Below, piece after piece: positions 1 through 64,000 of a stretch of DNA of 64,000 bases. Each line of letters begins with the position of its first letter. The first letter of the stretch is position 1. The notes beneath the pieces are model-generated. The model saw only the letters and a list, made by a program, of their open reading frames with translations, made no database searches and was not told the DNA's origin. The stretch spans positions 153,094 to 217,093 of the forward strand of contig NZ_KI421428.1 of NCBI RefSeq assembly GCF_000472285.1. Direction: 5' to 3'. This DNA is from Desulfuromonas sp. TF. Lineage in GTDB: Bacteria; Desulfobacterota; Desulfuromonadia; Desulfuromonadales; ATBO01. The translations under genes and the position numbers were made by a program.

Positions 1-60
1 CTGGTGGGGAAGAAGCAGCGGGGGGAGATCAAGAAGGGAAGGGGGAGGGTGGAGGACTGA
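1..60 (+). CDS. possible 3' end of an upstream gene (partial)
   Basis: Frame 1 is open from the first base of the window to a TGA at 58-60 and reads as a very basic, Gly-rich tail (LVGKKQRGEIKKGRGRVED). This would be the C-terminus of a protein that starts outside the window. Nothing in 19 residues identifies it, and a short open frame could occur by chance. About 50 bases separate it from the hydrogenase operon. Confidence 0.3.
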   Translation: MVGKKQRGEIKKGRGRVED

Positions 61-111
61 ATTTTTGGTGATAGAATAAGACTCCACTCATTTTCTCCCC
101 GCGGAGGTGAG

Positions 112-1074
112 ATGAAGTCGTTTTCCATCCCGGAAGATTTCCCCGACCGCCTGGTGAACAGCCTGGGTGAGTGCCGGCGGCTTTTCGGGCCCGCAATCGG
201 ACAGGATGGCGTCTGCCGGCTGACGCTGGCCGAGGAATGGAAAGAGCTGTCCCCCGCAGCCATCCCCCTCATCCCGCCCAAGAAAATGCTCCTGCCGCCC
301 AATGATCCCCTTTGGACCCTGACCGAAGACATCTACCGCTCTCCCGCTCCTCCCGAACCGGCCGCCCTGATCGGCATCCCCCCCTGCGACCTCTACGGAC
401 TGGCCTACCTGGACCTCGCCTTCGCCGAAGATCCCCTCTACACGCGGCGCCGCGAAGCCCTTCTGCTGGTGGGCGCAGCCTGCACCCCCGGCCCCGAATG
501 CTTCTGTCCTCCGCGCCGGGAGCCTCCGCCCTTCGACCTCTTTCTGGATGATGGCCGGATCTGGAGCGGCTCCCCGGCCGGGGACGGGATTCTGGCGGCC
601 CTGACGAAGGAGCTCGGCGAGCCGGAGGAGCTGCCGCTTCCGGACGGGGTCCTTGGCGGCGAAGGGGTCCGGCCTCCCGAGGATCTGGAGCGGATTTTTC
701 ACGCCTCGCTCCACGACCCCCTGTGGCGCGAGGTGGGAGCGCGCTGCGTCTCCTGCGGAGCCTGCTCGGCGGTCTGCCCCACCTGCTACTGCTACGACGC
801 GGTGGACGAGGCGCTTCCCGGTGGGGAGGTGACCCGGATCCGGCAGTGGGACAACTGCTTTTTCCGAAATCATGCCCTGGTGGCGGGGGGGCACAACTTC
901 CGGCCGACCCGCTCCGAGCGGCTGCGCTTCCGCTTCGAGCACAAGCTGCTCGGGTTCGGGACCCTTCGGGGAGTCTCCTCCTGCGTCGGCTGCGGCCGCT
1001 GCGGCAGGGCCTGCCCCGTGGACATCGACATCTCCGAGGTCCTTGCCCGTCTCGTTTCCGGGGAGGGGACATGA
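112..1074 (+). CDS. hydB: NiFe sulfhydrogenase beta subunit, two [4Fe-4S] electron carrier
   Basis: 320 aa. The C-terminal third carries two ferredoxin-type cluster motifs, CVSCGACSAVCPTC and CVGCGRCGRACPVD, so it should bind two [4Fe-4S] clusters. The N-terminal two thirds match the general shape of the HydB/AsrA-like subunit that passes electrons between the flavoprotein and the hydrogenase small subunit; a further CTPGPECFC cluster of cysteines lies mid-protein. It starts with ATG after GGAGGTGAG and overlaps the next gene by 4 nt (ATGA). The order beta, gamma, delta, alpha of the four overlapping genes is the same as in the archaeal cytoplasmic hydBGDA operons, which supports the assignment. 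It probably acts in the cytoplasm. Assignment by motif and context only. Confidence 0.85.
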   Translation: MKSFSIPEDFPDRLVNSLGECRRLFGPAIGQDGVCRLTLAEEWKELSPAAIPLIPPKKMLLPPNDPLWTLTEDIYRSPAPPEPAALIGIPPCDLYGLAYLDLAFAEDPLYTRRREALLLVGAACTPGPECFCPPRREPPPFDLFLDDGRIWSGSPAGDGILAALTKELGEPEELPLPDGVLGGEGVRPPEDLERIFHASLHDPLWREVGARCVSCGACSAVCPTCYCYDAVDEALPGGEVTRIRQWDNCFFRNHALVAGGHNFRPTRSERLRFRFEHKLLGFGTLRGVSSCVGCGRCGRACPVDIDISEVLARLVSGEGT

Positions 1075-1895
1075 TCGATTTCCTTCCGATACCGGCGGTC
1101 ATCGAGCGGATCGACCGCACCATGCCCGACCATCTCTTCGACTTCCGCCTCGCCTCGCCCCTGGAGGCGGCGCCTGGACAGTTCGTGGAGCTCTCCGTTC
1201 CGGGTGTCGGCGCCTTTCCTGTCTCCACCGCCGCCTTCGGGCCGGACCGCCACCTCTTCCAGGCCTGCATCCGCCGGGCCGGCAAGGTGACCTCCGCCCT
1301 CTACCGGATGACGGAAGGGGACGAGGTGGGCCTGCGGGGACCCTTCGGCAACGGCTTCCCCCTGGCCGATTTTACGGGCCGGGATTTCCTCCTGGTGGCC
1401 GGCGGGCTGGGGATCGCTCCCCTGCGGGGGCTGCTGCAGGCCCTTCTGGCCCGGCGCGAGCGGATCGGGGAGATCATCCTCCTCTACGGCGCCCGCGAGC
1501 CCGAGACGATCCTCTTCAGGGAGGAGCTGGAAGATCTGGCCGATGCTGGGATGCTCCGCCTGAGCTTCTCCGTCGACTTCTCCTCCGAGCTTCCCTGGGC
1601 GGCGGATGCCTTCATCTGCAAGGTGGGGCTGGTCACCGAACTGCTGAAGAACCTGCGGTTCTCCCCGGAGAACACGGTGGCGGCGGTTTGCGGCCCTCCT
1701 TCCCTCTACAGCTGTGTCCCGGAGGAGCTCGCCTCGCTGGGGATCGCTCCCGAACGCATCTTTGCGACCCTTGAACGCCGGATGAAGTGCGGCGTCGGCG
1801 AGTGCTGCCACTGCGTGACCGCCGGGATCTACATCTGCCGGGAAGGGCCGGTCTTCACCCTGGAGCAGCTGCGGAGGATGGAAAATGCGATCTGA
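1071..1895 (+). CDS. hydG: NiFe sulfhydrogenase gamma subunit, FAD/NAD(P)-binding oxidoreductase
   Basis: 274 aa, with the ATG at 1071 inside the stop of the previous gene. It is a ferredoxin-NADP reductase-like protein. The flavin domain is N-terminal, a nucleotide-binding Rossmann segment follows (FLLVAGGLGIAPLRGLLQAL, then a CGPPS motif), and the C-terminus has four cysteines in the pattern CGVGECCHC...IC expected for a [2Fe-2S] centre. This subunit is where NAD(P)(H) reacts. Electrons would move between it, the beta subunit clusters and the NiFe site. The same fold occurs in PyrK and in NfnA (electron-bifurcating), but the hydrogenase subunits beside it make the hydrogenase role clear. 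It overlaps the small-subunit gene by 11 nt. Confidence 0.88.
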   Translation: MIDFLPIPAVIERIDRTMPDHLFDFRLASPLEAAPGQFVELSVPGVGAFPVSTAAFGPDRHLFQACIRRAGKVTSALYRMTEGDEVGLRGPFGNGFPLADFTGRDFLLVAGGLGIAPLRGLLQALLARRERIGEIILLYGAREPETILFREELEDLADAGMLRLSFSVDFSSELPWAADAFICKVGLVTELLKNLRFSPENTVAAVCGPPSLYSCVPEELASLGIAPERIFATLERRMKCGVGECCHCVTAGIYICREGPVFTLEQLRRMENAI

Positions 1896-2643
1896 AAAAC
1901 CTCTGCGCCTCGCCTACGTCCGCTTCACCTCCTGCTGCGGCTGCCAGCTCACCTTCCTCAACTGCGAACAGGAGCTGGCGCGGGTGGCCGAGGAATTCGA
2001 AATCGTCTCCTTTGACATGGCCTCCTCCCGCCCCGACGACGGCGGGCCGCTCGACGCCGTCCTGGTGGAGGGGTCGATCTCCCGCCCGGAGGAGCTCACC
2101 AGCCTGCTGGCGCTGCGCCGGCGGGCGAAGATCCTGGTGGCCGTGGGGGCCTGCGCCCTCACCGCCGGGGTGAACGCCCTCGCCGGAGGAGACCGGGCGC
2201 CGCTCTGCGAGGAGGTCTACGGAGAGACCGCCGTAGGCAAGACCACCTTTCCCCCTCAGCCCCTTTCGCTCTTCGTGCGGGTCGACCTGGAGATCGCCGG
2301 CTGCCCTCCCGAGCGCGGCGAGCACCTGAAGACCCTGGGCGCCCTGCTGCGCGGCGGCCTTCCTTCGTCCCTGCCGGAGTACGCCGTCTGCATGGAATGC
2401 CGACAGAGGGAGAACCTCTGCCTTCTGCTGGAAGGGAAACAGCCCTGCCTGGGGCCGGTGACCCGGGCGGGATGCAACGCCCTCTGCCCCTCCTTCGGGG
2501 TGATCTGCGAAGGGTGCCGGGGCATGGTGGCCGAGGCCGGCCGGGGGGAGGAGTTCCGCCTCCTCCTGGAGCTGGGGCTTTCGGAGCGGGAAGTGAAGGC
2601 GCGGATGCAGCGCTTTACGGGAGTCTTCGATGAGAACCGTTAG
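1885..2643 (+). CDS. hydD: NiFe hydrogenase small subunit
   Basis: 252 aa. Typical NiFe hydrogenase small-subunit N-terminus with a CxxC (FTSCCGCQLTF) that ligates the proximal [4Fe-4S] cluster, followed by GxC (VAVGACALT) and a GCPP motif. Further cysteines near residues 170-215 would complete the distal clusters. There is no Tat signal peptide, so the enzyme is cytoplasmic, as in group 3 hydrogenases. It overlaps the gamma-subunit gene upstream by 11 nt and the large-subunit gene downstream by 14 nt, so translation is probably coupled. Confidence 0.9.
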   Translation: MRSEKPLRLAYVRFTSCCGCQLTFLNCEQELARVAEEFEIVSFDMASSRPDDGGPLDAVLVEGSISRPEELTSLLALRRRAKILVAVGACALTAGVNALAGGDRAPLCEEVYGETAVGKTTFPPQPLSLFVRVDLEIAGCPPERGEHLKTLGALLRGGLPSSLPEYAVCMECRQRENLCLLLEGKQPCLGPVTRAGCNALCPSFGVICEGCRGMVAEAGRGEEFRLLLELGLSEREVKARMQRFTGVFDENR

Positions 2644-3859
2644 GATCGAGCCCCTCACCCGGGTGGAGGGTCACGGCCGCGTGGAGCTGCAGATCAGGGG
2701 AGGCCGGCTCGCCGGGGCGCGGATCGCCATCACCGAGTCGCCGCGTCTTTTCGAAGGGCTGCTCCTCGGCCGCAGCCTCTTTGAGGTGCCGGCGCTGATC
2801 TGCCGCATCTGCGCCATCTGCAGCGCCGTTCACCGGGTGGTCTCCTGCCAGGCCCTGGAGAAGGCTCTGGGAGTGACAATTCCCCCGCAGGCGGCGCGGA
2901 TCCGGGAGCTCCTGGTTCTGGGGGGGCATATCGAGAGCCACGCCCTGCACCTTTTCTGCCTGATCCTGCCCGACCTGGAAGGGACAGCGAGCATTCTCGA
3001 CCTGCTGCGCAAGGGCAGCGCCGTCGCCCGGGAGGGGCTGGCCCTCAAGTCCCTGGGGAACCGCATCCAGGAGGCGGCCGGCGGCCGCGTCATTCACCCG
3101 ATAAACGTGGAGGTGGGGGGCGTCCTTCGGCGGCCGGACGAAGCCCGGATGTATGAACTCCTCGCGGACATGGAGAGCTGGAAGGAGCGCCTTTTCGCCG
3201 TTGCCGCCCCTTTCTCAGATGCCGCCCGCTTTCCCGCCTCTCCGAGGGCCGTCGGGACTCGGATCGCCGTGCGCGGCGACGCCGGCTTCTCCCTCATGGG
3301 GGAGGATCTGGCCCTCTCCGACGGCCGCATCATTCCGGTGGGTGAGTATCGGGAACTCCTTCGGGAATATCCGGTCCCCTACTCCAACGCCCGGCACTCG
3401 CGGGAGGGGGAGACCCCCTTTCTCGCCTCCGCCCTCTCCCGCCTGGAGCTTGCGGGTGACGGGGAATTCGCCGGCGGCATCCACGGCAACAACGCCGCCC
3501 AGGCCGCCGAGCTCTCCTGGGTCCTGGCGCGGGCGGGCAAGCTGATACGCGAGATCCTGGAGGAGAGGGAGGGGGAGTTGCGCGTTCCGGTTCAGCCCGG
3601 CCCCGGCATCGGCACCGCGGCCATCGAGGCCCCCCGCGGGCTGCTCATCCACCACTACGGTCTGGACGATATGGGGCGGGTCGCCGCCGCCGACATCGTC
3701 ACGCCCACCGCCATCAACCAGGCCGCCATGGAGGCCCAGCTCCTCGCCGACCTCGAGGGCGTCGTCGACGAAGCCGAGCTCGAGGCCAGCGCCGAGCGCA
3801 TCGTCCGCGCCTTCGATCCCTGCATCTCCTGCTCCGTCCACCTGCTGCGGCTCGGCTGA
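2630..3859 (+). CDS. hydA: NiFe hydrogenase large (catalytic) subunit, group 3b type
   Basis: 409 aa. It carries the NiFe active site, reversible H2 oxidation or proton reduction coupled to NADP(H). The N-terminal L1 motif RICAICS and the C-terminal L2 motif DPCISCSVH supply the four Ni-binding cysteines. After the L2 histidine only LLRLG remains, a very short tail that the maturation protease would remove. No hyp maturation genes or endopeptidase lie in the window. Starts ATG 14 nt inside the small-subunit gene. Family members also reduce sulfur to H2S in vitro; which activity matters here cannot be read from the sequence. Confidence 0.93.
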   Translation: MRTVRIEPLTRVEGHGRVELQIRGGRLAGARIAITESPRLFEGLLLGRSLFEVPALICRICAICSAVHRVVSCQALEKALGVTIPPQAARIRELLVLGGHIESHALHLFCLILPDLEGTASILDLLRKGSAVAREGLALKSLGNRIQEAAGGRVIHPINVEVGGVLRRPDEARMYELLADMESWKERLFAVAAPFSDAARFPASPRAVGTRIAVRGDAGFSLMGEDLALSDGRIIPVGEYRELLREYPVPYSNARHSREGETPFLASALSRLELAGDGEFAGGIHGNNAAQAAELSWVLARAGKLIREILEEREGELRVPVQPGPGIGTAAIEAPRGLLIHHYGLDDMGRVAAADIVTPTAINQAAMEAQLLADLEGVVDEAELEASAERIVRAFDPCISCSVHLLRLG

Positions 3860-3877
3860 ACTCGTCCCCCGTCATCG

Positions 3878-3905
3878 TTGACACCCTTTTCGCCTCTGGT
3901 ACCTT
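3878..3905 (+). promoter_or_regulatory. possible sigma-70 promoter for the pyruvate dehydrogenase genes
   Basis: A perfect -35 hexamer TTGACA (3878-3883) is followed after 16 nt by a weak -10 TACCTT (3900-3905). It lies in the only gap between hydA and pdhA. The -10 is poor, so this is tentative. Confidence 0.3.
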
Positions 3906-3932
3906 TTAATGGAGACACCCACCGGAGGTTCA

Positions 3933-5012
3933 ATGATATTCAATGATTTCGATCCCCTGAAAAACCAGAGACTGCAGATCCTTGCTCCTGACGGCACGGC
4001 CGACAGCACGCTCCTTCCGGAGATGGACGACGACACCCTGCGCCTCATCTTCCGCCGGATGCTGGCGGCGCGCCTGGTGGACCGCCACTGCGTCGCCCTC
4101 CAGCGCGAGGGACGCATGGGAACGTACGCGCCGGTGGAGGGGCAGGAGGCCTGCCAGGTCGGCAGCGTGCTGGCCCTCTCCGAGACCGACTGGATCGTCC
4201 CCTCTTTCCGGGAACTGGCCGCCGCCCTGAGCCGCGGCATACCGCTCGAACTCATTCTCCTGTACTGGATGGGGAGCGAAGAGGGGAGCCGCATCCCCCG
4301 CTCCTTCCGGGTGCTGCCGGTAGCGATTCCCGTCGGCACGCACACCCTGCACGCCGCCGGCATGGCCATGGCCATCCGCTACCGACGGCAGGAGGATGCC
4401 GTTCTCTGCTACTTCGGCGACGGGGCCACCAGCGAAGGGGATTTCCACGAGGCGCTGACCTTCGCCGGGGTAAGCCGGGCGCCGGTGATCTTCTTCTGCC
4501 AGAACAACGGCTGGGCCATTTCCGTTCCCCGCAAGATCCAGTGCGCCGCCGAGTCCCTGGCCCTCAAGGGGATGGGGTACGGCATGGCCGCCATCCAGAT
4601 CGACGGCAACGATCCCTTCGCCGCCTATGCGGCGACGCGGGCTGCCCTGGAGCGGGCCAGAGCCGGGGAGGGTCCGACCTTCATCGAGGCGGTCACCTAC
4701 CGGCTCGGTCCTCACACCACATCCGACGATCCTTTCCGCTACCGCGACCAGGCCGAAGTGGACCGCATGCGTCCCCTCGAACCGCTCGAGCGCTACCGGC
4801 GGTTCCTCGCAGCGCGCGGCCTGTGGAGCGAAGCGGAGGAGGAGAAGCTGACCGCCGAACTCGAGGAGTGGATCGACGATGCCGTCGCGAAGGCGGAGGA
4901 GCGTCCCGCCCCCGGCCCCGAGGAGGTTTTCGACCACATGTTCGCCGAGCTGCCGCCGCATCTGGCCGCCCAGAAGGCCGAGCTTCTAGCCGCTCTTGAG
5001 GAGGAGGGGTGA
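3933..5012 (+). CDS. pdhA: pyruvate (branched 2-oxo acid) dehydrogenase E1 alpha
   Basis: 359 aa from the ATG at 3933. That start has GGAGG 4 nt upstream, whereas the in-frame ATG at 3909 has none. The thiamine diphosphate binding motif begins GDGATSEGDFHEAL and ends with QNNGWAIS, and the phosphate/Mg region is typical of two-subunit E1 enzymes. With E1 beta it forms the alpha2beta2 E1 that decarboxylates pyruvate and loads acetyl onto the E2 lipoyl arm. It is followed one base later by pdhB. A branched-chain 2-oxo acid or acetoin dehydrogenase role cannot be excluded from the sequence alone. No E3 gene is nearby. Confidence 0.92.
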   Translation: MIFNDFDPLKNQRLQILAPDGTADSTLLPEMDDDTLRLIFRRMLAARLVDRHCVALQREGRMGTYAPVEGQEACQVGSVLALSETDWIVPSFRELAAALSRGIPLELILLYWMGSEEGSRIPRSFRVLPVAIPVGTHTLHAAGMAMAIRYRRQEDAVLCYFGDGATSEGDFHEALTFAGVSRAPVIFFCQNNGWAISVPRKIQCAAESLALKGMGYGMAAIQIDGNDPFAAYAATRAALERARAGEGPTFIEAVTYRLGPHTTSDDPFRYRDQAEVDRMRPLEPLERYRRFLAARGLWSEAEEEKLTAELEEWIDDAVAKAEERPAPGPEEVFDHMFAELPPHLAAQKAELLAALEEEG

Positions 5013-5013
5013 G

Positions 5014-5991
5014 ATGGCGCAGATGAACATGGTGGAGGCCATCAACCTGGCTCTGAGGGAGGAGATGGAACGGGACGACGGGGTCGTTCTCCTGGGCGAG
5101 GATGTCGGCCGCGAGGGGGGGGTGTTCCGGGTCACCGAGGGGCTGCAGCAGACCTTCGGAGAGGAACGTTCCATCGACACTCCCCTGGCCGAGTCGGGGA
5201 TCGCCGGCTGCGCCTATGGCATGGCCCTGATGGGGCTGCGGCCGGTGGCGGAGATTCAGTTCATGGGGTTTCTCTACCCCGCCTTCGACCAGATCATCTC
5301 CCATATCGGCCGCATCCGCAACCGCAGCCGCGGCGAATACAGCGCGCCGCTGGTCATCAGGATGCCCTACGGCGGCGGCATTCATGCCCCGGAGCACCAC
5401 TCGGAGAGCACCGAGGCGATGCTGGTCCATACGCCGGGGATCAAGGTGGTCGTGCCGTCCACCCCCGCCGATGCCCACGGCCTGCTCAAAAGCGCCATCC
5501 GCGATCCCGACCCGGTTCTTTTCCTCGAACCCAAGCGCATCTACCGGGCCTTCAAGGAAGAGGTCGCCGGAGGCGAGCACTTGACACCGCTGGGCTGCGC
5601 CCGGCTGGTTTGCGAGGGGCGGGACGTCACCCTGATCGCCTGGGGGGCGATGGTTCGGGAGGCGCGGCAGGCCGCCGAACAGCTGGACCGCGAGGGGATT
5701 AAAGCCGAAATTCTCGATCTGCGCACCCTCTCGCCCCTGGATACCGGGGCGGTGATCGCCTCGGTGGCAAAGACCGGCCGCTGCGTGGTCATTCATGAAG
5801 CCCCCCGCACCTGCGGCCTGGGGGCCGAGATCTCGGCCCTGGTCATGGAACGGTGTCTTCTCGACCTCCGGGCGCCGGTGGAGCGGGTCACCGGCTTCGA
5901 TACGGTGATGCCCCTCCCCAAGGGCGAGCACTTCTACCTCCCCGACGTGCGGCGGATTTTGAGGGGGGTGAGAAAGGTTTTGAATTTTTGA
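5014..5991 (+). CDS. pdhB: pyruvate dehydrogenase E1 beta
   Basis: 325 aa from the ATG at 5014, chosen over the in-frame TTG at 4996 because the run GAGGAGGAGGGG ends just before it. The sequence is a standard transketolase-type E1 beta: the conserved opening with LGEDVGREGGVFRVTEGL, TPLAESGIAGCAYGMA, the MPYGGGIHAPEHHSES segment and the C-terminal transketolase domain with EAPRTCGLGAEI. It forms the E1 heterotetramer with the upstream subunit. The gap to the E2 gene is filled by a 9-bp repeat array. Confidence 0.93.
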   Translation: MAQMNMVEAINLALREEMERDDGVVLLGEDVGREGGVFRVTEGLQQTFGEERSIDTPLAESGIAGCAYGMALMGLRPVAEIQFMGFLYPAFDQIISHIGRIRNRSRGEYSAPLVIRMPYGGGIHAPEHHSESTEAMLVHTPGIKVVVPSTPADAHGLLKSAIRDPDPVLFLEPKRIYRAFKEEVAGGEHLTPLGCARLVCEGRDVTLIAWGAMVREARQAAEQLDREGIKAEILDLRTLSPLDTGAVIASVAKTGRCVVIHEAPRTCGLGAEISALVMERCLLDLRAPVERVTGFDTVMPLPKGEHFYLPDVRRILRGVRKVLNF

Positions 5992-5997
5992 TTTCGA

Positions 5998-6042
5998 CAT
6001 AGGTCCCATAGGACCTATAAGACGTATAAGACCTATGAAAGG
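5998..6042 (+). repeat. 9-bp tandem repeat array, copy 1; supplies the pdhC ribosome binding site
   Basis: Five consecutive 9-bp units: CATAGGTCC, CATAGGACC, TATAAGACG, TATAAGACC, TATGAAAGG. The array fills almost the whole gap between pdhB and pdhC. The AAAGG of the last unit sits 6 nt before the pdhC ATG and is the only Shine-Dalgarno-like sequence there. Units 1-2 also form a short palindrome (GGTCC..GGACC). Related arrays lie at 8810 and, on the other strand, at 45644. Confidence 0.8.
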
Positions 6043-6048
6043 CTGTTT

Positions 6049-7236
6049 ATGATTGAATTCAAGTTCCCGGACGTCGGTGAAGGGATTGCGGAGGGGGAGA
6101 TCGTCCGCTGGCTGGTGCGGGTCGGAGACACGGTCCGGGCCCATCAGCCCCTGGTGGAGATGGAAACGGACAAGGCGGTGGTAGAGCTTCCCGCCCCCCG
6201 CGGCGGAGTGGTCAGGGAACTGCGCGGCGAAGAGGGGGAGACGGTGCCGGTGGGGGCGGTTCTGGCGGTCATCGAGGAGAGCGGTGCCGGGACGGAGAAG
6301 GCTGAGGAGCGCAACCGGGCGCTGGGCGTGGTGGGAGAGCTGGAGGAAGCGCCGGAGGAAGAGGCGGCGCAGGCGGAAAAGCGGGGCAGACCGGCTGCCG
6401 GTCCGCAGGCCCTCCCCCGCGACCGCAAGCTGGCCGAAGAGCTGGGGGTCGATCTCGGCGCTCTGCACGGCAGCGGTCCGCAGGGGCGCATCACCGAGGC
6501 GGATATCCGCGGTGCGGCCGGTGCGGCGGAAGAACCTGCGGAAGAGCGGATCCCCCTCAGGGGGGTGCGAAGGGCCATGGCGAAGTCGATGACCGCCTCG
6601 GCCCGCAGCGCCGTTCACGTCACCATCATGGAACGGGCCGACGCCCAGAGCCTCCGCGATCTCAAGGAGCGGGAACATGCCCTGGCGGAAGGGAAGGGAG
6701 TCCGTCTCACCTATCTCCCCTTCATTGTCAAGTCCCTGACCCTTTCACTGGAGCGTTTCCCCCTGCTCAACAGCACTTTCGATGAATCCGCGGGCGAAAT
6801 CGTTCTGCACAAAAAAATCAACATCGGCTTTGCCGTGGATACCCCCGAAGGTCTGCTGGTTCCGGTGATTCGCGATATCCGGTGCAGGAGCATCCTGGAC
6901 CTTGCCGCCGCTCTTCAGGACCTCGCCATCCGAGCCCGGGAGCGCAAGATCACTCCGTCCGAACTCAAGGGAGGCACCTTTACCGTCAGCAATTACGGTG
7001 CGCTGGGGGGGGTGTGGGGGACCCCGATCACCAATCCCCCGGAAGTCGCCATCCTCGGGGTGGGGCGCATCGAAGAGACGGCGGTGGTCCGAGACGGGCA
7101 GGTGGTGGCGCGCCCCGTGGTTCCCCTCTCCCTGACCTTCGATCACCGGATCATTGACGGGGCGACCGCCCACCGCTTCCTCAATGGCTTGATCGATCAC
7201 ATCGAGAATCCCGACCTGATTCTTCTGGAAACGTGA
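6049..7236 (+). CDS. pdhC: dihydrolipoamide acetyltransferase, E2 of pyruvate dehydrogenase
   Basis: 395 aa with the classic three parts. A single N-terminal lipoyl domain has its lipoylated lysine in METDKAVVELPAP (about residue 43). A peripheral subunit-binding domain follows around residues 120-155 (RDRKLAEELGVDL...GRITEADI), after a Glu/Ala-rich linker. The C-terminal catalytic domain ends with the active-site segment LTFDHRIIDGATAHRFL. It moves acetyl groups from E1 to CoA. The context with E1 alpha and beta gives a three-gene operon. E3 (lipoamide dehydrogenase) must be encoded elsewhere. Confidence 0.93.
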   Translation: MIEFKFPDVGEGIAEGEIVRWLVRVGDTVRAHQPLVEMETDKAVVELPAPRGGVVRELRGEEGETVPVGAVLAVIEESGAGTEKAEERNRALGVVGELEEAPEEEAAQAEKRGRPAAGPQALPRDRKLAEELGVDLGALHGSGPQGRITEADIRGAAGAAEEPAEERIPLRGVRRAMAKSMTASARSAVHVTIMERADAQSLRDLKEREHALAEGKGVRLTYLPFIVKSLTLSLERFPLLNSTFDESAGEIVLHKKINIGFAVDTPEGLLVPVIRDIRCRSILDLAAALQDLAIRARERKITPSELKGGTFTVSNYGALGGVWGTPITNPPEVAILGVGRIEETAVVRDGQVVARPVVPLSLTFDHRIIDGATAHRFLNGLIDHIENPDLILLET

Positions 7237-7244
7237 GATGTGGG

Positions 7245-7292
7245 GCGAGGGACGCGGGACGAGGGACGTGAAAGGGCGTGAGGCGTGAGGCG
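7245..7292 (+). repeat. heptanucleotide-period repeat tract (GCGAGGG-like)
   Basis: After the pdhC stop the sequence runs in degenerate 7-bp units: GCGAGGG, ACGCGGG, ACGAGGG, ACGTGAA, then two GCGTGAG units. It is purine-rich on this strand and lies wholly in the gap before the aldo/keto reductase gene. A small GC hairpin (GCCGCC..GGCGGC) follows it at about 7292-7310. No coding or promoter signal explains the period. Confidence 0.6.
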
Positions 7293-7327
7293 CCGCCTTT
7301 GCAGGCGGCAACCAGCGAGGCAACGGT

Positions 7328-8152
7328 ATGATCCCAAAACGCACCTTAGGCAAGACAGGCGTGGAGGTGACCCGGCTCGGCCTGGGCGGCGAGGGGGTGC
7401 TGCGCACCTACGGGCGGGAGAACGAAGCGCGGGCGGTCATCGCCCGGGCGCTGGAGCTGGGGATCACCTACTTCGAGTCCGCGCGGGCCTATTCGGGGAG
7501 CGAGTCCTATTACGGCCTCGCGCTGGGGGAGAGAAGAAGGGAGATCTTTCTGACCAGCAAGTCCCACGAGCGCGGCGCCGAAGGCGCCCGGCGGCACCTC
7601 GAAACCACCCTGGCCAATATGAAGACCGACTGGCTCGATCTGTGGCAGGTCCATGATCTGCGCACCGAAGAGGACCTGGACGAAGTCTTCGCGCCGGGCG
7701 GCTGTATCGAAACCTTCGAACGGGCCAGAAAAGATGGAAAGGTGCGCTTCGTCGGGGTGACCGGTCACCAGGACCCGGCGATTCTCGTCAAGGCCATGCA
7801 GATTTACGATTTCGACACGGTCCTGCTCCCGGTCAATCCCGCCGAGCCGGCCCACCTCAGTTTTATCGATTCGGTGCTCCCCGAGGCGCGGCGTCGGGGG
7901 ATGGGGATCATCGGCATGAAGGTGCTCTGCCGGGGGCTGGGGCTGCAGGTTCCCGGACTGAACACGGTCGATCCCTGGATCCGTTACGCCCTCTCCCACG
8001 AGGTCTCGACCGTCGTCATCGGCTGCGACGACCCGCGGCAGGTGGAGCAGAACGTCGCCGCGGCTACGCTGCCGCCGATGTCCGCTGACGAGATGGAGGA
8101 GATGGAAAAAGCGGTTGAGGTCTACGCCCGGAATCTGATGTACTACAAGTAA
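7328..8152 (+). CDS. aldo/keto reductase
   Basis: 274 aa, an (alpha/beta)8 aldo/keto reductase by its N-terminus (LGKTGVEVTRLGLGGEG) and the segments around the catalytic tetrad. Three of the four tetrad residues are visible: Tyr55 (ARAYSGSE), Lys78 (LTSKSHE) and His109 (WQVHDL). The usual Asp50 of FDTAxxYG is a glutamate here (YFESARAY). A C-terminal extension of the [4Fe-4S]-containing members is absent. The start ATG has GAGG 7 nt upstream. Substrate unknown. The gene stands alone between two repeat tracts. Confidence 0.85.
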   Translation: MIPKRTLGKTGVEVTRLGLGGEGVLRTYGRENEARAVIARALELGITYFESARAYSGSESYYGLALGERRREIFLTSKSHERGAEGARRHLETTLANMKTDWLDLWQVHDLRTEEDLDEVFAPGGCIETFERARKDGKVRFVGVTGHQDPAILVKAMQIYDFDTVLLPVNPAEPAHLSFIDSVLPEARRRGMGIIGMKVLCRGLGLQVPGLNTVDPWIRYALSHEVSTVVIGCDDPRQVEQNVAAATLPPMSADEMEEMEKAVEVYARNLMYYK

Positions 8153-8172
8153 AACTGATCTCAAAAGTCCTT

Positions 8173-8250
8173 ATCCGCAGATGACGCAGATGAACGCAGA
8201 TGAATCTAAAAATCTGCGAAAATCTGCGTCATCTGCGGATGATGCTTTTT
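8173..8250. repeat. long inverted repeat built of CGCAGATGA units
   Basis: A perfect 19-bp inverted repeat: left arm 8173-8191 (ATCCGCAGATGACGCAGAT), right arm 8222-8240. Further CGCAGAT/ATCTGCG pairs lie inside the loop. On the + strand it is followed by a run of five T (8246-8250), so it could end transcription of the aldo/keto reductase gene. Its arms are made of roughly 10-bp repeats (CGCAGATGA, CGCAGATGAA), which suggests a dispersed repeat rather than a simple terminator. Confidence 0.75.
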
Positions 8251-8269
8251 AACAAAATAGGAGAATGCT

Positions 8270-8794
8270 ATGAGCGAAGAGGCGATTGAGATCGTTCAGG
8301 GGGACATCACCCGCATGGAGGTCGACGCCATCGTCAATGCCGCCAACACTTCCCTGCTCGGAGGCGGAGGGGTTGACGGCGCCATACACCGGGCAGCGGG
8401 GCCGCAATTGCTGGCCGAGTGCCGGACCCTGGGGGGATGCCCCACCGGCGAGGCCAGGATCACCGGGGGATATGAGCTTCCGGCCAGGCACGTCATTCAC
8501 ACCGTCGGACCGGTATGGCACGGAGGCGACCGGCGCGAGGACGAGCTGCTGGTCGCCTGCTACCGCAACAGCCTGCTCCTTGCGGCGGAAAACGCAGTGG
8601 AGACGATCGCTTTTCCCTCGATCAGCACGGGCGCCTACCGTTTTCCCATCGAGCGGGCCGCCCGCATCGCCCTGCGGGAAAGTCAGGACTTTCTCCGCCG
8701 CGGCGCCACCTCGGTGCGGAAGGTGTATTTCGTCTGCTTTTCCGAAGGGGATGCCGAGGTCTACCGGGAGGCGTTGCGGGAAATGACGGGATGA
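8270..8794 (+). CDS. macrodomain protein, O-acetyl-ADP-ribose deacetylase type
   Basis: 174 aa, a stand-alone macrodomain. The ADP-ribose binding loops are clear: IVNAANTSLLGGGGVDGAIHRAAG, the GEARITGGYELPARHVIHTVGP strand-turn, and SISTGAYRFP near the C-terminus. It matches the YmdB/MacroD class, which removes acetyl groups from O-acetyl-ADP-ribose and can cleave ADP-ribose from proteins. The ATG at 8270 is preceded by AGGAG. No ADP-ribosyltransferase gene is adjacent, so a housekeeping role in ADP-ribose metabolism is more likely than a toxin-antitoxin role. Confidence 0.92.
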   Translation: MSEEAIEIVQGDITRMEVDAIVNAANTSLLGGGGVDGAIHRAAGPQLLAECRTLGGCPTGEARITGGYELPARHVIHTVGPVWHGGDRREDELLVACYRNSLLLAAENAVETIAFPSISTGAYRFPIERAARIALRESQDFLRRGATSVRKVYFVCFSEGDAEVYREALREMTG

Positions 8795-8809
8795 AATCCA
8801 GCAAACTCT

Positions 8810-8844
8810 TATAGGACCTATGGGTCTTATAGGACCTATGAAGG
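8810..8844 (+). repeat. 9-bp tandem repeat array, copy 2
   Basis: Units TATAGGACC, TATGGGTCT, TATAGGACC, TATGAAGGT fill the 55-bp gap between the convergent macrodomain and MFS genes. The last unit has the same TATGAAGG ending as the copies at 5998 and 45644, but here no gene starts after it. The array is partly palindromic (AGGACCTAT...ATAGGACCT). Confidence 0.75.
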
Positions 8845-8849
8845 TAATC

Positions 8850-9986
8850 TTAGCCGGTCGGGCGAAAGCGGGCCACGGCCAAGCCGAGCAGCAGGGCGCC
8901 GCCGGCGACGGCGAAGAGGGGAGAGAGTCCCGCCAGGTCGCCGACCACTCCGAGAATAAAAGAGCCCAGGAAGTTGCCGGCATCGATGGCTCCCGTGAAG
9001 ATGCCGGTGGCTTTGCCGCGGACTTCGAAAGGCTCGCCGCGTACGGCCAGGGTGTTGAGAACGGGAAAGAGGAGGCCGTGCCCGCCGCCGGCCAGCAGCC
9101 CGGCCAGTGCCAGGGTGAAGCCTCCCGTCACCAGGGTCAGGGTGAGAATGCCGGCCGCCGAAACAACCAGCGCGTAGGGGAGCATCCTGCTTTCGCCGAT
9201 ACGGTCGGTCAGGCGCCCGCCGATCAGGCGTATGCCGATCGCGCCTGCCGAATAGGCCAGGAAGAAGATGGAAATGACGGGGATTCCCCGCTCCTCGGCC
9301 AGGGGGGCGACGAAGTTGCCGGTGGCCGCCAGTCCGAAGCCGAAAAGGAGGGAAAGGCCTGCGACGACCAGGAATTTGCGCTGCCGCAGCAGGGCGAAGA
9401 AGGAGTGCCGGCTGCGTATTTTTCCGGCCGGTTCCTTTTCCCTCAACGGCAGGACCAGGAAAAATGCGAGCCCTGCGAGGGCGGCGGAAAGCAGGAAAAA
9501 AGAGGGAAAGCCGAAACGGCGCAGGACCCCTTCGGCGAGCAGGGGGCCGATGGCGAATCCGGTCAGTCCGGAGATGCCGAAAATGCCGATTCCCTCGTTC
9601 AGCCGTTCGGGAGGAATGAGGTCGGCCACGTAGGTGAAGACGGCGGTGAAGCAGATGGCCAGCGCCACCCCGTGGGCGGCCCGCAGAAGGAGCAGGGGGG
9701 CATAGCTGATGCCGTTCAGAAAAGGGAGATAAGCCAGCGGGAGGGCCGCCATGAACAGGGCGCCGAGACAATAGCTCTTTTTGCGTCCGAAGCGGTCGAT
9801 GAGCTCCGCCACCCAGGGTCGGCTGAGGGTCGAGGCGAGGGCGAAGACCCCCATCACCAGACCGATCTCCGCTTCGCCGCCGCCATGTTCGGTGATGAAA
9901 AGGGGAAAAAGGAAGAAGGCGGCAAAACTGGCCACCGTGGTCAGGTTGGCGGCGAAGAGAGCCCAGAAGGCCGGGGTATAGAGCAT
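8850..9986 (-). CDS. MFS family transporter
   Basis: 378 aa of strongly hydrophobic sequence consistent with 12 membrane segments. The loop after segment 2 has the MFS signature in the form RPWVAELIDRFGRKKSYC. The N-terminus MLYTPAFWALFAANLTTVASFAAFFLFPLF is typical of DHA1-like drug/metabolite exporters. ATG at 9986 with AGGAG 8 nt upstream. It is divergent from the receiver-GAF gene and convergent with the macrodomain gene, so it appears to be a single-gene unit. Substrate cannot be deduced. Confidence 0.85.
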   Translation of the reverse strand: MLYTPAFWALFAANLTTVASFAAFFLFPLFITEHGGGEAEIGLVMGVFALASTLSRPWVAELIDRFGRKKSYCLGALFMAALPLAYLPFLNGISYAPLLLLRAAHGVALAICFTAVFTYVADLIPPERLNEGIGIFGISGLTGFAIGPLLAEGVLRRFGFPSFFLLSAALAGLAFFLVLPLREKEPAGKIRSRHSFFALLRQRKFLVVAGLSLLFGFGLAATGNFVAPLAEERGIPVISIFFLAYSAGAIGIRLIGGRLTDRIGESRMLPYALVVSAAGILTLTLVTGGFTLALAGLLAGGGHGLLFPVLNTLAVRGEPFEVRGKATGIFTGAIDAGNFLGSFILGVVGDLAGLSPLFAVAGGALLLGLAVARFRPTG

Positions 9987-10080
9987 CGCTGAGGCTCCTT
10001 GGAGTTGGGCGGAAAGGCGAGTTTAAACCCCGGCGGCGGTACCGTCAAGGCCGAAGGCTTCTCTGGAGGAATCAAATTGA

Positions 10081-10110
10081 TTGGTCGAAACGAGGGGATG
10101 GTGCTATGAT
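10081..10110 (+). promoter_or_regulatory. extended -10 promoter for the receiver-GAF gene
   Basis: TATGAT at 10105-10110 is preceded by TG one base upstream (extended -10). A weak -35 TTGGTC lies 18 nt before it (10081-10086). Transcription would begin about 24 nt before the ATG at 10141. Confidence 0.45.
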
Positions 10111-10140
10111 GTTGCGCTGAATCCAGACGGGGGAAAGCGC

Positions 10141-11124
10141 ATGAAGGAAAAACGAATTCTGGTCGTCGACAATGAATCGCAACGGCGGGACAATCTCAAA
10201 CGGCTCCTTCAGGAGCAGGGGATGGAGACGCTTGAAGCCGCCTCCTGTGAAGAGGCGCTGGAGATTCTGGGAGTAGACGAAAGGATCGGTTTGGTCCTGA
10301 CCGAAACGGAACTTCCGAGCATGAGCGGTCTCTTTCTGCTCAGGAGGGTGAAAGAGCTCCGTCCCGAAATCGAAGTCATTCTGATCACCCATAGTGCATC
10401 CTCCTACAATCTGCTGCAGGCGTTGCGCAGTGGAGCCTTCGATTTTATCGTCCGCCCCATCGACAGTGGCGAGATCCTCTTCAGCGCCCTGCTGAGGGCC
10501 TTCGATCACATGGCCCGGCGTCGGCGGGAAGCCGGTATGATCGAGATTCTGAAGAAAAAGAATCATTCGCTGCAGAGATCACTGAAACTGCAGAAGGCAC
10601 TCAACGCCTCGGCCAGGCAGGTGGCGGCAACGAACGATATCGAGGAGCTGTTTCGCCTGCTGCTCACCTCCGCCATGCGTGAACTTGAAGCGCAACGCGG
10701 CTTTCTTGCCCTCTTTGATCGAGTCTCCGGACAGCTCGGTCTCAAGGTGTGCGAGGGGATTCCATCGGAGATATGCCGGAAGTATGCGGGAGCCCTGCCG
10801 GCCGGTTTCACCCGGGCGCTTGCTCAGCGGGGGAAGCCTGTAGCCATTCCGGACTTCCTGCCCGCCAAGCTGACGGAAATCTCGGCCCCGGATGAGCTTG
10901 AAAGCCTGCTGGCCTTTCCGGGCGTTTTGGCGGCGCCTCTGCGCCTGAAGGAACGGGTCGTCGGAGTCGTCGTCCTCTCCGGATGTCAGACCGGCCTACC
11001 CTACGGAGAGCATGAACTCAATTTCCTGGTCCAGCTTTCCCATCACGTGGCTCTGGCTCTGGAGAAGGCCGGTATCATTCATCAGCTCAAACGGGGGAAG
11101 GGGATTACGGCCGCGGCGCCGTGA
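10141..11124 (+). CDS. receiver-GAF protein with degenerate receiver
   Basis: 327 aa from the ATG at 10141 (GGGGGAAA upstream). Residues 1-125 form a CheY-like receiver (KRILVVDNES), followed by a coiled stretch and a GAF domain at about 165-315. There is no DNA-binding, enzymatic or kinase output domain. The receiver looks altered. The phosphorylated Asp position, four residues before the conserved Pro59, is Glu55 (LVLTETELP), and the conserved lysine of the KP pair is Arg105 (IVRPID). Such a receiver may not be phosphorylated or may mimic the phosphorylated state. The output is probably protein-protein, with the GAF domain sensing a ligand. Confidence 0.85.
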   Translation: MKEKRILVVDNESQRRDNLKRLLQEQGMETLEAASCEEALEILGVDERIGLVLTETELPSMSGLFLLRRVKELRPEIEVILITHSASSYNLLQALRSGAFDFIVRPIDSGEILFSALLRAFDHMARRRREAGMIEILKKKNHSLQRSLKLQKALNASARQVAATNDIEELFRLLLTSAMRELEAQRGFLALFDRVSGQLGLKVCEGIPSEICRKYAGALPAGFTRALAQRGKPVAIPDFLPAKLTEISAPDELESLLAFPGVLAAPLRLKERVVGVVVLSGCQTGLPYGEHELNFLVQLSHHVALALEKAGIIHQLKRGKGITAAAP

Positions 11125-11150
11125 ATGCGAAATGACAGCGAAACTTACAG

Positions 11151-11186
11151 GAAAGGGCCCTCAGCTATGACGGGCCCTTTTCTTTT
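11151..11186. terminator. bidirectional rho-independent terminator
   Basis: Stem AAAGGGCCC / GGGCCCTTT with an 11-nt loop, followed by TTCTTTT on the + strand. It lies between the convergent receiver-GAF and GGDEF genes and could serve both. Confidence 0.8.
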
Positions 11187-11193
11187 GATCGCC

Positions 11194-12282
11194 TCAGCCC
11201 TGCCCGGCCAGCGCGAGCCCAGGGTCGAAAGGTGTCTTGGGGGAGAAAACGATGATCCGGTTCCTGCCGGAGGACTTGGCCCGATAGAGAGCCTGGTCTG
11301 CACTGCCTACCAGCTCTTCCGGTGAGGAGGTGCGGTGTGCACGGCGGGCGGCCAGGCCGATGCTGGCGGTGATTTGGATCGTCTTTTGCTTTTTGTGAAA
11401 AACATGCTTTTCGATGCCGTGTCGGACGTGTTCGGCCGTCACCTTCGCTCCATCGAGGCCGGTATCCGGAAGAATGATGGCGAACTCCTCTCCGCCGTAA
11501 CGGGCCACCAGATCGGTCCTTCTTACGATTCCGCGGATCAGGGAGGCGGTCTCCTTCAGGATGGTGTCGCCGCAAGGGTGGCCGTAAGTGTCGTTGATGT
11601 TCTTGAAATGATCGAGGTCGAGGAGGACGACGGCCATGTCCGCATCGTTGCGTTCGGCAAGATTATAATCGCGATGGAGGATCTCATAGAAGTAGCGGTG
11701 GTTGAAAAGCCCGGTCAGCCCGTCCCGGATGGAGCGCTCTTCCAGAATCCCGTTCAGACGCTCCAGCTCCCTGGCATGGGTGACCAGTTTCGCTTCGGCC
11801 TTGCGTCGCTCTTCGGCTTCCGCCATGGCCTGGTTGAGGGCCAGGCGATGGTTCCCGATGGCCTCGGTCAGGCTGGTGACATCCTGGATGGCGAACATCG
11901 CATCGAACGATTCTCCGTCTGCTCCGGGAACCGCGGTGACCACCGTATATTGAAAACGGAACTTCCCGCCGGGAAGGGGGGCGGGGATGATGTATCTGTG
12001 CAGTTGGGAGGAAAAGACCGTCGGCGGCCCTCCGTTGAAGATTTCAGCGATGCGGCTGGCGTATTTTGGAGCCCCCAGGTGGGGGAAATGATCGAGGATG
12101 CGGGAGCCGACGATCTTTTCGCGGGGCACCCCCGTCCAGGCCTCCAGGCAGCGGTTCCAGAAAAGAACCACATGATTCCGATGCAGGATGAACTGACCGA
12201 TCGGGGCATGATCGAGAATGGCGTAACGCTTGGCCGCGGTATCGATGACGTCAATGGGCCCACCGAGTTCAGCTGGGATCAT
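11194..12282 (-). CDS. PAS-GGDEF diguanylate cyclase
   Basis: 362 aa. An N-terminal PAS domain (about residues 15-130, with FWNRCLEAWTGV) is joined by a coiled coil (about 140-185) to a GGDEF domain. The active-site loop is RYGGEEF, which is compatible with c-di-GMP synthesis. RRTD five residues before it is an intact RxxD inhibitory site, so product feedback is expected. The start codon lies 14 nt inside the CheC-like gene, which makes it the third gene of a co-translated operon with a receiver protein. The operon as a whole probably links a phosphorelay or chemotaxis-like signal to c-di-GMP. Confidence 0.9.
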   Translation of the reverse strand: MIPAELGGPIDVIDTAAKRYAILDHAPIGQFILHRNHVVLFWNRCLEAWTGVPREKIVGSRILDHFPHLGAPKYASRIAEIFNGGPPTVFSSQLHRYIIPAPLPGGKFRFQYTVVTAVPGADGESFDAMFAIQDVTSLTEAIGNHRLALNQAMAEAEERRKAEAKLVTHARELERLNGILEERSIRDGLTGLFNHRYFYEILHRDYNLAERNDADMAVVLLDLDHFKNINDTYGHPCGDTILKETASLIRGIVRRTDLVARYGGEEFAIILPDTGLDGAKVTAEHVRHGIEKHVFHKKQKTIQITASIGLAARRAHRTSSPEELVGSADQALYRAKSSGRNRIIVFSPKTPFDPGLALAGQG

Positions 12283-12880
12283 ACAGGTCCCTGATGGTGC
12301 GGAAAAGAGAGTCGAAGGACCCGAGTTCGAAAATCATGAAAATATTCCCTTCGATCTGCCTCTCCTGCACCCTGAAACTGGTCCGGATCAGCAGTACGGT
12401 CAGCCCGGCGGACTGGCCGCCCATCTTGAGCAGTTCCTCCAGGCTCCCCTCGATGTAATTCGGCAGGGAAAATTCGAAGGGTTTGGCGAGGATGTTGCCG
12501 ATGGTGCCGATCACGCCGTTGATGACGATATTGCCGACCTCGTTGAGGGTTCCGGCCATGACCGCGTTCAGCGACGGTCCGCCGGGAAGCTCCCCGGTGA
12601 GTGCCGCGACAAGCTTTGCCGCACTCTGAGGCGGAAAGACCAGGGCCGCGGTGCCGGTGAAGGAGCCGTAAAAATCGAGCCGGACGCAGGAGATGTCGCT
12701 ACCGGTGAAGCCGTGCAGGTCTTCATCGAGATCCTCGAGCTCAAAGAGGGTGATAGCTGGAACCTCCAGCTCGATGTGGGCCTCCAGCATCTCGTTCAGC
12801 GAAGAAGCCGCTTTGCCGACGCCGATGTTGACGATCTCCTTGAGAGCGTCGAGCTGAAAATTGCTGGGGACGTTCATCAT
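12269..12880 (-). CDS. CheC-like chemotaxis phosphatase
   Basis: 203 aa from the ATG at 12880, which overlaps the stop of the CheY-like gene (ATGA). Two copies of the CheC active-site helix are visible. The first is LKEIVNIGVGKAASSLNEML near residue 15. The second is LNEVGNIVINGVIGTIGN near residue 110. Each has the E..N pair that dephosphorylates CheY-P. Its partner is probably the receiver encoded immediately upstream. It lacks the surface motifs of FliM/FliY. No methyl-accepting protein or CheA lies in the window, so the kinase must be elsewhere. Confidence 0.85.
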   Translation of the reverse strand: MMNVPSNFQLDALKEIVNIGVGKAASSLNEMLEAHIELEVPAITLFELEDLDEDLHGFTGSDISCVRLDFYGSFTGTAALVFPPQSAAKLVAALTGELPGGPSLNAVMAGTLNEVGNIVINGVIGTIGNILAKPFEFSLPNYIEGSLEELLKMGGQSAGLTVLLIRTSFRVQERQIEGNIFMIFELGSFDSLFRTIRDLYDPS

Positions 12881-13248
12881 CGATCTTCCCGCGATCCGAG
12901 GATTCCGTCGACCAGAGACAGAATTTGCTGTTTCTGTGGGGGCTTGTAGGCAAATCCGACGGCTCCCAGCTCCAGGCACTGCTGACGCTTGGTCTCCTGA
13001 ATGTCGGCGGTCAGGACGATCACCGGCAGGCGCAGGTTCTTCTCTTTCAGAGCGGCGAGAAATTCGATGCCGTCGAGTTCGGGCATGAGCAGGTCGGAGA
13101 TGATGCAGTCCGGTCTTATGGTGCCCGCCTTCTCCAGACCATCCCGGCCGTCCGCCGCTTCCACCGTTTCATGCCCGGCGGATTTGAGCATATTGCAGAT
13201 GTTCAATCGCGCGAACATCGAATCGTCAACAACAAGTATTGTTGCCAT
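12877..13248 (-). CDS. stand-alone CheY-like response regulator
   Basis: 123 aa, a single receiver domain with all hallmarks: acidic pair in ILVVDDS, phosphoacceptor Asp in CIISDLLMPELDG, a Thr (VLTAD) and the lysine before Pro (FAYKPP). I chose the ATG at 13248 because GGAG ends 6 nt before it. The ATG two codons upstream touches the GGAG directly. It is first in a three-gene operon with the CheC-like phosphatase (4-nt overlap) and the PAS-GGDEF protein. Confidence 0.88.
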   Translation of the reverse strand: MATILVVDDSMFARLNICNMLKSAGHETVEAADGRDGLEKAGTIRPDCIISDLLMPELDGIEFLAALKEKNLRLPVIVLTADIQETKRQQCLELGAVGFAYKPPQKQQILSLVDGILGSREDR

Positions 13249-13761
13249 CGCCATCTCCAAATAAATAAACAAATTGCAATTAATACCAGAAATAAAATAA
13301 AAAGGCGGTAAAACTCATTGAAATTCAATATAAATTCAGTTCGGATAGATATCCGCCGATTATATGTATTTTAATGATTGATTGCAAGATCAGTTTTTTA
13401 CATGAAGAAGATGAGCAAGGGCTGTTTGAGGTTGTCGACCATGCCGGGAGCCCCTTCCTGATCCGCCCAATCTCCTTGAGGAGGCGGCTGCCGGTAGGGT
13501 TGCTCCCGCCCGAGGTATCGAGCACATTCAGCCTGTTGACAGTCCGGAAAGAAAAAATATGATTATGCAGGTCAGTTGCAATTGTGCTCAGTTCCGGCTC
13601 CGGCGGGGTCGCGACCGGTGCGAGCCGTCCAGTCTTTCTCGGAATATATCCTCTCCTTTGGAAAAACCTTCGCAGGAAACGGTGGAAAACTTCAGAATAC
13701 CTGATAATTCTATTATGAAGTCCAATGTGATGGTTTGCATAAACACGACAGGAGATCAACG
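13249..13761. other. 513-bp AT-richer intergenic region
   Basis: This divergent gap separates the CheY-like gene from htrA. It is clearly richer in A and T than its surroundings, especially at 13249-13390. A good sigma-70 promoter toward htrA lies at 13536-13563. The open frames here are not convincing; the longest (13325-13840, minus) runs into htrA. I see no RNA gene. Confidence 0.6.
13536..13563 (+). promoter_or_regulatory. sigma-70 promoter upstream of htrA
   Basis: Perfect -35 TTGACA (13536-13541), 16-nt spacer, -10 TATGAT (13558-13563, 5 of 6 matches). Transcription would start near 13570, leaving a leader of about 190 nt before the htrA ATG. Confidence 0.6.
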
Positions 13762-15252
13762 ATGAGAATTCTGCACAGCGCATCCTCAAGCGGGCTTCCA
13801 GCCCGGTGGATGGTCGCCATTCTGATTGTTCTGGCCGCATCCCCGTTCAGCCTTCAGCCCCTTAGTGTCTTCGCACAGGAGGAAGCCATCGAAAGCCTGC
13901 GCCAGACGGGTGAAGCGTTCCGGGCGGTGGCCAAGAAGGTGACGCCCGCCGTGGTCTTCGTCAAGGTGGAGAAACTGGTCAAGGGCCGTTCAACCGGCGA
14001 GATTCCCTTCCCCTTTGGGGGGCAGGGCCCTTTCGACGATGATTTTTTCCGTCGTTTCTTCGGCATTCCCATGCCGCAGCAACCCGACCAAGGTGAACCG
14101 CCTCAGCAACGCAGGTACGGGCAGGGCTCCGGTTTCATCATCTCGCCGGACGGTTTTATCCTGACCAACCACCATGTGGTCGGCGATGCCGACAAGGTCA
14201 CCGTGCAGATGCAGGACGGCAGCGAATTCACCGCCAAGGTCGTGGGCAACGACCCGCGATCGGATGTGGCGGTGATCAAGATCGATGCCGCCAACCTGCC
14301 GGTCCTGCAGCTGGGTGATTCCGATGCCCTGGAAGTCGGAGACTGGGTTCTGGCGGTGGGCAGCCCCTTCGGGCTTTCACATTCCATCACCGCCGGCATC
14401 GTCAGCGCCAAGGGGCGCAGCAGTGTGGGCATAGCCGATTATGAGAACTTCATCCAGACCGATGCGGCGATCAATCCGGGGAACTCGGGTGGGCCGCTCG
14501 TCGACGTGGACGGCCGGGTTGTGGGTATGAACACCGCCATTTTCAGCCGCAGCGGCGGCTACATGGGAATCGGCTTCGCCATTCCCATCAACATGATTAA
14601 AACGATCCGCGATCAGCTCATTGAACATGGCTCGGTGATTCGCGGCTATCTCGGGGTGGCTATCCAGAACCTGACATCCGAGCTTGCGCAAAGCTTCAAT
14701 CTCGAAGGGCAGAAGGGGGCACTGGTGGCTGGAGTCACCAAGGATTCTCCGGCTGAAAAGTCCGGCCTCAAACAGGGCGACGTCATCATCGAATTCGCCG
14801 GCAAGCCGGTGACCGAGATCGGCGATTTCCGCAATCAGGTGGCGATGACGCCTCCTGGGACGGAAAAGAAGATGACGGTCGTGCGGGACGGAAAGCGACA
14901 AACCCTTGAGGTCACCATCGGCACGCTGCCCGGGGAAGAGGAAGAGGGTAGGAAGGAACCGAGCGCGGTCAGCGAACTGGGCCTCACGGTGCAGCCCCTG
15001 ACCCGTGAACTGGCCCAGCAGCTCGGGTTCGTCGGGGAAGAGGGGGTGATCGTATCCGGGGTGTCTCCGGGTTCCGCCGCTGGGGAGGCGGGAATCCGTC
15101 CAGGATTCCTTGTTCAGGAGGTTAACCGGAGACCGGTGAAAACTCCGGCCGAATTCCGGCAGGCGGTGGCCAATACTCCCAAAGGCGGAACGGTCCTTCT
15201 TCTGCTGAGGGACGGAGAATCAAGCCTGTACGTGGCTCTCGAGATGGAATAA
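13762..15252 (+). CDS. htrA: periplasmic serine protease HtrA/DegP family
   Basis: 496 aa from the ATG at 13762 (AGGAG 7 nt upstream). A signal peptide spans about residues 1-40, with cleavage probably after SVFA. The trypsin-like domain has the catalytic triad His138 (LTNHHVVGD), Asp168 (RSDVAVIKID) and Ser242 (NPGNSGGPLVD). Two PDZ domains follow (about 270-360 and 400-490). It acts in the periplasm as protease and chaperone for misfolded envelope proteins. A Gly/Pro/Gln-rich loop around residues 75-120 matches the LA loop of DegP/DegQ. It sits next to the envelope operon but has its own promoter and a terminator-like hairpin. Confidence 0.95.
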   Translation: MRILHSASSSGLPARWMVAILIVLAASPFSLQPLSVFAQEEAIESLRQTGEAFRAVAKKVTPAVVFVKVEKLVKGRSTGEIPFPFGGQGPFDDDFFRRFFGIPMPQQPDQGEPPQQRRYGQGSGFIISPDGFILTNHHVVGDADKVTVQMQDGSEFTAKVVGNDPRSDVAVIKIDAANLPVLQLGDSDALEVGDWVLAVGSPFGLSHSITAGIVSAKGRSSVGIADYENFIQTDAAINPGNSGGPLVDVDGRVVGMNTAIFSRSGGYMGIGFAIPINMIKTIRDQLIEHGSVIRGYLGVAIQNLTSELAQSFNLEGQKGALVAGVTKDSPAEKSGLKQGDVIIEFAGKPVTEIGDFRNQVAMTPPGTEKKMTVVRDGKRQTLEVTIGTLPGEEEEGRKEPSAVSELGLTVQPLTRELAQQLGFVGEEGVIVSGVSPGSAAGEAGIRPGFLVQEVNRRPVKTPAEFRQAVANTPKGGTVLLLLRDGESSLYVALEME

Positions 15253-15263
15253 GGAAACTCTGC

Positions 15264-15286
15264 GGGGCGGCTCCCGCGGCCGCCCC
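15264..15286 (+). terminator. probable terminator after htrA
   Basis: Eight-bp GC stem GGGGCGGC / GCCGCCCC with a 7-nt loop, 12 bases after the htrA stop. The following sequence is pyrimidine-rich but has no real T run. Confidence 0.5.
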
Positions 15287-15354
15287 ATGTCTCTGTCGTC
15301 TTCCTGTACTTTCGGCGGGCGTTTGTCTGAAAAGAATTCGATGGAAGGCTTCCC

Positions 15355-15996
15355 ATGCACCAGGAGGAAAAACGAATCTACATAGTCGGCCAGAACCGAC
15401 TTCAGAATGAAATGATGGCATCCTTCATCGGCAACAGTACGGAAGTGGATTGCCGGGTTGAGGACGACATCTGCAAAGTACCGCCGGGGAAGAGGAACGG
15501 ACGGGAATTGATACTATTTGACTGCCGTGATCAGGGAGCGGATGCTCTGCTCTCCGGACTCCGTTCGGAAAAGAAATTCACCGTGAACCATTTGGTGGCC
15601 CTGTTCAATGTCAGGGAGGCTATGGAGATCGAGAAAGAAACCCTTGCCTTGGGTGTCCGGGGATTTTTCTATGATCATGACGGATCCGCCACCCTTTTGA
15701 AAGGTGTCGATGTAATCTTCGACAACCAGCTCTGGCTCTCCCGAAAAAAATTTACCGAGGTCCTTGAACGTGGTTTCGACGGACCCACGGAAAGGAAGAA
15801 AACTTCGGGAGGACTGACGGCAAGAGAGACTGAAATCCTGAAGGCACTGGCTCTCGGCATTTCTAACGAGATGATCGCGAAGGAGCTCTGCATCAGTCCA
15901 CATACGGTTAAGACCCATATCTATCATATCTTCAGGAAGATCAGCGTCAAAAACCGCATCCAGGCTGCCCGCTGGGCGATGAATCATCTCCTCTAA
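15355..15996 (+). CDS. LuxR-family transcriptional regulator, CsgD-like
   Basis: 213 aa. The C-terminal 65 residues are a LuxR/FixJ helix-turn-helix (LTARETEILKALALGISNEM, then PHTVKTHIYHIFRKI). The N-terminal 130 residues resemble an atypical receiver of the CsgD type, with ILFDCRDQ in the phosphorylation region but no clear acidic pocket or KP lysine. The ATG at 15355 comes after a weak GGAAGG. It reads toward the envelope operon that begins 188 nt downstream and is the obvious candidate for its regulator. That link is inferred from position only. Confidence 0.82.
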   Translation: MHQEEKRIYIVGQNRLQNEMMASFIGNSTEVDCRVEDDICKVPPGKRNGRELILFDCRDQGADALLSGLRSEKKFTVNHLVALFNVREAMEIEKETLALGVRGFFYDHDGSATLLKGVDVIFDNQLWLSRKKFTEVLERGFDGPTERKKTSGGLTARETEILKALALGISNEMIAKELCISPHTVKTHIYHIFRKISVKNRIQAARWAMNHLL

Positions 15997-16184
15997 TCCC
16001 CCTTTTTCCTGATGGACTCTCCTCACATCCTGTGAAACAATATGCGGGATTTTTCGCATTGCTTTCCCGGCTGCAGGAGGTAAGCTGAAATTCAGGAGTT
16101 GGGCAGCCGGATTGCCGGGAACCCTCCGCTTGAGCGCTTTCATGTTTTGGCGCGCGCCGGAGATATATCTGCAAGGAGATTTCC

Positions 16185-16721
16185 ATGGGCTTGTTTGTGA
16201 GGGTGTTTATCACTTCTGTTTTCGTTCTGTTTTGCGGCTGCGCCCCCGACCCACCGCGCCGCCCCGAGGTGGTCTCCTATCTCGACGTGACCCAGAAACA
16301 GCAATATATCCAGAATGCCATGTCGACCCTGAAGATTTTTCACGAGGCAGCCATTGATCTCAGGTCCCGCCGCAAACCTATGGCCCGGAAGGAACTGGCC
16401 GAAGAGGTGGATCACTATATCGACGTGCAGGTGAAACCGATCATCGGGGATTTCGAGGCCAACCACAACCTGAAAACCCGTCTGCAGGTGGCCGAGCTGC
16501 AACTTCTCTGCGGCCTGGTCTATCTTGAGTTGAAGGAATACGATGAAGCGCTGGCGCTGCTGAACACCATGAAGAGACGCTACAGCGACAGCCCGGAATT
16601 ACTGAGCGCGGCCATCGACCGCAAATATATAGGTTTCAGAAATCTCGAGGACGGAATGCGGGTACTGAATGAGAGGATCTGGCGAGAATTTCTGACCTTT
16701 TCTCCCCCACCGTCTTCATGA
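16185..16721 (+). CDS. putative lipoprotein, first gene of the Exb/Tol-like envelope operon
   Basis: 178 aa. A short hydrophobic N-terminus ends in LFCGC, a plausible lipobox with Cys19 as the lipidated residue. The mature protein is helical and charged, with a TPR-like hairpin at about residues 100-135 (LQLLCGLVYLELKEYDEALALL). I do not recognise a named family. AAGGAG stands 6 nt before the ATG. The next gene begins 17 nt after its stop. From its place it is likely a partner of the proton-channel proteins at the inner face of the outer membrane or on the inner membrane. Confidence 0.75.
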   Translation: MGLFVRVFITSVFVLFCGCAPDPPRRPEVVSYLDVTQKQQYIQNAMSTLKIFHEAAIDLRSRRKPMARKELAEEVDHYIDVQVKPIIGDFEANHNLKTRLQVAELQLLCGLVYLELKEYDEALALLNTMKRRYSDSPELLSAAIDRKYIGFRNLEDGMRVLNERIWREFLTFSPPPSS

Positions 16722-16738
16722 TTCCAGGAGATTTATCC

Positions 16739-17413
16739 ATGGAGAACAACATTTTCAACGAACTGTCCGAGGCGATCATCAATTCACTCACCCATTTCAT
16801 CAATAACTTCTCAGGATTGCTCCAGATTATCGTCTATTTCACCATCGGCATCATTTTTTTCTACGCTCTGGTTAAATGCGGACAGGCCCTTCGATCGCTG
16901 GCCCGGTTCAACTTCGCACGTCTTGATGAAAAAGGCGTTTCCACCTTCGATTCGCTCGATGATCGGGCTCCTCTGGCGGTGGTGGCCGCCTCTTTCTTCT
17001 GCAGGACCAAAAAGCATTACCTCCTGGAGAGGAAAAACGATCTGCACTCCTCAAAGACAATCCCTCCGGACGGATTCATCCGGGATGCGGCTTTTCAGTA
17101 CAGCGAACGCTACTTTGAGGAAAAATTTCTCGAACCGATCTCCCTGACAGCAAACCTGATGCCTTCTCTCGGCTTTATCGGCACCATCATCGGAATGGTG
17201 GTGCATTTCCTCTCCAACTCCGGTTCCCTCAACAGTAATCTCACTGTCGTCGGCATAGCCACTGCCCTCTATACCACCTTTATCGGCCTGGTCTGCTATA
17301 CGATCCTTGAATTCATGCTCAAGGTGCTGTCTTCTCTCGGCCGACGGCGTATCGACGAGGGGCTTGCGGCGGTGGCCGGCCTGCGGCCGGTTTCGGAAAG
17401 AAAGGCGGCCTGA
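16739..17413 (+). CDS. MotA/TolQ/ExbB-family proton channel protein
   Basis: 224 aa from the ATG at 16739 (AGGAG 8 nt upstream; the ATG at 16718 has none). Three membrane segments at about residues 26-47, 137-158 and 168-190 enclose a roughly 90-residue cytoplasmic domain, the ExbB/TolQ topology. The signature is clear: NLMPSLGFIGTIIGMVVHFL, then IATALYTTFIGL, with the Thr residues that line the channel. With the ExbD-like protein it should use proton motive force to drive the TonB-like protein. It is not beside tol-pal or a TonB receptor, so it is probably neither the housekeeping Tol nor a normal Ton system. Confidence 0.88.
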   Translation: MENNIFNELSEAIINSLTHFINNFSGLLQIIVYFTIGIIFFYALVKCGQALRSLARFNFARLDEKGVSTFDSLDDRAPLAVVAASFFCRTKKHYLLERKNDLHSSKTIPPDGFIRDAAFQYSERYFEEKFLEPISLTANLMPSLGFIGTIIGMVVHFLSNSGSLNSNLTVVGIATALYTTFIGLVCYTILEFMLKVLSSLGRRRIDEGLAAVAGLRPVSERKAA

Positions 17414-17416
17414 CCG

Positions 17417-17872
17417 ATGCGTCGGCGGAAAAACAACATGTGGCTTTTCGCCTTCACCGATCTCGCATTTCTGCTGCTGATCAGCCTGAGCCTGATTCCA
17501 AGCGCTCCCGAAGACATCTCCCTGCGTTTTGCTGAAATGAATCTGCCGGTCGTGCCGGACAGCCGGAATCTGCAACCCGTTCGGGAGCAGCAGGAAGTCT
17601 GGGAACTTCAAATTTTCGCCATAGGCCCCCAACATTCCGTACCCTTTCAGTTGGTAAGGTCCGGGGAGAAAGAAGGGATGGCCCTCGATGAAGGGAATCT
17701 TATTCCGGCTCTGGAGAGATTGCGGGAACGCCAGTCACGGCCGGTGCTGCTGCCTGAGAAGACCTCGCTGAGCCAGGACTTTCTTTTCGCCGCCGCGGCG
17801 ATGGCGAAGGTCTGGTCTGCGGCGGACAGCCGGACCATTGTCAAGCCGGTTGATACGGGAGCGACCGAGTGA
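17417..17872 (+). CDS. ExbD/TolR-like protein, diverged
   Basis: 151 aa. A basic N-terminus is followed by one membrane segment carrying an aspartate, FAFTDLAFLLLISLSLIP (Asp15), at the position of the essential proton-carrying Asp of ExbD/TolR. The periplasmic part (about 125 residues) has a segment (LDEGNLIPALERLRERQSRPVLL) that recalls the ExbD/TolR periplasmic fold, but it is otherwise far from textbook members. It begins 3 nt after the channel gene and overlaps the next gene by 4 nt (GTGA), so the pair is almost surely co-translated. Confidence 0.75.
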   Translation: MRRRKNNMWLFAFTDLAFLLLISLSLIPSAPEDISLRFAEMNLPVVPDSRNLQPVREQQEVWELQIFAIGPQHSVPFQLVRSGEKEGMALDEGNLIPALERLRERQSRPVLLPEKTSLSQDFLFAAAAMAKVWSAADSRTIVKPVDTGATE

Positions 17873-19263
17873 TTTCCGGAAACGATCTTTACGGATGGGG
17901 GGTATTCGATATCCCGATGGAACGCGAACTGCGCTCCGCTGGATCTGCGGCCTCGCCGCAGGGTCCCCTTAAGGCCGAACCCGTCCGGAAGCTCTTCAAC
18001 GACGTAAACTGGAAGGCGCTGGGATCGAGTTTTCTGCTGACCCTTCTCTGCCTGGTCGGCCTCCTCATGCTGGGCAGAAATCGGCCTGAGTCTCCGGTTT
18101 CGCCCGAGCCGCAACCGGTCGAAGTGGCCGTGCGCATCTTCGAGGAGGTTCCGAGTATTCCCCCGCAGGATGCTTCCGAACCTCCGGCGCCGGCGCCGCA
18201 AGAAATCGTGGTGGCTGTTCCGGAGGATTCGCCGACCATTCCTGAAATCCGGGTCACACCGCCGCCGGTGCCTCAAAAAACGGTGCGAGCAGAGCCCGTA
18301 AAGCCCCCCGAACCGGCGCGGATCCAGCCCCCTCCGGTGAAGATTCAGATCCCTCCGCCGTCTACTCTCAGGCCGACCCGGGCCGAACCGCCGCAGGAGC
18401 GGCCCGCTCTTCCGGAGCAGAAGGCACCCGTAATTTCCCGGCAGGAAACGGTTCTGCCGGAGCCCTCACGAACGGACTATGAGGAGAGAACAGGCACGGC
18501 TTCAGAGAGTTTGCCGCAGCAGCAAGCCGCGCTGCGAAAAGAAATGGCTTCCGTCGATCTTGGCGCAGGACCGCAGACGGCGCGTGTCGCCGAGAGGGGA
18601 ACGGCCGAAGCCGCCTTGCCGGAGTCGCCCGCAATAGCCCTTGAACGGTCGGACGGCACCGATCTGGGAGGAGCGGCGCCCCGGATGAACGACCGATATG
18701 AAAAGCTCGCGGATTCATCGTCCGTGCCCCTTCCTTCTCCTCGAAGAACCGCTGTTCCGGACAGCGGCGGAGAGGAGGATATGCTGCCGAAAGCGACCGC
18801 TTTCGCTTCACCGGGTTCCCGTAAGATGGTTGCCATGCTTCCTGCCGACCGCAGTGATTCTTCTTTCGGCGGTATCGGTCGGAATGCGGACCCTGATCTT
18901 ACCGGACCGGCTGTGCGGACGGCGTCATTGCCGCATGACCGGCATGGTGCGGAAGCTCCAGGGAAATCCTACGATTTTCTCGATCTGGTCGGACCGGCGG
19001 ATCTCGACCGCGCGGTCATGGTGAATCTTAATCAGCTGCAGACCTGTCTCGATCCGGAAGAGGAACTGAAGCTCAAGACCCGGCTGGCCGCCATGCTCAG
19101 CCGTCCCGGTCAGTGCCGCGCCGGCGGGGTGGTGTTCGATATCCGGCAGCCTGAATCGGCTTATTCCATCCACATCGACCTCTATAACTACGAACAGAGA
19201 GAATTTCAAGATCGCTGCTCGGCCCTCCGGCTTGCGGTCTATTCATGTGACGCGAGGAGATGA
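17869..19263 (+). CDS. TonB/TolA-like envelope protein with a Cys-containing C-terminal domain
   Basis: 464 aa, GTG start overlapping the ExbD-like stop. A cytoplasmic N-terminus (about 50 residues) leads to a single membrane helix (residues 51-69). A long Pro/Glu-rich region follows (about 75-190, rich in PPPV, PEP and PQE), then a low-complexity stretch to about 360. This is the layout of TonB and TolA, with a rigid linker across the periplasm. The last 95 residues form a compact domain with four cysteines (QTCLDPE, GQCRAGG, DRCSAL, YSCDARR) and do not look like the TonB C-terminal domain, so the target is probably not a standard TonB box receptor. Confidence 0.75.
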   Translation: MISGNDLYGWGVFDIPMERELRSAGSAASPQGPLKAEPVRKLFNDVNWKALGSSFLLTLLCLVGLLMLGRNRPESPVSPEPQPVEVAVRIFEEVPSIPPQDASEPPAPAPQEIVVAVPEDSPTIPEIRVTPPPVPQKTVRAEPVKPPEPARIQPPPVKIQIPPPSTLRPTRAEPPQERPALPEQKAPVISRQETVLPEPSRTDYEERTGTASESLPQQQAALRKEMASVDLGAGPQTARVAERGTAEAALPESPAIALERSDGTDLGGAAPRMNDRYEKLADSSSVPLPSPRRTAVPDSGGEEDMLPKATAFASPGSRKMVAMLPADRSDSSFGGIGRNADPDLTGPAVRTASLPHDRHGAEAPGKSYDFLDLVGPADLDRAVMVNLNQLQTCLDPEEELKLKTRLAAMLSRPGQCRAGGVVFDIRQPESAYSIHIDLYNYEQREFQDRCSALRLAVYSCDARR

Positions 19264-19269
19264 AAATCG

Positions 19270-21234
19270 ATGAATATACCTTATCGCCTTATCCTTCTGT
19301 TAGTTCTCTTCCTGGGATTCGGCTGCCGGGTTGAGGCCGCCGAGACTCCCGCCCGGATGTGGGACAACCTTCTCGATATCACCCCCAGGTTCAGCTGGTA
19401 TCCGCGGCAGGATCTGCAGAATCTGCTGGAGATCAAATCCGAAGAGTACGGGCAGAGTCTGGAAGAATACAGGGCGGAACTCCTGCAGGAAGTTACCGGG
19501 GGGCGTCCTGCTGCGGCCCGGGTCCGACCCGAACAATTTGTGACCGGGCTGCCGTGGCGGCAGTACTACCGATTGTCGCTGGCGGAGTTCTGCCTCTTTC
19601 TCTCAACCGACAGGGCGGAGCACCTGCAGAACGCCCAAAGCGCCCTTTCCTTTCTGGAACAGAAGAGCGATCAGCCGGAGATTGAATTCTGGAATCATCT
19701 CTACCGTACTCATCAAGCAGCACTTTCCAAGGATAGAGAAGCCTTCATCGGGCTGGTATATCATCTCTGGCGAAACATCGTCATGCGTTATGAGACCGAA
19801 AGCCTGGCGTTCCCTTCGGAAGCAGCGCGCGCCGGATTCGTGAGGCACCTTCCCTATCTCTACGAGAATCTGGCTCACCTTGTGCTCCGCAAGGCCATTC
19901 TGGAGCAGGAAATCCCGGAGCTTTATCCTCTTGTGCCCCTTGTCCTCGATATCCAGCAGAAGCTGACGGTCGAAAACGGTTACAAAAGCATGGTCGACCA
20001 GATCGTCGAACGGATGCAGGGGTCGAATTCGGACAACAGGAATCTCAATTTTGCCGTGGCCCTTCTCGAAGCGACGGCCAAGAGGTACGAGTTCGAGGAC
20101 GAAAAGGATGCCTCACTCCTGGCATCCAAATTCAACCTGGCCCGCAGATATCTTCTGCTGGCCTACGACTGGGCCGATACGGACAAGGGACGGACCGTGA
20201 TCCTGAGTCAGCACATGGGTTTCCTGAATTACGTCGTCCGCCGCCTCAATGATCCTTCAGATCCCGTGGCGTCCAATCCCTTTTTTCGGAACATTCCGGT
20301 CATGGCGAACGATCATATCGAGAAGCTGGTCCCCTTCTTTCATCGCCTTGCGGCGCCGGCTGTGAGCTCGGAAGGAGAGGGGCTGGCGGACGGCTTCGAG
20401 GACCGGGAAACCTATCTTCAGGCGATGCATCAGCTCCTGGATTCCTTTGCCAAGTTGAGCGTCGTCCTGTCGGAATTCTACAAAGCGGACCGCGCGCAAG
20501 AAGGCGCCGATATCTTTCCGGCCGCCAGGCCGCTGGAGCAGTACTGCGAGCTCTTTGATCGCTATGCCCGGATAAATTCGGTAATTCTCCCCGACAGCGC
20601 CTACTTCATGGCGGCCTATGCTGCCCGCGAACTGGGTGAACTTTATCGGGAGCGCGCCCGTTACAGCGTCGACAACCACGCCGACGATCTAGCTTTTGCC
20701 TATCAGATGCAAGCGGCCGAAATCTTTCCTCTCGATCTTCCCGGAATCCTGCAGATGGCCTTCCAGTGCTCCCTCAACGGGCAGGTGCAGGATTATTTCC
20801 GCAACTCGCGTCCGCTGGCGGCCCGCCTGAGAGTCTCCCACGGCGCCGCCACCTGGAGCGCCCGCAATCCCACGGACTTCAACGATCTGGTCGAACTGGT
20901 TCCAGTGGTGGTTCCCGAGGTCGTCGACAATGCCTTCACCCTCCTCGGTCATGTCTCCGGCGAAGCGACGGAGGATGTCCTCTTCTCCCGCGCGGTCTCC
21001 ATGGCCCGGGCGATTGAAAAAGGCCAAAGCTCCAACCCGCACGACAAAACCGAAGAGACCCTGGCGGCGATCGGCCGGGGGCAACCGGGCGAGACGATTC
21101 TTCCTTTCTATGAACTGAAAAGCCAGCTCTTCGGCGCTCCGGACAGCCCGGTTCACACGTACATCCGCACTCTCTACAACGAGGTTCCCTACGAGAACCA
21201 CCAGTACGTTGCCCTTTTCCGCGATCTCCAATAG
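19270..21234 (+). CDS. large secreted helical protein of the Exb/Tol-like operon
   Basis: 654 aa, last gene of the operon, 6 nt after the TonB-like gene, with GAGGAG upstream. The N-terminus is a signal peptide (LILLLVLFLGFGC). It may be processed as a lipoprotein at Cys19, although GFGC is a poor lipobox, or by signal peptidase I after VEA. The rest is largely helical with many Tyr, Leu and Glu and no long repeats, in the style of TPR/Sel1-like solenoids (for example MAAYAARELGELYRERARYS). I recognise no named family. Its position makes it the likely periplasmic or outer-membrane client of the energised complex. Confidence 0.75.
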   Translation: MNIPYRLILLLVLFLGFGCRVEAAETPARMWDNLLDITPRFSWYPRQDLQNLLEIKSEEYGQSLEEYRAELLQEVTGGRPAAARVRPEQFVTGLPWRQYYRLSLAEFCLFLSTDRAEHLQNAQSALSFLEQKSDQPEIEFWNHLYRTHQAALSKDREAFIGLVYHLWRNIVMRYETESLAFPSEAARAGFVRHLPYLYENLAHLVLRKAILEQEIPELYPLVPLVLDIQQKLTVENGYKSMVDQIVERMQGSNSDNRNLNFAVALLEATAKRYEFEDEKDASLLASKFNLARRYLLLAYDWADTDKGRTVILSQHMGFLNYVVRRLNDPSDPVASNPFFRNIPVMANDHIEKLVPFFHRLAAPAVSSEGEGLADGFEDRETYLQAMHQLLDSFAKLSVVLSEFYKADRAQEGADIFPAARPLEQYCELFDRYARINSVILPDSAYFMAAYAARELGELYRERARYSVDNHADDLAFAYQMQAAEIFPLDLPGILQMAFQCSLNGQVQDYFRNSRPLAARLRVSHGAATWSARNPTDFNDLVELVPVVVPEVVDNAFTLLGHVSGEATEDVLFSRAVSMARAIEKGQSSNPHDKTEETLAAIGRGQPGETILPFYELKSQLFGAPDSPVHTYIRTLYNEVPYENHQYVALFRDLQ

Positions 21235-21237
21235 ACT

Positions 21238-21270
21238 TGAGGTCCGGCTGATACTATCGGTCGGACCTCA
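21238..21270 (+). terminator. hairpin at the end of the envelope operon
   Basis: Perfect 9-bp stem TGAGGTCCG / CGGACCTCA with a 15-nt loop, starting 4 nt after the stop of the 654-aa gene. There is no T run, so it may be a weak terminator or an mRNA 3'-end stabiliser. Confidence 0.5.
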
Positions 21271-21500
21271 GTCAACTCCCACTGGACTGAATTCATAAGG
21301 GGGCTGCCCTCAGACACGCCCGGCTGCTTGGGATCGACGCCGCTGCCGACCGCCACCTGTTATCTCTTTCCCGGCAGACGGTCAGGATCAGGGGCATGAA
21401 GACCAGAACGGTGGTGGTGACGTAAGACAAAAGGATGGGGCTGAGCGGCTCGGCTTGCTCTGCTTGGGGTGTTGAAAAGACAAAAGGTGCAGGAAAGGGG
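21271..21500. other. gap between envelope operon and hemerythrin; possible decayed coding DNA
   Basis: No intact gene. Reading the minus strand at about 21320-21470 gives a hydrophobic stretch SPILLSYVTTTVLVFMPLIL that resembles a membrane segment of an RND-type exporter. It has no flanking homologous sequence and no credible start. It could be a relic or chance. Confidence 0.3.
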
Positions 21501-21526
21501 CTCCGCGCCCGGTGAAGGGCGCGGAG
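21501..21526 (-). terminator. hairpin after the first hemerythrin gene
   Basis: Perfect 10-bp stem CTCCGCGCCC / GGGCGCGGAG with a 6-nt loop, 2 nt beyond the stop of the minus-strand hemerythrin gene. It is followed by CCCCTTTCC rather than a clean T run. Confidence 0.6.
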
Positions 21527-21528
21527 GA

Positions 21529-21945
21529 TCAGCTCGCAGCCTGCGGGTGTGCTTTGAGAAAGACGCCGAACTTTACGTCGATGTCCTTGATATGACGAAT
21601 GATCCACTTGAGCAGGATCTGATTGGTGGAGATCACGAGGTGGGCCGACACACCCTTCTCCTTGAGGTCGGCCTTGAGAGCGTCGAGCCGCCCGATGAAG
21701 TAAAGGTGCTGTGACTTTTGCTCCTCGAGGCCGGGGTAGGCGCAGAGTTCCATCAGACGCTCTTCCTCCCGGAAGTGGATCACGACGTAGCTGTCGAGAA
21801 AACCGATCAGTTCCTCGATCCGCTCCTTCCCGCTGGCCCGTCTGCAGGCTTCGATCAAGTTGTCGAAGCGGCGGAAGAGTTCGCGGTGCTGCTCGTCGAT
21901 TACAGCGTGGCCGACCGCCAATTTTTCAGTCCATTCGAGGGCCAT
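21529..21945 (-). CDS. bacteriohemerythrin-like protein with one iron ligand replaced
   Basis: 138 aa from the ATG at 21945 (GGGAG 8 nt upstream; a GTG three codons earlier is less likely). The four-helix hemerythrin ligands are His20 (DEQH), His57 and Glu61 (HFREE), His80, His118 and Asp123 (HIKDID). The His expected four residues before His80 is Gln76 (EEQKSQH). The sister protein at 23027 keeps a His at exactly that position. Di-iron O2 binding may therefore be altered. Hemerythrins of this group bind or sense O2 or NO in anaerobes. The gene is alone, with its own terminator-like hairpin. Confidence 0.85.
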   Translation of the reverse strand: MALEWTEKLAVGHAVIDEQHRELFRRFDNLIEACRRASGKERIEELIGFLDSYVVIHFREEERLMELCAYPGLEEQKSQHLYFIGRLDALKADLKEKGVSAHLVISTNQILLKWIIRHIKDIDVKFGVFLKAHPQAAS

Positions 21946-22051
21946 GTTGTTCACTCCCTTCTCTGTTGCTGCTCAAAAGTTACTAAATTAGTCCTAATTG
22001 TAGGCATTCCACCGCCGCTGGTCAAGGGAGAATTAGCCCGACCCTATAGAA

Positions 22052-23008
22052 TTATCCCCACCCCTTTTGCATTGCCGCCGCCCAAGCCGCAATTACCGCC
22101 GCCGCACTCCCCCACGCCAGCAGGGTGTTGAGGCGCCGTCCGGGGCGGCCGTATTTTTTCAGCAGATGCCCGGCACTCCAGCCGAGTCCGAAACCTGCCG
22201 CGAAGCCGAAGAGGTGGGCGCCTATGTCGGTATTCTCTCCGGCGGTGCCCAGCAGGGCGAGAATACCCAGAGCCGCTGCCAGGGGAAGGGGCCAGCGCTT
22301 GAGCAGATTGCGCCTGTAGCGGACCTGGCCGAGGGCTGCGAGGAGGCCGACGGCTCCGAAAACGGCCGTGGACGCGCCGACGGAGCGATGGTCGGAGGAG
22401 TGGACGAAGGCGTTGAGCAGGTTGCCGAGAGCGCCGGATGCCAGAATGAGGCTCCAGGCCAGCCCCGACCCGAGATCCCGGCAGAGGCGGACGATGAATA
22501 CGCCGCCGATCGCCAGATTGCCCAGAAGATGCAGCCAGCCGGAGTGGAGGGTAAGGGCGGTGAACAGGCGCCACCACTCGCCGGCCAGGATTTTACCGGC
22601 ATGGGAGTTGCCGAGGGCGACCCAGTCGATGGGATCGAGCCCGGGGAGGCGAAGATCGAGAAGGGTCAGATTGTGAAAGGTGGCCAGGAGCAGGAGGACC
22701 GAAAGGGTCGCCAGAGAGTTCTGTGTGGGCGGGTGCTGCGGGGGCAGGGGAGGGGGCCAGTGCCGGTTTTCCTCTTCAAAAAGGCGAAGTTCCTTCAGCG
22801 CCGCTTCCCGGCATGCAGCCGGCACCAGCAGCCGCCAGCCGTCTCCGGAAGGTTCGGCTCGGCAGGGAATTCGCCGGGCCTCCAGGACCAGGGCCCAGCG
22901 GCCGGTCCTCCAGCGGGGGAAGACACCGGTCGGCTCTTCATCCGGGTTCGGGGAAATGGCCAGCCACCCTTCTTCCGGCGGCTCATTCTGGTGCGTGATT
23001 CCGTCCAT
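22052..23008 (-). CDS. rhomboid-family intramembrane serine protease
   Basis: 318 aa. A soluble N-terminal part (about 95 residues) precedes six or seven membrane helices. The rhomboid catalytic dyad is visible: Ser213 in GASTAVFG and His265 in GAHLFGFAAG. His160 and Asn164 (HLLGN) form the oxyanion region. It cleaves membrane proteins within or near the membrane. The N-terminal residues WLAISPNPDEEP...LVLEARRIPC suggest a small regulatory domain found before many bacterial rhomboids. It is 18 nt downstream of the second hemerythrin gene and could be co-transcribed with it. Substrate unknown. Confidence 0.92.
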   Translation of the reverse strand: MDGITHQNEPPEEGWLAISPNPDEEPTGVFPRWRTGRWALVLEARRIPCRAEPSGDGWRLLVPAACREAALKELRLFEEENRHWPPPLPPQHPPTQNSLATLSVLLLLATFHNLTLLDLRLPGLDPIDWVALGNSHAGKILAGEWWRLFTALTLHSGWLHLLGNLAIGGVFIVRLCRDLGSGLAWSLILASGALGNLLNAFVHSSDHRSVGASTAVFGAVGLLAALGQVRYRRNLLKRWPLPLAAALGILALLGTAGENTDIGAHLFGFAAGFGLGWSAGHLLKKYGRPGRRLNTLLAWGSAAAVIAAWAAAMQKGWG

Positions 23009-23026
23009 CGGCCCGTGTGCCGCCCT

Positions 23027-23431
23027 TTAATCATTCTGCTTCAGGTGCGCGGCCAGTCTGGTGTCCACCTCCCGTATATGCTCGGTCAGCCAGTAGATCA
23101 GCGCCTTGTTGGTCCGGATAATCACCTGGATGGTCGGTCCTGTCGCCGCCAGCTCCTGCTTCAGACCGGCCAGCTGCGCGACAAAGTAGCGGTGTGCCTG
23201 TTTGTGGCGCTCCGCCTCAGGATAGCCGGAGCGATCCATCAATCCCTCCTCGTCCCGGAAGTGGCGGTTGACGTAAAGATCGAGGAAGGCGAAAAGCTCC
23301 CGCAGGTGATCAGGGCCGCGGCGTTCCTCGCAGGCGACGATAAAGCGTTCGAACTGATCGAAAAGGCTCCTGTGCTGATCGTCGATCAGCGGATACCCGA
23401 CGGAAAGGTCTTCGGACCACTGCAGTGACAT
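23027..23431 (-). CDS. bacteriohemerythrin
   Basis: 134 aa from the ATG at 23431 (AAGGAG 8 nt upstream). All expected iron ligands are present: His20 (DDQH), His57 and Glu61 (HFRDEE), His76 and His80 (RHKQAH), then HIREVD near residue 118. It should form an oxo-bridged di-iron O2-binding site in the cytoplasm. The rhomboid gene follows 18 nt downstream. It aligns position for position with the hemerythrin at 21529, so the two probably arose by duplication. Confidence 0.92.
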   Translation of the reverse strand: MSLQWSEDLSVGYPLIDDQHRSLFDQFERFIVACEERRGPDHLRELFAFLDLYVNRHFRDEEGLMDRSGYPEAERHKQAHRYFVAQLAGLKQELAATGPTIQVIIRTNKALIYWLTEHIREVDTRLAAHLKQND

Positions 23432-23627
23432 GGCGGAACTCCTTGAGTGAAAAAATATAACGGACATATAATCATTTATTCTCCCCGGAGTCAAAGGTTG
23501 ACACATTCGATTACATTCGATGTAAAAACTTGAACCATCATCATTGAAATCCCGGGAAAATCCCTTTAGTATCTAGCCGGTTGAAAAACTCAATTCGGGC
23601 CCGCACGGGCTTCATAGGAGAACAGCT

Positions 23628-24116
23628 GTGGGAAAAGAGAAAGAGGCAAAGGTGTGTGTCGAAGCGTGCCCGCCGGTCGACCTGAGCGGTGAGGAGGGGT
23701 GGACTCCCTTCGATGCGCCTTCGCTGGTCGGCGCTTCGCTGCGTTTCGTCTCCGGCGAGCCGGACGGCAATCGTTACCGGGTGCGCTATTACCGCGATGA
23801 GAATCAGGAGCTTCGGGCGCGGATCTGGTTCGGCCCTGAAACCGAGGGCCCCCCGGGGCATTCCCACGGAGGCGCCATGGCCGCGGTTCTCGACGAGGTG
23901 CTCGGCCTGGCCGCCTGGGCGGCAGGCTATCCGGTCGTGGTGGGAAACCTCAACGTCAGCTTCCGCAATCTGCTGCCGCTGCAGGAGGTGGTGACGGTGG
24001 AGAGCAGGATCATCTCGACCGAGGGGCGAAAGTTGATGGTGCACGGCCGGATCTGCCTCGGGGAGACCGTCTTCGCCGAGGCGAAATGTCTCTGCATCAC
24101 CATCCCGGGGAAGTGA
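23628..24116 (+). CDS. PaaI-type hotdog-fold thioesterase
   Basis: 162 aa with GTG start (GGAG 7 nt upstream). The hotdog segment GHSHGGAMAAVLDEVLGLAAW contains the HGG turn and the acidic residue (Asp of LDE) used by PaaI-class acyl-CoA thioesterases. NLNVSFRNLLPL and VESRIISTEGRKLMVHGRI are the expected beta strands. It hydrolyses an acyl-CoA, but the substrate is not evident. An odd Cys-containing N-terminal tail (VCVEACPPVDL) precedes the domain. No pathway neighbours. Confidence 0.85.
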   Translation: MGKEKEAKVCVEACPPVDLSGEEGWTPFDAPSLVGASLRFVSGEPDGNRYRVRYYRDENQELRARIWFGPETEGPPGHSHGGAMAAVLDEVLGLAAWAAGYPVVVGNLNVSFRNLLPLQEVVTVESRIISTEGRKLMVHGRICLGETVFAEAKCLCITIPGK

Positions 24117-24198
24117 TCGCCAGGCTTATGAGCTCAAGCTCTCCATCCCTGATCCTTGCGGGCGACCTTTCTCGGATCCATCCGGAAACGGGACGAGC

Positions 24199-25029
24199 AT
24201 GATCCGCCTGATAATCAACGCCGATGATCTTGGCTGCTCCCCCGCCATCGACCGGGGCATTTTATGCGCCTTCGAAGCAGGGGGGATAACCAGTGCCTCG
24301 CTCCTCGCCAACGGCCGATCCTTCGGTGACGCGGCTCGCGAAATACGGGCGCAGGGGATTCCGGTCGGAGTGCATCTGAACCTGAGCGAGGGGCGGCCGC
24401 TGAGCGGCCCCATCCGGGGCCTGACAGACCGTGCAGGCGATTTTCCGGGGAAGACGGCGACGCGCAGGGCTCTGGCGGGGGGAGACGTCGACCGGGCCGG
24501 GCTGCAGCGGGAGCTGTCGACCCAGGTGCTGCGGACGCTGGAGGCCGGACTGACTCCCGACCACCTCGATACGCACCAGCACGCCATCCTCTTCCCGCCG
24601 GTCTCGGCTGCTGTCCTGGAGGTGGCCCAAGCTTATGGCATCGGCGCCCTGCGCCTGCCGGAACCTGCCGATCCCCCGGTCGCCGATCCGCCCGGTCTCC
24701 TGGGGGAAGAGCTAGCATTTTATCGCCGCAGCGCCCCAGCCGTAGCGAAGGCGCTGCGAAATGCGGGACTTGACGCTCCCGACGGGCTATGGGGAATGCC
24801 CTTTCTGAACCGGCTGGATGAAGCGGCCCTGTGCGGAATCCTCGGCGCACTTCCGCCTGGCACCTGGGAGCTGATGGTGCATCCCGGCTATTGTGATCCG
24901 GCGCGTCCTTTTGCCGGTCCGGAACGGGAACTGGAACTGGAGGCCCTCACCGCCTCGGCCGTTCGCGGTTTGCTAGGTGAACGCGAGATCCGGCTGATCA
25001 CCTTCGGAGACCTTGCATGCGCCTCCTGA
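24199..25029 (+). CDS. YdjC/ChbG-family carbohydrate deacetylase
   Basis: 276 aa. The N-terminus IINADDLGCSPAIDRGIL carries the metal-binding Asp pair. GVHLNLSEGRPL supplies His, and HLDTHQHAILFPPV the next metal histidines. It removes N-acetyl groups from an amino sugar, possibly a lipid-linked or hopanoid glycoconjugate (HpnK members share this fold). The 3' end overlaps the glycosyltransferase gene by 13 nt, so the two enzymes probably act on the same glycan. Confidence 0.88.
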   Translation: MIRLIINADDLGCSPAIDRGILCAFEAGGITSASLLANGRSFGDAAREIRAQGIPVGVHLNLSEGRPLSGPIRGLTDRAGDFPGKTATRRALAGGDVDRAGLQRELSTQVLRTLEAGLTPDHLDTHQHAILFPPVSAAVLEVAQAYGIGALRLPEPADPPVADPPGLLGEELAFYRRSAPAVAKALRNAGLDAPDGLWGMPFLNRLDEAALCGILGALPPGTWELMVHPGYCDPARPFAGPERELELEALTASAVRGLLGEREIRLITFGDLACAS

Positions 25030-26060
25030 TCGTCACCCCCCTTCAGCCCCAGGCCACCGGCAACCGGGTCACCGCCCTGCGCTACCGGGAGGAGATGGAG
25101 GCTCGCGGGCACGAAGCCCGCCTGGTCATGACCGACGAGCGAACCCCCGTTCTGCTGCAGCGGGCGCTCGATGATTTCCGCCCAGATCTGGTCCACCTGC
25201 TGCACGCCTACCGATCCGGCCGACCCTGGCTGGACTGCACGCCCCCATCTCCGTTTTCCGTAGTGGTGACCCTGACCGGCACCGACATCCATATGGGTAT
25301 AGACTCCCCCACCCAGGGGCCGGTCATCCGTCAGGTGCTCGAGCGGGCGGATGCCGTCATCACCCAGAACAGCGTGACGTTCGCCGAGCTCAAGGGAAGC
25401 ACGGACGCCTGGGTTGAACGTCTCACCTATCTTCCTCCAGGCATCGTCCTCGGCAACACCCCGTATCCCCTGAAACAGCTGCATGGCATCCCCTCCGGCC
25501 ATGTGCTCTTCCTGCATCCTGCCGGTATCCGGCAGGTGAAGGGGAATCTCGAGCTGCTGCGGCTTTTCGACGCCGTGGCGGCGAAGCGCAGCGGCTTCAC
25601 CGTCGCGTTCTGCGGCCCGGTTCTGGAGGAGAACTACGGCCGGCAGTTCCTCGCCGAGGTCGAAAGACGCCCCTGGGCCCGCTATCTCGGCACCGTCCCC
25701 ACCCCGGCCATGCCCGCCGCCCTGCGGGAGGCGGGCGTGGTCCTCAACAACTCGAGCTGTGAGGGTCTCTCCAACGTGCTGGTGGAAGCGACGGTCCTCG
25801 GCCGTCCCCTCCTCGTACGAAACATCCCCGGCAATGCGGCCGTCGTGGAGGAGGGAGTCAACGGCCTGCTGTTCGGGGATGCCGACGACTTCATCCGGAA
25901 GGCCCTCGCTCTGATCGACTCCGCCGACCTGCGGCAGACCTTCTCCCGTCCAGCCCCGGAACGCTTCGACCCGACCGGGGAGGCTCGGGTCCTCGCGGAC
26001 ATCTACCGGGAGGTCCTTTCTTCATCCCGAGGGGCTCATATTGGGGTCTTGAAGACTTGA
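25017..26060 (+). CDS. group 1 (GT4-like) glycosyltransferase
   Basis: 347 aa, GT-B fold. The N-terminus MRLLIVTPLQPQATGNRVTA and PDLVHLLHAY belong to the acceptor domain. The C-terminal donor domain has LHPAGIRQVKGNLELL, VLNNSSCEGLSNVLVEA with the nucleotide-sugar glutamate, and GNAAVVEEGVNGLLF. Starts 13 nt inside the deacetylase gene. It transfers a sugar from an NDP-sugar to an unknown acceptor. Both genes are isolated from any polysaccharide cluster in this window. Confidence 0.9.
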   Translation: MRLLIVTPLQPQATGNRVTALRYREEMEARGHEARLVMTDERTPVLLQRALDDFRPDLVHLLHAYRSGRPWLDCTPPSPFSVVVTLTGTDIHMGIDSPTQGPVIRQVLERADAVITQNSVTFAELKGSTDAWVERLTYLPPGIVLGNTPYPLKQLHGIPSGHVLFLHPAGIRQVKGNLELLRLFDAVAAKRSGFTVAFCGPVLEENYGRQFLAEVERRPWARYLGTVPTPAMPAALREAGVVLNNSSCEGLSNVLVEATVLGRPLLVRNIPGNAAVVEEGVNGLLFGDADDFIRKALALIDSADLRQTFSRPAPERFDPTGEARVLADIYREVLSSSRGAHIGVLKT

Positions 26061-26242
26061 ACGGGACGTTGACCGAGTTGGCAAGCCATGTGGGAAGAGA
26101 CCCGTCCACGCTCTCCTGTGCCGTCAGGGTTGGAAAAACGGAGGGAGAAAGATCCTCAAGTTTTCGGTAAAATGGAAAAGCTTCGGCAGATTTTGATGGA
26201 TATTCAGGCTTCAAGGCCTGACCCTAAATTTGGAGTCGCCAA

Positions 26243-27274
26243 TTGTCCCCAGAAGCACCGTTACGACTTCCCCGCGTCCAGGTTTCCGCTGATCGCGTCA
26301 TTGGAGAGCTCGTCGGACTTCGTCCCTACCGACCCGGTGGATTCGTCGTTCGTCCGGAGGTGATGGACGGAAAACTCGTCATCCACAATTACGGTCACGG
26401 CGGCTGCGGCTTGGGGTTCTCATGGGGAACGTCGCAGCTTGCGCTCGAGGAGGCTCTGAAGGCCGAGTCGCGAGAGTGCGCCGTACTGGGATGCGGGGCC
26501 GTCGGCCTCTCGGCCGGCATCCTCCTTCAAAGGCACGGCTTTCAAGTCACCATCTATGCCCGGGATTTGCCGCCGAATACCACCTCGAACATTGCCGGGG
26601 GGCTGTGGTTGCCCTACTTCGTGGGCGATGAGGGCTCCCTGACCCCCGCCTTCCGCGAACAGTTCCAGGCCGCGGCGCGGCACGCCCACAGGCATTTCCG
26701 GAGTCTGGTCGGATCACACTACGGCGTCCGGTGGGTCGACAGCTATTTCACGGCCGAAGAGAGAGTGGCCGTACCGTGTTACTTCGACGATCTACCCGAA
26801 CTTTTTCCCCGAGCCGCCGCCTTCGGTCCGGGCGAACATCCATTTCCCCGGCGCCACGCGCGCCGGTTCGGAACCATGCAGATCCAGACGCCTGGTTACA
26901 TGCGGGCGATCGAGCGCGACTTCAGAACGGCGGGAGGACGAATCGTCGTGCGCGAGTTCCGGAACGTGCGGCAAATTCTGGAGCTGGCCGAGCCGACGGT
27001 TGTCAACTGCACCGGCCTGGGCTCCCGCGAGCTGTTCGGCGACACGGAACTCCTCCCGGCAAGGGGGCAGATGACGGTCCTGCTTCCGCAGCCGGAGGTC
27101 GACTACATTCTCGGAATCGACGCAGAAGCCTTGTACATGATCCCGCGTGAAGACGGGATTCTTCTGGGCGGCACGTTCGAACGCGGCATATGGGATACGA
27201 CACCCAATCCACATGAGGCCGAACGGATCTTTCAGGGGCACCGCACCTTTTCCGATAACATGGAGAAGCCGTAA
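26243..27274 (+). CDS. D-amino-acid-oxidase-like FAD enzyme with circularly permuted sequence
   Basis: 343 aa with TTG start: GGAG lies 8 nt upstream and an in-frame stop at 26225 rules out a longer protein. In D-amino-acid oxidases the FAD Rossmann motif is N-terminal, while the substrate-binding GxRPxRP and HNYGHGGxGxxxxWG segments are C-terminal. Here the order is reversed. GLRPYRPGG (residues 25-33) and HNYGHGGCGLGFSWG (48-62) come first, then VLGCGAVGLSAG (81-92) with TTSNIAGGLW. The chain ends with the beta strands and helix that normally precede GxRPxRP (LYMIPREDGILLGGTFERG...GHRTF). No part is missing, so this is a permutation rather than a fragment. Arg27 corresponds to the carboxylate-binding Arg. 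Probable amino-acid or amine oxidase. Confidence 0.82.
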   Translation: MSPEAPLRLPRVQVSADRVIGELVGLRPYRPGGFVVRPEVMDGKLVIHNYGHGGCGLGFSWGTSQLALEEALKAESRECAVLGCGAVGLSAGILLQRHGFQVTIYARDLPPNTTSNIAGGLWLPYFVGDEGSLTPAFREQFQAAARHAHRHFRSLVGSHYGVRWVDSYFTAEERVAVPCYFDDLPELFPRAAAFGPGEHPFPRRHARRFGTMQIQTPGYMRAIERDFRTAGGRIVVREFRNVRQILELAEPTVVNCTGLGSRELFGDTELLPARGQMTVLLPQPEVDYILGIDAEALYMIPREDGILLGGTFERGIWDTTPNPHEAERIFQGHRTFSDNMEKP

Positions 27275-27291
27275 ACCCCGGGGGATCCTGC

Positions 27292-27768
27292 ATGCCTTCA
27301 CGCATCCTGATCATCAGCGACACCCACGGCCTCATCCGGCCGGAGATCGCCGAAGCCGCTCCCGGTTTCGATTTTGTCCTGCATGCCGGGGACATCGGGA
27401 GCCGGGAGTGCCTGGAAGGGCTCAGGGCCGTCAACCCCAACCTGGTTTCCGTCGCGGGGAATGTGGACTGGTATCTGATTGCGGGCGGATTTCCGGAGCA
27501 GGTGGAATGGCGGCACGAGGGGTACACGTTCAAGATCGTTCACGACCTCCAGACTCTTAAGGGCGATTCGTTATCCGGCTGGGATTTCGTGATCTTCGGC
27601 CACAGCCACAAACCCGCGGAGTACAGATCCGGCAAGACCCATTTCATCAATCCTGGATCCGCCGGCCCGAGACGGTTCCGGCTTCCGATCTCCTATGCCA
27701 CCCTGGAATTAGATGCCCAAGGAGGCCATGCCCTCCGGTTCCATGAAATTCCCCCGCGAAAATCCTGA
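27292..27768 (+). CDS. YfcE/MJ0936-type metallophosphoesterase
   Basis: 158 aa. Calcineurin-like metal motifs occur in order: SDTHG, LHAGDIG, AGNVDW, IVHDL and FGHSHKP. GNVD and HD replace the more usual GNCD and HG, a modest difference. The short YfcE class hydrolyses phosphodiesters such as bis-pNPP or cyclic nucleotides, and the true substrate is usually unknown. It begins 17 nt after the permuted oxidase gene and may be co-transcribed with it. Confidence 0.88.
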   Translation: MPSRILIISDTHGLIRPEIAEAAPGFDFVLHAGDIGSRECLEGLRAVNPNLVSVAGNVDWYLIAGGFPEQVEWRHEGYTFKIVHDLQTLKGDSLSGWDFVIFGHSHKPAEYRSGKTHFINPGSAGPRRFRLPISYATLELDAQGGHALRFHEIPPRKS

Positions 27769-27847
27769 AATCAATCTCCCTACGTTCGTTCCCTTTCCGC
27801 CGTCTCCGATATAATTTCGAACAAGAGGAATCATCGAAGGGAGAGAT

Positions 27848-29440
27848 ATGAAAAAAACCCGGCATTGGTGGGAGCGGGGGATCGTCTACCAGATCTATCC
27901 GCGCTCCTTCATGGACAGCAACGGCGACGGCATCGGCGATCTGGCCGGGATCGCCTCAATGCTCGACTACCTGAAGTGGCTGGGGGTGGACATCCTCTGG
28001 CTCTGCCCTTTTTATCCCTCGCCGATGGCCGACTTCGGCTACGACGTCTCCGACTTCACGGACGTCGACCCAGTCTTCGGCACCCTGGGCGATTTCGACC
28101 GCCTGCTGGCGGAGGCGCATCGCCGCGACCTGCGCGTCCTTCTCGATTTCGTCCCCAACCACACCTCCGACCGCCACCCCTGGTTCATCGAAGCCCGCGC
28201 ATCTCGAAGCAGCCGGCGGCGCGACTGGTACATCTGGCGCGATTCGCCGGCGGGAGGGGGGCCGCCGAACAACTGGCTGAGCACGTTCGGGGGGAGCGCC
28301 TGGGAATGGGACCGGAGCGGGCAATTCTACCTGCATACCTACCTGAAGAAGCAGCCGGACCTCAACTGGCTGAATCCGGAGGTGCGGCAGGCGATGTTCG
28401 CCAATATGCGCTTCTGGCTGGATCGCGGGGTGGACGGCTTTCGACTCGACGCTCTCTGGCACATCATGAAGGACGGGGAGCTGCGGGACAACCCTCCGGA
28501 CCCCGACTACCGGCCGGGAGGGAAACCGTACCGGGCCCTGCAGGCCCTCTATTGCGGCGACCGGCCGGAGATCCACCCGCTCCTGCGGAGGATGCGCAGG
28601 CTGGTCGACGGCTACGGCGACCGCCTGCTGGTGGGTGAACTCTACCTCCCCATCGACCGGCTGGTGAACTACTACGGCAGCGTCGGGCAACCGGAAATCC
28701 ATCTGCCCACCAATTTCCACCTGATTACGACCCCCTGGCGGGCTCGGGCGGTGGCGGTGACCATCGACCGGTCGGAGGCGGCCCTCCCGCCGGAGGCCTG
28801 GCCGCACTTCGCTCTCGGCAACCACGATCGGCCCCGTCTGGCCGGCCGCCTGGGGGAAGGGCAGGCGCGGGTCGCGGCGATGCTCCTGGCGACCCTGCGG
28901 GGCACGCCCTCTCTGTACTACGGAGATGAGCTCGGAATGCCCGACGTGCCGGTGCCGCCGGAAGAGGTGAAGGATCCCTGGGAGAAAAACTGTCCCGGGA
29001 GGGGACTGGGGCGCGATCCGGTCCGCTCGCCCATGCCGTGGGACGATTCGGAGAATGCCGGCTTCTCGGCGGGGCGGCCGTGGCTCCCCCTTGTCCCGGA
29101 CTGGCGCTCCCGCAATGTGGCCGCCCATCAGAGCGACCCCGGATCGCTGCTCAACCTCTATCGCCGGCTGATCGTCCTTCGCCGACAGGAGCCGGCCCTG
29201 CACTCCGGAACGTACCGTCCGATTCCGGCCGGCGGCGATTTTCTTCTCTTTTTCCGGGAGGCCGGCCGGCGGCGGCTTCTCGTCGCCCTAAATTTCCGCT
29301 CCGGAGCGGGGGGCTGGCGGTCGCGGGGAGACCCGGCGGGGCGCATCCTGCTGTCAACCTTTCTCGATCGCGAAGGAGAGCGTTTTCGCGGCAGATTGGA
29401 ACTGCGGGGGAATGAGGGGGTTGTTGCGGAGCTCGAGTGA
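27848..29440 (+). CDS. GH13 alpha-glucosidase / oligo-1,6-glucosidase family
   Basis: 530 aa, cytoplasmic (no signal peptide). The (alpha/beta)8 domain starts with WWERGIVYQIYPRSFMDSNGDGIGDLAGI. The catalytic residues are visible: nucleophile Asp201 (DGFRLDAL), acid/base Glu264 (VGELYLP) and Asp327 (LGNHDRPRL). DFVPNHTSDRHPWF is the usual region I. The C-terminal beta domain is complete. The pattern fits oligo-1,6-glucosidase, alpha-glucosidase or sucrose-hydrolysing enzymes of GH13; the exact specificity is not readable. It may process glycogen or trehalose breakdown products. GGGAGAG lies just before the ATG. No transporter or regulator beside it. Confidence 0.92.
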   Translation: MKKTRHWWERGIVYQIYPRSFMDSNGDGIGDLAGIASMLDYLKWLGVDILWLCPFYPSPMADFGYDVSDFTDVDPVFGTLGDFDRLLAEAHRRDLRVLLDFVPNHTSDRHPWFIEARASRSSRRRDWYIWRDSPAGGGPPNNWLSTFGGSAWEWDRSGQFYLHTYLKKQPDLNWLNPEVRQAMFANMRFWLDRGVDGFRLDALWHIMKDGELRDNPPDPDYRPGGKPYRALQALYCGDRPEIHPLLRRMRRLVDGYGDRLLVGELYLPIDRLVNYYGSVGQPEIHLPTNFHLITTPWRARAVAVTIDRSEAALPPEAWPHFALGNHDRPRLAGRLGEGQARVAAMLLATLRGTPSLYYGDELGMPDVPVPPEEVKDPWEKNCPGRGLGRDPVRSPMPWDDSENAGFSAGRPWLPLVPDWRSRNVAAHQSDPGSLLNLYRRLIVLRRQEPALHSGTYRPIPAGGDFLLFFREAGRRRLLVALNFRSGAGGWRSRGDPAGRILLSTFLDREGERFRGRLELRGNEGVVAELE

Positions 29441-29477
29441 AATGCTCATTCCTGATGAGCGAAGAGCGTGATGGGTT

Positions 29478-31415
29478 TCAGCAGGGGCTGAGCGGCAGCG
29501 AAACCGTAATTGTTGTTCCCTTGCCCGGCCGGCTTTCGACCTCTATGCGGCCGCCGTGGCCATCGATAATGGCCTTGGCGATGTTCAGCCCCAGCCCGAG
29601 GCCGGAGGCGGTGGTATTGGAAGTATCGGACCGGTAGAACCTTTCGAACATGTTTTCCTGCTGTTCGGGGGACATGCCGATTCCTTCATCCATCACGGAA
29701 AACCGATATTCCTGGCCGCTCGCCTGGACTTCCACGCGGATGCGCCCACCGTCGGGGGAATACTTCACCGCATTGCTGAGCAGGTTTTCCAGGACCTGGT
29801 CCATTTTTCCGGCGTCGAGGCAGAGGGCGGAGGACATCTCCGGCAGAGCCAGCTCAAAGCGGTGCCTGGGATTGCCGAGACGGAAGTTTTCGGTGATACG
29901 GGCTATGCGCCGGGTCAGATCGCAGGGGCCCGTCTCCAGGGGGATGCCGCGACCTGATTCGATGCGCGAGACATCCAGCAGTTGATTGACGATTTGGGCC
30001 AGGTCCTCACATTTGGCATATATTTCTGCAAGAAAATTCTGCTTCTCTTCCGAGGTGAACTCCCCGAAATCCTGGGGACCGAGCAGCAGTTCGGCGTATC
30101 CCATGATCGAGGTCAGCGGTGTGTTGAGTTCATGGGCCGCGTTCGATACAAATTCGCTCTTGAGGCGGTCGAGTGTCCGCTCGCGAGTAACGTCCCGAAG
30201 AACGGTGACGATGTCTCCGGCTCCCGCGCTCCGGCCGAGGACCCTGGCCGATCGGGCTTGATAGTGCCCTGAATTTTCCTGCCCGGGCAAGCGAAGTGTG
30301 ATTTCCTCGAAGATCTCGGGTGAGGAGCAGCCGACAGCGGATTCCAGATGCCCGAGCAACCCGGACAGGGTGCCGCCGAGGATCCTGTCGGCGTGGCTGT
30401 GATGAACCTGATCCAGGGATACGCCCAGCATTCTTTCCGAGGTCTTGTTCATGAATACGATCCGCAGATCCCGGTCGGTCACGATCAGAAAATCACCCAC
30501 CGAACGAATCAGCGCCTCCATCTTTTCCCGTGCCTGCTCGGCTTCGAGCAGGGCGTCGGTCAACACCCGTTCTTTCCTTTTCCGGGCGGTGATGTCGCGG
30601 AGGATCGCCGTATAGGCACGCCGTTCTCCCAGGCGCATCTCACCGATGGAAACGAGGAGGGGAAATTCTTCCCCTCCTCGGCGCCTCCCAAGGATCTCCA
30701 TGGCTTCACGGGGGCAGGTGGAGGGTTCCTCCTCCAGCATGTCCTGCAGCCAGTTCGGACGGCTGGACGCATGAGGGTCAAAGAGGAAATCTATTTTTTC
30801 TCCGATCACCTCCTCCGGCCGGTAGCCGAAGAGGCGTTCGCAAGCCGGATTGAAGCTTTCGGCAACCCCCCGGTGGTCGAAGCTGAGGATGCCTCCGGGA
30901 GCCGTCTCCAAAATTGACCGGATGCGGGCTCCGCTCTCCCGCAGCAGATCGACCGCCTGAAGCCTCAGATGGGAGAGTACGGCCGTGGTCCAGATGGCGA
31001 AAACCGCCAGGGAACGATTGATCAGAACCTTCCAGAGCTCCCCCCCGTCCGGGGAGAGGAAGTAGCCGGCGACGACCAGCAAGGTGCAGAAGCCGGCGGC
31101 CATCAGGAGGAGGTTTTTGCGGGAGGAGCAGAACGCCGCGAGAATCACCGCCACGTATGGAACGCCCCCCGCCACTCCCAGGGGCAGGGAAATATCGATA
31201 AGGAAGACCAGGACGGCCAAAATGACCAGGCGCTGTTCCATCGACCCCCTGCGCTTCCCCGGGCCCGTGAGGAATTTCTCAACCCTATGCAAAAATTCAC
31301 CGGGATACCGCTGCTTGCCGGGTTTATCCCTCAGCGGGGCGGGCTCGGAGGGAAATCTGCGCGATGAACAGCATTCATCCGATCCGTCCAGACATCTTTT
31401 CGTGTCAGCTGCCAT
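29478..31415 (-). CDS. membrane PAS-PAS sensor histidine kinase
   Basis: 645 aa from the ATG at 31415 (AAGGGG 6 nt upstream); an ATG at 31241 would remove a poorly conserved 58-residue head. Five or six hydrophobic segments (about residues 60-150) form a MASE-like sensor region. Two PAS domains (about 160-280 and 285-400) and a HisKA domain follow, with the phospho-His in SNAAHELNTPLTS. The HATPase domain has the N box NLLSNAVKYSP, DEGIGM and GLGLGLNIAKAI. No receiver domain and no response regulator next to it, so its partner is elsewhere. Probably senses redox or a small ligand. Confidence 0.9.
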   Translation of the reverse strand: MAADTKRCLDGSDECCSSRRFPSEPAPLRDKPGKQRYPGEFLHRVEKFLTGPGKRRGSMEQRLVILAVLVFLIDISLPLGVAGGVPYVAVILAAFCSSRKNLLLMAAGFCTLLVVAGYFLSPDGGELWKVLINRSLAVFAIWTTAVLSHLRLQAVDLLRESGARIRSILETAPGGILSFDHRGVAESFNPACERLFGYRPEEVIGEKIDFLFDPHASSRPNWLQDMLEEEPSTCPREAMEILGRRRGGEEFPLLVSIGEMRLGERRAYTAILRDITARKRKERVLTDALLEAEQAREKMEALIRSVGDFLIVTDRDLRIVFMNKTSERMLGVSLDQVHHSHADRILGGTLSGLLGHLESAVGCSSPEIFEEITLRLPGQENSGHYQARSARVLGRSAGAGDIVTVLRDVTRERTLDRLKSEFVSNAAHELNTPLTSIMGYAELLLGPQDFGEFTSEEKQNFLAEIYAKCEDLAQIVNQLLDVSRIESGRGIPLETGPCDLTRRIARITENFRLGNPRHRFELALPEMSSALCLDAGKMDQVLENLLSNAVKYSPDGGRIRVEVQASGQEYRFSVMDEGIGMSPEQQENMFERFYRSDTSNTTASGLGLGLNIAKAIIDGHGGRIEVESRPGKGTTITVSLPLSPC

Positions 31416-31623
31416 TTTCATCCCCTTTTGGAAAATATCCGGATTTTTGGCTGAAGGCTGAGGGGGTTCTGTCTTGTTGGGGATGCCGTAAAAAAAGAGT
31501 CAGTTCGAAAAGAAGTTTACATTGATTCAGAAAGAAAACAAAGGAAGAAATTCCGGTATCTTGCGGTATTTTAATCATTTGCGGGGAGATAGATTTGAAG
31601 AGCATCGGGGGCATGTTTACAGG

Positions 31624-32379
31624 TCAAGCCTCTGCCATAATCCTAGCCTCCTCGCGTTTTTCCTCCTCGACCTCGACATCAAAATCCATAACCAGCGGGA
31701 GATGATCGGAAAAGCGCACCCGCGGCACTCGGAAATCCCGGATGTTGATTCCTTTGCTGTACAGGATGAAGTCGAGGTGCCGGTTCGGCTTGTGGCACGG
31801 ATAAGTCGGCAGGTGTTGCTCATTCGCATTCTGCAGACCCGAAGCCGCCAGAAAAAGATCGATCTCCCGTTCGCCCCACAGCATGTTGAAGTCGCCTGCC
31901 ACGATATACGGCTTTTGCGCTTTTTGCAGCAGAGTGTACAGCGAACCCAACTGATGATGCCGCGCCCGCGCCCCCACCGCCAGATGGACGAGGTAGACCA
32001 CCACATGTTCCAGTTCAAGCTCCATCACCAGCCGCTTCATGCCCTGTTTGAAAAAATGAAAGGTCTCGTTTCGGATACGGTCGCGCGCCAGGAAGGCGTT
32101 CCCCTGATGACTCAGCACCGGAACATTGCGCCACAGCGAGCTTTCCTCATACTTGGTGGAATACGAATGGTAGTGTCCCAGCGATTCCGCCAGTAGTTCC
32201 GCCTGATTCTTTCCGCCCATCCGATATGATCCTTGATCCACCTCGATCAACCCGACGATGTCGGGTTTCTGTTCGTTCAGAAATGACGTGATCCTCTCAA
32301 GATTTTTGATCGATGAGCGCATGAAATTGTGCGTTCTGATACCGGTCCCGTAGCGGATGTTGTAGAGTACGAACCTCAT
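31624..32379 (-). CDS. endonuclease/exonuclease/phosphatase (EEP) family protein
   Basis: 251 aa from the ATG at 32379 (GGAGG 5 nt upstream). EEP signatures: LYNIRYG with the metal Asn, IVGLIEVDQGSYR with the metal Glu, YIVAGDFNMLWGE and, near the end, HLDFILYSKG and FSDHLPLVMDFDVE with the catalytic His. The fold serves nucleases, phosphatases and phosphodiesterases such as sphingomyelinase. It has no signal peptide, so it acts in the cytoplasm. The phosphoribosyltransferase gene ends 66 nt upstream on the same strand, so they may form an operon. Confidence 0.85.
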   Translation of the reverse strand: MRFVLYNIRYGTGIRTHNFMRSSIKNLERITSFLNEQKPDIVGLIEVDQGSYRMGGKNQAELLAESLGHYHSYSTKYEESSLWRNVPVLSHQGNAFLARDRIRNETFHFFKQGMKRLVMELELEHVVVYLVHLAVGARARHHQLGSLYTLLQKAQKPYIVAGDFNMLWGEREIDLFLAASGLQNANEQHLPTYPCHKPNRHLDFILYSKGINIRDFRVPRVRFSDHLPLVMDFDVEVEEEKREEARIMAEA

Positions 32380-32445
32380 CAGATCCTCCACTCGTGTTGT
32401 TCTTTTGGTCCCCTTGGGCCGTGCGGCTCCTTGCCAGGCAATCAT

Positions 32446-33081
32446 TCAGGATTCTTTCAGAATCCGTCCCACCTCCTCATCGCTGACCTGGGAAAAATCC
32501 TCGTACCAGAGACCAATAGCGTGGAAGGGGGAAGGACGAAAGGGGCAGATCAGTTCGTCTGCTTCGCGGCTCAGAACCGCGCAGGTATCCGGAGGGGCGA
32601 CAGGTACCGCAACCACAAGTTTCTGTGCCCCGCCCTCACGCAGTGCCTTGATCGCCACGCGCATCGTTGCCCCGGTGGCGACGCCGTCGTCCACCAGGAT
32701 GACCGTCTTGCCGGAGATCTCAGGGAAGTTTCGGTCACCGCGATATTGGTTTTCACGCCGGGCCAGCTCGCTCGTCTCCTCAGCGGCCACTTTTTCGATC
32801 TGCTCCTCCGAGATGCCCATGGAGCGGACGACATCCATGTTCATCACCCGCACTCCTCCGGAGGCGATGGCGCCCATCGCCAATTCCCGATGGCCGGGAA
32901 CGCCCAGTTTGCGGACGATGAACACTTCCAGCGGCGCTTTGAGCTCCCTGGCGATCGGTTCCGCCACCGGGACTCCGCCCCGGGGCAGAGCGAGCACGAG
33001 GACATCCTTTCTTTCCTTGTAGGCCGCCAATTGCCCGGCCAGCTTTTCTCCCGCCTCTTCACGGTTCCTGATCTTTTCCAT
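32446..33081 (-). CDS. phosphoribosyltransferase-like protein
   Basis: 211 aa. The PRPP-binding loop is VILVDDGVATGATM, and the N-terminal VLALPRGGVPVAEPIA is typical of the PRT family that includes uncharacterised stress-associated PRTs. RKLGVPGHRELAMGAIASGG is characteristic of this subgroup, often encoded beside erythromycin-esterase-like or dienelactone hydrolase domains (general knowledge). Substrate unknown. AGGAG lies 7 nt before the ATG. Followed by the EEP protein. Confidence 0.88.
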   Translation of the reverse strand: MEKIRNREEAGEKLAGQLAAYKERKDVLVLALPRGGVPVAEPIARELKAPLEVFIVRKLGVPGHRELAMGAIASGGVRVMNMDVVRSMGISEEQIEKVAAEETSELARRENQYRGDRNFPEISGKTVILVDDGVATGATMRVAIKALREGGAQKLVVAVPVAPPDTCAVLSREADELICPFRPSPFHAIGLWYEDFSQVSDEEVGRILKES

Positions 33082-33120
33082 TCTCGCTCCTGATCTCTTT
33101 TCATAGAAGCCTTGCAGCCT

Positions 33121-33507
33121 TCAAAGAGATTCGATCACCCGTTGCAGGCTGGCACGAACCTGTTCGCCGATATCCCGCAGTTCGGGATTTTCAACCGCCT
33201 GCATCGAAGCGACGGGGTCTATGGCAGCCACCTCGACACGCCCCGGCCCTGCATCCTGAACGATGACGTTACAGGGGAGCATGGTGCCGATCTTATCTTC
33301 GACCTGCAGGGCCTGCCAGGCGAAGGGCGGATTGCACGCGCCGAGAATCCGGTAATTGCGAAAGGATTTCCCAAGCTTCTCCCTCATCTTGGCCCGGATG
33401 TCGATATCGGACAGGATCCCGAACCCCTCTTCCTTCAATATCCGCGAAACATGGTCGATAGCGGTGTCGAACGGCATCTCCAGTGTCCTGCTGAAATAAT
33501 ATTTCAT
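33121..33507 (-). CDS. DUF302 domain protein
   Basis: 128 aa, a complete DUF302 domain: LEEG-type opening (ISRILKEEGFGILSDIDI is the matching stretch), NYRILGACNPPFAWQAL with its conserved Cys, and MLPCNVIVQDAG with a second Cys. Members are small soluble proteins of unknown function, often next to thiol or metal stress genes. The ATG has AGGAGGTGA upstream. 39 nt separate it from the phosphoribosyltransferase gene, so a three-gene unit DUF302-PRT-EEP is plausible. Confidence 0.85.
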   Translation of the reverse strand: MKYYFSRTLEMPFDTAIDHVSRILKEEGFGILSDIDIRAKMREKLGKSFRNYRILGACNPPFAWQALQVEDKIGTMLPCNVIVQDAGPGRVEVAAIDPVASMQAVENPELRDIGEQVRASLQRVIESL

Positions 33508-33536
33508 GGTAATCTCACCTCCTGTGTGATTTGGAG

Positions 33537-33566
33537 AAAAGGCCGGGATTGATCACCCGGCCCTTT
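33537..33566 (-). terminator. rho-independent terminator of the 67-aa protein gene
   Basis: Stem GGCCGGG / CCCGGCC with an 8-nt loop. On the minus strand it is followed by TTTTCT. It lies between the 67-aa gene (upstream on this strand) and the DUF302 gene. Confidence 0.8.
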
Positions 33567-33597
33567 CTTTTGGTTCCTGAGTCATTAATGGTCGCGG

Positions 33598-33807
33598 CTA
33601 GCTCAGCCGGCTCTTGAGAAGTTGCTTTCCTTTCTCCACCAGTCGCTGGTTCTGCTCCCGAACTTCGTTGAAGAACTGTACCGCATCCCGGTCGCCTTCC
33701 CTTTCGGCGTCCTTGCAGTACTGGTCGCAGGTCTCGTATCCCTGGGAGGCATGATAGATTACGCTGATCAGGTCATAGTCCTTGTTCTGTAACGGCTCTT
33801 TTCGCAT
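33598..33807 (-). CDS. small helical protein of unknown function
   Basis: 69 aa from the ATG at 33807 (GGAG 8 nt upstream). The longer open frame to 33873 has no ribosome binding site. The protein (MRKEPLQNKDYDLISVIYHA...) is helical and highly charged with two cysteines (CDQYCKD) and resembles small general-stress or ferritin-like helical hairpins, without a match I can name. A good terminator follows the stop. Together with the 58-aa gene upstream it may be one transcript of small stress proteins. Confidence 0.7.
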   Translation of the reverse strand: MRKEPLQNKDYDLISVIYHASQGYETCDQYCKDAEREGDRDAVQFFNEVREQNQRLVEKGKQLLKSRLS

Positions 33808-33950
33808 AACGAAAACTCCTTTCTCCTGGTTTTTCCCCTCCGCCGGCCGCTCTCTTTCCCCACCGGCCGACACACGTTCCTTTGAAATATATCGGTAAAT
33901 CGCGCGTCTGCAAGAAGCCGGAGGGGGCTGGTAGACTGCCTCGGCAGTTC

Positions 33951-34127
33951 TCAGAGGAAATTAGAGCCTGCTCTGTCATCCAGGGTTTCCGATCCCGAAG
34001 ATTTGTCGGATTGATGAAGCGCCTCGTCCCATTCCCGGGCCTGCCGCTTCTCCTCCGCTGTCTCCTCATGCTTTTCGCGATGGACGAAACTTTCCCTGAA
34101 GTGCTGCCAGGTTTCCTTCCATCCCAT
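33951..34127 (-). CDS. 58-aa charged protein of unknown function
   Basis: An uninterrupted frame of 59 codons with GGAGGTGGGACC before the ATG at 34127, an excellent ribosome binding site, and a perfect -10 box just upstream. The product (MGWKETWQHFRESFVHREKH...) is very polar, rich in Glu, Lys, Arg and His, with an amphipathic first half and a Ser/Asp-rich tail; no membrane segment and no cysteine. Codon use matches the surroundings. Family unknown. The 69-aa gene lies 143 nt downstream on the same strand. Confidence 0.65.
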   Translation of the reverse strand: MGWKETWQHFRESFVHREKHEETAEEKRQAREWDEALHQSDKSSGSETLDDRAGSNFL

Positions 34128-34160
34128 GGTCCCACCTCCCTTCCTCGTGGATCTACCCTT

Positions 34161-34166
34161 ATTATA
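34161..34166 (-). promoter_or_regulatory. -10 box upstream of the 58-aa gene
   Basis: On the minus strand a perfect TATAAT is followed by AAGGGTAGATCC and the ribosome binding site of the 58-aa gene. The -35 region expected near 34184-34189 (CCCTCT) is poor, so activator dependence is possible. Confidence 0.4.
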
Positions 34167-34180
34167 CTCCCGAGCCGGAG

Positions 34181-34327
34181 GTGAGAGGGGATAGCAGAAG
34201 GTTAAACTGGCCCAGGTACGGCGATAAGGCCGAGGGATTATGGACCGACCAGAGCGGCTGCGCCGATTTCCTCGCCGATGGCGGTACGGTCGCGATCTGG
34301 ATCGAGGACGGTGTCGGCCTGCAGTAA
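34181..34327 (+). pseudogene. possible gene remnant
   Basis: A 48-codon frame (GTG to TAA) whose second half reads like a real protein tail (YGDKAEGLWTDQSGCADFLADG, then TVAIWIEDGVGLQ). There is no clear ribosome binding site, and the first 12 codons look random. It directly precedes a repetitive palindromic region. Could be the 3' fragment of a displaced gene or a chance frame. Confidence 0.22.
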
Positions 34328-34353
34328 ACCTAGAAAGGGGACAAAAAGAAAAA

Positions 34354-34422
34354 GGGGACAGCTAGGGGGCTAGGGACAGGCTGTTTCTCGGAAAAAAGGT
34401 AGCCTGCCCTTATCCTGTCCCC
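34354..34422. repeat. palindromic GGGGACAG...CTGTCCCC element
   Basis: Outer arms GGGGACAG (34354-34361) and CTGTCCCC (34415-34422), inner arms CAGGCT (34377-34382) and AGCCTG (34401-34406), with an A-rich loop and GGGGACA-type direct repeats just before (34337-34360). The layout recalls the palindromes left by IS200/RAYT-type transposases in related genomes. No transposase is present here. Confidence 0.5.
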
Positions 34423-34438
34423 GGAACACCCAAGAGCA

Positions 34439-34466
34439 TTGTCAAAGGGAAATTCTGCAGTAGTAT
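34439..34466 (+). promoter_or_regulatory. sigma-70 promoter for the 78-aa lipoprotein gene
   Basis: TTGTCA (34439-34444), 16-nt spacer, TAGTAT (34461-34466). The transcript would start about 18 nt before the GTG start codon, just leaving room for its ribosome binding site. Confidence 0.5.
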
Positions 34467-34490
34467 TTTTTGCAGAAAGGGGGTGATCGC

Positions 34491-34727
34491 GTGAAACGCT
34501 TGACCCTTGTCGCTGTAATTGCAGCTTTGCTGGCGGGGTGCGCCAGCCCGGAACGGAGTGCCATGTGGGCGCCGTATGAGGAATATGGTCCGCTTTGTCG
34601 TGAATACGCCAGGCAAGTCCGGGCGCAGGCAGACGAGGAGAGTTATTACCGGGAGTGTATCCATTATTACGTCCCGCCGCCGGAGTCGCCTTTTCCTCTG
34701 AAGGGTTCCTTGGCCGACTTACGGTGA
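34491..34727 (+). CDS. small lipoprotein
   Basis: 78 aa with GTG start (AAAGGGGGTGATC upstream). Signal peptide and lipobox are clear: LVAVIAALLAGC with Cys18 lipidated. The mature part (60 residues) is rich in Tyr, Glu and Pro (YRECIHYYVPPPESP) and has no known domain. A promoter stands just upstream. Likely anchored in the outer membrane, since Ala-Ser rather than Asp follows the cysteine. Confidence 0.75.
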   Translation: MKRLTLVAVIAALLAGCASPERSAMWAPYEEYGPLCREYARQVRAQADEESYYRECIHYYVPPPESPFPLKGSLADLR

Positions 34728-34830
34728 ATGCCGGTGCCAATGGAAGTGGAGTGATGTGGGCCCTGGAAAGGGCTTTTTTTCTTTCCGGGCAGCAGAGGAG
34801 GACACAGTCCATGGGCTCCTGGTTGCCTCC

Positions 34831-35229
34831 TCAATCTTCCACGTAGGTCTCGCCAGCAAATTCAATGAGACAAAAGCCGTGTCCGAAAGGATCGGAGAAC
34901 GTGATGCACTTCGAGCCATCCCATTCGACGCATTCGCTCTCCCGAATGCCGCCCGCGGCCGCAACCCGTTCTGCGGCTTTTTCGATGTCGTCCACGACGA
35001 AGTCGATGTGCACCGGTGTCCAGTGGCCGGCATACCGACGCGGCGCCGCAAGTCTGCGTCCGGGGTTGGACCCTTCGGCATTTTTAAGAAGATAAATGAC
35101 GGAAGATCCTCCCGTGAGCTCCGCAACATCGTCGTCCATCGTGCGGCTGAGAGACAGTCCGAGAGCCGAGCGATAGAATTCGATGGCCGGCGCGAGTTCC
35201 GGTACGTCGATGTTCACCAGGATTTTCAT
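34831..35229 (-). CDS. VOC (glyoxalase/bleomycin resistance) superfamily protein
   Basis: 132 aa, two beta-alpha-beta-beta-beta modules. MKILVNIDVPELAPAIEFYRSALGL opens the first and PVHIDFVVDDIEKAAERVAAAGG the second, with His and Glu (LIEFAGETYVED) positions of a metal site. It may act as a lyase or dioxygenase-like enzyme on small substrates; nothing is specific. It starts 4 nt after the amidotransferase gene and is probably the last gene of the spm-ldcA group. Confidence 0.85.
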   Translation of the reverse strand: MKILVNIDVPELAPAIEFYRSALGLSLSRTMDDDVAELTGGSSVIYLLKNAEGSNPGRRLAAPRRYAGHWTPVHIDFVVDDIEKAAERVAAAGGIRESECVEWDGSKCITFSDPFGHGFCLIEFAGETYVED

Positions 35230-35233
35230 GGAG

Positions 35234-35977
35234 TCACTCCGCGGCCCGACAGCTTAGGAAATCCGGGGAAACTCCTCTCGGATCGATCGCCAAAAATTCC
35301 TCCTGCGTCATCATGTCCCACCGCATGGATTCATCCAGGGGCTCGGAGGAAACGAACCAGGAGTTTTTCGAGAACGCTTTGTACAGAGAGTAGTAGTCCG
35401 GCTCCTTGGCGTAATCGCGATAGGCGAACAGTTTCAGGCCATCGCTGAACAGGCAGTTGAGGGCCGAATAGGTGTGTTTCCGCTTGATGGTCGCGACCGA
35501 ATCGAGAAAAGCCCGGCCCAGATCACGACAGTGGCCGCTCATGACGTGATAAAAGAAGACCTCCGTGTCGCGGGCATCGGCTCCGAGCCCCGGGATGGTG
35601 ATGGCGGGGAGAAGGTTCTGGTAGTCGTAAACGACGCCGTTGTGAAAAAAGACGGTGTTGTCGCGGTGGAAAGGATGGGCGTGACGGGCGCTGGAGGTGT
35701 TCGTCCAGGCCGATTTGCGTAGATGAAGAATCATCATCGGCGAGGTTTCCACTGCGTTTAATGGACCGAAAACCTTGTCGGTTTCTTCGAGAAGATTGAC
35801 TCCGCTCTTGTGAACGACCAGTTCCCCGTCCCGGTAGAAGGCCAGCCCCCAGCCATCCTCGTGCCCGGGAGGGTCGCCGGCCATGACCGCGCCGCAACGG
35901 GCCAGGGCGCAGAAGCGTTCGACGATTTTCCGATGCCTGGAAGTGTCAAAATTGGTGATACCCAGAACCCTGCACAT
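35234..35977 (-). CDS. class II glutamine amidotransferase domain protein
   Basis: 247 aa. Cys2 (MCRVLGIT) becomes the N-terminal nucleophile after Met removal. EDGWGLAFYRDG, LHLRKSA, HPFHRDNTVFFHNGVV and the DTEVFF segment are those of the YafJ/EgtC-type class II amidotransferases, which remove the amide of glutamine or of gamma-glutamyl compounds. No synthase domain is attached. The ATG follows the spmB stop directly (TAGATG), so translation is coupled. A role in cell-wall or gamma-glutamyl amide metabolism would fit the neighbours but is inference. Confidence 0.87.
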   Translation of the reverse strand: MCRVLGITNFDTSRHRKIVERFCALARCGAVMAGDPPGHEDGWGLAFYRDGELVVHKSGVNLLEETDKVFGPLNAVETSPMMILHLRKSAWTNTSSARHAHPFHRDNTVFFHNGVVYDYQNLLPAITIPGLGADARDTEVFFYHVMSGHCRDLGRAFLDSVATIKRKHTYSALNCLFSDGLKLFAYRDYAKEPDYYSLYKAFSKNSWFVSSEPLDESMRWDMMTQEEFLAIDPRGVSPDFLSCRAAE

Positions 35978-36508
35978 CTAAAAAAAATACCTCGCAACGC
36001 AAACGGCCACAACGATGCCGATCAAATCCGCCACCAGACAGACCGGCACCAGATAACGGGTCTTCCTGATATTGACGGCGCCCAGGTAGACGGCCAGCAC
36101 ATAGAAGGTGGTTTCGGCGCTGCCCATGATCACGGCCGACATCCTGGTGGCCATGGAGTCAGTGCCGGAGGTTTGGACGATGTCCGTAAAGAGCGCGGTC
36201 GAGGCGCTTCCGGAGAGCGGCTTGAAGATCGACATGGAAACCGCCTCGATCGGGAGATCCAGAAAAGCAAAGACGCCGTAAAAGGCATCTCTGACATAGT
36301 CGAACGCACCCGAGGCCTGGAACCCCTTGATGGCCATGAAGATGGTCAAAAGATAGGGGAAGATCTTCAGGATGATGGCCGGCCCCTCCTTGGCTCCCGC
36401 AACAAAGGAGTCATAGACCCTGACCTTCTTGAACGTTCCGTACCAGACCGTGAACAGGATGAACAGCGGGATGATGAGCAGCGAGATGGCTTCGACGGCA
36501 CGGATCAT
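35978..36508 (-). CDS. spmB: spore maturation protein B homologue (nucleoside-recognition-like membrane protein)
   Basis: 176 aa, about five membrane helices. The sequence FKKVRVYDSFVAGAKEGPAIILKIFPYLLTIFMAIKGFQASG is the strongly conserved part of SpmB. In Firmicutes SpmA and SpmB affect spore-core dehydration; in non-sporulating Gram-negatives their role is unknown. Overlaps spmA by 4 nt (ATGA). Its association with peptidoglycan enzymes here suggests an envelope function. Confidence 0.9.
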   Translation of the reverse strand: MIRAVEAISLLIIPLFILFTVWYGTFKKVRVYDSFVAGAKEGPAIILKIFPYLLTIFMAIKGFQASGAFDYVRDAFYGVFAFLDLPIEAVSMSIFKPLSGSASTALFTDIVQTSGTDSMATRMSAVIMGSAETTFYVLAVYLGAVNIRKTRYLVPVCLVADLIGIVVAVCVARYFF

Positions 36509-37080
36509 CCGAAGAACCTCCTGAACGCCGCCAGCACCAGCAGCGCCGTCATGGCGGAAACCGCTGTGGCGATCAGCACGGGGAGGACGATCGCGGCCGG
36601 ATTGCTGTCTCCGAAGGTGGCCAGGATCCCGATCACGGAAAAGGGGATCAGCTGGATGCTGGCGGTGTTGAGGACGATGAAAACCATCATCTCCGGCGTG
36701 ATGGTCTCCTTGTCCTCATTGAGCGCATCGAGCTCCTGCATGGCCTTGATCCCGAGCGGAGTGGCGGCGTTGCCGAGCCCGAACAGGTTGGCCAGGACAT
36801 TCAGGGTGATGGCCGTGATGGATGGATGATCGCCGGGGATGTTTTTGAACAGCCGGGAGATGATCGGCTTGAAGAGATGGGCGATGCGGTAGATCAGGCC
36901 GGAGTCTTCCAGGATGCGGGTGATCCCCATCCAGATCGAGACGATGCCGAGGAGAAAGAGGGAGACCTCCACCGCCGATTTGGCGCCGTCGAAAATGGAC
37001 TTAGTGAACGCCTCCAGGTTGCCGGTAAAAATGGCGAAGACGACACTGACGGAGATCATGACCAGCCACAGGACGTTCAT
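36505..37080 (-). CDS. spmA: spore maturation protein A homologue
   Basis: 191 aa from the ATG at 37080, inside the ldcA stop (ATGA). The longer frame upstream is only the antisense-like extension in ldcA. The protein is hydrophobic with about five helices. Conserved SpmA blocks: SVEVSLFLLGIVSIWMGITRILEDSG-like and NVLANLFGLGNAATPLGIKAM. It forms a pair with SpmB and resembles half of a nucleoside transporter-gate protein. Function unknown outside spore formers. Confidence 0.9.
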   Translation of the reverse strand: MNVLWLVMISVSVVFAIFTGNLEAFTKSIFDGAKSAVEVSLFLLGIVSIWMGITRILEDSGLIYRIAHLFKPIISRLFKNIPGDHPSITAITLNVLANLFGLGNAATPLGIKAMQELDALNEDKETITPEMMVFIVLNTASIQLIPFSVIGILATFGDSNPAAIVLPVLIATAVSAMTALLVLAAFRRFFG

Positions 37081-37940
37081 CGGCCCCCCCCGGGGAAGGA
37101 CATTCTTGTGATCGAGAGCTGCTTCCTGTCCGTATTCAGCTCGACCTCGGCTCCGATCGGCAGGGTGATCTTGTCGGCGACGTGGCCGATGTTGGGGCAG
37201 TGGACGACCGGGAAGTCCAGTTCCATCTGCGAGGCGAGGATGTCGTAGACCTTCCGGCTTCTGATCCCCCGAAAATCTCCCAGAATGAGCCCCTTGATCC
37301 CCTTGAATTTCCCGGCGAGGATCCACTGGGTCAGGTAGCGGTCCACCTGGTGCAGCTTCTCATCGACATCTTCGAGAAAAAGGATCGAACCGTCCGTGTC
37401 GATTTCCCAGTCCGTATCGATCAGGGCGGTCAGGGTGATGAGATTGCCCCCCTTCAGGGTCCCGGCGGCGGCCCCGGGACGGTAGACCTTGATCCGGGCT
37501 CCCTTGAGCAGGTTCTTCTCCGGATAACCGCCCAAGGCGTTCGCCAGCGACTTGAGCGTGAAGGCCGTCGGCGTGCCCAGGTTGATCACCATGGGGGCAT
37601 GCAGGGTCGCCAGCCCCGTGCGCTCGAAGATCGGATTGAGCAGTGCGCAGAGGTCGCTGAAGCCGGCGATGATCTTGGGATGTTTCCCGATGTGCTCGAA
37701 GTCGAGGAAGGGGAGCGCTTTCATCGCGCTGTATCCCCCGCGCAGGGCCAGGATCATATCGACTCCGGGATTTTCAAACGCCCCGTGGAGCTGCTGCGCC
37801 TTCTCGCGCGGAGAAGGGAGCGCCGTCGGGAATTCCGGATTCAGGACGTTGAAACCCAGCTTCGAGAGCTGGCGGATCCCGCCGGTAAAATCACTCTTTT
37901 TTTCGATCAGATAACTTGGCGTTACGATGAAGACGTTCAA
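37077..37940 (-). CDS. ldcA: muramoyltetrapeptide LD-carboxypeptidase (S66)
   Basis: 287 aa with TTG start (GGAG 9 nt upstream). S66 signatures: LRGGYSAMKALPFLD, the catalytic Ser in IIAGFSDLCALLNPI, the Glu in LFLEDVDEKLHQVDR and the His in CPNIGHVADKITLPIGAEVEL. It removes the terminal D-Ala from recycled muropeptide tetrapeptides in the cytoplasm. It overlaps spmA by 4 nt, and a DUF1460 amidase-like gene lies 83 nt upstream on the same strand, giving a peptidoglycan-recycling theme. Confidence 0.9.
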   Translation of the reverse strand: MNVFIVTPSYLIEKKSDFTGGIRQLSKLGFNVLNPEFPTALPSPREKAQQLHGAFENPGVDMILALRGGYSAMKALPFLDFEHIGKHPKIIAGFSDLCALLNPIFERTGLATLHAPMVINLGTPTAFTLKSLANALGGYPEKNLLKGARIKVYRPGAAAGTLKGGNLITLTALIDTDWEIDTDGSILFLEDVDEKLHQVDRYLTQWILAGKFKGIKGLILGDFRGIRSRKVYDILASQMELDFPVVHCPNIGHVADKITLPIGAEVELNTDRKQLSITRMSFPGGGR

Positions 37941-38023
37941 GGGAATAATCTCCGAAATGTCTAGAATTCCACCCCGGTTGACCGCCGGGGGGGGGAGAAA
38001 CTGAAAGAACCGTCTTCCTCAGC

Positions 38024-38851
38024 CTAAAGAGGCCGGTAGACGACCAGCCCTTTCTTTCCTCCCAGATACGAAGCGAGTTCTTCGTCTGTCACTTTTTTCA
38101 GGCGGGAGGAGGCGTGACGGAGAAAGACCTTTCCCTGCCTTTTGACCACGATGCCGCAATGGGACACGTCCAGCCCCGGCAGAGGGGTGTAGATGCCGAC
38201 GTAGTCCCCGCTCCTCAACCGGGCAAGCACGGACTCGTCGACCGCTTCGGGAGGGATGAAAGCAACCTGCCGCTTCCTTACCGGATACCCGGGCAGGTAA
38301 AGCGTGCCCTCCTCCTTTCCGTTCAATTGTTTCTCCCCGCGGCGAACGTCCTCCTCTCCTACCAGGGCGGTCGCTTCGCGCAGATGGCCGGAACCCGCCT
38401 CTCCCCATTCGGAGAAGAAATGGTTCCTGATGAAAAAATCGACCCGTTCTTCGCGGTATCGGACGCGACGCAGAGCCTCTTTGAATCTCTCGAAATCGGA
38501 AGCCCTTCGGAGCGCTTCCACATAGTCGAGGAGGGTGAAGCAGTCGACCCCGTCCAGGCGGAGAACAAACACCTCGGCTGTCTCGGCGCTGCCGATCAGG
38601 GTGCCGGCCAGATAGGGTGTTTCCAGAAAGGCCGCGGAAATGAACTCGACCTTGTCGCCCGGCTTCGGGATGCGTCCGGCATCGGCCAGCAGGCGGTCGA
38701 TTTTTTCCCGGCTCCAGCCGCCCAGGTCGACGACTTCCTCCCCAAAAGCCGGGAGGGGAAGCAAAAACGTTGGGAGGACAAGGAGAAAGACCAACCCCAT
38801 GACCAGGCAGCGGGTGGCGCCAAACTTCATTTTTGCAAAGATCCAGGTCAA
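38024..38851 (-). CDS. DUF1460 (N-acetylmuramoyl-L-alanine amidase-like) secreted protein
   Basis: 275 aa from a TTG at 38851 (AGAGG 9 nt upstream); an ATG at 38830 is an alternative. A signal peptide runs to about residue 37 (cleavage near AFG-EE). The DUF1460 pattern is visible: LDGVDCFTLLDYVEAL with the catalytic Cys and LDVSHCGIVVK with the His, an NlpC/P60-like papain fold. Members cleave peptidoglycan stem peptides or amide links in the periplasm. It would supply the peptides handled by the LD-carboxypeptidase encoded downstream. Confidence 0.82.
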   Translation of the reverse strand: MTWIFAKMKFGATRCLVMGLVFLLVLPTFLLPLPAFGEEVVDLGGWSREKIDRLLADAGRIPKPGDKVEFISAAFLETPYLAGTLIGSAETAEVFVLRLDGVDCFTLLDYVEALRRASDFERFKEALRRVRYREERVDFFIRNHFFSEWGEAGSGHLREATALVGEEDVRRGEKQLNGKEEGTLYLPGYPVRKRQVAFIPPEAVDESVLARLRSGDYVGIYTPLPGLDVSHCGIVVKRQGKVFLRHASSRLKKVTDEELASYLGGKKGLVVYRPL

Positions 38852-39341
38852 AAAATGTTTCCTCTCTCGCGGCGGACTTCTGCCCGATGCCCCCCAAACC
38901 TGGAGGCCTTGGAGCGCGAAGCTCAGGCGGGGATATTCTCAGACAGGATAATATGTGAACCGCGGGCAGATTTCCAGTCGTTTTTCAGCAGGTTCCATCA
39001 CGCAAGGACGCATAAAAAAGGGGAAAGGCTACTTTGCTGACGCATAAAAGAGCATAAAAGCGGGAGTCGTCAGCACCGAACGAAGGGCTCTGCGGCAATG
39101 GCTGGCTGAGTTGCCTGGCCTCTGGATGGGTGCAATGGAAGCAAAGATATTCACCGGTACCTGGCTCCGGTCGCCCGCCTTACCTGAGGCAGTCGTCCGG
39201 GGACCTGGATCTGCCGGGGGAGCGGGGATATTACTCAACCGCCCTTCTCTGCACGGCGGGGGTGTTCGGTCTGGGGATCATTCCGGAGGGGCGATGAGGG
39301 TAGTCAGGGTGATTGCCTCGATTCTGCCGTAAAAGGAGTTT
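38852..39341. other. 490-bp region with no confident gene
   Basis: Between the DUF1460 gene and the 39342 membrane protein gene. A + strand frame is open from about 39044 to a TGA at 39295 and ends in a protein-like stretch (LDLPGERGYYSTALLCTAGV, then FGLGIIPEGR), but it has no start codon with a ribosome binding site. CATAAAA is repeated three times at 39010-39060. Probably decayed DNA; no promoter or RNA gene recognised. Confidence 0.4.
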
Positions 39342-39839
39342 TCACCTATGGGGGCGAGCTGCCGCTATCCCGCGCCAGGCTGCTAGCCAGTCATTGCGCC
39401 GAGTGTAAAAATACGCCGCCATGAGAAAGTCGTATGCGGCGCAAAAGAATCCGTAAGCCAGTGGCACGGATGTGGTCCGCCCAGAGCCCAATAGAGAGCC
39501 GGCATGGGCGTTGAACTCGTGGACCCCGTCCCAGAGGCCATGCAGCAGGTATCCGATGATGAGAGCAGAAGGGACTCGAATTCCCACCAGGCCGAAAACA
39601 GCAAACACTGCCACTGCGGTCGCCTCTAACTGCCACGCACCCTTATCTCCGAAGTGAGCCGTGAAGGCCAGGTAAAAGCCCGCGATGGGGATAATGAACA
39701 ATCCGAAAAATATCTGCTCTGCCTTCGCGCTGAAAATTGACTTCGATATGTACACCGTTCCAGCGGCCGACATGAACCCGATACAGAGGTAGAGAACCAC
39801 GATCACAATGAGTCCGATTGCGCTCGACGTGGGTTCCAT
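39342..39839 (-). CDS. six-helix membrane protein, DUF6010-like
   Basis: 165 aa from the ATG at 39839 (AGGAG 7 nt upstream); the longer frame to 39872 lacks a ribosome binding site. About five hydrophobic helices. Features recalled from DUF6010 proteins are LLHGLWDGVHEF and the C-terminal PLAYGFFCAAYDFLMAAYF. Function unknown. It is divergent from the selenium-binding protein gene. Confidence 0.7.
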   Translation of the reverse strand: MEPTSSAIGLIVIVVLYLCIGFMSAAGTVYISKSIFSAKAEQIFFGLFIIPIAGFYLAFTAHFGDKGAWQLEATAVAVFAVFGLVGIRVPSALIIGYLLHGLWDGVHEFNAHAGSLLGSGRTTSVPLAYGFFCAAYDFLMAAYFYTRRNDWLAAWRGIAAARPHR

Positions 39840-40032
39840 CTTTGTTCTCCTGATTGGCAAAGGGTCCACCATTCTCCTATCCCCTCCATTGTACCTTTCG
39901 CTCCTGCCTTCTGCAGAAAGGTGAAGGGGCGTATTGAAAAGCCGCGCCGTTGTGATTTAGTGGCTCTAAGAGGATTTTACGTTTTCTGCTTACGCCATTG
40001 CGGAAACACACCAGAGAAACGGAGGTATCATC

Positions 40033-41433
40033 ATGGCTCTTTGGAAACCCGATCCATCTTTTTACCCCTCGCCGAGAATGGCCATGCAGGGCCCACCCGA
40101 ACGGCATGCGTACGTCGTGGCTCTCAACGTGGGGCGCAACGAGCGCCCCGATGTCCTCAACGTTGTCGATCTGGATCCCCATTCCCCCACCTACAGCCAG
40201 ACCGTCAACACCCTGGAGATGCCCTATGCAGGAGACGAGTTCCATCACTTCGGCTGGAACGCCTGCAGTTCGGCCCTATGTCCCTACGCGCCGCATCCCC
40301 ATCTCGAGCGGCGCTACCTGATCGTGCCGGGGATGCGCAGCTCCCGGATCTACATCATCGACACCAAACCCGATCCCGTCCGCCCCAAGATCGTCAAGAT
40401 CATCGAGCCCGAGGAGATCTTTTCCAAAACGGGCTACAGCCGCCCTCATACCGTCCACTGCGGTCCGGACGCCATCTATATCAGCGCCTTGGGCTCGGGG
40501 CCTGACGGCAGTGGTCCAGGAGGGATTTTCATGCTGGACCACTTCAACTTCAACGTCATAGGCCCGTGGGAACTTCATCGCGGCGATCAGAGTCTGGCCT
40601 ACGACTTCTGGTGGCACCTGGCGGACGACATCATGATGACCAGTGAGTGGGGCAAGCCCGCTCAGTTCGAGAACGGCCTGGTACCGGAAGACCTGCTGGC
40701 CAACCGGTATGGTCACCGGGTGCACTTCTGGGACCTGCGCAAACGCAGGCTCGCGCAGACCCTCGATTTCGGCGCCGAGCACCAGATGGTCTTGGAGCTG
40801 CGCCCGGCCCATGAACCGAACAAGACCTACGGCTTTGTCTGCGTAGTGATCAGCACCGCCGACCTGTCCGCTTCGATCTGGACCTGGTACAAGGAAAACG
40901 GAAGTTGGGCAGCCAAAAAAACGATCACCATTCCGGCGGTTCCGGCCGAGGAAAAGGACCTGCCCCCGGCCCTCAAGCCCTTCAAGGCGATCCCTCCGCT
41001 GGTGACCGACATCGATCTGTCTCTGGATGACAAGTTTCTCTACGTCTCCTGCTGGGGAACCGGGGAGCTGCACCAGTACGATGTATCCGACCCCTTTGCT
41101 CCGAAACTGGCCGGAAAGGTCGCCATCGGCGGGATCGTCGCCAGGAAAGGACATCCCAAATGGCAGGGAGAGCTGGCGGGCGGTCCTCAGATGGTGGAAC
41201 TGAGCCGCGACGGGCGGCGGATCTATTTCACCAGTTCCCTCTACAGCACCTGGGACGATCAATTTTACCCGGACCGGAAGCTGGAGGGATGGATGGTCAA
41301 GGTCAACGCCAAACCGGCGGGCGGGATCGAAATGGACCCGGATTTCTTCGTTCACTTCGGTGAAACCCGATCCCACCAGATTCGTCTCGAGGGCGGCGAT
41401 GCTTCCACAGACACTTTCTGCTATCCCTCTTGA
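40033..41433 (+). CDS. selenium-binding protein (SBP56 / methanethiol oxidase family)
   Basis: 466 aa, full length for the family. Family blocks: GDEFHHFGWNACSSALC, RPHTVHCGPDAIYISALG, TSEWGKP, HQMVLELRPAHEP, TDIDLSLDDKFLYVSCWGTGEL and GGPQMVELSRDGRRIYFTSSLYS. His pairs in these blocks bind copper in methanethiol oxidases, which oxidise CH3SH to formaldehyde, H2S and H2O2. No signal peptide is visible, although some bacterial members are exported. GGAGG 7 nt before the ATG. It overlaps a His-rich membrane protein gene by 35 nt, so the two are probably functionally linked. Confidence 0.93.
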   Translation: MALWKPDPSFYPSPRMAMQGPPERHAYVVALNVGRNERPDVLNVVDLDPHSPTYSQTVNTLEMPYAGDEFHHFGWNACSSALCPYAPHPHLERRYLIVPGMRSSRIYIIDTKPDPVRPKIVKIIEPEEIFSKTGYSRPHTVHCGPDAIYISALGSGPDGSGPGGIFMLDHFNFNVIGPWELHRGDQSLAYDFWWHLADDIMMTSEWGKPAQFENGLVPEDLLANRYGHRVHFWDLRKRRLAQTLDFGAEHQMVLELRPAHEPNKTYGFVCVVISTADLSASIWTWYKENGSWAAKKTITIPAVPAEEKDLPPALKPFKAIPPLVTDIDLSLDDKFLYVSCWGTGELHQYDVSDPFAPKLAGKVAIGGIVARKGHPKWQGELAGGPQMVELSRDGRRIYFTSSLYSTWDDQFYPDRKLEGWMVKVNAKPAGGIEMDPDFFVHFGETRSHQIRLEGGDASTDTFCYPS

Positions 41434-42058
41434 GGAGTTAGGCCCGTGGCTGGCGATGATCGGTTTCGGCGCCTACCACGGGATCAATCCGGGAATGGGG
41501 TGGCTCTTCGCCCTCTCCCTGGGCCTGCAGCAGAATAGCGAGCGGGCGCTGCGGATGGCGTTGCTGCCCATAGCGGCCGGCCATGCCTCATCCGTGGCGA
41601 TATTCGCCCTGCTGGTCTATGCCGGCGCCCACGTCATTCCGGTTCGGCCGCTGCAGATTCTCACCGCGGCGCTGCTCATCGCCTTCGGGATTTTCAAGCT
41701 GTTCAACTACTACCGCCACCCCCGCTGGGTCGGCATGAAGGTCAGCCTGGGCGATCTGTTCGGATGGTCCTTCCTGATGGCAACGGCCCACGGGGCGGGG
41801 CTGATGGTCGCGCCCGCCATGGTCGGCATGACGCACGGCCACGGGGGGCATGAGATGCCCATGCAGCCTGGAATGAACCTGTTTTTCGCCGTCATCCTGC
41901 ACACCCTGGTCATGCTGACCGTCATGGGCCTGGTCGCCTGGATTTTTTACAGGAAATTCTCTCTGGCAGTCCTGAGGAGAAACTGGATCAACTTCGACCT
42001 GATCTGGGCGGTTGCTTTGCTGGTGGTGGGAGGGATTGCACTGTTTATCGCATTATGA
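41399..42058 (+). CDS. His/Met-rich membrane protein coupled to the selenium-binding protein
   Basis: 219 aa from the ATG at 41399 (GAGG 7 nt upstream); a start at 41360 is possible but has no site. Six or seven helices. The helices carry polar His residues (GAYHGINPGMGW and MATAHGAGLMVAPAM) and a loop HGHGGHEMPMQPGM follows, which looks able to bind Cu or another metal. It weakly recalls NicO/RcnA-type metal transporters. The start lies inside the selenium-binding protein gene, so translation is coupled. A copper supply role for the methanethiol oxidase is a reasonable inference, not shown. Confidence 0.72.
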   Translation: MLPQTLSAIPLEELGPWLAMIGFGAYHGINPGMGWLFALSLGLQQNSERALRMALLPIAAGHASSVAIFALLVYAGAHVIPVRPLQILTAALLIAFGIFKLFNYYRHPRWVGMKVSLGDLFGWSFLMATAHGAGLMVAPAMVGMTHGHGGHEMPMQPGMNLFFAVILHTLVMLTVMGLVAWIFYRKFSLAVLRRNWINFDLIWAVALLVVGGIALFIAL

Positions 42059-42250
42059 GACGTTTATTTGATTGTTTTCTCACAGATCCCCCTTTTTGGC
42101 CGGGGAATTTGTATGTGAAAAAGAGGATCCCCGCAAAGCCCCCTTCCAGGATTTATCCCCAGCTCGCGGCAGCCGGTTCATTGGCCTCTTCAATCGGTAA
42201 TATCTGCTTGAAGTGGCGGACGGTTCGTGAGGTTCCGAAACGAGCGGTAC

Positions 42251-42298
42251 AAAAGGGGAGAGGCTGCTATTGCTGTAAAGCAGCCTCTCCCCCTTTTT
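42251..42298. terminator. strong rho-independent terminator
   Basis: Perfect 14-bp stem GGGGAGAGGCTGCT / AGCAGCCTCTCCCC with a 10-nt loop, AAAA before and TTTTT after. It works for the + strand selenium-binding operon and, by symmetry, for the minus-strand flavoprotein gene. Confidence 0.9.
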
Positions 42299-42515
42299 GA
42301 CGCCAGTTTTGCCATAGGCCCATTTTGGGCCTAAAAAATCGAGCTATAGGGAGGTTTTGGTAGAAAATTTGGCCACGTTTTTTAACGGTTTCAGCTCGTT
42401 GGCTTGGTCCGACCCCACGGCTATTATCCCCGCTGCAACGGCAGCCAGATCGCGCACAGTACGCTCCCTATCCAGTCGGGATCGTCCATCTTCTTTGAGA
42501 GAGATAAGGTAGAGG
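42299..42515. other. intergenic DNA before the flavoprotein 3' end
   Basis: Together with 42059-42250 this makes a gap of 457 bp between convergent genes. Apart from the terminator there is an AGGCCCA...TGGGCCT palindrome (42317-42333) followed by A6. No gene is supported. Confidence 0.5.
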
Positions 42516-43151
42516 TCAGCGGATGAAGTGCATGTAAGCCTTCTGTTCCTGCATCGGCGGCGTCACAGCCCCCCTGCCGTGCTCCACCAGCTTCAGCAGC
42601 CACGCCATGTTCCTCCCCAGGACCCGCATGATCTGCGCCCCTTCCTCATCCTGGAGCACCTCCCCCGGCATCCGGCCGTGGATCACGTTCCAGTAGTTGG
42701 AGGTGGGGATCAGCATCTCGGAGTACATCAGGAAGTTGTTCAGCTGCTCGAAGGCGGGGATGCCGCCGGAGCGGCGCACGGCCACCACCGAGGCTCCCAC
42801 CTTATGGCGGAATAGTCCGCCGTTCTTGCCGGCCACGTAGAACGCCCGGTCGAGGAACGACTTCATCGCCCCCGACATGGCGGCGTAGTGGACCGGCGAG
42901 CCGAGGAGGATTCCGTCCGCCCCCTTCATCCGCTGGATCCACTCGTTCACCTCGTCGCCGGGAAGGACGCACTTCTCGTCGAGGTTCTTTCCGCACATGC
43001 CGCACGCGATGCACCCCCGGATCGCCTTGTCCCCCACCGTGACGATCTCCGTCGCGATCCCCGCCGCCTCCAGCTCTGCCGTGACCATCCTGAGGGCGTG
43101 CCAGGTGTTTCCTTCCCTGTTGGGACTGCCGTTGAATGCCACCACCTTCAT
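42516..43151 (-). CDS. iron-sulfur flavoprotein / NADPH-dependent FMN reductase family
   Basis: 211 aa. The N-terminus VVAFNGSPNREGNTWHALRM binds FMN phosphate. The compact cysteine motif CIACGMCGKNLDEKC (Cys47, 50, 53, 61) is that of iron-sulfur flavoproteins (Isf), which carry one [4Fe-4S] cluster next to FMN. GSPVHYAAMSGAMKSFLDRAF is the flavodoxin-like loop. Likely electron transfer or O2/H2O2 detoxification in an anaerobe. GGAGG upstream of the ATG. It is the last minus-strand gene of the long arg-dap stretch, 82 nt after dapL. Confidence 0.88.
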   Translation of the reverse strand: MKVVAFNGSPNREGNTWHALRMVTAELEAAGIATEIVTVGDKAIRGCIACGMCGKNLDEKCVLPGDEVNEWIQRMKGADGILLGSPVHYAAMSGAMKSFLDRAFYVAGKNGGLFRHKVGASVVAVRRSGGIPAFEQLNNFLMYSEMLIPTSNYWNVIHGRMPGEVLQDEEGAQIMRVLGRNMAWLLKLVEHGRGAVTPPMQEQKAYMHFIR

Positions 43152-43233
43152 ATCCGTTTTCCTCCGTGCGTTGGTTCGAAAGGCAAGAAGGGCGGCCTGG
43201 TCGGCCGCCCTTCGCGATTCTGATCAGGGAGAT

Positions 43234-44469
43234 TTATTTCCCCCACTTCTCCCGGATGCGGCGCACCGCCTCCTCGACGTTCTCCCGTTCGCCGAAGGCG
43301 CTGAGTCGGAAGTACCCTTCGCCGCTGGGGCCGAAGCCGCTGCCGGGGGTGCCGACCACGTTGCACTCCTGCAGGAGCTTGTCGAAGAAATCCCAGCTGC
43401 TCATCCCCTCGGGGGTCTCCAGCCAGATGTAGGGGGCGTTGACGCCGCCGTAGCATTTAATGCCGGCCGCGGTCAGCCCTTCGCGGATGATGCGGGCATT
43501 CTGCATGTAGTAGTCGATGACCTCGCGGACCTGCTCCCACCCCTCGTCGGAGTAAACGGCCTGGGCGGCCTTCTGCACCGGGTAGGAGACGCCGTTGAAC
43601 TTGGTGCTCTGGCGGCGGTTCCACAGCTTGTTGAGAGCAACGGTCTCCCCCTTGGCGGTTTTGGCGGTCACTCCCTCGGGGACGACGGTGAGGGCGCAGC
43701 GCACGCCGGTGAAGCCGGCGGTCTTGGAGAAGGAGCGGAACTCGACGGCGCACTTCTCGGCCCCCTCGATCTCGTAGATGGAGTGGGGGATGGATGGATC
43801 GGTGATGAACGCCTCGTAGGCGGCGTCGAAGAAGATAACCGCGTCGTTCTTCAGGGCGTAGTCGACCCACTGCTTCAGCTCATCCCGAGTGGCGACGGCG
43901 CCGGTGGGGTTGTTGGGGTAGCACAGGTAGATGATATCCACCTTCTCCGCGGGAGGGGCGGGGGTGAAGTTGTTCTCCGCGGTGCAGGGCATGTAGACGA
44001 TCCCCTCGTAGTACCCCTTGTCGTTGGCCTCGCCGGTGCGGCCGACCATGACGTTGGTGTCGTTGTAGACGGGGTAGACCGGATCGCAAATGGCGACCTT
44101 GTTGGAGAGGTCGAATATGTCCAGGATGTTGGCGCAGTCGCACTTGGAACCATCGGAGATGAAGATCTCGGAGGTCTTCAGCTCCACGCCCAGCGGCTTG
44201 TAGGACTTCTCGATGATGGTGTCGATCAGCCAGTCGTACCCCTGCTCCGGGCCGTAGCCGTGAAAGTTCTCGGTGCCGCCGAGGTCGTCCACCGCGGCGT
44301 GAAAAGCCTTGAGGACCGCCGGAACCAGCGGCCGGGTGACGTCCCCGATGCCGAGGCGGATGACCCGCGCGGCTGGGTTGGCGCTGGTGAATTCCCGGAC
44401 CCGGCGCCCGATCTCGGGGAAGAGGTAGCCGGCCTTGAGTTTGAGATAGTTGTCGTTGATGCGTGCCAT
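43234..44469 (-). CDS. dapL: LL-diaminopimelate aminotransferase
   Basis: 411 aa. Class I/II aminotransferase with the family-specific opening [23 protein letters not shown] and the PLP lysine in [19 protein letters not shown]. It converts tetrahydrodipicolinate directly to LL-diaminopimelate, bypassing the DapD/C/E acyl route. AGGAG lies 7 nt before the ATG. It stands 362 nt after dapB on the same strand, so it may have its own promoter. No dapF is present here. Confidence 0.96.
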
Positions 44470-44831
44470 GCAAAAGCTCCTTCCTATGTTGATTCTCGAA
44501 TGATTGAAAGTTCCATCTGCGGCAATCGAAGGACCAACGGACCGGCAGATTTAAGATTTTAAACTCAACAACCCGTCCGCAGAGAGGTTGAGAGCTCGAC
44601 GACTGTTCAAGGCTGCTGATCGTTCGCGCAAGGGGAGTCGCCACGGAGCACGGCAGGTCAATCCTGTACCCTACTGAAACAGAAGAGCAATCTCCGGGGC
44701 AGAAATGCCGTCCGCAGGACAACGCCCTTTTCTTGCCGACTTCTTTTGGGCGAGCAAAAGAAGTCGGGCGGGGTGCGGGGCGCAGCGCCCGCGATGAACG
44801 AGCCCAAACTTGTCGGGCTTGCCCCTGCGGT
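44470..44831. other. 362-bp dapB-dapL gap
   Basis: No gene. It contains one long hairpin (44736-44767) and, beyond it, a GC-rich stretch CGGGGTGCGGGGCGCAGCGC. Several short open frames exist on both strands, but none has a ribosome binding site or protein-like composition. I find no lysine riboswitch that I can recognise. Confidence 0.5.
44736..44767. repeat. 13-bp perfect inverted repeat after dapB
   Basis: CCGACTTCTTTTG (44736-44748), 6-nt loop GGCGAG, CAAAAGAAGTCGG (44755-44767). No T run follows on either strand, so it does not look like a plain terminator. Similar TTTTG-GGCGAG-CAAAA hairpins occur as dispersed repeats in many Proteobacteria (general knowledge). Confidence 0.65.
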
Positions 44832-45635
44832 CTACTTCAGCCCCAGCACATCCTGCATGTCATACAGCCCCGCCCCCTTGTCGCCGGTCCAGGCGGCGGC
44901 GCGGGCGGCGCCTCGGGCGAACATGTCGCGGCTCATGGCCCGGTGGGTGATCTCGATGCGCTCGCCCATGCCGATGAAGTAGACGGTGTGCTCGCCGACG
45001 ATGTCGCCGCCGCGGACGGTCTGCATGCCGATCTCCTCGTGAGTACGCTCACCGCACATCCCCTCGCGGTGGAAGTTGGCCACCTTGTCGTAGTCGCGGC
45101 CCAGCTCTTCGGCGACGATCTGCCCCATGCGCACGGCGGTGCCGGAAGGGGAGTCCTTCTTCTTGTTGTGGTGCAGCTCCACGATCTCAACGTCGAAGCC
45201 GTCACCGAGAATCCGGGCCGCCTCCTTGAGGAGCTTGAAGCAGGCGTTGACCCCGACGCTCATGTTGGGAGCCATCACCACCGGAACGGCCGCGGCGTGG
45301 CGCTTCATCTGCTCGCGCTGCTCGGAGGTGAACCCTGTGGAGCCGGTCACCAGCTTCTTTCCGAGTCGGGCGCAGACTTCGGCGTTATGGAGCGTGACTT
45401 CGGGAAAGGTGAAGTCGATGAGGACGTCGGCGTCGGCGAGGGCGCCATCGAGGGAATCGAGGATGGGGACCCCCAGCGGGCCGCAGCCTGCGACTGAGCC
45501 GGCGTCCTGCCCGATCAGGGGATGACCTGCGCGCTCGACGGCGCCGGTGAGTTCGACCCCCTCGGTCTCCTTGACGGCGGTGATGATCCGCCCGCCCATC
45601 CGGCCGGCGGCGCCGGTAACGGCAATTTTGATCAT
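44832..45635 (-). CDS. dapB: 4-hydroxy-tetrahydrodipicolinate reductase
   Basis: 267 aa. NAD(P)-binding VTGAAGRMGGRII at the N-terminus, DFTFPE and GSTGFT loops, and the catalytic HH plus substrate-binding segment EIVELHHNKKKDSPSGTA. Reduces hydroxy-tetrahydrodipicolinate in lysine and diaminopimelate synthesis. Its ribosome binding site AAGGA is the end of a 9-bp repeat array that fills the gap after dapA. Confidence 0.96.
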   Translation of the reverse strand: MIKIAVTGAAGRMGGRIITAVKETEGVELTGAVERAGHPLIGQDAGSVAGCGPLGVPILDSLDGALADADVLIDFTFPEVTLHNAEVCARLGKKLVTGSTGFTSEQREQMKRHAAAVPVVMAPNMSVGVNACFKLLKEAARILGDGFDVEIVELHHNKKKDSPSGTAVRMGQIVAEELGRDYDKVANFHREGMCGERTHEEIGMQTVRGGDIVGEHTVYFIGMGERIEITHRAMSRDMFARGAARAAAWTGDKGAGLYDMQDVLGLK

Positions 45636-45643
45636 GTTTTTTC

Positions 45644-45686
45644 CTTCATAGGTCTTAGCGGTCCCATAGGTCCTATGAGACCCATG
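45644..45686 (-). repeat. 9-bp tandem repeat array, copy 3; supplies the dapB ribosome binding site
   Basis: Read on the minus strand: CATGGGTCT, CATAGGACC, TATGGGACC, GCTAAGACC, TATGAAGG(A). It occupies nearly the whole 55-bp gap between dapA and dapB, in the direction of transcription. AAGGA of the last unit is the only Shine-Dalgarno sequence before the dapB ATG, just as in copy 1 before pdhC. Confidence 0.8.
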
Positions 45687-45690
45687 TTTT

Positions 45691-46566
45691 CTAAATCAGC
45701 TCGTACTTTTTCATCATCGCATTGAGCGTCTCCAGGCTCCCCGACGAGAGTGGAGCCAAGGGGAGGCGTACGCCGGCTTCGCACTTGCCCATGAGGGAGA
45801 GGGCGGCCTTGACCGGAACCGGATTCGACTCGATGAACATGGTGTTGTGGAACTCGAGGAGGCGAAGGTGCATCCGGCGGGCTTCCTCCCACCGTCCTTC
45901 GTCGATCGCCCGGACCATCGCCTTGACTTCCCCGGGAATGGCGTTGGCGGAAACGGAAATGATCCCCTTGGCGCCGATAGCCATCAGCGGCAGGGTGAGA
46001 AAGTCATCGCCGGAGAGGACGTCGATTTTGTCACCGGCGGCTGCGAGGATCTCGCCTGCCTGTGTGACGTTGCCCGAGGCTTCCTTGATGGCGACGATGT
46101 TGGAGAATTCGGCCAGACGGATGGTGGTGGCCGCCGTCATGTTCATTCCCGTGCGGCTCGGAACGTTGTACAGCACCTGGGGAATGGCGACAGCTTCGGC
46201 GATCGCCTTGTAATGCAGGTAGATTCCCTCCTGTGAGGGCTTGTTATAGTAGGGCGAGACCAGCAGCACGCCGTCGGCCCCCATCTCCTTGGCATGGCGG
46301 GAGAGCTCGATGGCCTCGGCCGTGGAATTGGAGCCGGTGCCTGCGATGACCGGAACGCGTTTTTTCACCTGGTCGATGCAGGTCTGAATGACCCGGTCGT
46401 GCTCCTTGTAATCGAGGGTGGCCGACTCTCCAGTTGTCCCGCAGGGGACGAGGACGTCGGTGCCGTTCTCGATCTGAAATTCGATGAGTTCGCGGTACTT
46501 CTCCTCGTCGAAACGACCCTCCCTGTCAAAGGGGGTGACGATGGCGACCATGGATCCCTTGAACAT
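45691..46566 (-). CDS. dapA: 4-hydroxy-tetrahydrodipicolinate synthase
   Basis: 291 aa. Class I aldolase with TTGESATL, the Tyr/Arg pair in LYNVPSRTGMNM and the Schiff-base lysine in VAIKEASG. Condenses pyruvate with aspartate semialdehyde. AGGAG before the ATG. Upstream on the strand is a lipoprotein gene; lysA, which lies between argH and dapA in the Geobacter order I remember, is not here. Confidence 0.96.
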   Translation of the reverse strand: MFKGSMVAIVTPFDREGRFDEEKYRELIEFQIENGTDVLVPCGTTGESATLDYKEHDRVIQTCIDQVKKRVPVIAGTGSNSTAEAIELSRHAKEMGADGVLLVSPYYNKPSQEGIYLHYKAIAEAVAIPQVLYNVPSRTGMNMTAATTIRLAEFSNIVAIKEASGNVTQAGEILAAAGDKIDVLSGDDFLTLPLMAIGAKGIISVSANAIPGEVKAMVRAIDEGRWEEARRMHLRLLEFHNTMFIESNPVPVKAALSLMGKCEAGVRLPLAPLSSGSLETLNAMMKKYELI

Positions 46567-46708
46567 GATTTCTCCTCCGGAATGGTTTGAAAATTGATCC
46601 AGTTTCTTGCGGGCGCATACCCGCTATAAATGTCACGAATGTGCTGAAAATATCTGAATCGTAAGGGAGTATTGGTAACATACCCGCCGGTGAATGTCAA
46701 AGAGGCTT

Positions 46709-47470
46709 CTAAAGACCCTCCCGGGGAACGGCTTCCGCGATATTGGAAAGGAGGCTCTCAACGGGATGGTCCATGATGCTCACAACTGTGCGTACGGCAT
46801 AGACATAAGTCGTACCGTTCTGCACGTCGAAATCCTCGAAGGCGTTATTCATCAGCGGTTCGCGGTTCAGCGGACGAGGGGGGAACGCCTCGCCGGGCGT
46901 GCGGCGGTAAAGATTATAGCCGAGCAATCCCGCTCCCTGACGATCTTCCACCGCCGGTTCCCAGGCGAGGCGCACCAGCCGGTCGTGGGCTGTGGCAGCG
47001 AGTCGGTCGGGGGGGAAAGGGGGGATCAGCATGGGGCGCCGCACCTGAGCCGGGTCTCCCTCGCGATTGCGTCGATTGTAGGGAACGACGGTGTATTTGT
47101 AGCCGAAATCGGGCTTAAGTTCGGTGTCCCAGAAGTAGAGACGGTCGCCGCGCCGGATCACCTCCCGCAGAAAGTCAAGATCAATTTCCTCGAGCAGTAC
47201 GGAGGTATCCCGGCACTCGGGGCAATCCTCGGCCAGATCGTACCTCATCCTCAATACCTTGAAACCCTTCAGGTCGGTCAGAGGGGTGCCGTTCTGGTTC
47301 ACCTTTGGAATATCCCAGGCGAGGACGAAGCGCGTCCCCATCTGCCGCAGGGCGAGTTCCTTGGGGGCGGCGGGAAGAGGCTGCTTGAGAGGCTGCACCG
47401 GGCCCTTCTTGCCGCACCCGGCAAGGAGGACGAGAAGGACTGCGAGGATCGTCAGGAGGGGTCTGAGCAC
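46709..47470 (-). CDS. lipoprotein with fibronectin type III-like segments
   Basis: 253 aa. GTG start at 47470, with GGAG 7 nt upstream; the frame further upstream lies inside argH. Signal peptide TILAVLLVLLAGC, lipidated Cys18, then KKGPVQPLKQPLPAAP. Two repeats of a beta-rich pattern (FVLAWDIPKVNQNGTPLTDL...GFKVLR and VRLAWEPAVEDRQGAGLLGY...NLYRR) look like FN3 domains. LYFWDTELKPDFGYKYTVV and the DQ..GTTYVYAVR ending are also typical. It follows argH by 31 nt and belongs to the conserved argH-lipoprotein-(lysA)-dapA neighbourhood. Role unknown. Confidence 0.82.
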   Translation of the reverse strand: MLRPLLTILAVLLVLLAGCGKKGPVQPLKQPLPAAPKELALRQMGTRFVLAWDIPKVNQNGTPLTDLKGFKVLRMRYDLAEDCPECRDTSVLLEEIDLDFLREVIRRGDRLYFWDTELKPDFGYKYTVVPYNRRNREGDPAQVRRPMLIPPFPPDRLAATAHDRLVRLAWEPAVEDRQGAGLLGYNLYRRTPGEAFPPRPLNREPLMNNAFEDFDVQNGTTYVYAVRTVVSIMDHPVESLLSNIAEAVPREGL

Positions 47471-47501
47471 AATGAGTCTCCAATCTATGACGCCGTTTTT
47501 C

Positions 47502-48887
47502 TTATTTGCTTTTTTGCCGCTCCGCCCTCGCTCGGGCGATCTCCCGCTCGACCGCCTCGCGGGCGGTGCCGCCGGTGGCGCGGCGGGCATTGACGGAGGC
47601 TTCCAGGGTGACGAAGTCGTAGATGTCCTCCTCAATGGCGTCGGAGAACTGTCGGAATTCCTCCAGGGACAGCGCGGGGATGTCCTTCCCGCTTTCGATG
47701 CAGTAGCGCACGGTTTTGCCGACGATTTCATGGGCGTTGCGGAAGGGAATCCCCTTGCGCACGACGTAGTCGGCCACATCGGTGGCGGTTGAGAAGCCCC
47801 GGGCGGCGGCTATCCGCATATTTTCGGCCTTCACCTTCATCTCGGCGATCATGTCGGCAAAGATCTTCAGACTCCCCTTGACCGTGTCGATGGTGTCGAA
47901 AAGGGGCTCCTTGTCCTCCTGCATGTCCTTGTTGTAGGCCAGGGGGAGCGATTTCATCAGGGTGAGCAGGCAGATCAGATTTCCGTAGACCCGGCCGGTC
48001 TTTCCGCGGACCAGTTCGGGAACGTCGGGGTTCTTCTTCTGCGGCATGATGGAGGAGCCGGTGCAGAAGGCGTCGGTGAGCTCGATGAAGTCGAAATCGG
48101 CGCTGGACCACAGAATCAGTTCCTCGGAGAGGCGCGAGAGGTGCATCATCAGGATGGAGGCGGCGGCGCAGAACTCGATGGCGAAGTCGCGGTCGGAGAC
48201 GCTGTCGAGACTGTTGCGGGTGACCCCGTCGAAGCCGAGCTGCTCGGCGACGAACTCCCGGTCGATGGGGAAGGTGGTTCCGGCCAGGGCTCCGGCCCCC
48301 AGAGGGAGGAAATTGAGCCGCCCGAGGACATCCCGGAGGCGGCCGGCGTCCCTGCGCGCCATCTCGTAATAGGCAAGCATATGATGGGCGAAGAGGATCG
48401 GTTGCGCGGTCTGCAGGTGGGTATAGCCCGGCATGATCACCGCCAGGTTCATCTCGGCCTGGTTGAGCAGGGATTCCTGCAGGGCGTCGAGATAGCCGAG
48501 AATCTCCTTGAGCTCGTCGCGCAGGTAAAGCCGGACGTCCACGGCGACCTGATCGTTGCGCGAGCGCGCGGTATGCAGCTTTCCGCCTACCGGGCCGATG
48601 CGCTCGATGAGGCGCGCCTCGATGTTCATGTGGATATCTTCGAGGCTGACCTTGAACTCGAAGCGGCCCGCCTCGATGTCGCACAGGATCGCCTCCAGTC
48701 CTCCGATGATCTGCTCGGCGTCTTCGGCGGCGATGATTTTCTGTTTCGCAAGCATCCGGGCATGGGCTATGGACCCCTGGATGTCATAGCGGTACATCCG
48801 CTGGTCGAAGGCGATGGAGGCGGTGAATTCCTCGACGAACTTGTCGGTGGGCTGGGTGAAGCGGCCAGCCCAGGGTTTGTCGCTCAT
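47502..48887 (-). CDS. argH: argininosuccinate lyase
   Basis: 461 aa. The fumarase/aspartase signature [12 protein letters not shown] carries the catalytic serine loop, and the N-terminus [20 protein letters not shown] is typical. Last step of arginine synthesis, argininosuccinate to arginine and fumarate. The start codon overlaps the stop of the nitrilase-like gene (ATGA). Confidence 0.96.
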
Positions 48888-50044
48888 GATTCGGTTTCTC
48901 CTGTATCCGTGTAGTGGTATTCCTCATCCTCGATGCGGATCCAGCGGTTCCCGGCCGGACGGAAGATGCCGTGGATCTTCAGCGGCACCCGGGTGGTGCG
49001 GGGATCGAGTTCGTGGAAAAGAGGCAGGTTGAAATAGTAGAGCCGGGTCTTTGGGCCGAAGCGCAGGCGACACACCGGCAGGCCGTCGAAATCGTCGCTG
49101 CTGAACTCGGGGTATTGGAAGGGACCTATCTTGTGGCTCTCGTGAATGATCACCGAGGAGTAGCCGAAGGTGCAGGTGTCGGCGCCGGGGAGCCCGCTGG
49201 TGCGGTCCGAGGAGTTGCAGAAGACAGTGATCGTATCCCGCACGCCGGGGGTGTAGGCCAGGTACTCGCCATAGAAGCCGTTGATGACGTCGCGGAAGGC
49301 CTTGTGCTCCGGCTTGGGGTTGCATTCCAGGACGATCAGCAGGTCGAGGCGCTGGCGCGTTTCGTAAAAAAGTTCGTTGGCCTTTTCGATGACCACGCTG
49401 ATGTTCGACTGGTAGAGATCGCGATAGACGTAGTCGAGGCAGATCACCGACATGAAGTTGAAGCAGGTCGGATGACAGCGGAAGAGGGGAAAGATCTTCC
49501 CCCTGTAGAGGTCGTGGACCGAATCGATGGCCTCTTCTCCCACGAAGGGATGGCTCTTGGCCTGGAGAAAGACCCTGAGCTTGCCGTTTGCCTCCTTGAC
49601 CGCGGTAACGCTCCAGTTGACCGCCAATTCATCGATGTCGCCGGCATCCAGGTCTTCCTGTGCTGAGGCCAGAGCCTCCTCGTTGTCGGACCGGTAGAGC
49701 TTGAGAAAATCGAGATATTCGCTGAGACGGATGTGTTCGACGCCGAAGGTGGTGATGGTGTTGGGCCGGAAATGTCGATCGATGAACGTCAGCGCCTTGT
49801 CCACCGAGCGGGCCGGCATGGCCGATTCGGGGAGAAGCAGGAAGTGACATTTTTTCAGGTTGCCGGGACCTTCGGCCACCAGTTCGAGAATCGTGCGGAT
49901 CTGATTCCATTTGCTCTCGGGGTCGGCCAGGCGGCAGGCGAAATCCTCCATGGCCAGATGGTTGGGAATCTGGGCGATCAGACAGTGCTGGTGATGTCCC
50001 CGGGGGAACTCGATGGAGAGATCTTTTTCGACGATGCGGATCAT
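48884..50044 (-). CDS. nitrilase/carbon-nitrogen hydrolase-fold protein of unknown substrate
   Basis: 386 aa, longer than usual nitrilases. The three catalytic residues of the family can be placed: Glu73 (FLLLPESAM), Lys163 ([10 protein letters not shown]) and Cys202 ([12 protein letters not shown]). The surrounding strands fit the alpha-beta-beta-alpha fold. About 50 residues between Glu and Lys (115-145, rich in acidic residues) look like an insertion. Amidase, N-carbamoylase and nucleotide-deamidating roles are all possible. It lies in the arg cluster, overlapping argH by 4 nt and starting 6 nt after the NUDIX gene. I do not recognise a named subfamily. Confidence 0.68.
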
Positions 50045-50050
50045 GTCTGC

Positions 50051-50545
50051 TCAGGGTCCGGGCGGTTTGAAGCCGCCAGGGATCTCGCTTTCGGCGGTGC
50101 GCTCCGGCGGAGCGCCGTTGCCCCAGCCCAGCTCGGGAAAGACCTTGGAGAGGATGTGGCGGGTGCCGGCCGGAATGTCGAAATCCGGCAGCCGTTCCTT
50201 GGGCACCCAGCTCGCCTCGGTGCACTCCTGGCCGTTGGGGGTCAAGTCAAAAGTCAGAGGGGTGGTCCGATAGTAGAGGATGACGAAATGATCACTCCTC
50301 TTCCCGACTTCAAGGTGCTCGAACACGTCGATGAGTCCCTCGACATGGATCTCGATACCCACCTCCTCCTTGACCTCGCGGTGGAGAGCCGCAAGGATCG
50401 GCTCCCCCAGGTCGATCTTCCCCCCCGGCATCACCCACTGGTCGCAGAACGGATGTATGCAGCGTCGAGTCAGAAGGACCCGCTCTTCGGCATCGATGAC
50501 GCAGGCGACCACCGAGGTCTTTATATGCTGTTTGGTGTAGTCCAT
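50051..50545 (-). CDS. NUDIX hydrolase
   Basis: 164 aa from the ATG at 50545. A complete NUDIX box GGKIDLGEPILAALHREVKEEVGI binds the divalent metal that cleaves a nucleoside diphosphate linked to X. The N-terminus IKTSVVACVIDAEERVLLTRRCIHPFCDQWVMPGG and a shorter tail with PAGTRHI follow. No strong ribosome binding site is visible. Next gene 6 nt downstream. Its link with arginine genes may be simple co-transcription. Confidence 0.9.
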   Translation of the reverse strand: MDYTKQHIKTSVVACVIDAEERVLLTRRCIHPFCDQWVMPGGKIDLGEPILAALHREVKEEVGIEIHVEGLIDVFEHLEVGKRSDHFVILYYRTTPLTFDLTPNGQECTEASWVPKERLPDFDIPAGTRHILSKVFPELGWGNGAPPERTAESEIPGGFKPPGP

Positions 50546-50561
50546 TCGGAAACCGTAAAGC

Positions 50562-50628
50562 GTGAGGGGTGAGGAGTCAAAGCAAAGCAGAGTTAATCCC
50601 CTCACTCCCCTCCCCTGACCCCTCACTT
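50562..50628. repeat. heptanucleotide-period tract with inverted halves (GTGAGGG-like)
   Basis: GTGAGGG, GTGAGGA, GTCAAAG at 50562-50582. The opposite strand, read from 50628, gives GTGAGGG, GTCAGGG, GAGGGGA, GTGAGGG. The two halves are inverted with a 20-nt centre. The argG stop codon (TGA at 50623-50625) lies inside the last unit. Confidence 0.6.
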
Positions 50629-51840
50629 GTTCTTAAGCATCATGCTGCGGATGCGCAGGCGCAGGGCATTGAGCTTGATGAAACCTTCGGCGTCGGCCTG
50701 GTTGTAGACCTGGTCGGCTTCAAAGGTGGCGAACTCGACGTTGAACAGGGAATCGGTATCAGATTTGCGTCCGACGGTGCGGCAGTGCCCCTTGTAGAGC
50801 TTGACCCGGGCCATCCCGTTGACGGTCTTCTGAGTTTCATCGATGAGGGCCTGCAAGGCGAGGCGCTCGGGAGCGAACCAGTAGCCGTTATAGATCATCT
50901 CGGCGTAGCGGGAGACCAGGGAGTCGCGCAGGTGCATGACTTCGCGGTCCATGGTGATCGACTCGACCGCCCGGTGCGCTTCCTCGAGGATGGTGCCGCC
51001 GGGGGTCTCATAAACGCCGCGGCTCTTCATCCCGACGTATCGGTTCTCCAGCAGGTCGACCCGTCCGATGCCGTGTTTACCGCCGAACGCATTGAGTCTG
51101 GCCAGCAGGGCCGCCGGGGCAAGTCGCTCGCCGTTGACGGCCACCGGATCTCCGCCCCTGAATTCGATTTCCACGTATTCGGGCTGGTCGGGAGCGTCCT
51201 CGGGGCGGACGGTCAGGGCGTACATCTCTTCCGGAGCTTCGGCCCAGGGATCTTCGAGAATCGCCCCTTCGAAGGAGATGTGCAGCAGGTTGCGGTCCGA
51301 GCTCCAGGGGAACTTCTTGCTGGTCGGCACCGGGATATCATGCTGACGGGCGTACTCCTCCAACGCCGTGCGGCTGTTGAGATCCCACTCCCGCCAGGGG
51401 GCGATGACATGGATGCTCGGGTCGAAATGGTAGTAGCCGAGTTCGAAACGGACCTGGTCGTTACCCTTGCCGGTGGCGCCGTGGGAGACGGCGTCGGCCC
51501 CTTCGGCCTCGGCGATCTCCATCTGCTTCTTGGCGATGAGCGGCCGGGCGATGGAGGTGCCCAGGAAATAGCGTCCCTCGTAGATGGCGTTGGCGCGGAA
51601 CATGGGGAAGACGAAATCGCGGACGAATTCCTCACGCAGATCCTCGATGTAGCACTTGCTGGCGCCGGTCTTCCGGGCTTTCTCCGGGATGAAGTCGAGT
51701 TCTTCCCCCTGACCGAGATCGGCGGAAAAGGCGATGACTTCACACCCGTATTCCTCCACCAGCCACTTGAGGATGATGGAGGTGTCGAGTCCGCCGGAGT
51801 AGGCGAGAACGGCTTTTTTGACGGTACCTTTACGCGACAT
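50623..51840 (-). CDS. argG: argininosuccinate synthase
   Basis: 405 aa. The PP-loop [15 protein letters not shown] and the blocks [20 protein letters not shown] and [11 protein letters not shown] are diagnostic. ATP-dependent condensation of citrulline with aspartate. GGAG lies 9 nt before the ATG. The gene ends within a heptad repeat tract. The RDD protein gene lies 47 nt upstream on the strand. Confidence 0.97.
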
Positions 51841-51887
51841 TTCAATGTTCTCCTTATCAAGGATACAGGGTCAAGGAAACCTTGAGC

Positions 51888-52520
51888 CTAGAGTTTTATG
51901 ACATACGTGTCGGCTATCTTGTCGTGCAGCCCCTGTTTCTGAAGGTCGAAGGCTACCATGAGATAGCCGATGCCGAGAAGGATTACCGAGACGAATTTTC
52001 CGAGGACCTCCCGCAGGGCGGCCTTGCCGTACCCGATTTCCATGCCGTTGGTGCGGATTACCTTGATCCGAAGGGCCATCTTTCCGGGAGTCTGGCCGCA
52101 ATAACCGGTAAAGAAGACGTAGTACGCCACAGTCAGCACCGTGCCGAAAAGCCAGATGACAATGGAGATCATGCTTTGTCCCGACCCGTTCAGGCCGCCG
52201 TCGAAACGGGCGGTCGCCAGTCCCAGCAACAGACCGAGCGTGACCTCGACCGCCGTGACCAGCACCCAGTCTACAATAGCGGCAATCATCCTGATCCAGA
52301 ACCCGGCCTTCGGGAGCGTCGTCGGCGAGGGGTGCGGAACTTCTTCCGCCTCCGACTGCAGTTCCGGTTCAGCTGGCCCGAATACCGGAGCTGCTACCAT
52401 CCCGCGGGGCAGAGGAAAGCTCTTCCGGCATCGTGGGCAGCTCGCCCGGGTTGCCCGAGAGGGAATCCGGTCAGAATCGACATCCCGGAAAAAACCGCAA
52501 TGGGGGCAGGTGATGGTCAT
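51888..52520 (-). CDS. RDD-family membrane protein with N-terminal zinc ribbon
   Basis: 210 aa. The N-terminus has two CxxC pairs (ITCPHCGFF and RASCPRCRKSF), a MJ0042-type zinc finger. A variable linker (40-80) and an RDD domain follow, with three or four membrane helices (residues about 85-205; AGFWIRMIAAIVDWVLV opens it and the arginine plus aspartates are in place). Function unknown; RDD proteins may act as Na+/H+ antiporters or protein partners. It sits between argF and argG in an otherwise biosynthetic cluster, which makes a link to amino-acid transport possible, not proven. Confidence 0.88.
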   Translation of the reverse strand: MTITCPHCGFFRDVDSDRIPSRATRASCPRCRKSFPLPRGMVAAPVFGPAEPELQSEAEEVPHPSPTTLPKAGFWIRMIAAIVDWVLVTAVEVTLGLLLGLATARFDGGLNGSGQSMISIVIWLFGTVLTVAYYVFFTGYCGQTPGKMALRIKVIRTNGMEIGYGKAALREVLGKFVSVILLGIGYLMVAFDLQKQGLHDKIADTYVIKL

Positions 52521-52533
52521 AAGTGCCTGGCTA

Positions 52534-52628
52534 TAAGCTGTAAGCTATAAGCTGTAAGCTGTAAGCTGTAAGCTGTAAGCTGTAAGCTGTAAGGCGGCAT
52601 TTTACTTACAGCTCGGAGCTTGCAGCTG
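52534..52628. repeat. heptanucleotide tandem repeat (TAAGCTG)8
   Basis: Eight almost perfect units of TAAGCTG (52534-52589, unit 2 ends in A) plus a degenerate TAAGGCG. A following inverted segment (TTACTTACAGCTCGGAGCTTGCAGCT, 52602-52627) pairs with them. It occupies the gap between the argF 3' end and the RDD gene start, so it lies inside the transcript if the cluster is one operon. Confidence 0.85.
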
Positions 52629-52631
52629 GTT

Positions 52632-53540
52632 TCAACCCATTAATGTCGCCAAGATCGCCTTCTGCACGTGCAGCCGGTTTTCCGCTTCGTCGAAGACCAC
52701 CGAGTGGGGGCTTTCGATGACTTCGTCGGCGATCTCCTCCCCCCGGTGGGCGGGGAGGCAGTGCAGCACGATGCAGGCGGAATCGGCCACTCGGAGGGTG
52801 TCGCCGTTGATCTGGAAGCCCACAAAGGCCTTTTCACGTTCTTTCTGCTCGGCTTCCATCCCCATGCTGGCCCATACGTCGGTGTTGAGGACGTGGGCTC
52901 CGCGCGCAGCTTCAAGCGGGTCGGCGGTGTAGGTGATTTTCGCTCCTGCCTGCCGGGCGCGCTCGACCACCTCCGGGTTCGGGGCGTATCCCCCGGGGGT
53001 GGCGACCTTCAGTTCGAAGCCGAAGACGGCGGCGGCATTGATCCAGCTGTTGGCCATGTTGTTGCCGTCGCCGATCCAACAGTAGGTCAGGTTGCGGTAA
53101 TCGCTCTTGTGCTCGATGACGGTGAACAGATCCGCCATGACCTGACAAGGGTGAAAGAGGTCTGTGAGGCCGTTGATCACCGGGATTCCGGACCAGTGTG
53201 CCAGCTCCTCCACACCTTCCTGGGAGTAGGTGCGGATCATGATTCCGTCGACGTACCGGGACATGACCCGGCCGGTGTCTTTGATCGGCTCCCCCCGGCC
53301 GATCTGGGTGGTCCCCGATGAAAGGAAGAGGGCATGCCCCCCCAAATGGTACATCCCGACTTCGAAGGAGACACGGGTGCGGGTCGAACTCTTCTCGAAG
53401 ATCATCCCGAGGGTCTTGCCCCGCAGGAGAGGATGGGGCTCTCCCCGTTTCTGCCTGGACTTGAGGTCGCGGGTCAGATCGAAAATCGCCTCGAGGTCGT
53501 CACGGCTCCAGTCGGAGAGGGAGAGAAAGTCTTTTTTCAC
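52632..53540 (-). CDS. argF: ornithine carbamoyltransferase
   Basis: 302 aa. I place the start at a GTG (53540) with AGGAG 8 nt upstream; a TTG at 53546 would leave only 2 nt spacing. Motifs: carbamoyl phosphate loop KSSTRTRVSFE, HCLPAHRGEE and LFHPCQVMADL. Forms citrulline from ornithine and carbamoyl phosphate. The product ends in LATLMG. Confidence 0.96.
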   Translation of the reverse strand: MKKDFLSLSDWSRDDLEAIFDLTRDLKSRQKRGEPHPLLRGKTLGMIFEKSSTRTRVSFEVGMYHLGGHALFLSSGTTQIGRGEPIKDTGRVMSRYVDGIMIRTYSQEGVEELAHWSGIPVINGLTDLFHPCQVMADLFTVIEHKSDYRNLTYCWIGDGNNMANSWINAAAVFGFELKVATPGGYAPNPEVVERARQAGAKITYTADPLEAARGAHVLNTDVWASMGMEAEQKEREKAFVGFQINGDTLRVADSACIVLHCLPAHRGEEIADEVIESPHSVVFDEAENRLHVQKAILATLMG

Positions 53541-53563
53541 AAACAAATCTCCTGAAGTCGAAT

Positions 53564-53632
53564 TGTGTCCTTTGTCATTTGTCCTTGGTCATTGGTTCTA
53601 AACAAATGACAAAGGACGAATGACCAATGACA
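53564..53632. repeat. heptanucleotide-period tract with inverted halves (TTTGTCA-like)
   Basis: Left half: TTTGTCA, TTTGTCC, TTGGTCA, TTGGTTC (53571-53598). Right half (53600-53632), read on the minus strand: TTGGTCA, TTCGTCC, TTTGTCA. A long imperfect hairpin results. It fills the gap between argF and argD. The unit is similar to the TTGGTCA heptamer known from cyanobacterial STRR repeats (general knowledge). Confidence 0.75.
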
Positions 53633-53634
53633 GA

Positions 53635-54828
53635 TTATATTTCAGCCAAGATGCCGTCGAGGATACCGATCATCTCGTCTATTTCCGCGCGGGTTACCGT
53701 GAGCGGCGGCACGAAGCGAAGCACGGTGTCGTGGGTGACGTTGAGGAGGACGCCGCGCTCATGTCCCTTTTTGACGATGTCGCCGGCGGGAACGGAGAGC
53801 CCCATGCCGACCATCAGCCCGATGCCGCGCACCCCGGTGACGAAAGAATAACGACTCTTCAGCTTCTCCAGTTCACCGGTCAGGTAGGCGCCCATGGCGA
53901 CGGCGTTCTCCAGCAACCCCTCCTCCAGGATGACGTTCACCGCCGCCAGCGCCGCGGAGGCCATCAACGGATTGCCGCCGAAGGTGGAGCCGTGGGTGCC
54001 GGGGGTGAAGGCGGCCGCGTATTCCTCCTTCGCCAGCATGGCGCCGATGGGGGCGCCGCCGGCCAGTGCCTTGGCCAGGGTCATGATATCGGGAGCGACG
54101 CCGAAATGCTCGTGGGCGAAGAGTCTGCCGGTCCGTCCGAGGCCGGTCTGCACCTCGTCGAGGATCAGCAGCAGGTCGTGCCGGTCGCAGATTTCGCGTA
54201 CCTGCCGTAGATAGTCGGCATCCGGAACGTTGACACCGCCTTCTCCCTGGATCGGCTCGAGCATGACGGCGCAGGTATTGGCGCTGACCGCTGCCGCGAT
54301 GGCCTGCGTGTCGTTGAAGGGAACGTGCTTGAAGCCGTGCAGCAGCGGGTCGAAGAAACGCTGCACCTTCTCCTGTCCGGTGGCCGAGACGGTGGCCATG
54401 GTGCGGCCGTGGAACGACTCGGCGGCGGTGATGATCTCGTAGCGCTCGGGGCCGAACTTTTCCCGGCTGTACTTGCGGGCGAGTTTGATCGCCGCCTCGT
54501 TGGCCTCGGCCCCGCTGTTGCAGAAAAACGCCCGGTCGGCAAAACTGCGGTCGCAGAGAAGCTCGGCGAGTTCGATCTGCTGAGGGATGTGATAGTAGTT
54601 GGAGCAGTGGATAAGCCTAGCCGCCTGCTCCTGTATGGCCTTGACCACCTTCGGGTGGCAGTGCCCCAGATTGTTGACCGCTACTCCGGCAAGAAAGTCG
54701 AGATAGCGCCTGCCGTCGGCGTCCCAGAGCACCGACCCCTCGCCCCGCACCGGAACGATCGGGTAGCGCCCGTAGGTCTTCATGATGACCTTCTCGGCCC
54801 GGTCAATCCACTGCTGTGAGTCTTTCAT
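53635..54828 (-). CDS. argD: acetylornithine aminotransferase
   Basis: 397 aa. Class III aminotransferase with the PLP-binding LILDEVQTGLGRTGRLFAHEHFGV, the Schiff-base lysine in TLAKALAGGAPIGAM and FFCNSGAEANEAAIKLAR. Converts N-acetylglutamate semialdehyde to N-acetylornithine. AGGGA lies 6 nt before the ATG. Preceded on the strand by argB. Confidence 0.96.
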   Translation of the reverse strand: MKDSQQWIDRAEKVIMKTYGRYPIVPVRGEGSVLWDADGRRYLDFLAGVAVNNLGHCHPKVVKAIQEQAARLIHCSNYYHIPQQIELAELLCDRSFADRAFFCNSGAEANEAAIKLARKYSREKFGPERYEIITAAESFHGRTMATVSATGQEKVQRFFDPLLHGFKHVPFNDTQAIAAAVSANTCAVMLEPIQGEGGVNVPDADYLRQVREICDRHDLLLILDEVQTGLGRTGRLFAHEHFGVAPDIMTLAKALAGGAPIGAMLAKEEYAAAFTPGTHGSTFGGNPLMASAALAAVNVILEEGLLENAVAMGAYLTGELEKLKSRYSFVTGVRGIGLMVGMGLSVPAGDIVKKGHERGVLLNVTHDTVLRFVPPLTVTRAEIDEMIGILDGILAEI

Positions 54829-54859
54829 AAGTTATCCCTGATAGAATTATTCAGCCCCC

Positions 54860-55815
<956 letters not shown>

Positions 55816-55856
55816 GTTAAGCGGGATTTTACCTCGCGGATCACCGGTCACCGCCT

Positions 55857-57202
<1,346 letters not shown>

Positions 57203-57206
<4 letters not shown>

Positions 57207-57733
57207 GTCAGTTCCTCGACCAGAATCCGGTCATTGGTGTAGATGCAGATTTCGGAGGCGATCTTCATCGACTCTTCGGCGATCTCCCGGGCCGAGAGAG
57301 GAGAATGCGCGACCAGGGAGCGGGCCGCGGCCAGGGCGAAAGGGCCTCCCGAACCGATGGAGGCGACCCCGTCGTCGGGTTCGATCACGTCCCCCGCTCC
57401 CGACAGCACCAGAGTGGTTTCCTTGTCCGCCACGATCAGCAGGGCTTCGAGTTTGCGCAGGATGCGGTCGGTGCGCCAGTCCTTGGCCAGCGCCACCGCG
57501 GACCGCGACAGGTTTCCGCGGAATTCCTGGAGCTTGGCCTCGAATTTTTCGAACAGTGTGAATGCGTCGGCGGTACTCCCGGCAAATCCCGCCAGCACCT
57601 TATCGTCATGCATGCGCCGGATCTTGCGCGCCGTGTGTTTCATGACCGTGTTGCCCATGGTCACCTGACCGTCTCCGGCAAGGGCAACGCTGCCGTTCTT
57701 TCGCACACAAAGGATGGTGGTTCCCCGAAACAT
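57203..57733 (-). CDS. hslV: ATP-dependent protease subunit HslV
   Basis: 176 aa from the ATG at 57733 (GGAAG upstream). Proteasome beta-like. The nucleophile Thr is in [12 protein letters not shown] near the N-terminus, followed by [22 protein letters not shown] and [18 protein letters not shown] four-residue MFRG leader precedes the first Thr, longer than in E. coli, where Thr follows Met directly, so processing may differ. Forms the HslVU complex with the following gene. Confidence 0.95.
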
Positions 57734-57885
57734 GCGTCTTCCTTCTTCAAGGGTGGACGGAACATCGACAAAGGAAAAAATATACCACAGTGTTCCGGCC
57801 AAAAAAAGAATAATGCCGCGAAACCCATATACGCCTGAACAGACGATCCGGGGCTGCGGCGATCATACAGAATGGCGGAGGGGCC

Positions 57886-59010
57886 CTATTGTCGGGGCAG
57901 CACCAGCGTCACGGTCGTCCCCCGGCCTGGCTCGCTCTCCAGGTGAATTCGTCCGCCATGGCTCTGAATGAATTCACGGGTATAGAAAAGTCCCAGGCCG
58001 AACCCGCGCACCTGGCCTGTATTGCCGGGATCGATTTGATAGAATTTTTCGAAGATTTTCGGCAGTTCAGCTGGGAGTATCCCTCTTCCCGTGTCCCGGA
58101 TGATCAGTTGCACGGAATCGGTCGAAACCTCTCCCGAGAGCGAAACGGTGCCTCCTTCGGGAGTGAACTTGACGGCATTGTCCAGCACCGCCTTGAGGGC
58201 GAAATCGATCCTTTGTCGATCGAGTTCCATCGAAGGGTACTCCCCTTGCAGGGAACTGGTGACGGTGATTCCCTGTGCGGCGGCGGCGTCTCGCGAGGAG
58301 GCCAGAACAGACTCGGCCAGATTCCTGAGATTGATCATACTCAGTTGGGGCGGACCTTCCTGCAGAATGGCCTCGCTGTAATAAAGAAGGTCCTGGATCA
58401 GGTATGTCAGGTAGTCGGATTCCTCGAGGATAAGAGAGAGCGTCGACTGAAAGGCCGGATCATCAGGATCCCCGATGCCGCGGGCAAGGTTCTGGATGAA
58501 CAGGGAGATGGCCGTAACGGGGGTCTTGAGCTTGTGGGAAATAAGGCCGAGAAAGTCGGATTTGAGGCGGTCTGAACGCTTGAGATGAAGCAGTTCCTCC
58601 TTGAGGATTTTCTTCTCAAGGACCCTGTCAATGGTCGTTTTCAGCTCCAGGAGGTTGATCGGCTTGCTGATGAAATCGTCGGCATCAGCCTTGAGGGCGC
58701 GAAGAATCGTTTCCTTATCGGCGTAGCCGGTCATGATGACCACTGCCTGATTTGGCGATTTTTCCTTGACGGAATGCAGGAGTTCGAGTCCGCTCATGTG
58801 GGGCATCATGACGTCGGTGAGGATCACGTCCACGGGGTGCCGGGCGAGAATCGCAAGCGCTTCATCGCCGTCGGCAGCCTGGAAGATCCTGTAGCCTTTC
58901 AGGATCCTGGTGCAGAGGTCCCGGATGACGGCTTCGTCGTCGACGACCAGGATGCACCTCTCATCTGTTTCCTGCTGCAGCCTGAGTTCTTCCCCGATTT
59001 CCAGTTGCAA
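57886..59010 (-). CDS. receiver-histidine kinase hybrid
   Basis: 374 aa if the TTG at 59010 is used (GGAGG 5 nt upstream); an ATG at 59031 without ribosome binding site would add 7 residues. N-terminal receiver (CILVVDDEAVIRDLC, phosphoacceptor in VILTDVMMPHMSGLEL, KP in ISKPINLLEL), coiled coil, then a HisKA domain with the phospho-His in GLISHKLKTPVTAIS and an ATPase domain (NAVKFTPEGG, DTGRGI, GFGLGLFYTREFI). Such receiver-first kinases act as intermediates in phosphorelays. The separate regulator is not encoded here. Confidence 0.9.
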   Translation of the reverse strand: MQLEIGEELRLQQETDERCILVVDDEAVIRDLCTRILKGYRIFQAADGDEALAILARHPVDVILTDVMMPHMSGLELLHSVKEKSPNQAVVIMTGYADKETILRALKADADDFISKPINLLELKTTIDRVLEKKILKEELLHLKRSDRLKSDFLGLISHKLKTPVTAISLFIQNLARGIGDPDDPAFQSTLSLILEESDYLTYLIQDLLYYSEAILQEGPPQLSMINLRNLAESVLASSRDAAAAQGITVTSSLQGEYPSMELDRQRIDFALKAVLDNAVKFTPEGGTVSLSGEVSTDSVQLIIRDTGRGILPAELPKIFEKFYQIDPGNTGQVRGFGLGLFYTREFIQSHGGRIHLESEPGRGTTVTLVLPRQ

Positions 59011-59180
59011 TATTTCCTCCACCCCGTCCATGGGAAGGGGAGTCGAAGCAATAACGTCAGCACCATATTCAAAATAAATGACAACCCCGGGGGCGCATCA
59101 TCTGCAAGCCCCGTCAGCGAGGCCGCTTCTGCATCATTTCTGCATCGGGGAAAGTATAGCACTTTTCCCGCCGACAATAG

Positions 59181-61829
59181 CTAGCCTACCATCATGGCCT
59201 CGACCAGTTCGTCGGCCGCTGCCAGGGCATCGTCCAACTTCCCGGGCTGGCTGCCGCCGGCCTGAGCCATATCGGGCCGGCCGCCTCCCCGGCCGCCCAC
59301 CCGCTCGGCTAGTTCCTTGATGAGTCTGCCGGCGTGGAGACGCTGGGTCAGATCAGAGGTGACGGCGACCAAGAGGTTGGCCTTTCCGTCAATTTCACAC
59401 CCCAGGACGATAACGCCGGAGTGGAGTTTTTCCCGGAGCCGGTCCGCCATCTCCCGCAGCCCCTTGGCATCCGTGCTTTCCACCCGTACCGAAAGCACCT
59501 TGACTCCCTTCACCTCCCGGGCCTGATCCAGCAGCTCTCCGGCACGGCCGGAAGTGAGCTTGCTCTGCAGCGCAGCCAATTCCCTCTCCATCTCCTTCTG
59601 CTGCTCCAGAAGCTTCTGCAGGCGGGTCTCCAGGTGGCCGCGATCGCTTTTGAGCAGGACCGCCATGCGCTCCAGAGCCTGTTCCTGTTCTCTGACGATT
59701 TCCAGCGCCCGGGCTCCGGTGACCGCCTCGATCCGCCGTACGCCGGCGGCGATTCCCGTCTCCTGCAGGATCTTGAACAGACCGATGTCGCCTGCCGCCG
59801 TGATATGGGTGCCGCCGCACAACTCGGTGCTGAATTCGCCCACCTGGACAACCCGGACGGTCTCTCCGTATTTTTCTCCGAACAGGGCGGTGGCTCCGCT
59901 GGCGATAGCCTGCTCGGCGGAGGTCTCCTCGGTGGACACCGGTTCGTTCTCCCGGACCCGCCGGTTGACTTCCTTTTCCACCCGCGCGATCTCTTCGGGG
60001 CTCAGTGCCGAATAGTGGGTGAAATCGAAGCGCAGCCGCTCCGGAGTGACCAGAGAGCCCGCCTGCTTGACATGATCACCCAGGATTTCGATGAGGACCG
60101 CCTGCAGGATGTGGGTGGAGGTGTGGTTCAGGGCCGTGGCCTGGCGGATAGCGGCATCCACGAGCAGGTCGGCGGCATCTCCCTTCCTAAGAACACCGGA
60201 GACGACTTCTCCGACATGGATCGTCAGGTCCGGAAGGGGTCTTCTGGTATCGATCACCTTGATCCTGGCTTCGCCGGTGCGGATCTCGCCCTGATCGCCG
60301 ACCTGGCCCCCCGACTCGCCATAGAAAGGGGTGGTCGAAGTGATGATTTCAACCTGCTCGCCTTTTCCTGCCTCGGCTACCGGGAGGCCTTCCTGGAGGA
60401 TGGCCAGAACGACGCCGTAATCGGTCAGGGTGTTGTAGCCGGTGAATTCGCTGCGGATGTTTTCCTCGCGCATCTGTCGGTAGACGGCGGAAACAGCCTC
60501 CTCGCCGGAGCCTTTCCAGTGTTCGCGGGCCTGCCGGCGCTGCTGCTCCATGCATACGTCGAATCCTGCTTCATCAAGGGAGAAGCCTTCGCTCTCGACG
60601 ATATCGGCGGTGAGGTCGACGGGAAAACCGAAGGTGTCGTAGAGGCGAAAGACGATTTCGCCGGGAATGACTCTCAGGCCGCCTTTTTTGAGTTTGGCCA
60701 CTTCTTCGTTTAGGATGCGCAGGCCGTTGTCGAGGGTCTGGATGAAGCGCTCTTCCTCGTTCCTGACCACTTTGGCGACGTAATCCGCCCTTTCCGCCAG
60801 TTCTGGATAGGCGCCGGCCATCGATTCGATGACATAGCGGGCGCTACGGTACAGGACCGGCTCGGCGAAGCCGAGCATCTTGGCGTGGCGGGCGGCGCGG
60901 CGCATGATCCGCCGCAGCACGTAGCCGCGCCCTTCATTGCTCGGCAGGACGCCGTCGCCGATGAGAAAGGCCGTGGCCCGGCTGTGATCGGCGATCACCC
61001 GCATGGAGACGTCGTCGGAATCCCTGGTTCCATAGGTTTTGCCCGAGAGCTTCTCGACGAAGGCGATGATTCCGCGCAGCAGGTCGGTGTCGTAGTTGGA
61101 CTTCACCCCCTGCATGACGGTGCAGATGCGCTCCAGTCCCATGCCCGTATCGACGGACGGCTTGGGAAGCGGCGTCAGGGTGCCGTCGGCGCTGCGGTCG
61201 AACTGCATGAAGACGTTGTTCCAGATTTCCATGTAGCGGTCGCAGTCGCAGCCGACGCCGCAATCCGGATTTTCGCAGGCCATCTCCGGGCCATTGTCCC
61301 AGAAGATTTCCGTGCAGGGGCCGCAGGGGCCTGTATCCCCCATCGACCAGAAGTTGTCCTTTTCACCGAAGCGGAAGATCCTCTCCCGCGGCACGCCTTC
61401 CTGTCGGTGCCAGATCTCGGCCGCCTCATCGTCCTCGGTGTAGACGGTCACGTAGAGAAGGTCCTTGTCCAGCCCGAGCTCCCGGGTGAGGAAATCCCAG
61501 GCGAAGGCGATCGCTTCTTTTTTGAAATAGTCGCCGAAGGAGAAATTGCCGAGCATCTCGAAGAAGGTGTGGTGGCGGGCGGTGCGGCCGACGTTCTCCA
61601 GATCGTTGTGCTTGCCTCCGGCCCGCACGCACTTCTGGGAGCTGGCGGCCCGGGTGTAATCGCGCTTCTCCCGCCCCAGAAAAACGTCCTTGAACTGGTT
61701 CATTCCGGCGTTGGTGAAAAGCAGGGTCGGATCGTTGTGGGGGATGAGAGAGGAGGAGGGGACGATCGTGTGGCCCCGTTCCTCAAAATAGCGCAGAAAG
61801 CGGCTGCGGATTTCATTGCCGGTGTGCAT
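59181..61829 (-). CDS. alaS: alanyl-tRNA synthetase
   Basis: 882 aa, full length. Class II catalytic domain at the N-terminus ([34 protein letters not shown]), editing domain with [11 protein letters not shown] and [13 protein letters not shown], and the C-terminal Gly-rich C-Ala domain ending [15 protein letters not shown]. Charges tRNA-Ala. A cysteine group [13 protein letters not shown] near residue 190 is a potential zinc site in part of the family. 12 nt after the recX stop. Confidence 0.97.
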
Positions 61830-61841
61830 GATGGGATTCTT

Positions 61842-62300
61842 CTACCTTTCTTCCTTCAGAAATGAAAGCACCAAGGAGAGGGGAAACCCCCGGCGCAGAA
61901 AAAAATTGACCGCCCGCCGCCGCTGCCTTTCATCGGCGCTCGCGTAGGAGAAATCGGGAAACCGAAGGCGACGAAGATCCGCGAGGAGTTCTTCCTCGCT
62001 GCATTCCCGTTCCGCTTCCTCAATGGCCGCCAAAGCGGCGGCTTCATTCACACCGCGCGCCCTGAGATCGGCCAATATCCGTCGACCCACCGCCCGGCCG
62101 CTTCGCATCAGAGAGCGGGCCCTTTCCAGGGCGAACCGTGCATCATCCACATATCTCAGGTCCCTGCAGCGCTGCAGCGCCGCCTCGATGCTTGACGGGC
62201 TGAAACCTTTTTTCCGGAGCCGCTCGGCGAGTTCCGCCTCGCTGTGTTCCCGCATGGTCAGGAGCCGCAAGGCGGCCGGCAGGGCGTCAGATTCTTTCAC
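61842..62300 (-). CDS. recX: regulatory protein RecX
   Basis: 152 aa, three-helix repeats: ALRLLTMREHSEAELAERLRKKGF and the following tandem modules with YVDDARFALERARSLMRSGR. Inhibits RecA filament growth. The frame overlaps the pilT stop by 4 nt and alaS follows after 12 nt, so recA-pilT-recX-alaS reads like one operon. Confidence 0.93.
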   Translation of the reverse strand: MKESDALPAALRLLTMREHSEAELAERLRKKGFSPSSIEAALQRCRDLRYVDDARFALERARSLMRSGRAVGRRILADLRARGVNEAAALAAIEEAERECSEEELLADLRRLRFPDFSYASADERQRRRAVNFFLRRGFPLSLVLSFLKEER

Positions 62301-63442
62301 GACGGATCGGTTGCTTCCTTCTCCGCCGAGTTCCCGTCCTTTTCGAAGTCTTCCCAGGAGAGATCGGAGGTGGAGGAAATCCCGGACATCTTCAGCTTGA
62401 AATCGTCCGGATTGGAGGCCTGTCGCATGGCTTCCTCAAAGGTGATGAGCTTGCGCTTCAGCAGTCCCATGAGGGACTGATCGAAGGTCTGCATCCCGTA
62501 GGCGACAAACCCCTGCTGGATAGCCTCCCTGATCTGCTTGGTCTTTTCCTTGTCGTCGATGAGTTCGCGGGTGCGCGCGGTCGACCGCATGATCTCGATG
62601 GCCGGCACCCTCCCCTTGCCGTCGGAGCACGGGACCAGGCGCTGGGAAATGACCGCCTTGAGGACCGCCGAGAGCTGCAGGCGGATCTGTCTCTGGTGGT
62701 AGGGAGGAAAGACCGCGACGATGCGGTTGATGGTTTCGGTGGCATCGATGGTATGGAGGGTGGAGAGAACCATGTGGCCGGTTTCGGCGGCGTGAAGGGC
62801 TGTCTCGATCGTTTCCTCGTCCCGCATCTCCCCCACCAGGATGATGTCCGGATCCTGGCGCAGAGCGCTTTTGAGAGCAATGGTGTAATTTTCAGTGTCG
62901 GAGCCCACTTCCCGCTGATTTATGATGCTCTTTTTGTCCCGATGCAGGAATTCGACGGGATCCTCGATGGTAACGATATGGCTGGTGCGATTAGCGTTTA
63001 TGAAGTCGAGGATGGCGGCCAGAGTGGTCGATTTTCCCGAGCCGGTGGCTCCCGTCACCAGCACCAGGCCGCGCTCTTCCATGGCGATTTTCTTGATCAC
63101 CGACGGCAGGTTCAGGTTGTCGATGTCAGGGATGTCGACGGGGATGACCCGAAAGACCATGGAGATGGTGCCGCGTTGGGTGAAGACATTGACGCGGAAC
63201 CGCCCCAGTCCGGGGACCCCATAGGCCAGATCGACTTCCCGGATTTCATCGAAGCGGGCACGCTGGCGCTCGTTCATGATGTTGTGGGCGATCTGGCGAA
63301 TGACGTCCGGAGCGATGCGCGGAGCCTTGGGCAGAGGGCGCAGAGCCCCGTCGATCCGGTAGATCGGGGGAAGTCCCGCCTTCAGGTGAATGTCCGAAGC
63401 CCTGGATTTCAGGGCCACGGAAAGAATGTCGTTCAATTCCAT
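62297..63442 (-). CDS. pilT: twitching motility ATPase PilT
   Basis: 381 aa. Type IV pilus retraction ATPase: Walker A TGATGSGKSTTLAAI, Asp box IVTIEDPVEFLH, Walker B DPDIILVGEMRDEET and the His box HMVLSTLHTIDATETINR. The C-terminal extension after AIRQASNPDDF (about 25 residues) is longer than in E. coli or Pseudomonas. No pil genes for the fibre are in the window. Located between recA and recX, an order found in relatives. Confidence 0.95.
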   Translation of the reverse strand: MELNDILSVALKSRASDIHLKAGLPPIYRIDGALRPLPKAPRIAPDVIRQIAHNIMNERQRARFDEIREVDLAYGVPGLGRFRVNVFTQRGTISMVFRVIPVDIPDIDNLNLPSVIKKIAMEERGLVLVTGATGSGKSTTLAAILDFINANRTSHIVTIEDPVEFLHRDKKSIINQREVGSDTENYTIALKSALRQDPDIILVGEMRDEETIETALHAAETGHMVLSTLHTIDATETINRIVAVFPPYHQRQIRLQLSAVLKAVISQRLVPCSDGKGRVPAIEIMRSTARTRELIDDKEKTKQIREAIQQGFVAYGMQTFDQSLMGLLKRKLITFEEAMRQASNPDDFKLKMSGISSTSDLSWEDFEKDGNSAEKEATDPS

Positions 63443-63448
63443 CGATTC

Positions 63449-64000
63449 TTACGCTCCCTCGGCGACCGCTGTCGGTTCCTGCAGCCCGAAGTGTTCGAGG
63501 ATCTTCCCCTCGACCGCCTGGGCCATATCGGGGTGCTCCTTGAGAAACTGTTTGGCGTTTTCCCGGCCCTGGCCGATGCGCTCATCTCCGCAGGAGAACC
63601 AGGCGCCGCTCTTATCGATGATGCCGGCCTCCACGCCCAGGTCGACGAGGTCGCCTTCCCGAGAGATGCCGGTGCCGTACATGATGTCGAATTCCGCTTC
63701 CTTGAAGGGGGGGGCAACCTTGTTTTTGACCACCTTCACCCGGGTGCGGTTGCCGATCACATCCTGACCCTGTTTGAGGGAGGCGATCCGGCGGATGTCC
63801 ATGCGAACCGAGGCATAGAACTTGAGGGCGTTGCCCCCGGTCGTGGTTTCGGGGTTTCCGAACATGACGCCGATTTTCATCCGGATCTGATTGATGAAGA
63901 TGACGCAGCAGTTCGACTTGCTGATGGTGGCCGTCAGCTTCCGCAGGGCCTGGGACATGAGCCGGGCCTGGAGACCCATATGGGAGTCGCCCATTTCCCC
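63449..64000 (-). CDS. recA: recombinase RecA, C-terminal part (partial)
   Basis: The minus-strand frame is open to the end of the window, and the start lies beyond it. The visible 183 residues include the DNA-binding L1/L2 region ([15 protein letters not shown] and [22 protein letters not shown]), the [13 protein letters not shown] strand and the C-terminal domain to PTAVAEGA. The Walker motifs are outside. pilT begins 6 nt after its stop. Confidence 0.97.

Follow-up and report, generated by a model that had tools for sequence, protein, structure and literature searches.

A five-gene operon in Desulfuromonas sp. TF

The stretch of DNA analysed here (hereafter the window) comprises 64,000 nt of the Desulfuromonas sp. 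TF genome (GCF_000472285.1), corresponding to positions 153,094-217,093 on the forward strand of contig NZ_KI421428.1. ORF coordinates place five close-set genes between positions 16185 and 21234, encoding in this order a lipoprotein, an ExbB-like protein, an ExbD-like protein, a TonB-like rod and a 654-aa protein (Table 1). The lipoprotein and ExbB-like genes are separated by 17 nt and the ExbB-like and ExbD-like genes by 3 nt; the rod gene, which begins with a GTG start codon, overlaps the ExbD-like gene by 4 nt and is followed after 6 nt by the gene for the 654-aa protein. An ORF check returned the same coordinates and spacing as the original prediction. The ExbB-like gene has an alternative in-frame ATG at 16718, and starts in most relatives fall near the 16739 position. 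A sigma-70 scan revealed no promoter-like site on the operon strand, and a literature search, with most subscription journals outside its reach, found no published description of the five-gene operon.

Table 1. Coordinates of the operon genes, the upstream regulator and the fused motor genes (window positions unless a locus is given).
Feature	Position	Strand	Basis and remarks
LuxR/CsgD-type regulator	15355-15996	+	NCBIfam CsgD model; probably outside the conserved unit
Small exported protein, 178 aa	16185-16721	+	Lipobox Cys19, one TPR-like stretch
ExbB/TolQ/MotA-family channel protein, diverged type, 224 aa	16739-17413	+	PF01618, hhalign
ExbD-like protein, 151 aa	17417-17872	+	One N-terminal helix, invariant Asp15 (alignment A3)
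TonB-like rod, 464 aa	17869-19263	+	YGWG tail, one transmembrane helix, Pro-rich stretch, end domain
Rod end domain with four cysteines, last ~102 residues (about the last 85 ordered)	18955-19260	+	Alignment A1, model
All-helical exported protein, 654 aa, final operon gene	19270-21234	+	Model, alignment A2
ExbB-ExbD fusion gene, 434-439 aa	L101:1607-2911; L100:4784-6103

A putative diverged ExbB/ExbD-type motor

The channel protein belongs to the Pfam family MotA_ExbB (PF01618; 8.4e-10, 38.9 bits against a cut-off of 22.9) and aligns with canonical ExbB/TolQ proteins with an hhalign probability of 96.4%, while its profile weakly matches solved ExbB, TolQ, PomA and MotA structures in a search of PDB sequences. 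The ExbD-like protein of the window has no significant match in Pfam or NCBIfam, scores 0.6% by hhalign as an ExbD/TolR-family member, and its profile retrieved nothing meaningful from PDB sequences. Its Asp15, already described as intact, is invariant in 14 of 14 aligned sequences, placing a candidate proton-binding Asp in a single N-terminal helix, and its relative at locus L102 matches PF02472 at an E value of 0.0042, below the cut-off. The putative assignment as an ExbD-like protein rests on this topology, on gene position and on the one sub-threshold match in a relative.

A TonB-like rod with a four-cysteine end domain

The rod has the TonB-like layout first proposed for it, with a single hydrophobic segment around residue 50 and a Pro-rich stretch after it, and the four cysteines noted in its C-terminus all lie within the last 100 residues. 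The end domain is conserved (alignment A1). Among 30 copies compared, cysteines 1 and 3 are kept in every complete copy, cysteine 2 in all but one (shifted by two columns in five) and cysteine 4 in all but two (shifted by one column in two). This pattern, including the joint loss of cysteines 2 and 4 from the rod end of locus L041, suggests that two disulfides, C1-C3 and C2-C4, probably stabilise the domain.

The original prediction held that this C-terminus resembles neither TonB nor TolA, and three lines of evidence agree with it. The whole window protein has no significant Pfam or NCBIfam family, and the 12 rod ends yielded no TonB_C, TolA or vWA match in Pfam. Compared with canonical TonB ends of related genomes, a set weakened by a few rows in the wrong frame, the rod end scored 0.1% by hhalign, whereas a control between halves of the canonical set, unaffected by those rows, scored 98.5%. 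Finally, a PF03544 search of the Desulfuromonas sp. TF genome recovered one canonical TonB_C protein elsewhere (L121) and not the operon rod. The rod thus does not end in a standard TonB_C domain, the finding that would have reduced the locus to a variant Ton locus. TonB and TolA ends follow the order beta-beta-alpha-beta. The end-domain model (12 sequences, pLDDT 78) predicts a different order, helix-strand-strand-strand-helix; Foldseek found no match to it in the PDB at an E value of 0.001 or better among the best 50 listed, and the rod-end profile found nothing meaningful among PDB sequences.

The cytoplasmic tail of the rod carries a conserved YGxG motif, YGWG in the window copy. The tail reads YGWGVxxIPMPR before the helix in Desulfuromonadales, YGHGGTRLExI in other families and YGRGGAKLIMPRP in L102, and the motif was not seen in the copies of locus L054 or family f65. 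Rod helices of known TonB and TolA bind the motor through a His within an S-x3-H motif (PMC12204202). No such His is found in the helix of the window copy, and among the copies listed S-x3-H occurs only in L054; since most rods are without this residue, their coupling to the motor, if there is any, must work in another way. The YGxG tail was considered as a substitute for the lost His and dropped, as the copy at locus L101 has neither.

Two exported proteins

Gly18-Cys19 of the small protein is invariant in 12 of 12 aligned members and the window copy lacks an Asp at +2, which makes it a probable outer-membrane lipoprotein. Its earlier description as a lipoprotein holds for most Desulfuromonadales copies, in which the lipobox is clear, but a simple pattern missed the lipobox in several other lineages. 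The 654-aa protein is 39-53% identical to its relatives in alignment A2 and 62% identical to the closest, from locus L052, and its model (pLDDT 84) consists entirely of helices. This model resembles helical-repeat proteins without a significant match, Foldseek returning none at an E value of 0.001 or better among the best 50 listed. The claim that neither exported protein belongs to a known family stands for the 654-aa protein, which has no significant Pfam or NCBIfam family and no TPR family match; the small protein shows TPR similarity in Pfam, at sub-threshold level only. Profiles of both proteins found nothing meaningful among PDB sequences.

The five genes are conserved as a unit

When GTDB genomes were searched with the channel protein, 12 loci were returned, mostly labelled Desulfuromonadales or Pelobacter, and a search with the large protein matched 20 of 147 genomes of relatives. 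Profile searches detected the large-protein family in 38 of 277 genomes of the class and in 6 of 395 genomes of a phylum sample, three of these six belonging to two other classes; repeating the phylum-wide search from the genome added only the genome of L045 to the known matches. Gene calling and profile matching recovered the order small protein, ExbB, ExbD, rod and large protein wherever the contig allows. This order has a patchy distribution that spans the Desulfuromonadales, further families of the same class and two other classes. Because the same order is found in so many genomes, the grouping is more than a coincidence of neighbouring genes, and the second condition set for refuting the original prediction does not hold either.

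The rod-end profile matched 20 of the 277 class genomes, all within the set carrying the large-protein family, in one copy each and adjoining the large gene. Diverged copies in families f22 and f23, missed by this profile, were caught by profiles run on the loci themselves, and the rod-end domain was found only beside the 654-aa family. The large gene is tandemly duplicated in some f23 genera, where the second copy is longer and more diverged (L047:10530-13520, L048:10671-13256, L094:7487-10072 and L096:3446-6085).

One departure from the common arrangement concerns the motor. At L101, from the class of family f65, a 255-aa ExbB (3.6e-25), a 434-aa ExbB-ExbD fusion and a 168-aa canonical ExbD (2.9e-15) are flanked by the usual partners, with the small protein on one side and, on the other, a rod ending in the four-cysteine domain followed by the large protein. 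Locus L100 has the same pair of ExbB and ExbB-ExbD fusion. At L054 the rod end stands behind a TonB-type N-terminus, the one bearing S-x3-H, and no derived ExbB was found in this genome (79% complete). The output module thus stays constant while the motor changes, the strongest indication that its three components, the small protein, the rod end and the large protein, behave as one unit and work together.

Neighbouring genes point to the outer-membrane/cell-wall interface

A sixth gene recurs at the locus and encodes an outer-membrane barrel of the OmpA/OprF type, whose C-terminal part consists of an AMIN domain, an OmpA domain or thrombospondin type 3 repeats. The barrel gene lies directly downstream of the operon at L052 (54 nt), L092 (22 nt) and L093 (overlapping), upstream at L094, L095, L098, L049 and L036, and convergent with it at L047, L048 and L096. 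Using a profile built from the locus copies and per-genome counts read by hand, we found it at the locus in 11 of 22 genomes, against 0.35 expected by random placement, and in 8 of 16 genera, which are not fully independent, against 0.26 expected. In Desulfuromonas sp. TF the barrel matches lie away from the operon and none is in the window; with this absence and that from about half of the loci, the barrel may be facultative or an unrelated neighbour. At L099 an AMIN domain (residues 754-841) is fused to the large protein itself, and in family f4 a gene for a Tsp/Prc-type S41 protease lies directly upstream of the operon. A C-terminal processing protease of Pseudomonas acts on cell-wall hydrolases together with a TPR lipoprotein (PMC8764530). 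Together, the barrel, the AMIN fusion and the S41 protease point to the interface between outer membrane and cell wall.

The regulator preceding the operon matches the NCBIfam CsgD model at 1.5e-31, with 110 bits against a cut-off of 250. A CsgD-like regulator is thus present directly upstream in the window, as first described, but no homologue lies near the operon in relatives, and we discarded it as a conserved part of the system. Its linker region contains the letters WLSR, which presumably correspond to the c-di-GMP-binding motif W[FLM][ST]R of VpsT.

Comparison with known envelope motors

The operon lies apart from the other motors of its genome. TolB and Pal are absent in and around it, as first noted; together with a TolQ-type channel and TPR (CpoB-like) proteins, TolB and a Pal-type protein are encoded elsewhere (L055). 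A separate ExbB-ExbD pair is found at L056, and a further ExbB gene stands amid TPR genes at L057. The latter cluster, on another contig (L057:8927-18001), encodes an ExbB-type protein, TPR proteins of 230, 667 and 1075 aa, two of which have lipoprotein-like starts, and a barrel-like protein, and may be another energised system resembling Glt or Ttp.

Like Tol-Pal, the operon combines a TolQ-family channel, a TolR-like protein with a helix Asp and a one-helix rod with a TPR-like protein, a lipoprotein in many bacteria, and would act at the outer-membrane/cell-wall interface; it differs in having no TolB, Pal or TolA_C, and in a rod end with four cysteines and another strand order. With Ton it shares the motor and the Pro-rich rod, but not the TonB_C (PF03544) end. 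The recently described vWA force transducers also place a TolA/TonB-like rod, with an end domain unrelated to TonB or TolA, beside motor genes and a TPR gene (PMC12204202). The end domain of the operon rod, in contrast, has ~85 ordered residues, four cysteines and no vWA match, and the motor-binding His is missing from most of these rods.

The operon might instead be a specialised TonB system, in which the rod energises uptake through a receptor encoded elsewhere and the small and large exported proteins serve as helpers comparable to TtpB and TtpD. The Vibrio TonB2 locus is laid out similarly, its motor genes flanked by first and last genes for exported helper proteins, the last one TPR-like, and both TtpB and TtpD are essential for TonB2-dependent iron uptake (PMC6957404). 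We consider this reading unlikely, as the rod has no TonB_C end, the operon has no TtpC (that is, no second ExbB-type gene), and its first and last genes match neither DUF3450 nor a TPR family above cut-off. The reported lack of a TonB-dependent receptor nearby also withstood scrutiny, none being noted adjoining the operon in the window or among the neighbours scanned in relatives.

Alternatively, the system could resemble Agl-Glt and serve at the cell surface or in motility, the motor moving the rod and large periplasmic proteins against surface components. The Glt core, reported in Geobacter as one cluster, contains the same classes of parts, namely a TolQR-type motor, the exported TPR proteins GltD and GltE, and the TonB-like GltG with a cytoplasmic part (PMC3169522), and the upstream regulator of Desulfuromonas sp. 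TF is CsgD/VpsT-like. That regulator is not conserved, however, and the operon has one ExbD-like gene where Glt has two, a rod without FHA or TonB_C domains, and no GltC-like gene, so that an Agl-Glt identity appears improbable. A Zorya-kind anti-phage system with a MotA/ExbB motor is scarcely credible and was rejected, since the channel protein matches ZorA weakly (best 0.00094) and only over the shared channel core, the other four proteins match no Zorya model (no ZorB or further Zor proteins), and the partners are exported.

On these comparisons the operon lacks defining features of Ton, Tol-Pal, Ttp, Agl-Glt and the vWA transducers, yet appears to run on the same kind of motor.

A proposed force transducer with its own output end

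We regard it as reasonably probable that the operon encodes a Ton/Tol-type force transducer that is driven by protons and spans the envelope, with an output end of its own, a target of the OmpA/OprF class and a role at the outer-membrane/cell-wall interface. This reading draws on the conserved gene order, the co-occurrence of rod end and large protein, channel homology, Asp15 and the motor swap at L101, as well as on the absence of a TonB_C end, the barrel association, the AMIN fusion at L099, the S41 protease upstream in f4, and the location of the Tol-Pal locus and canonical TonB elsewhere in the same genome. From these sequence features we infer the use of the proton gradient, the contacts between the proteins and the cellular function; the prediction of a force-transmitting machine with a new partner gains support from the non-TonB_C rod end and from the co-occurrence of the five genes in relatives.

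In the proposed mechanism, the ExbB-like and ExbD-like proteins would form an inner-membrane motor driven by protons. This motor would move or pull the rod anchored beside it, the Pro-rich stretch of which would cross the periplasm. The rod end, probably braced by its two disulfides, would engage the helical 654-aa protein and the small TPR-like lipoprotein, which would stand in place of a TonB-dependent receptor or TolB. Force would then pass through these two proteins to an OmpA/OprF-class, cell-wall-linked outer-membrane protein as the most likely target, and by analogy with Tol-Pal the probable job of the system would be to mobilise or tension contacts between the outer membrane and the cell wall.

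To our knowledge, few families of envelope force transducers have been described so far. A 2025 survey argues that more await discovery (PMC12204202). There is about an even chance that the operon represents one, a distinct proton-driven family separate from Ton, Tol, Glt and vWA, with a disulfide-bearing end domain, a helical partner of ~650 aa, a TPR-like exported protein and a motor that has given way to a canonical ExbB/ExbD set on one or more occasions, acting on OmpA-class outer-membrane and cell-wall-linked proteins. The system has clear boundaries, a new output domain and, in the motor swap, a natural experiment for telling apart the component that chooses the target from the one that just provides force. 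OmpA-class barrels, repeatedly linked to the locus, and the AMIN fusion offer a concrete, testable partner at the outer-membrane/cell-wall interface.

Further genes flank the operon in the window. A gene for a DegP/HtrA-type periplasmic protease, recognised by eye, precedes the regulator (13735-15252), as a different periplasmic protease (Tsp/Prc, S41) precedes the operon in family f4. Just downstream of the operon, two neighbouring genes on the minus strand (21529-21954 and 23027-23506) encode similar small proteins that resemble hemerythrins by eye, from their HFREEE and HxxF motifs.
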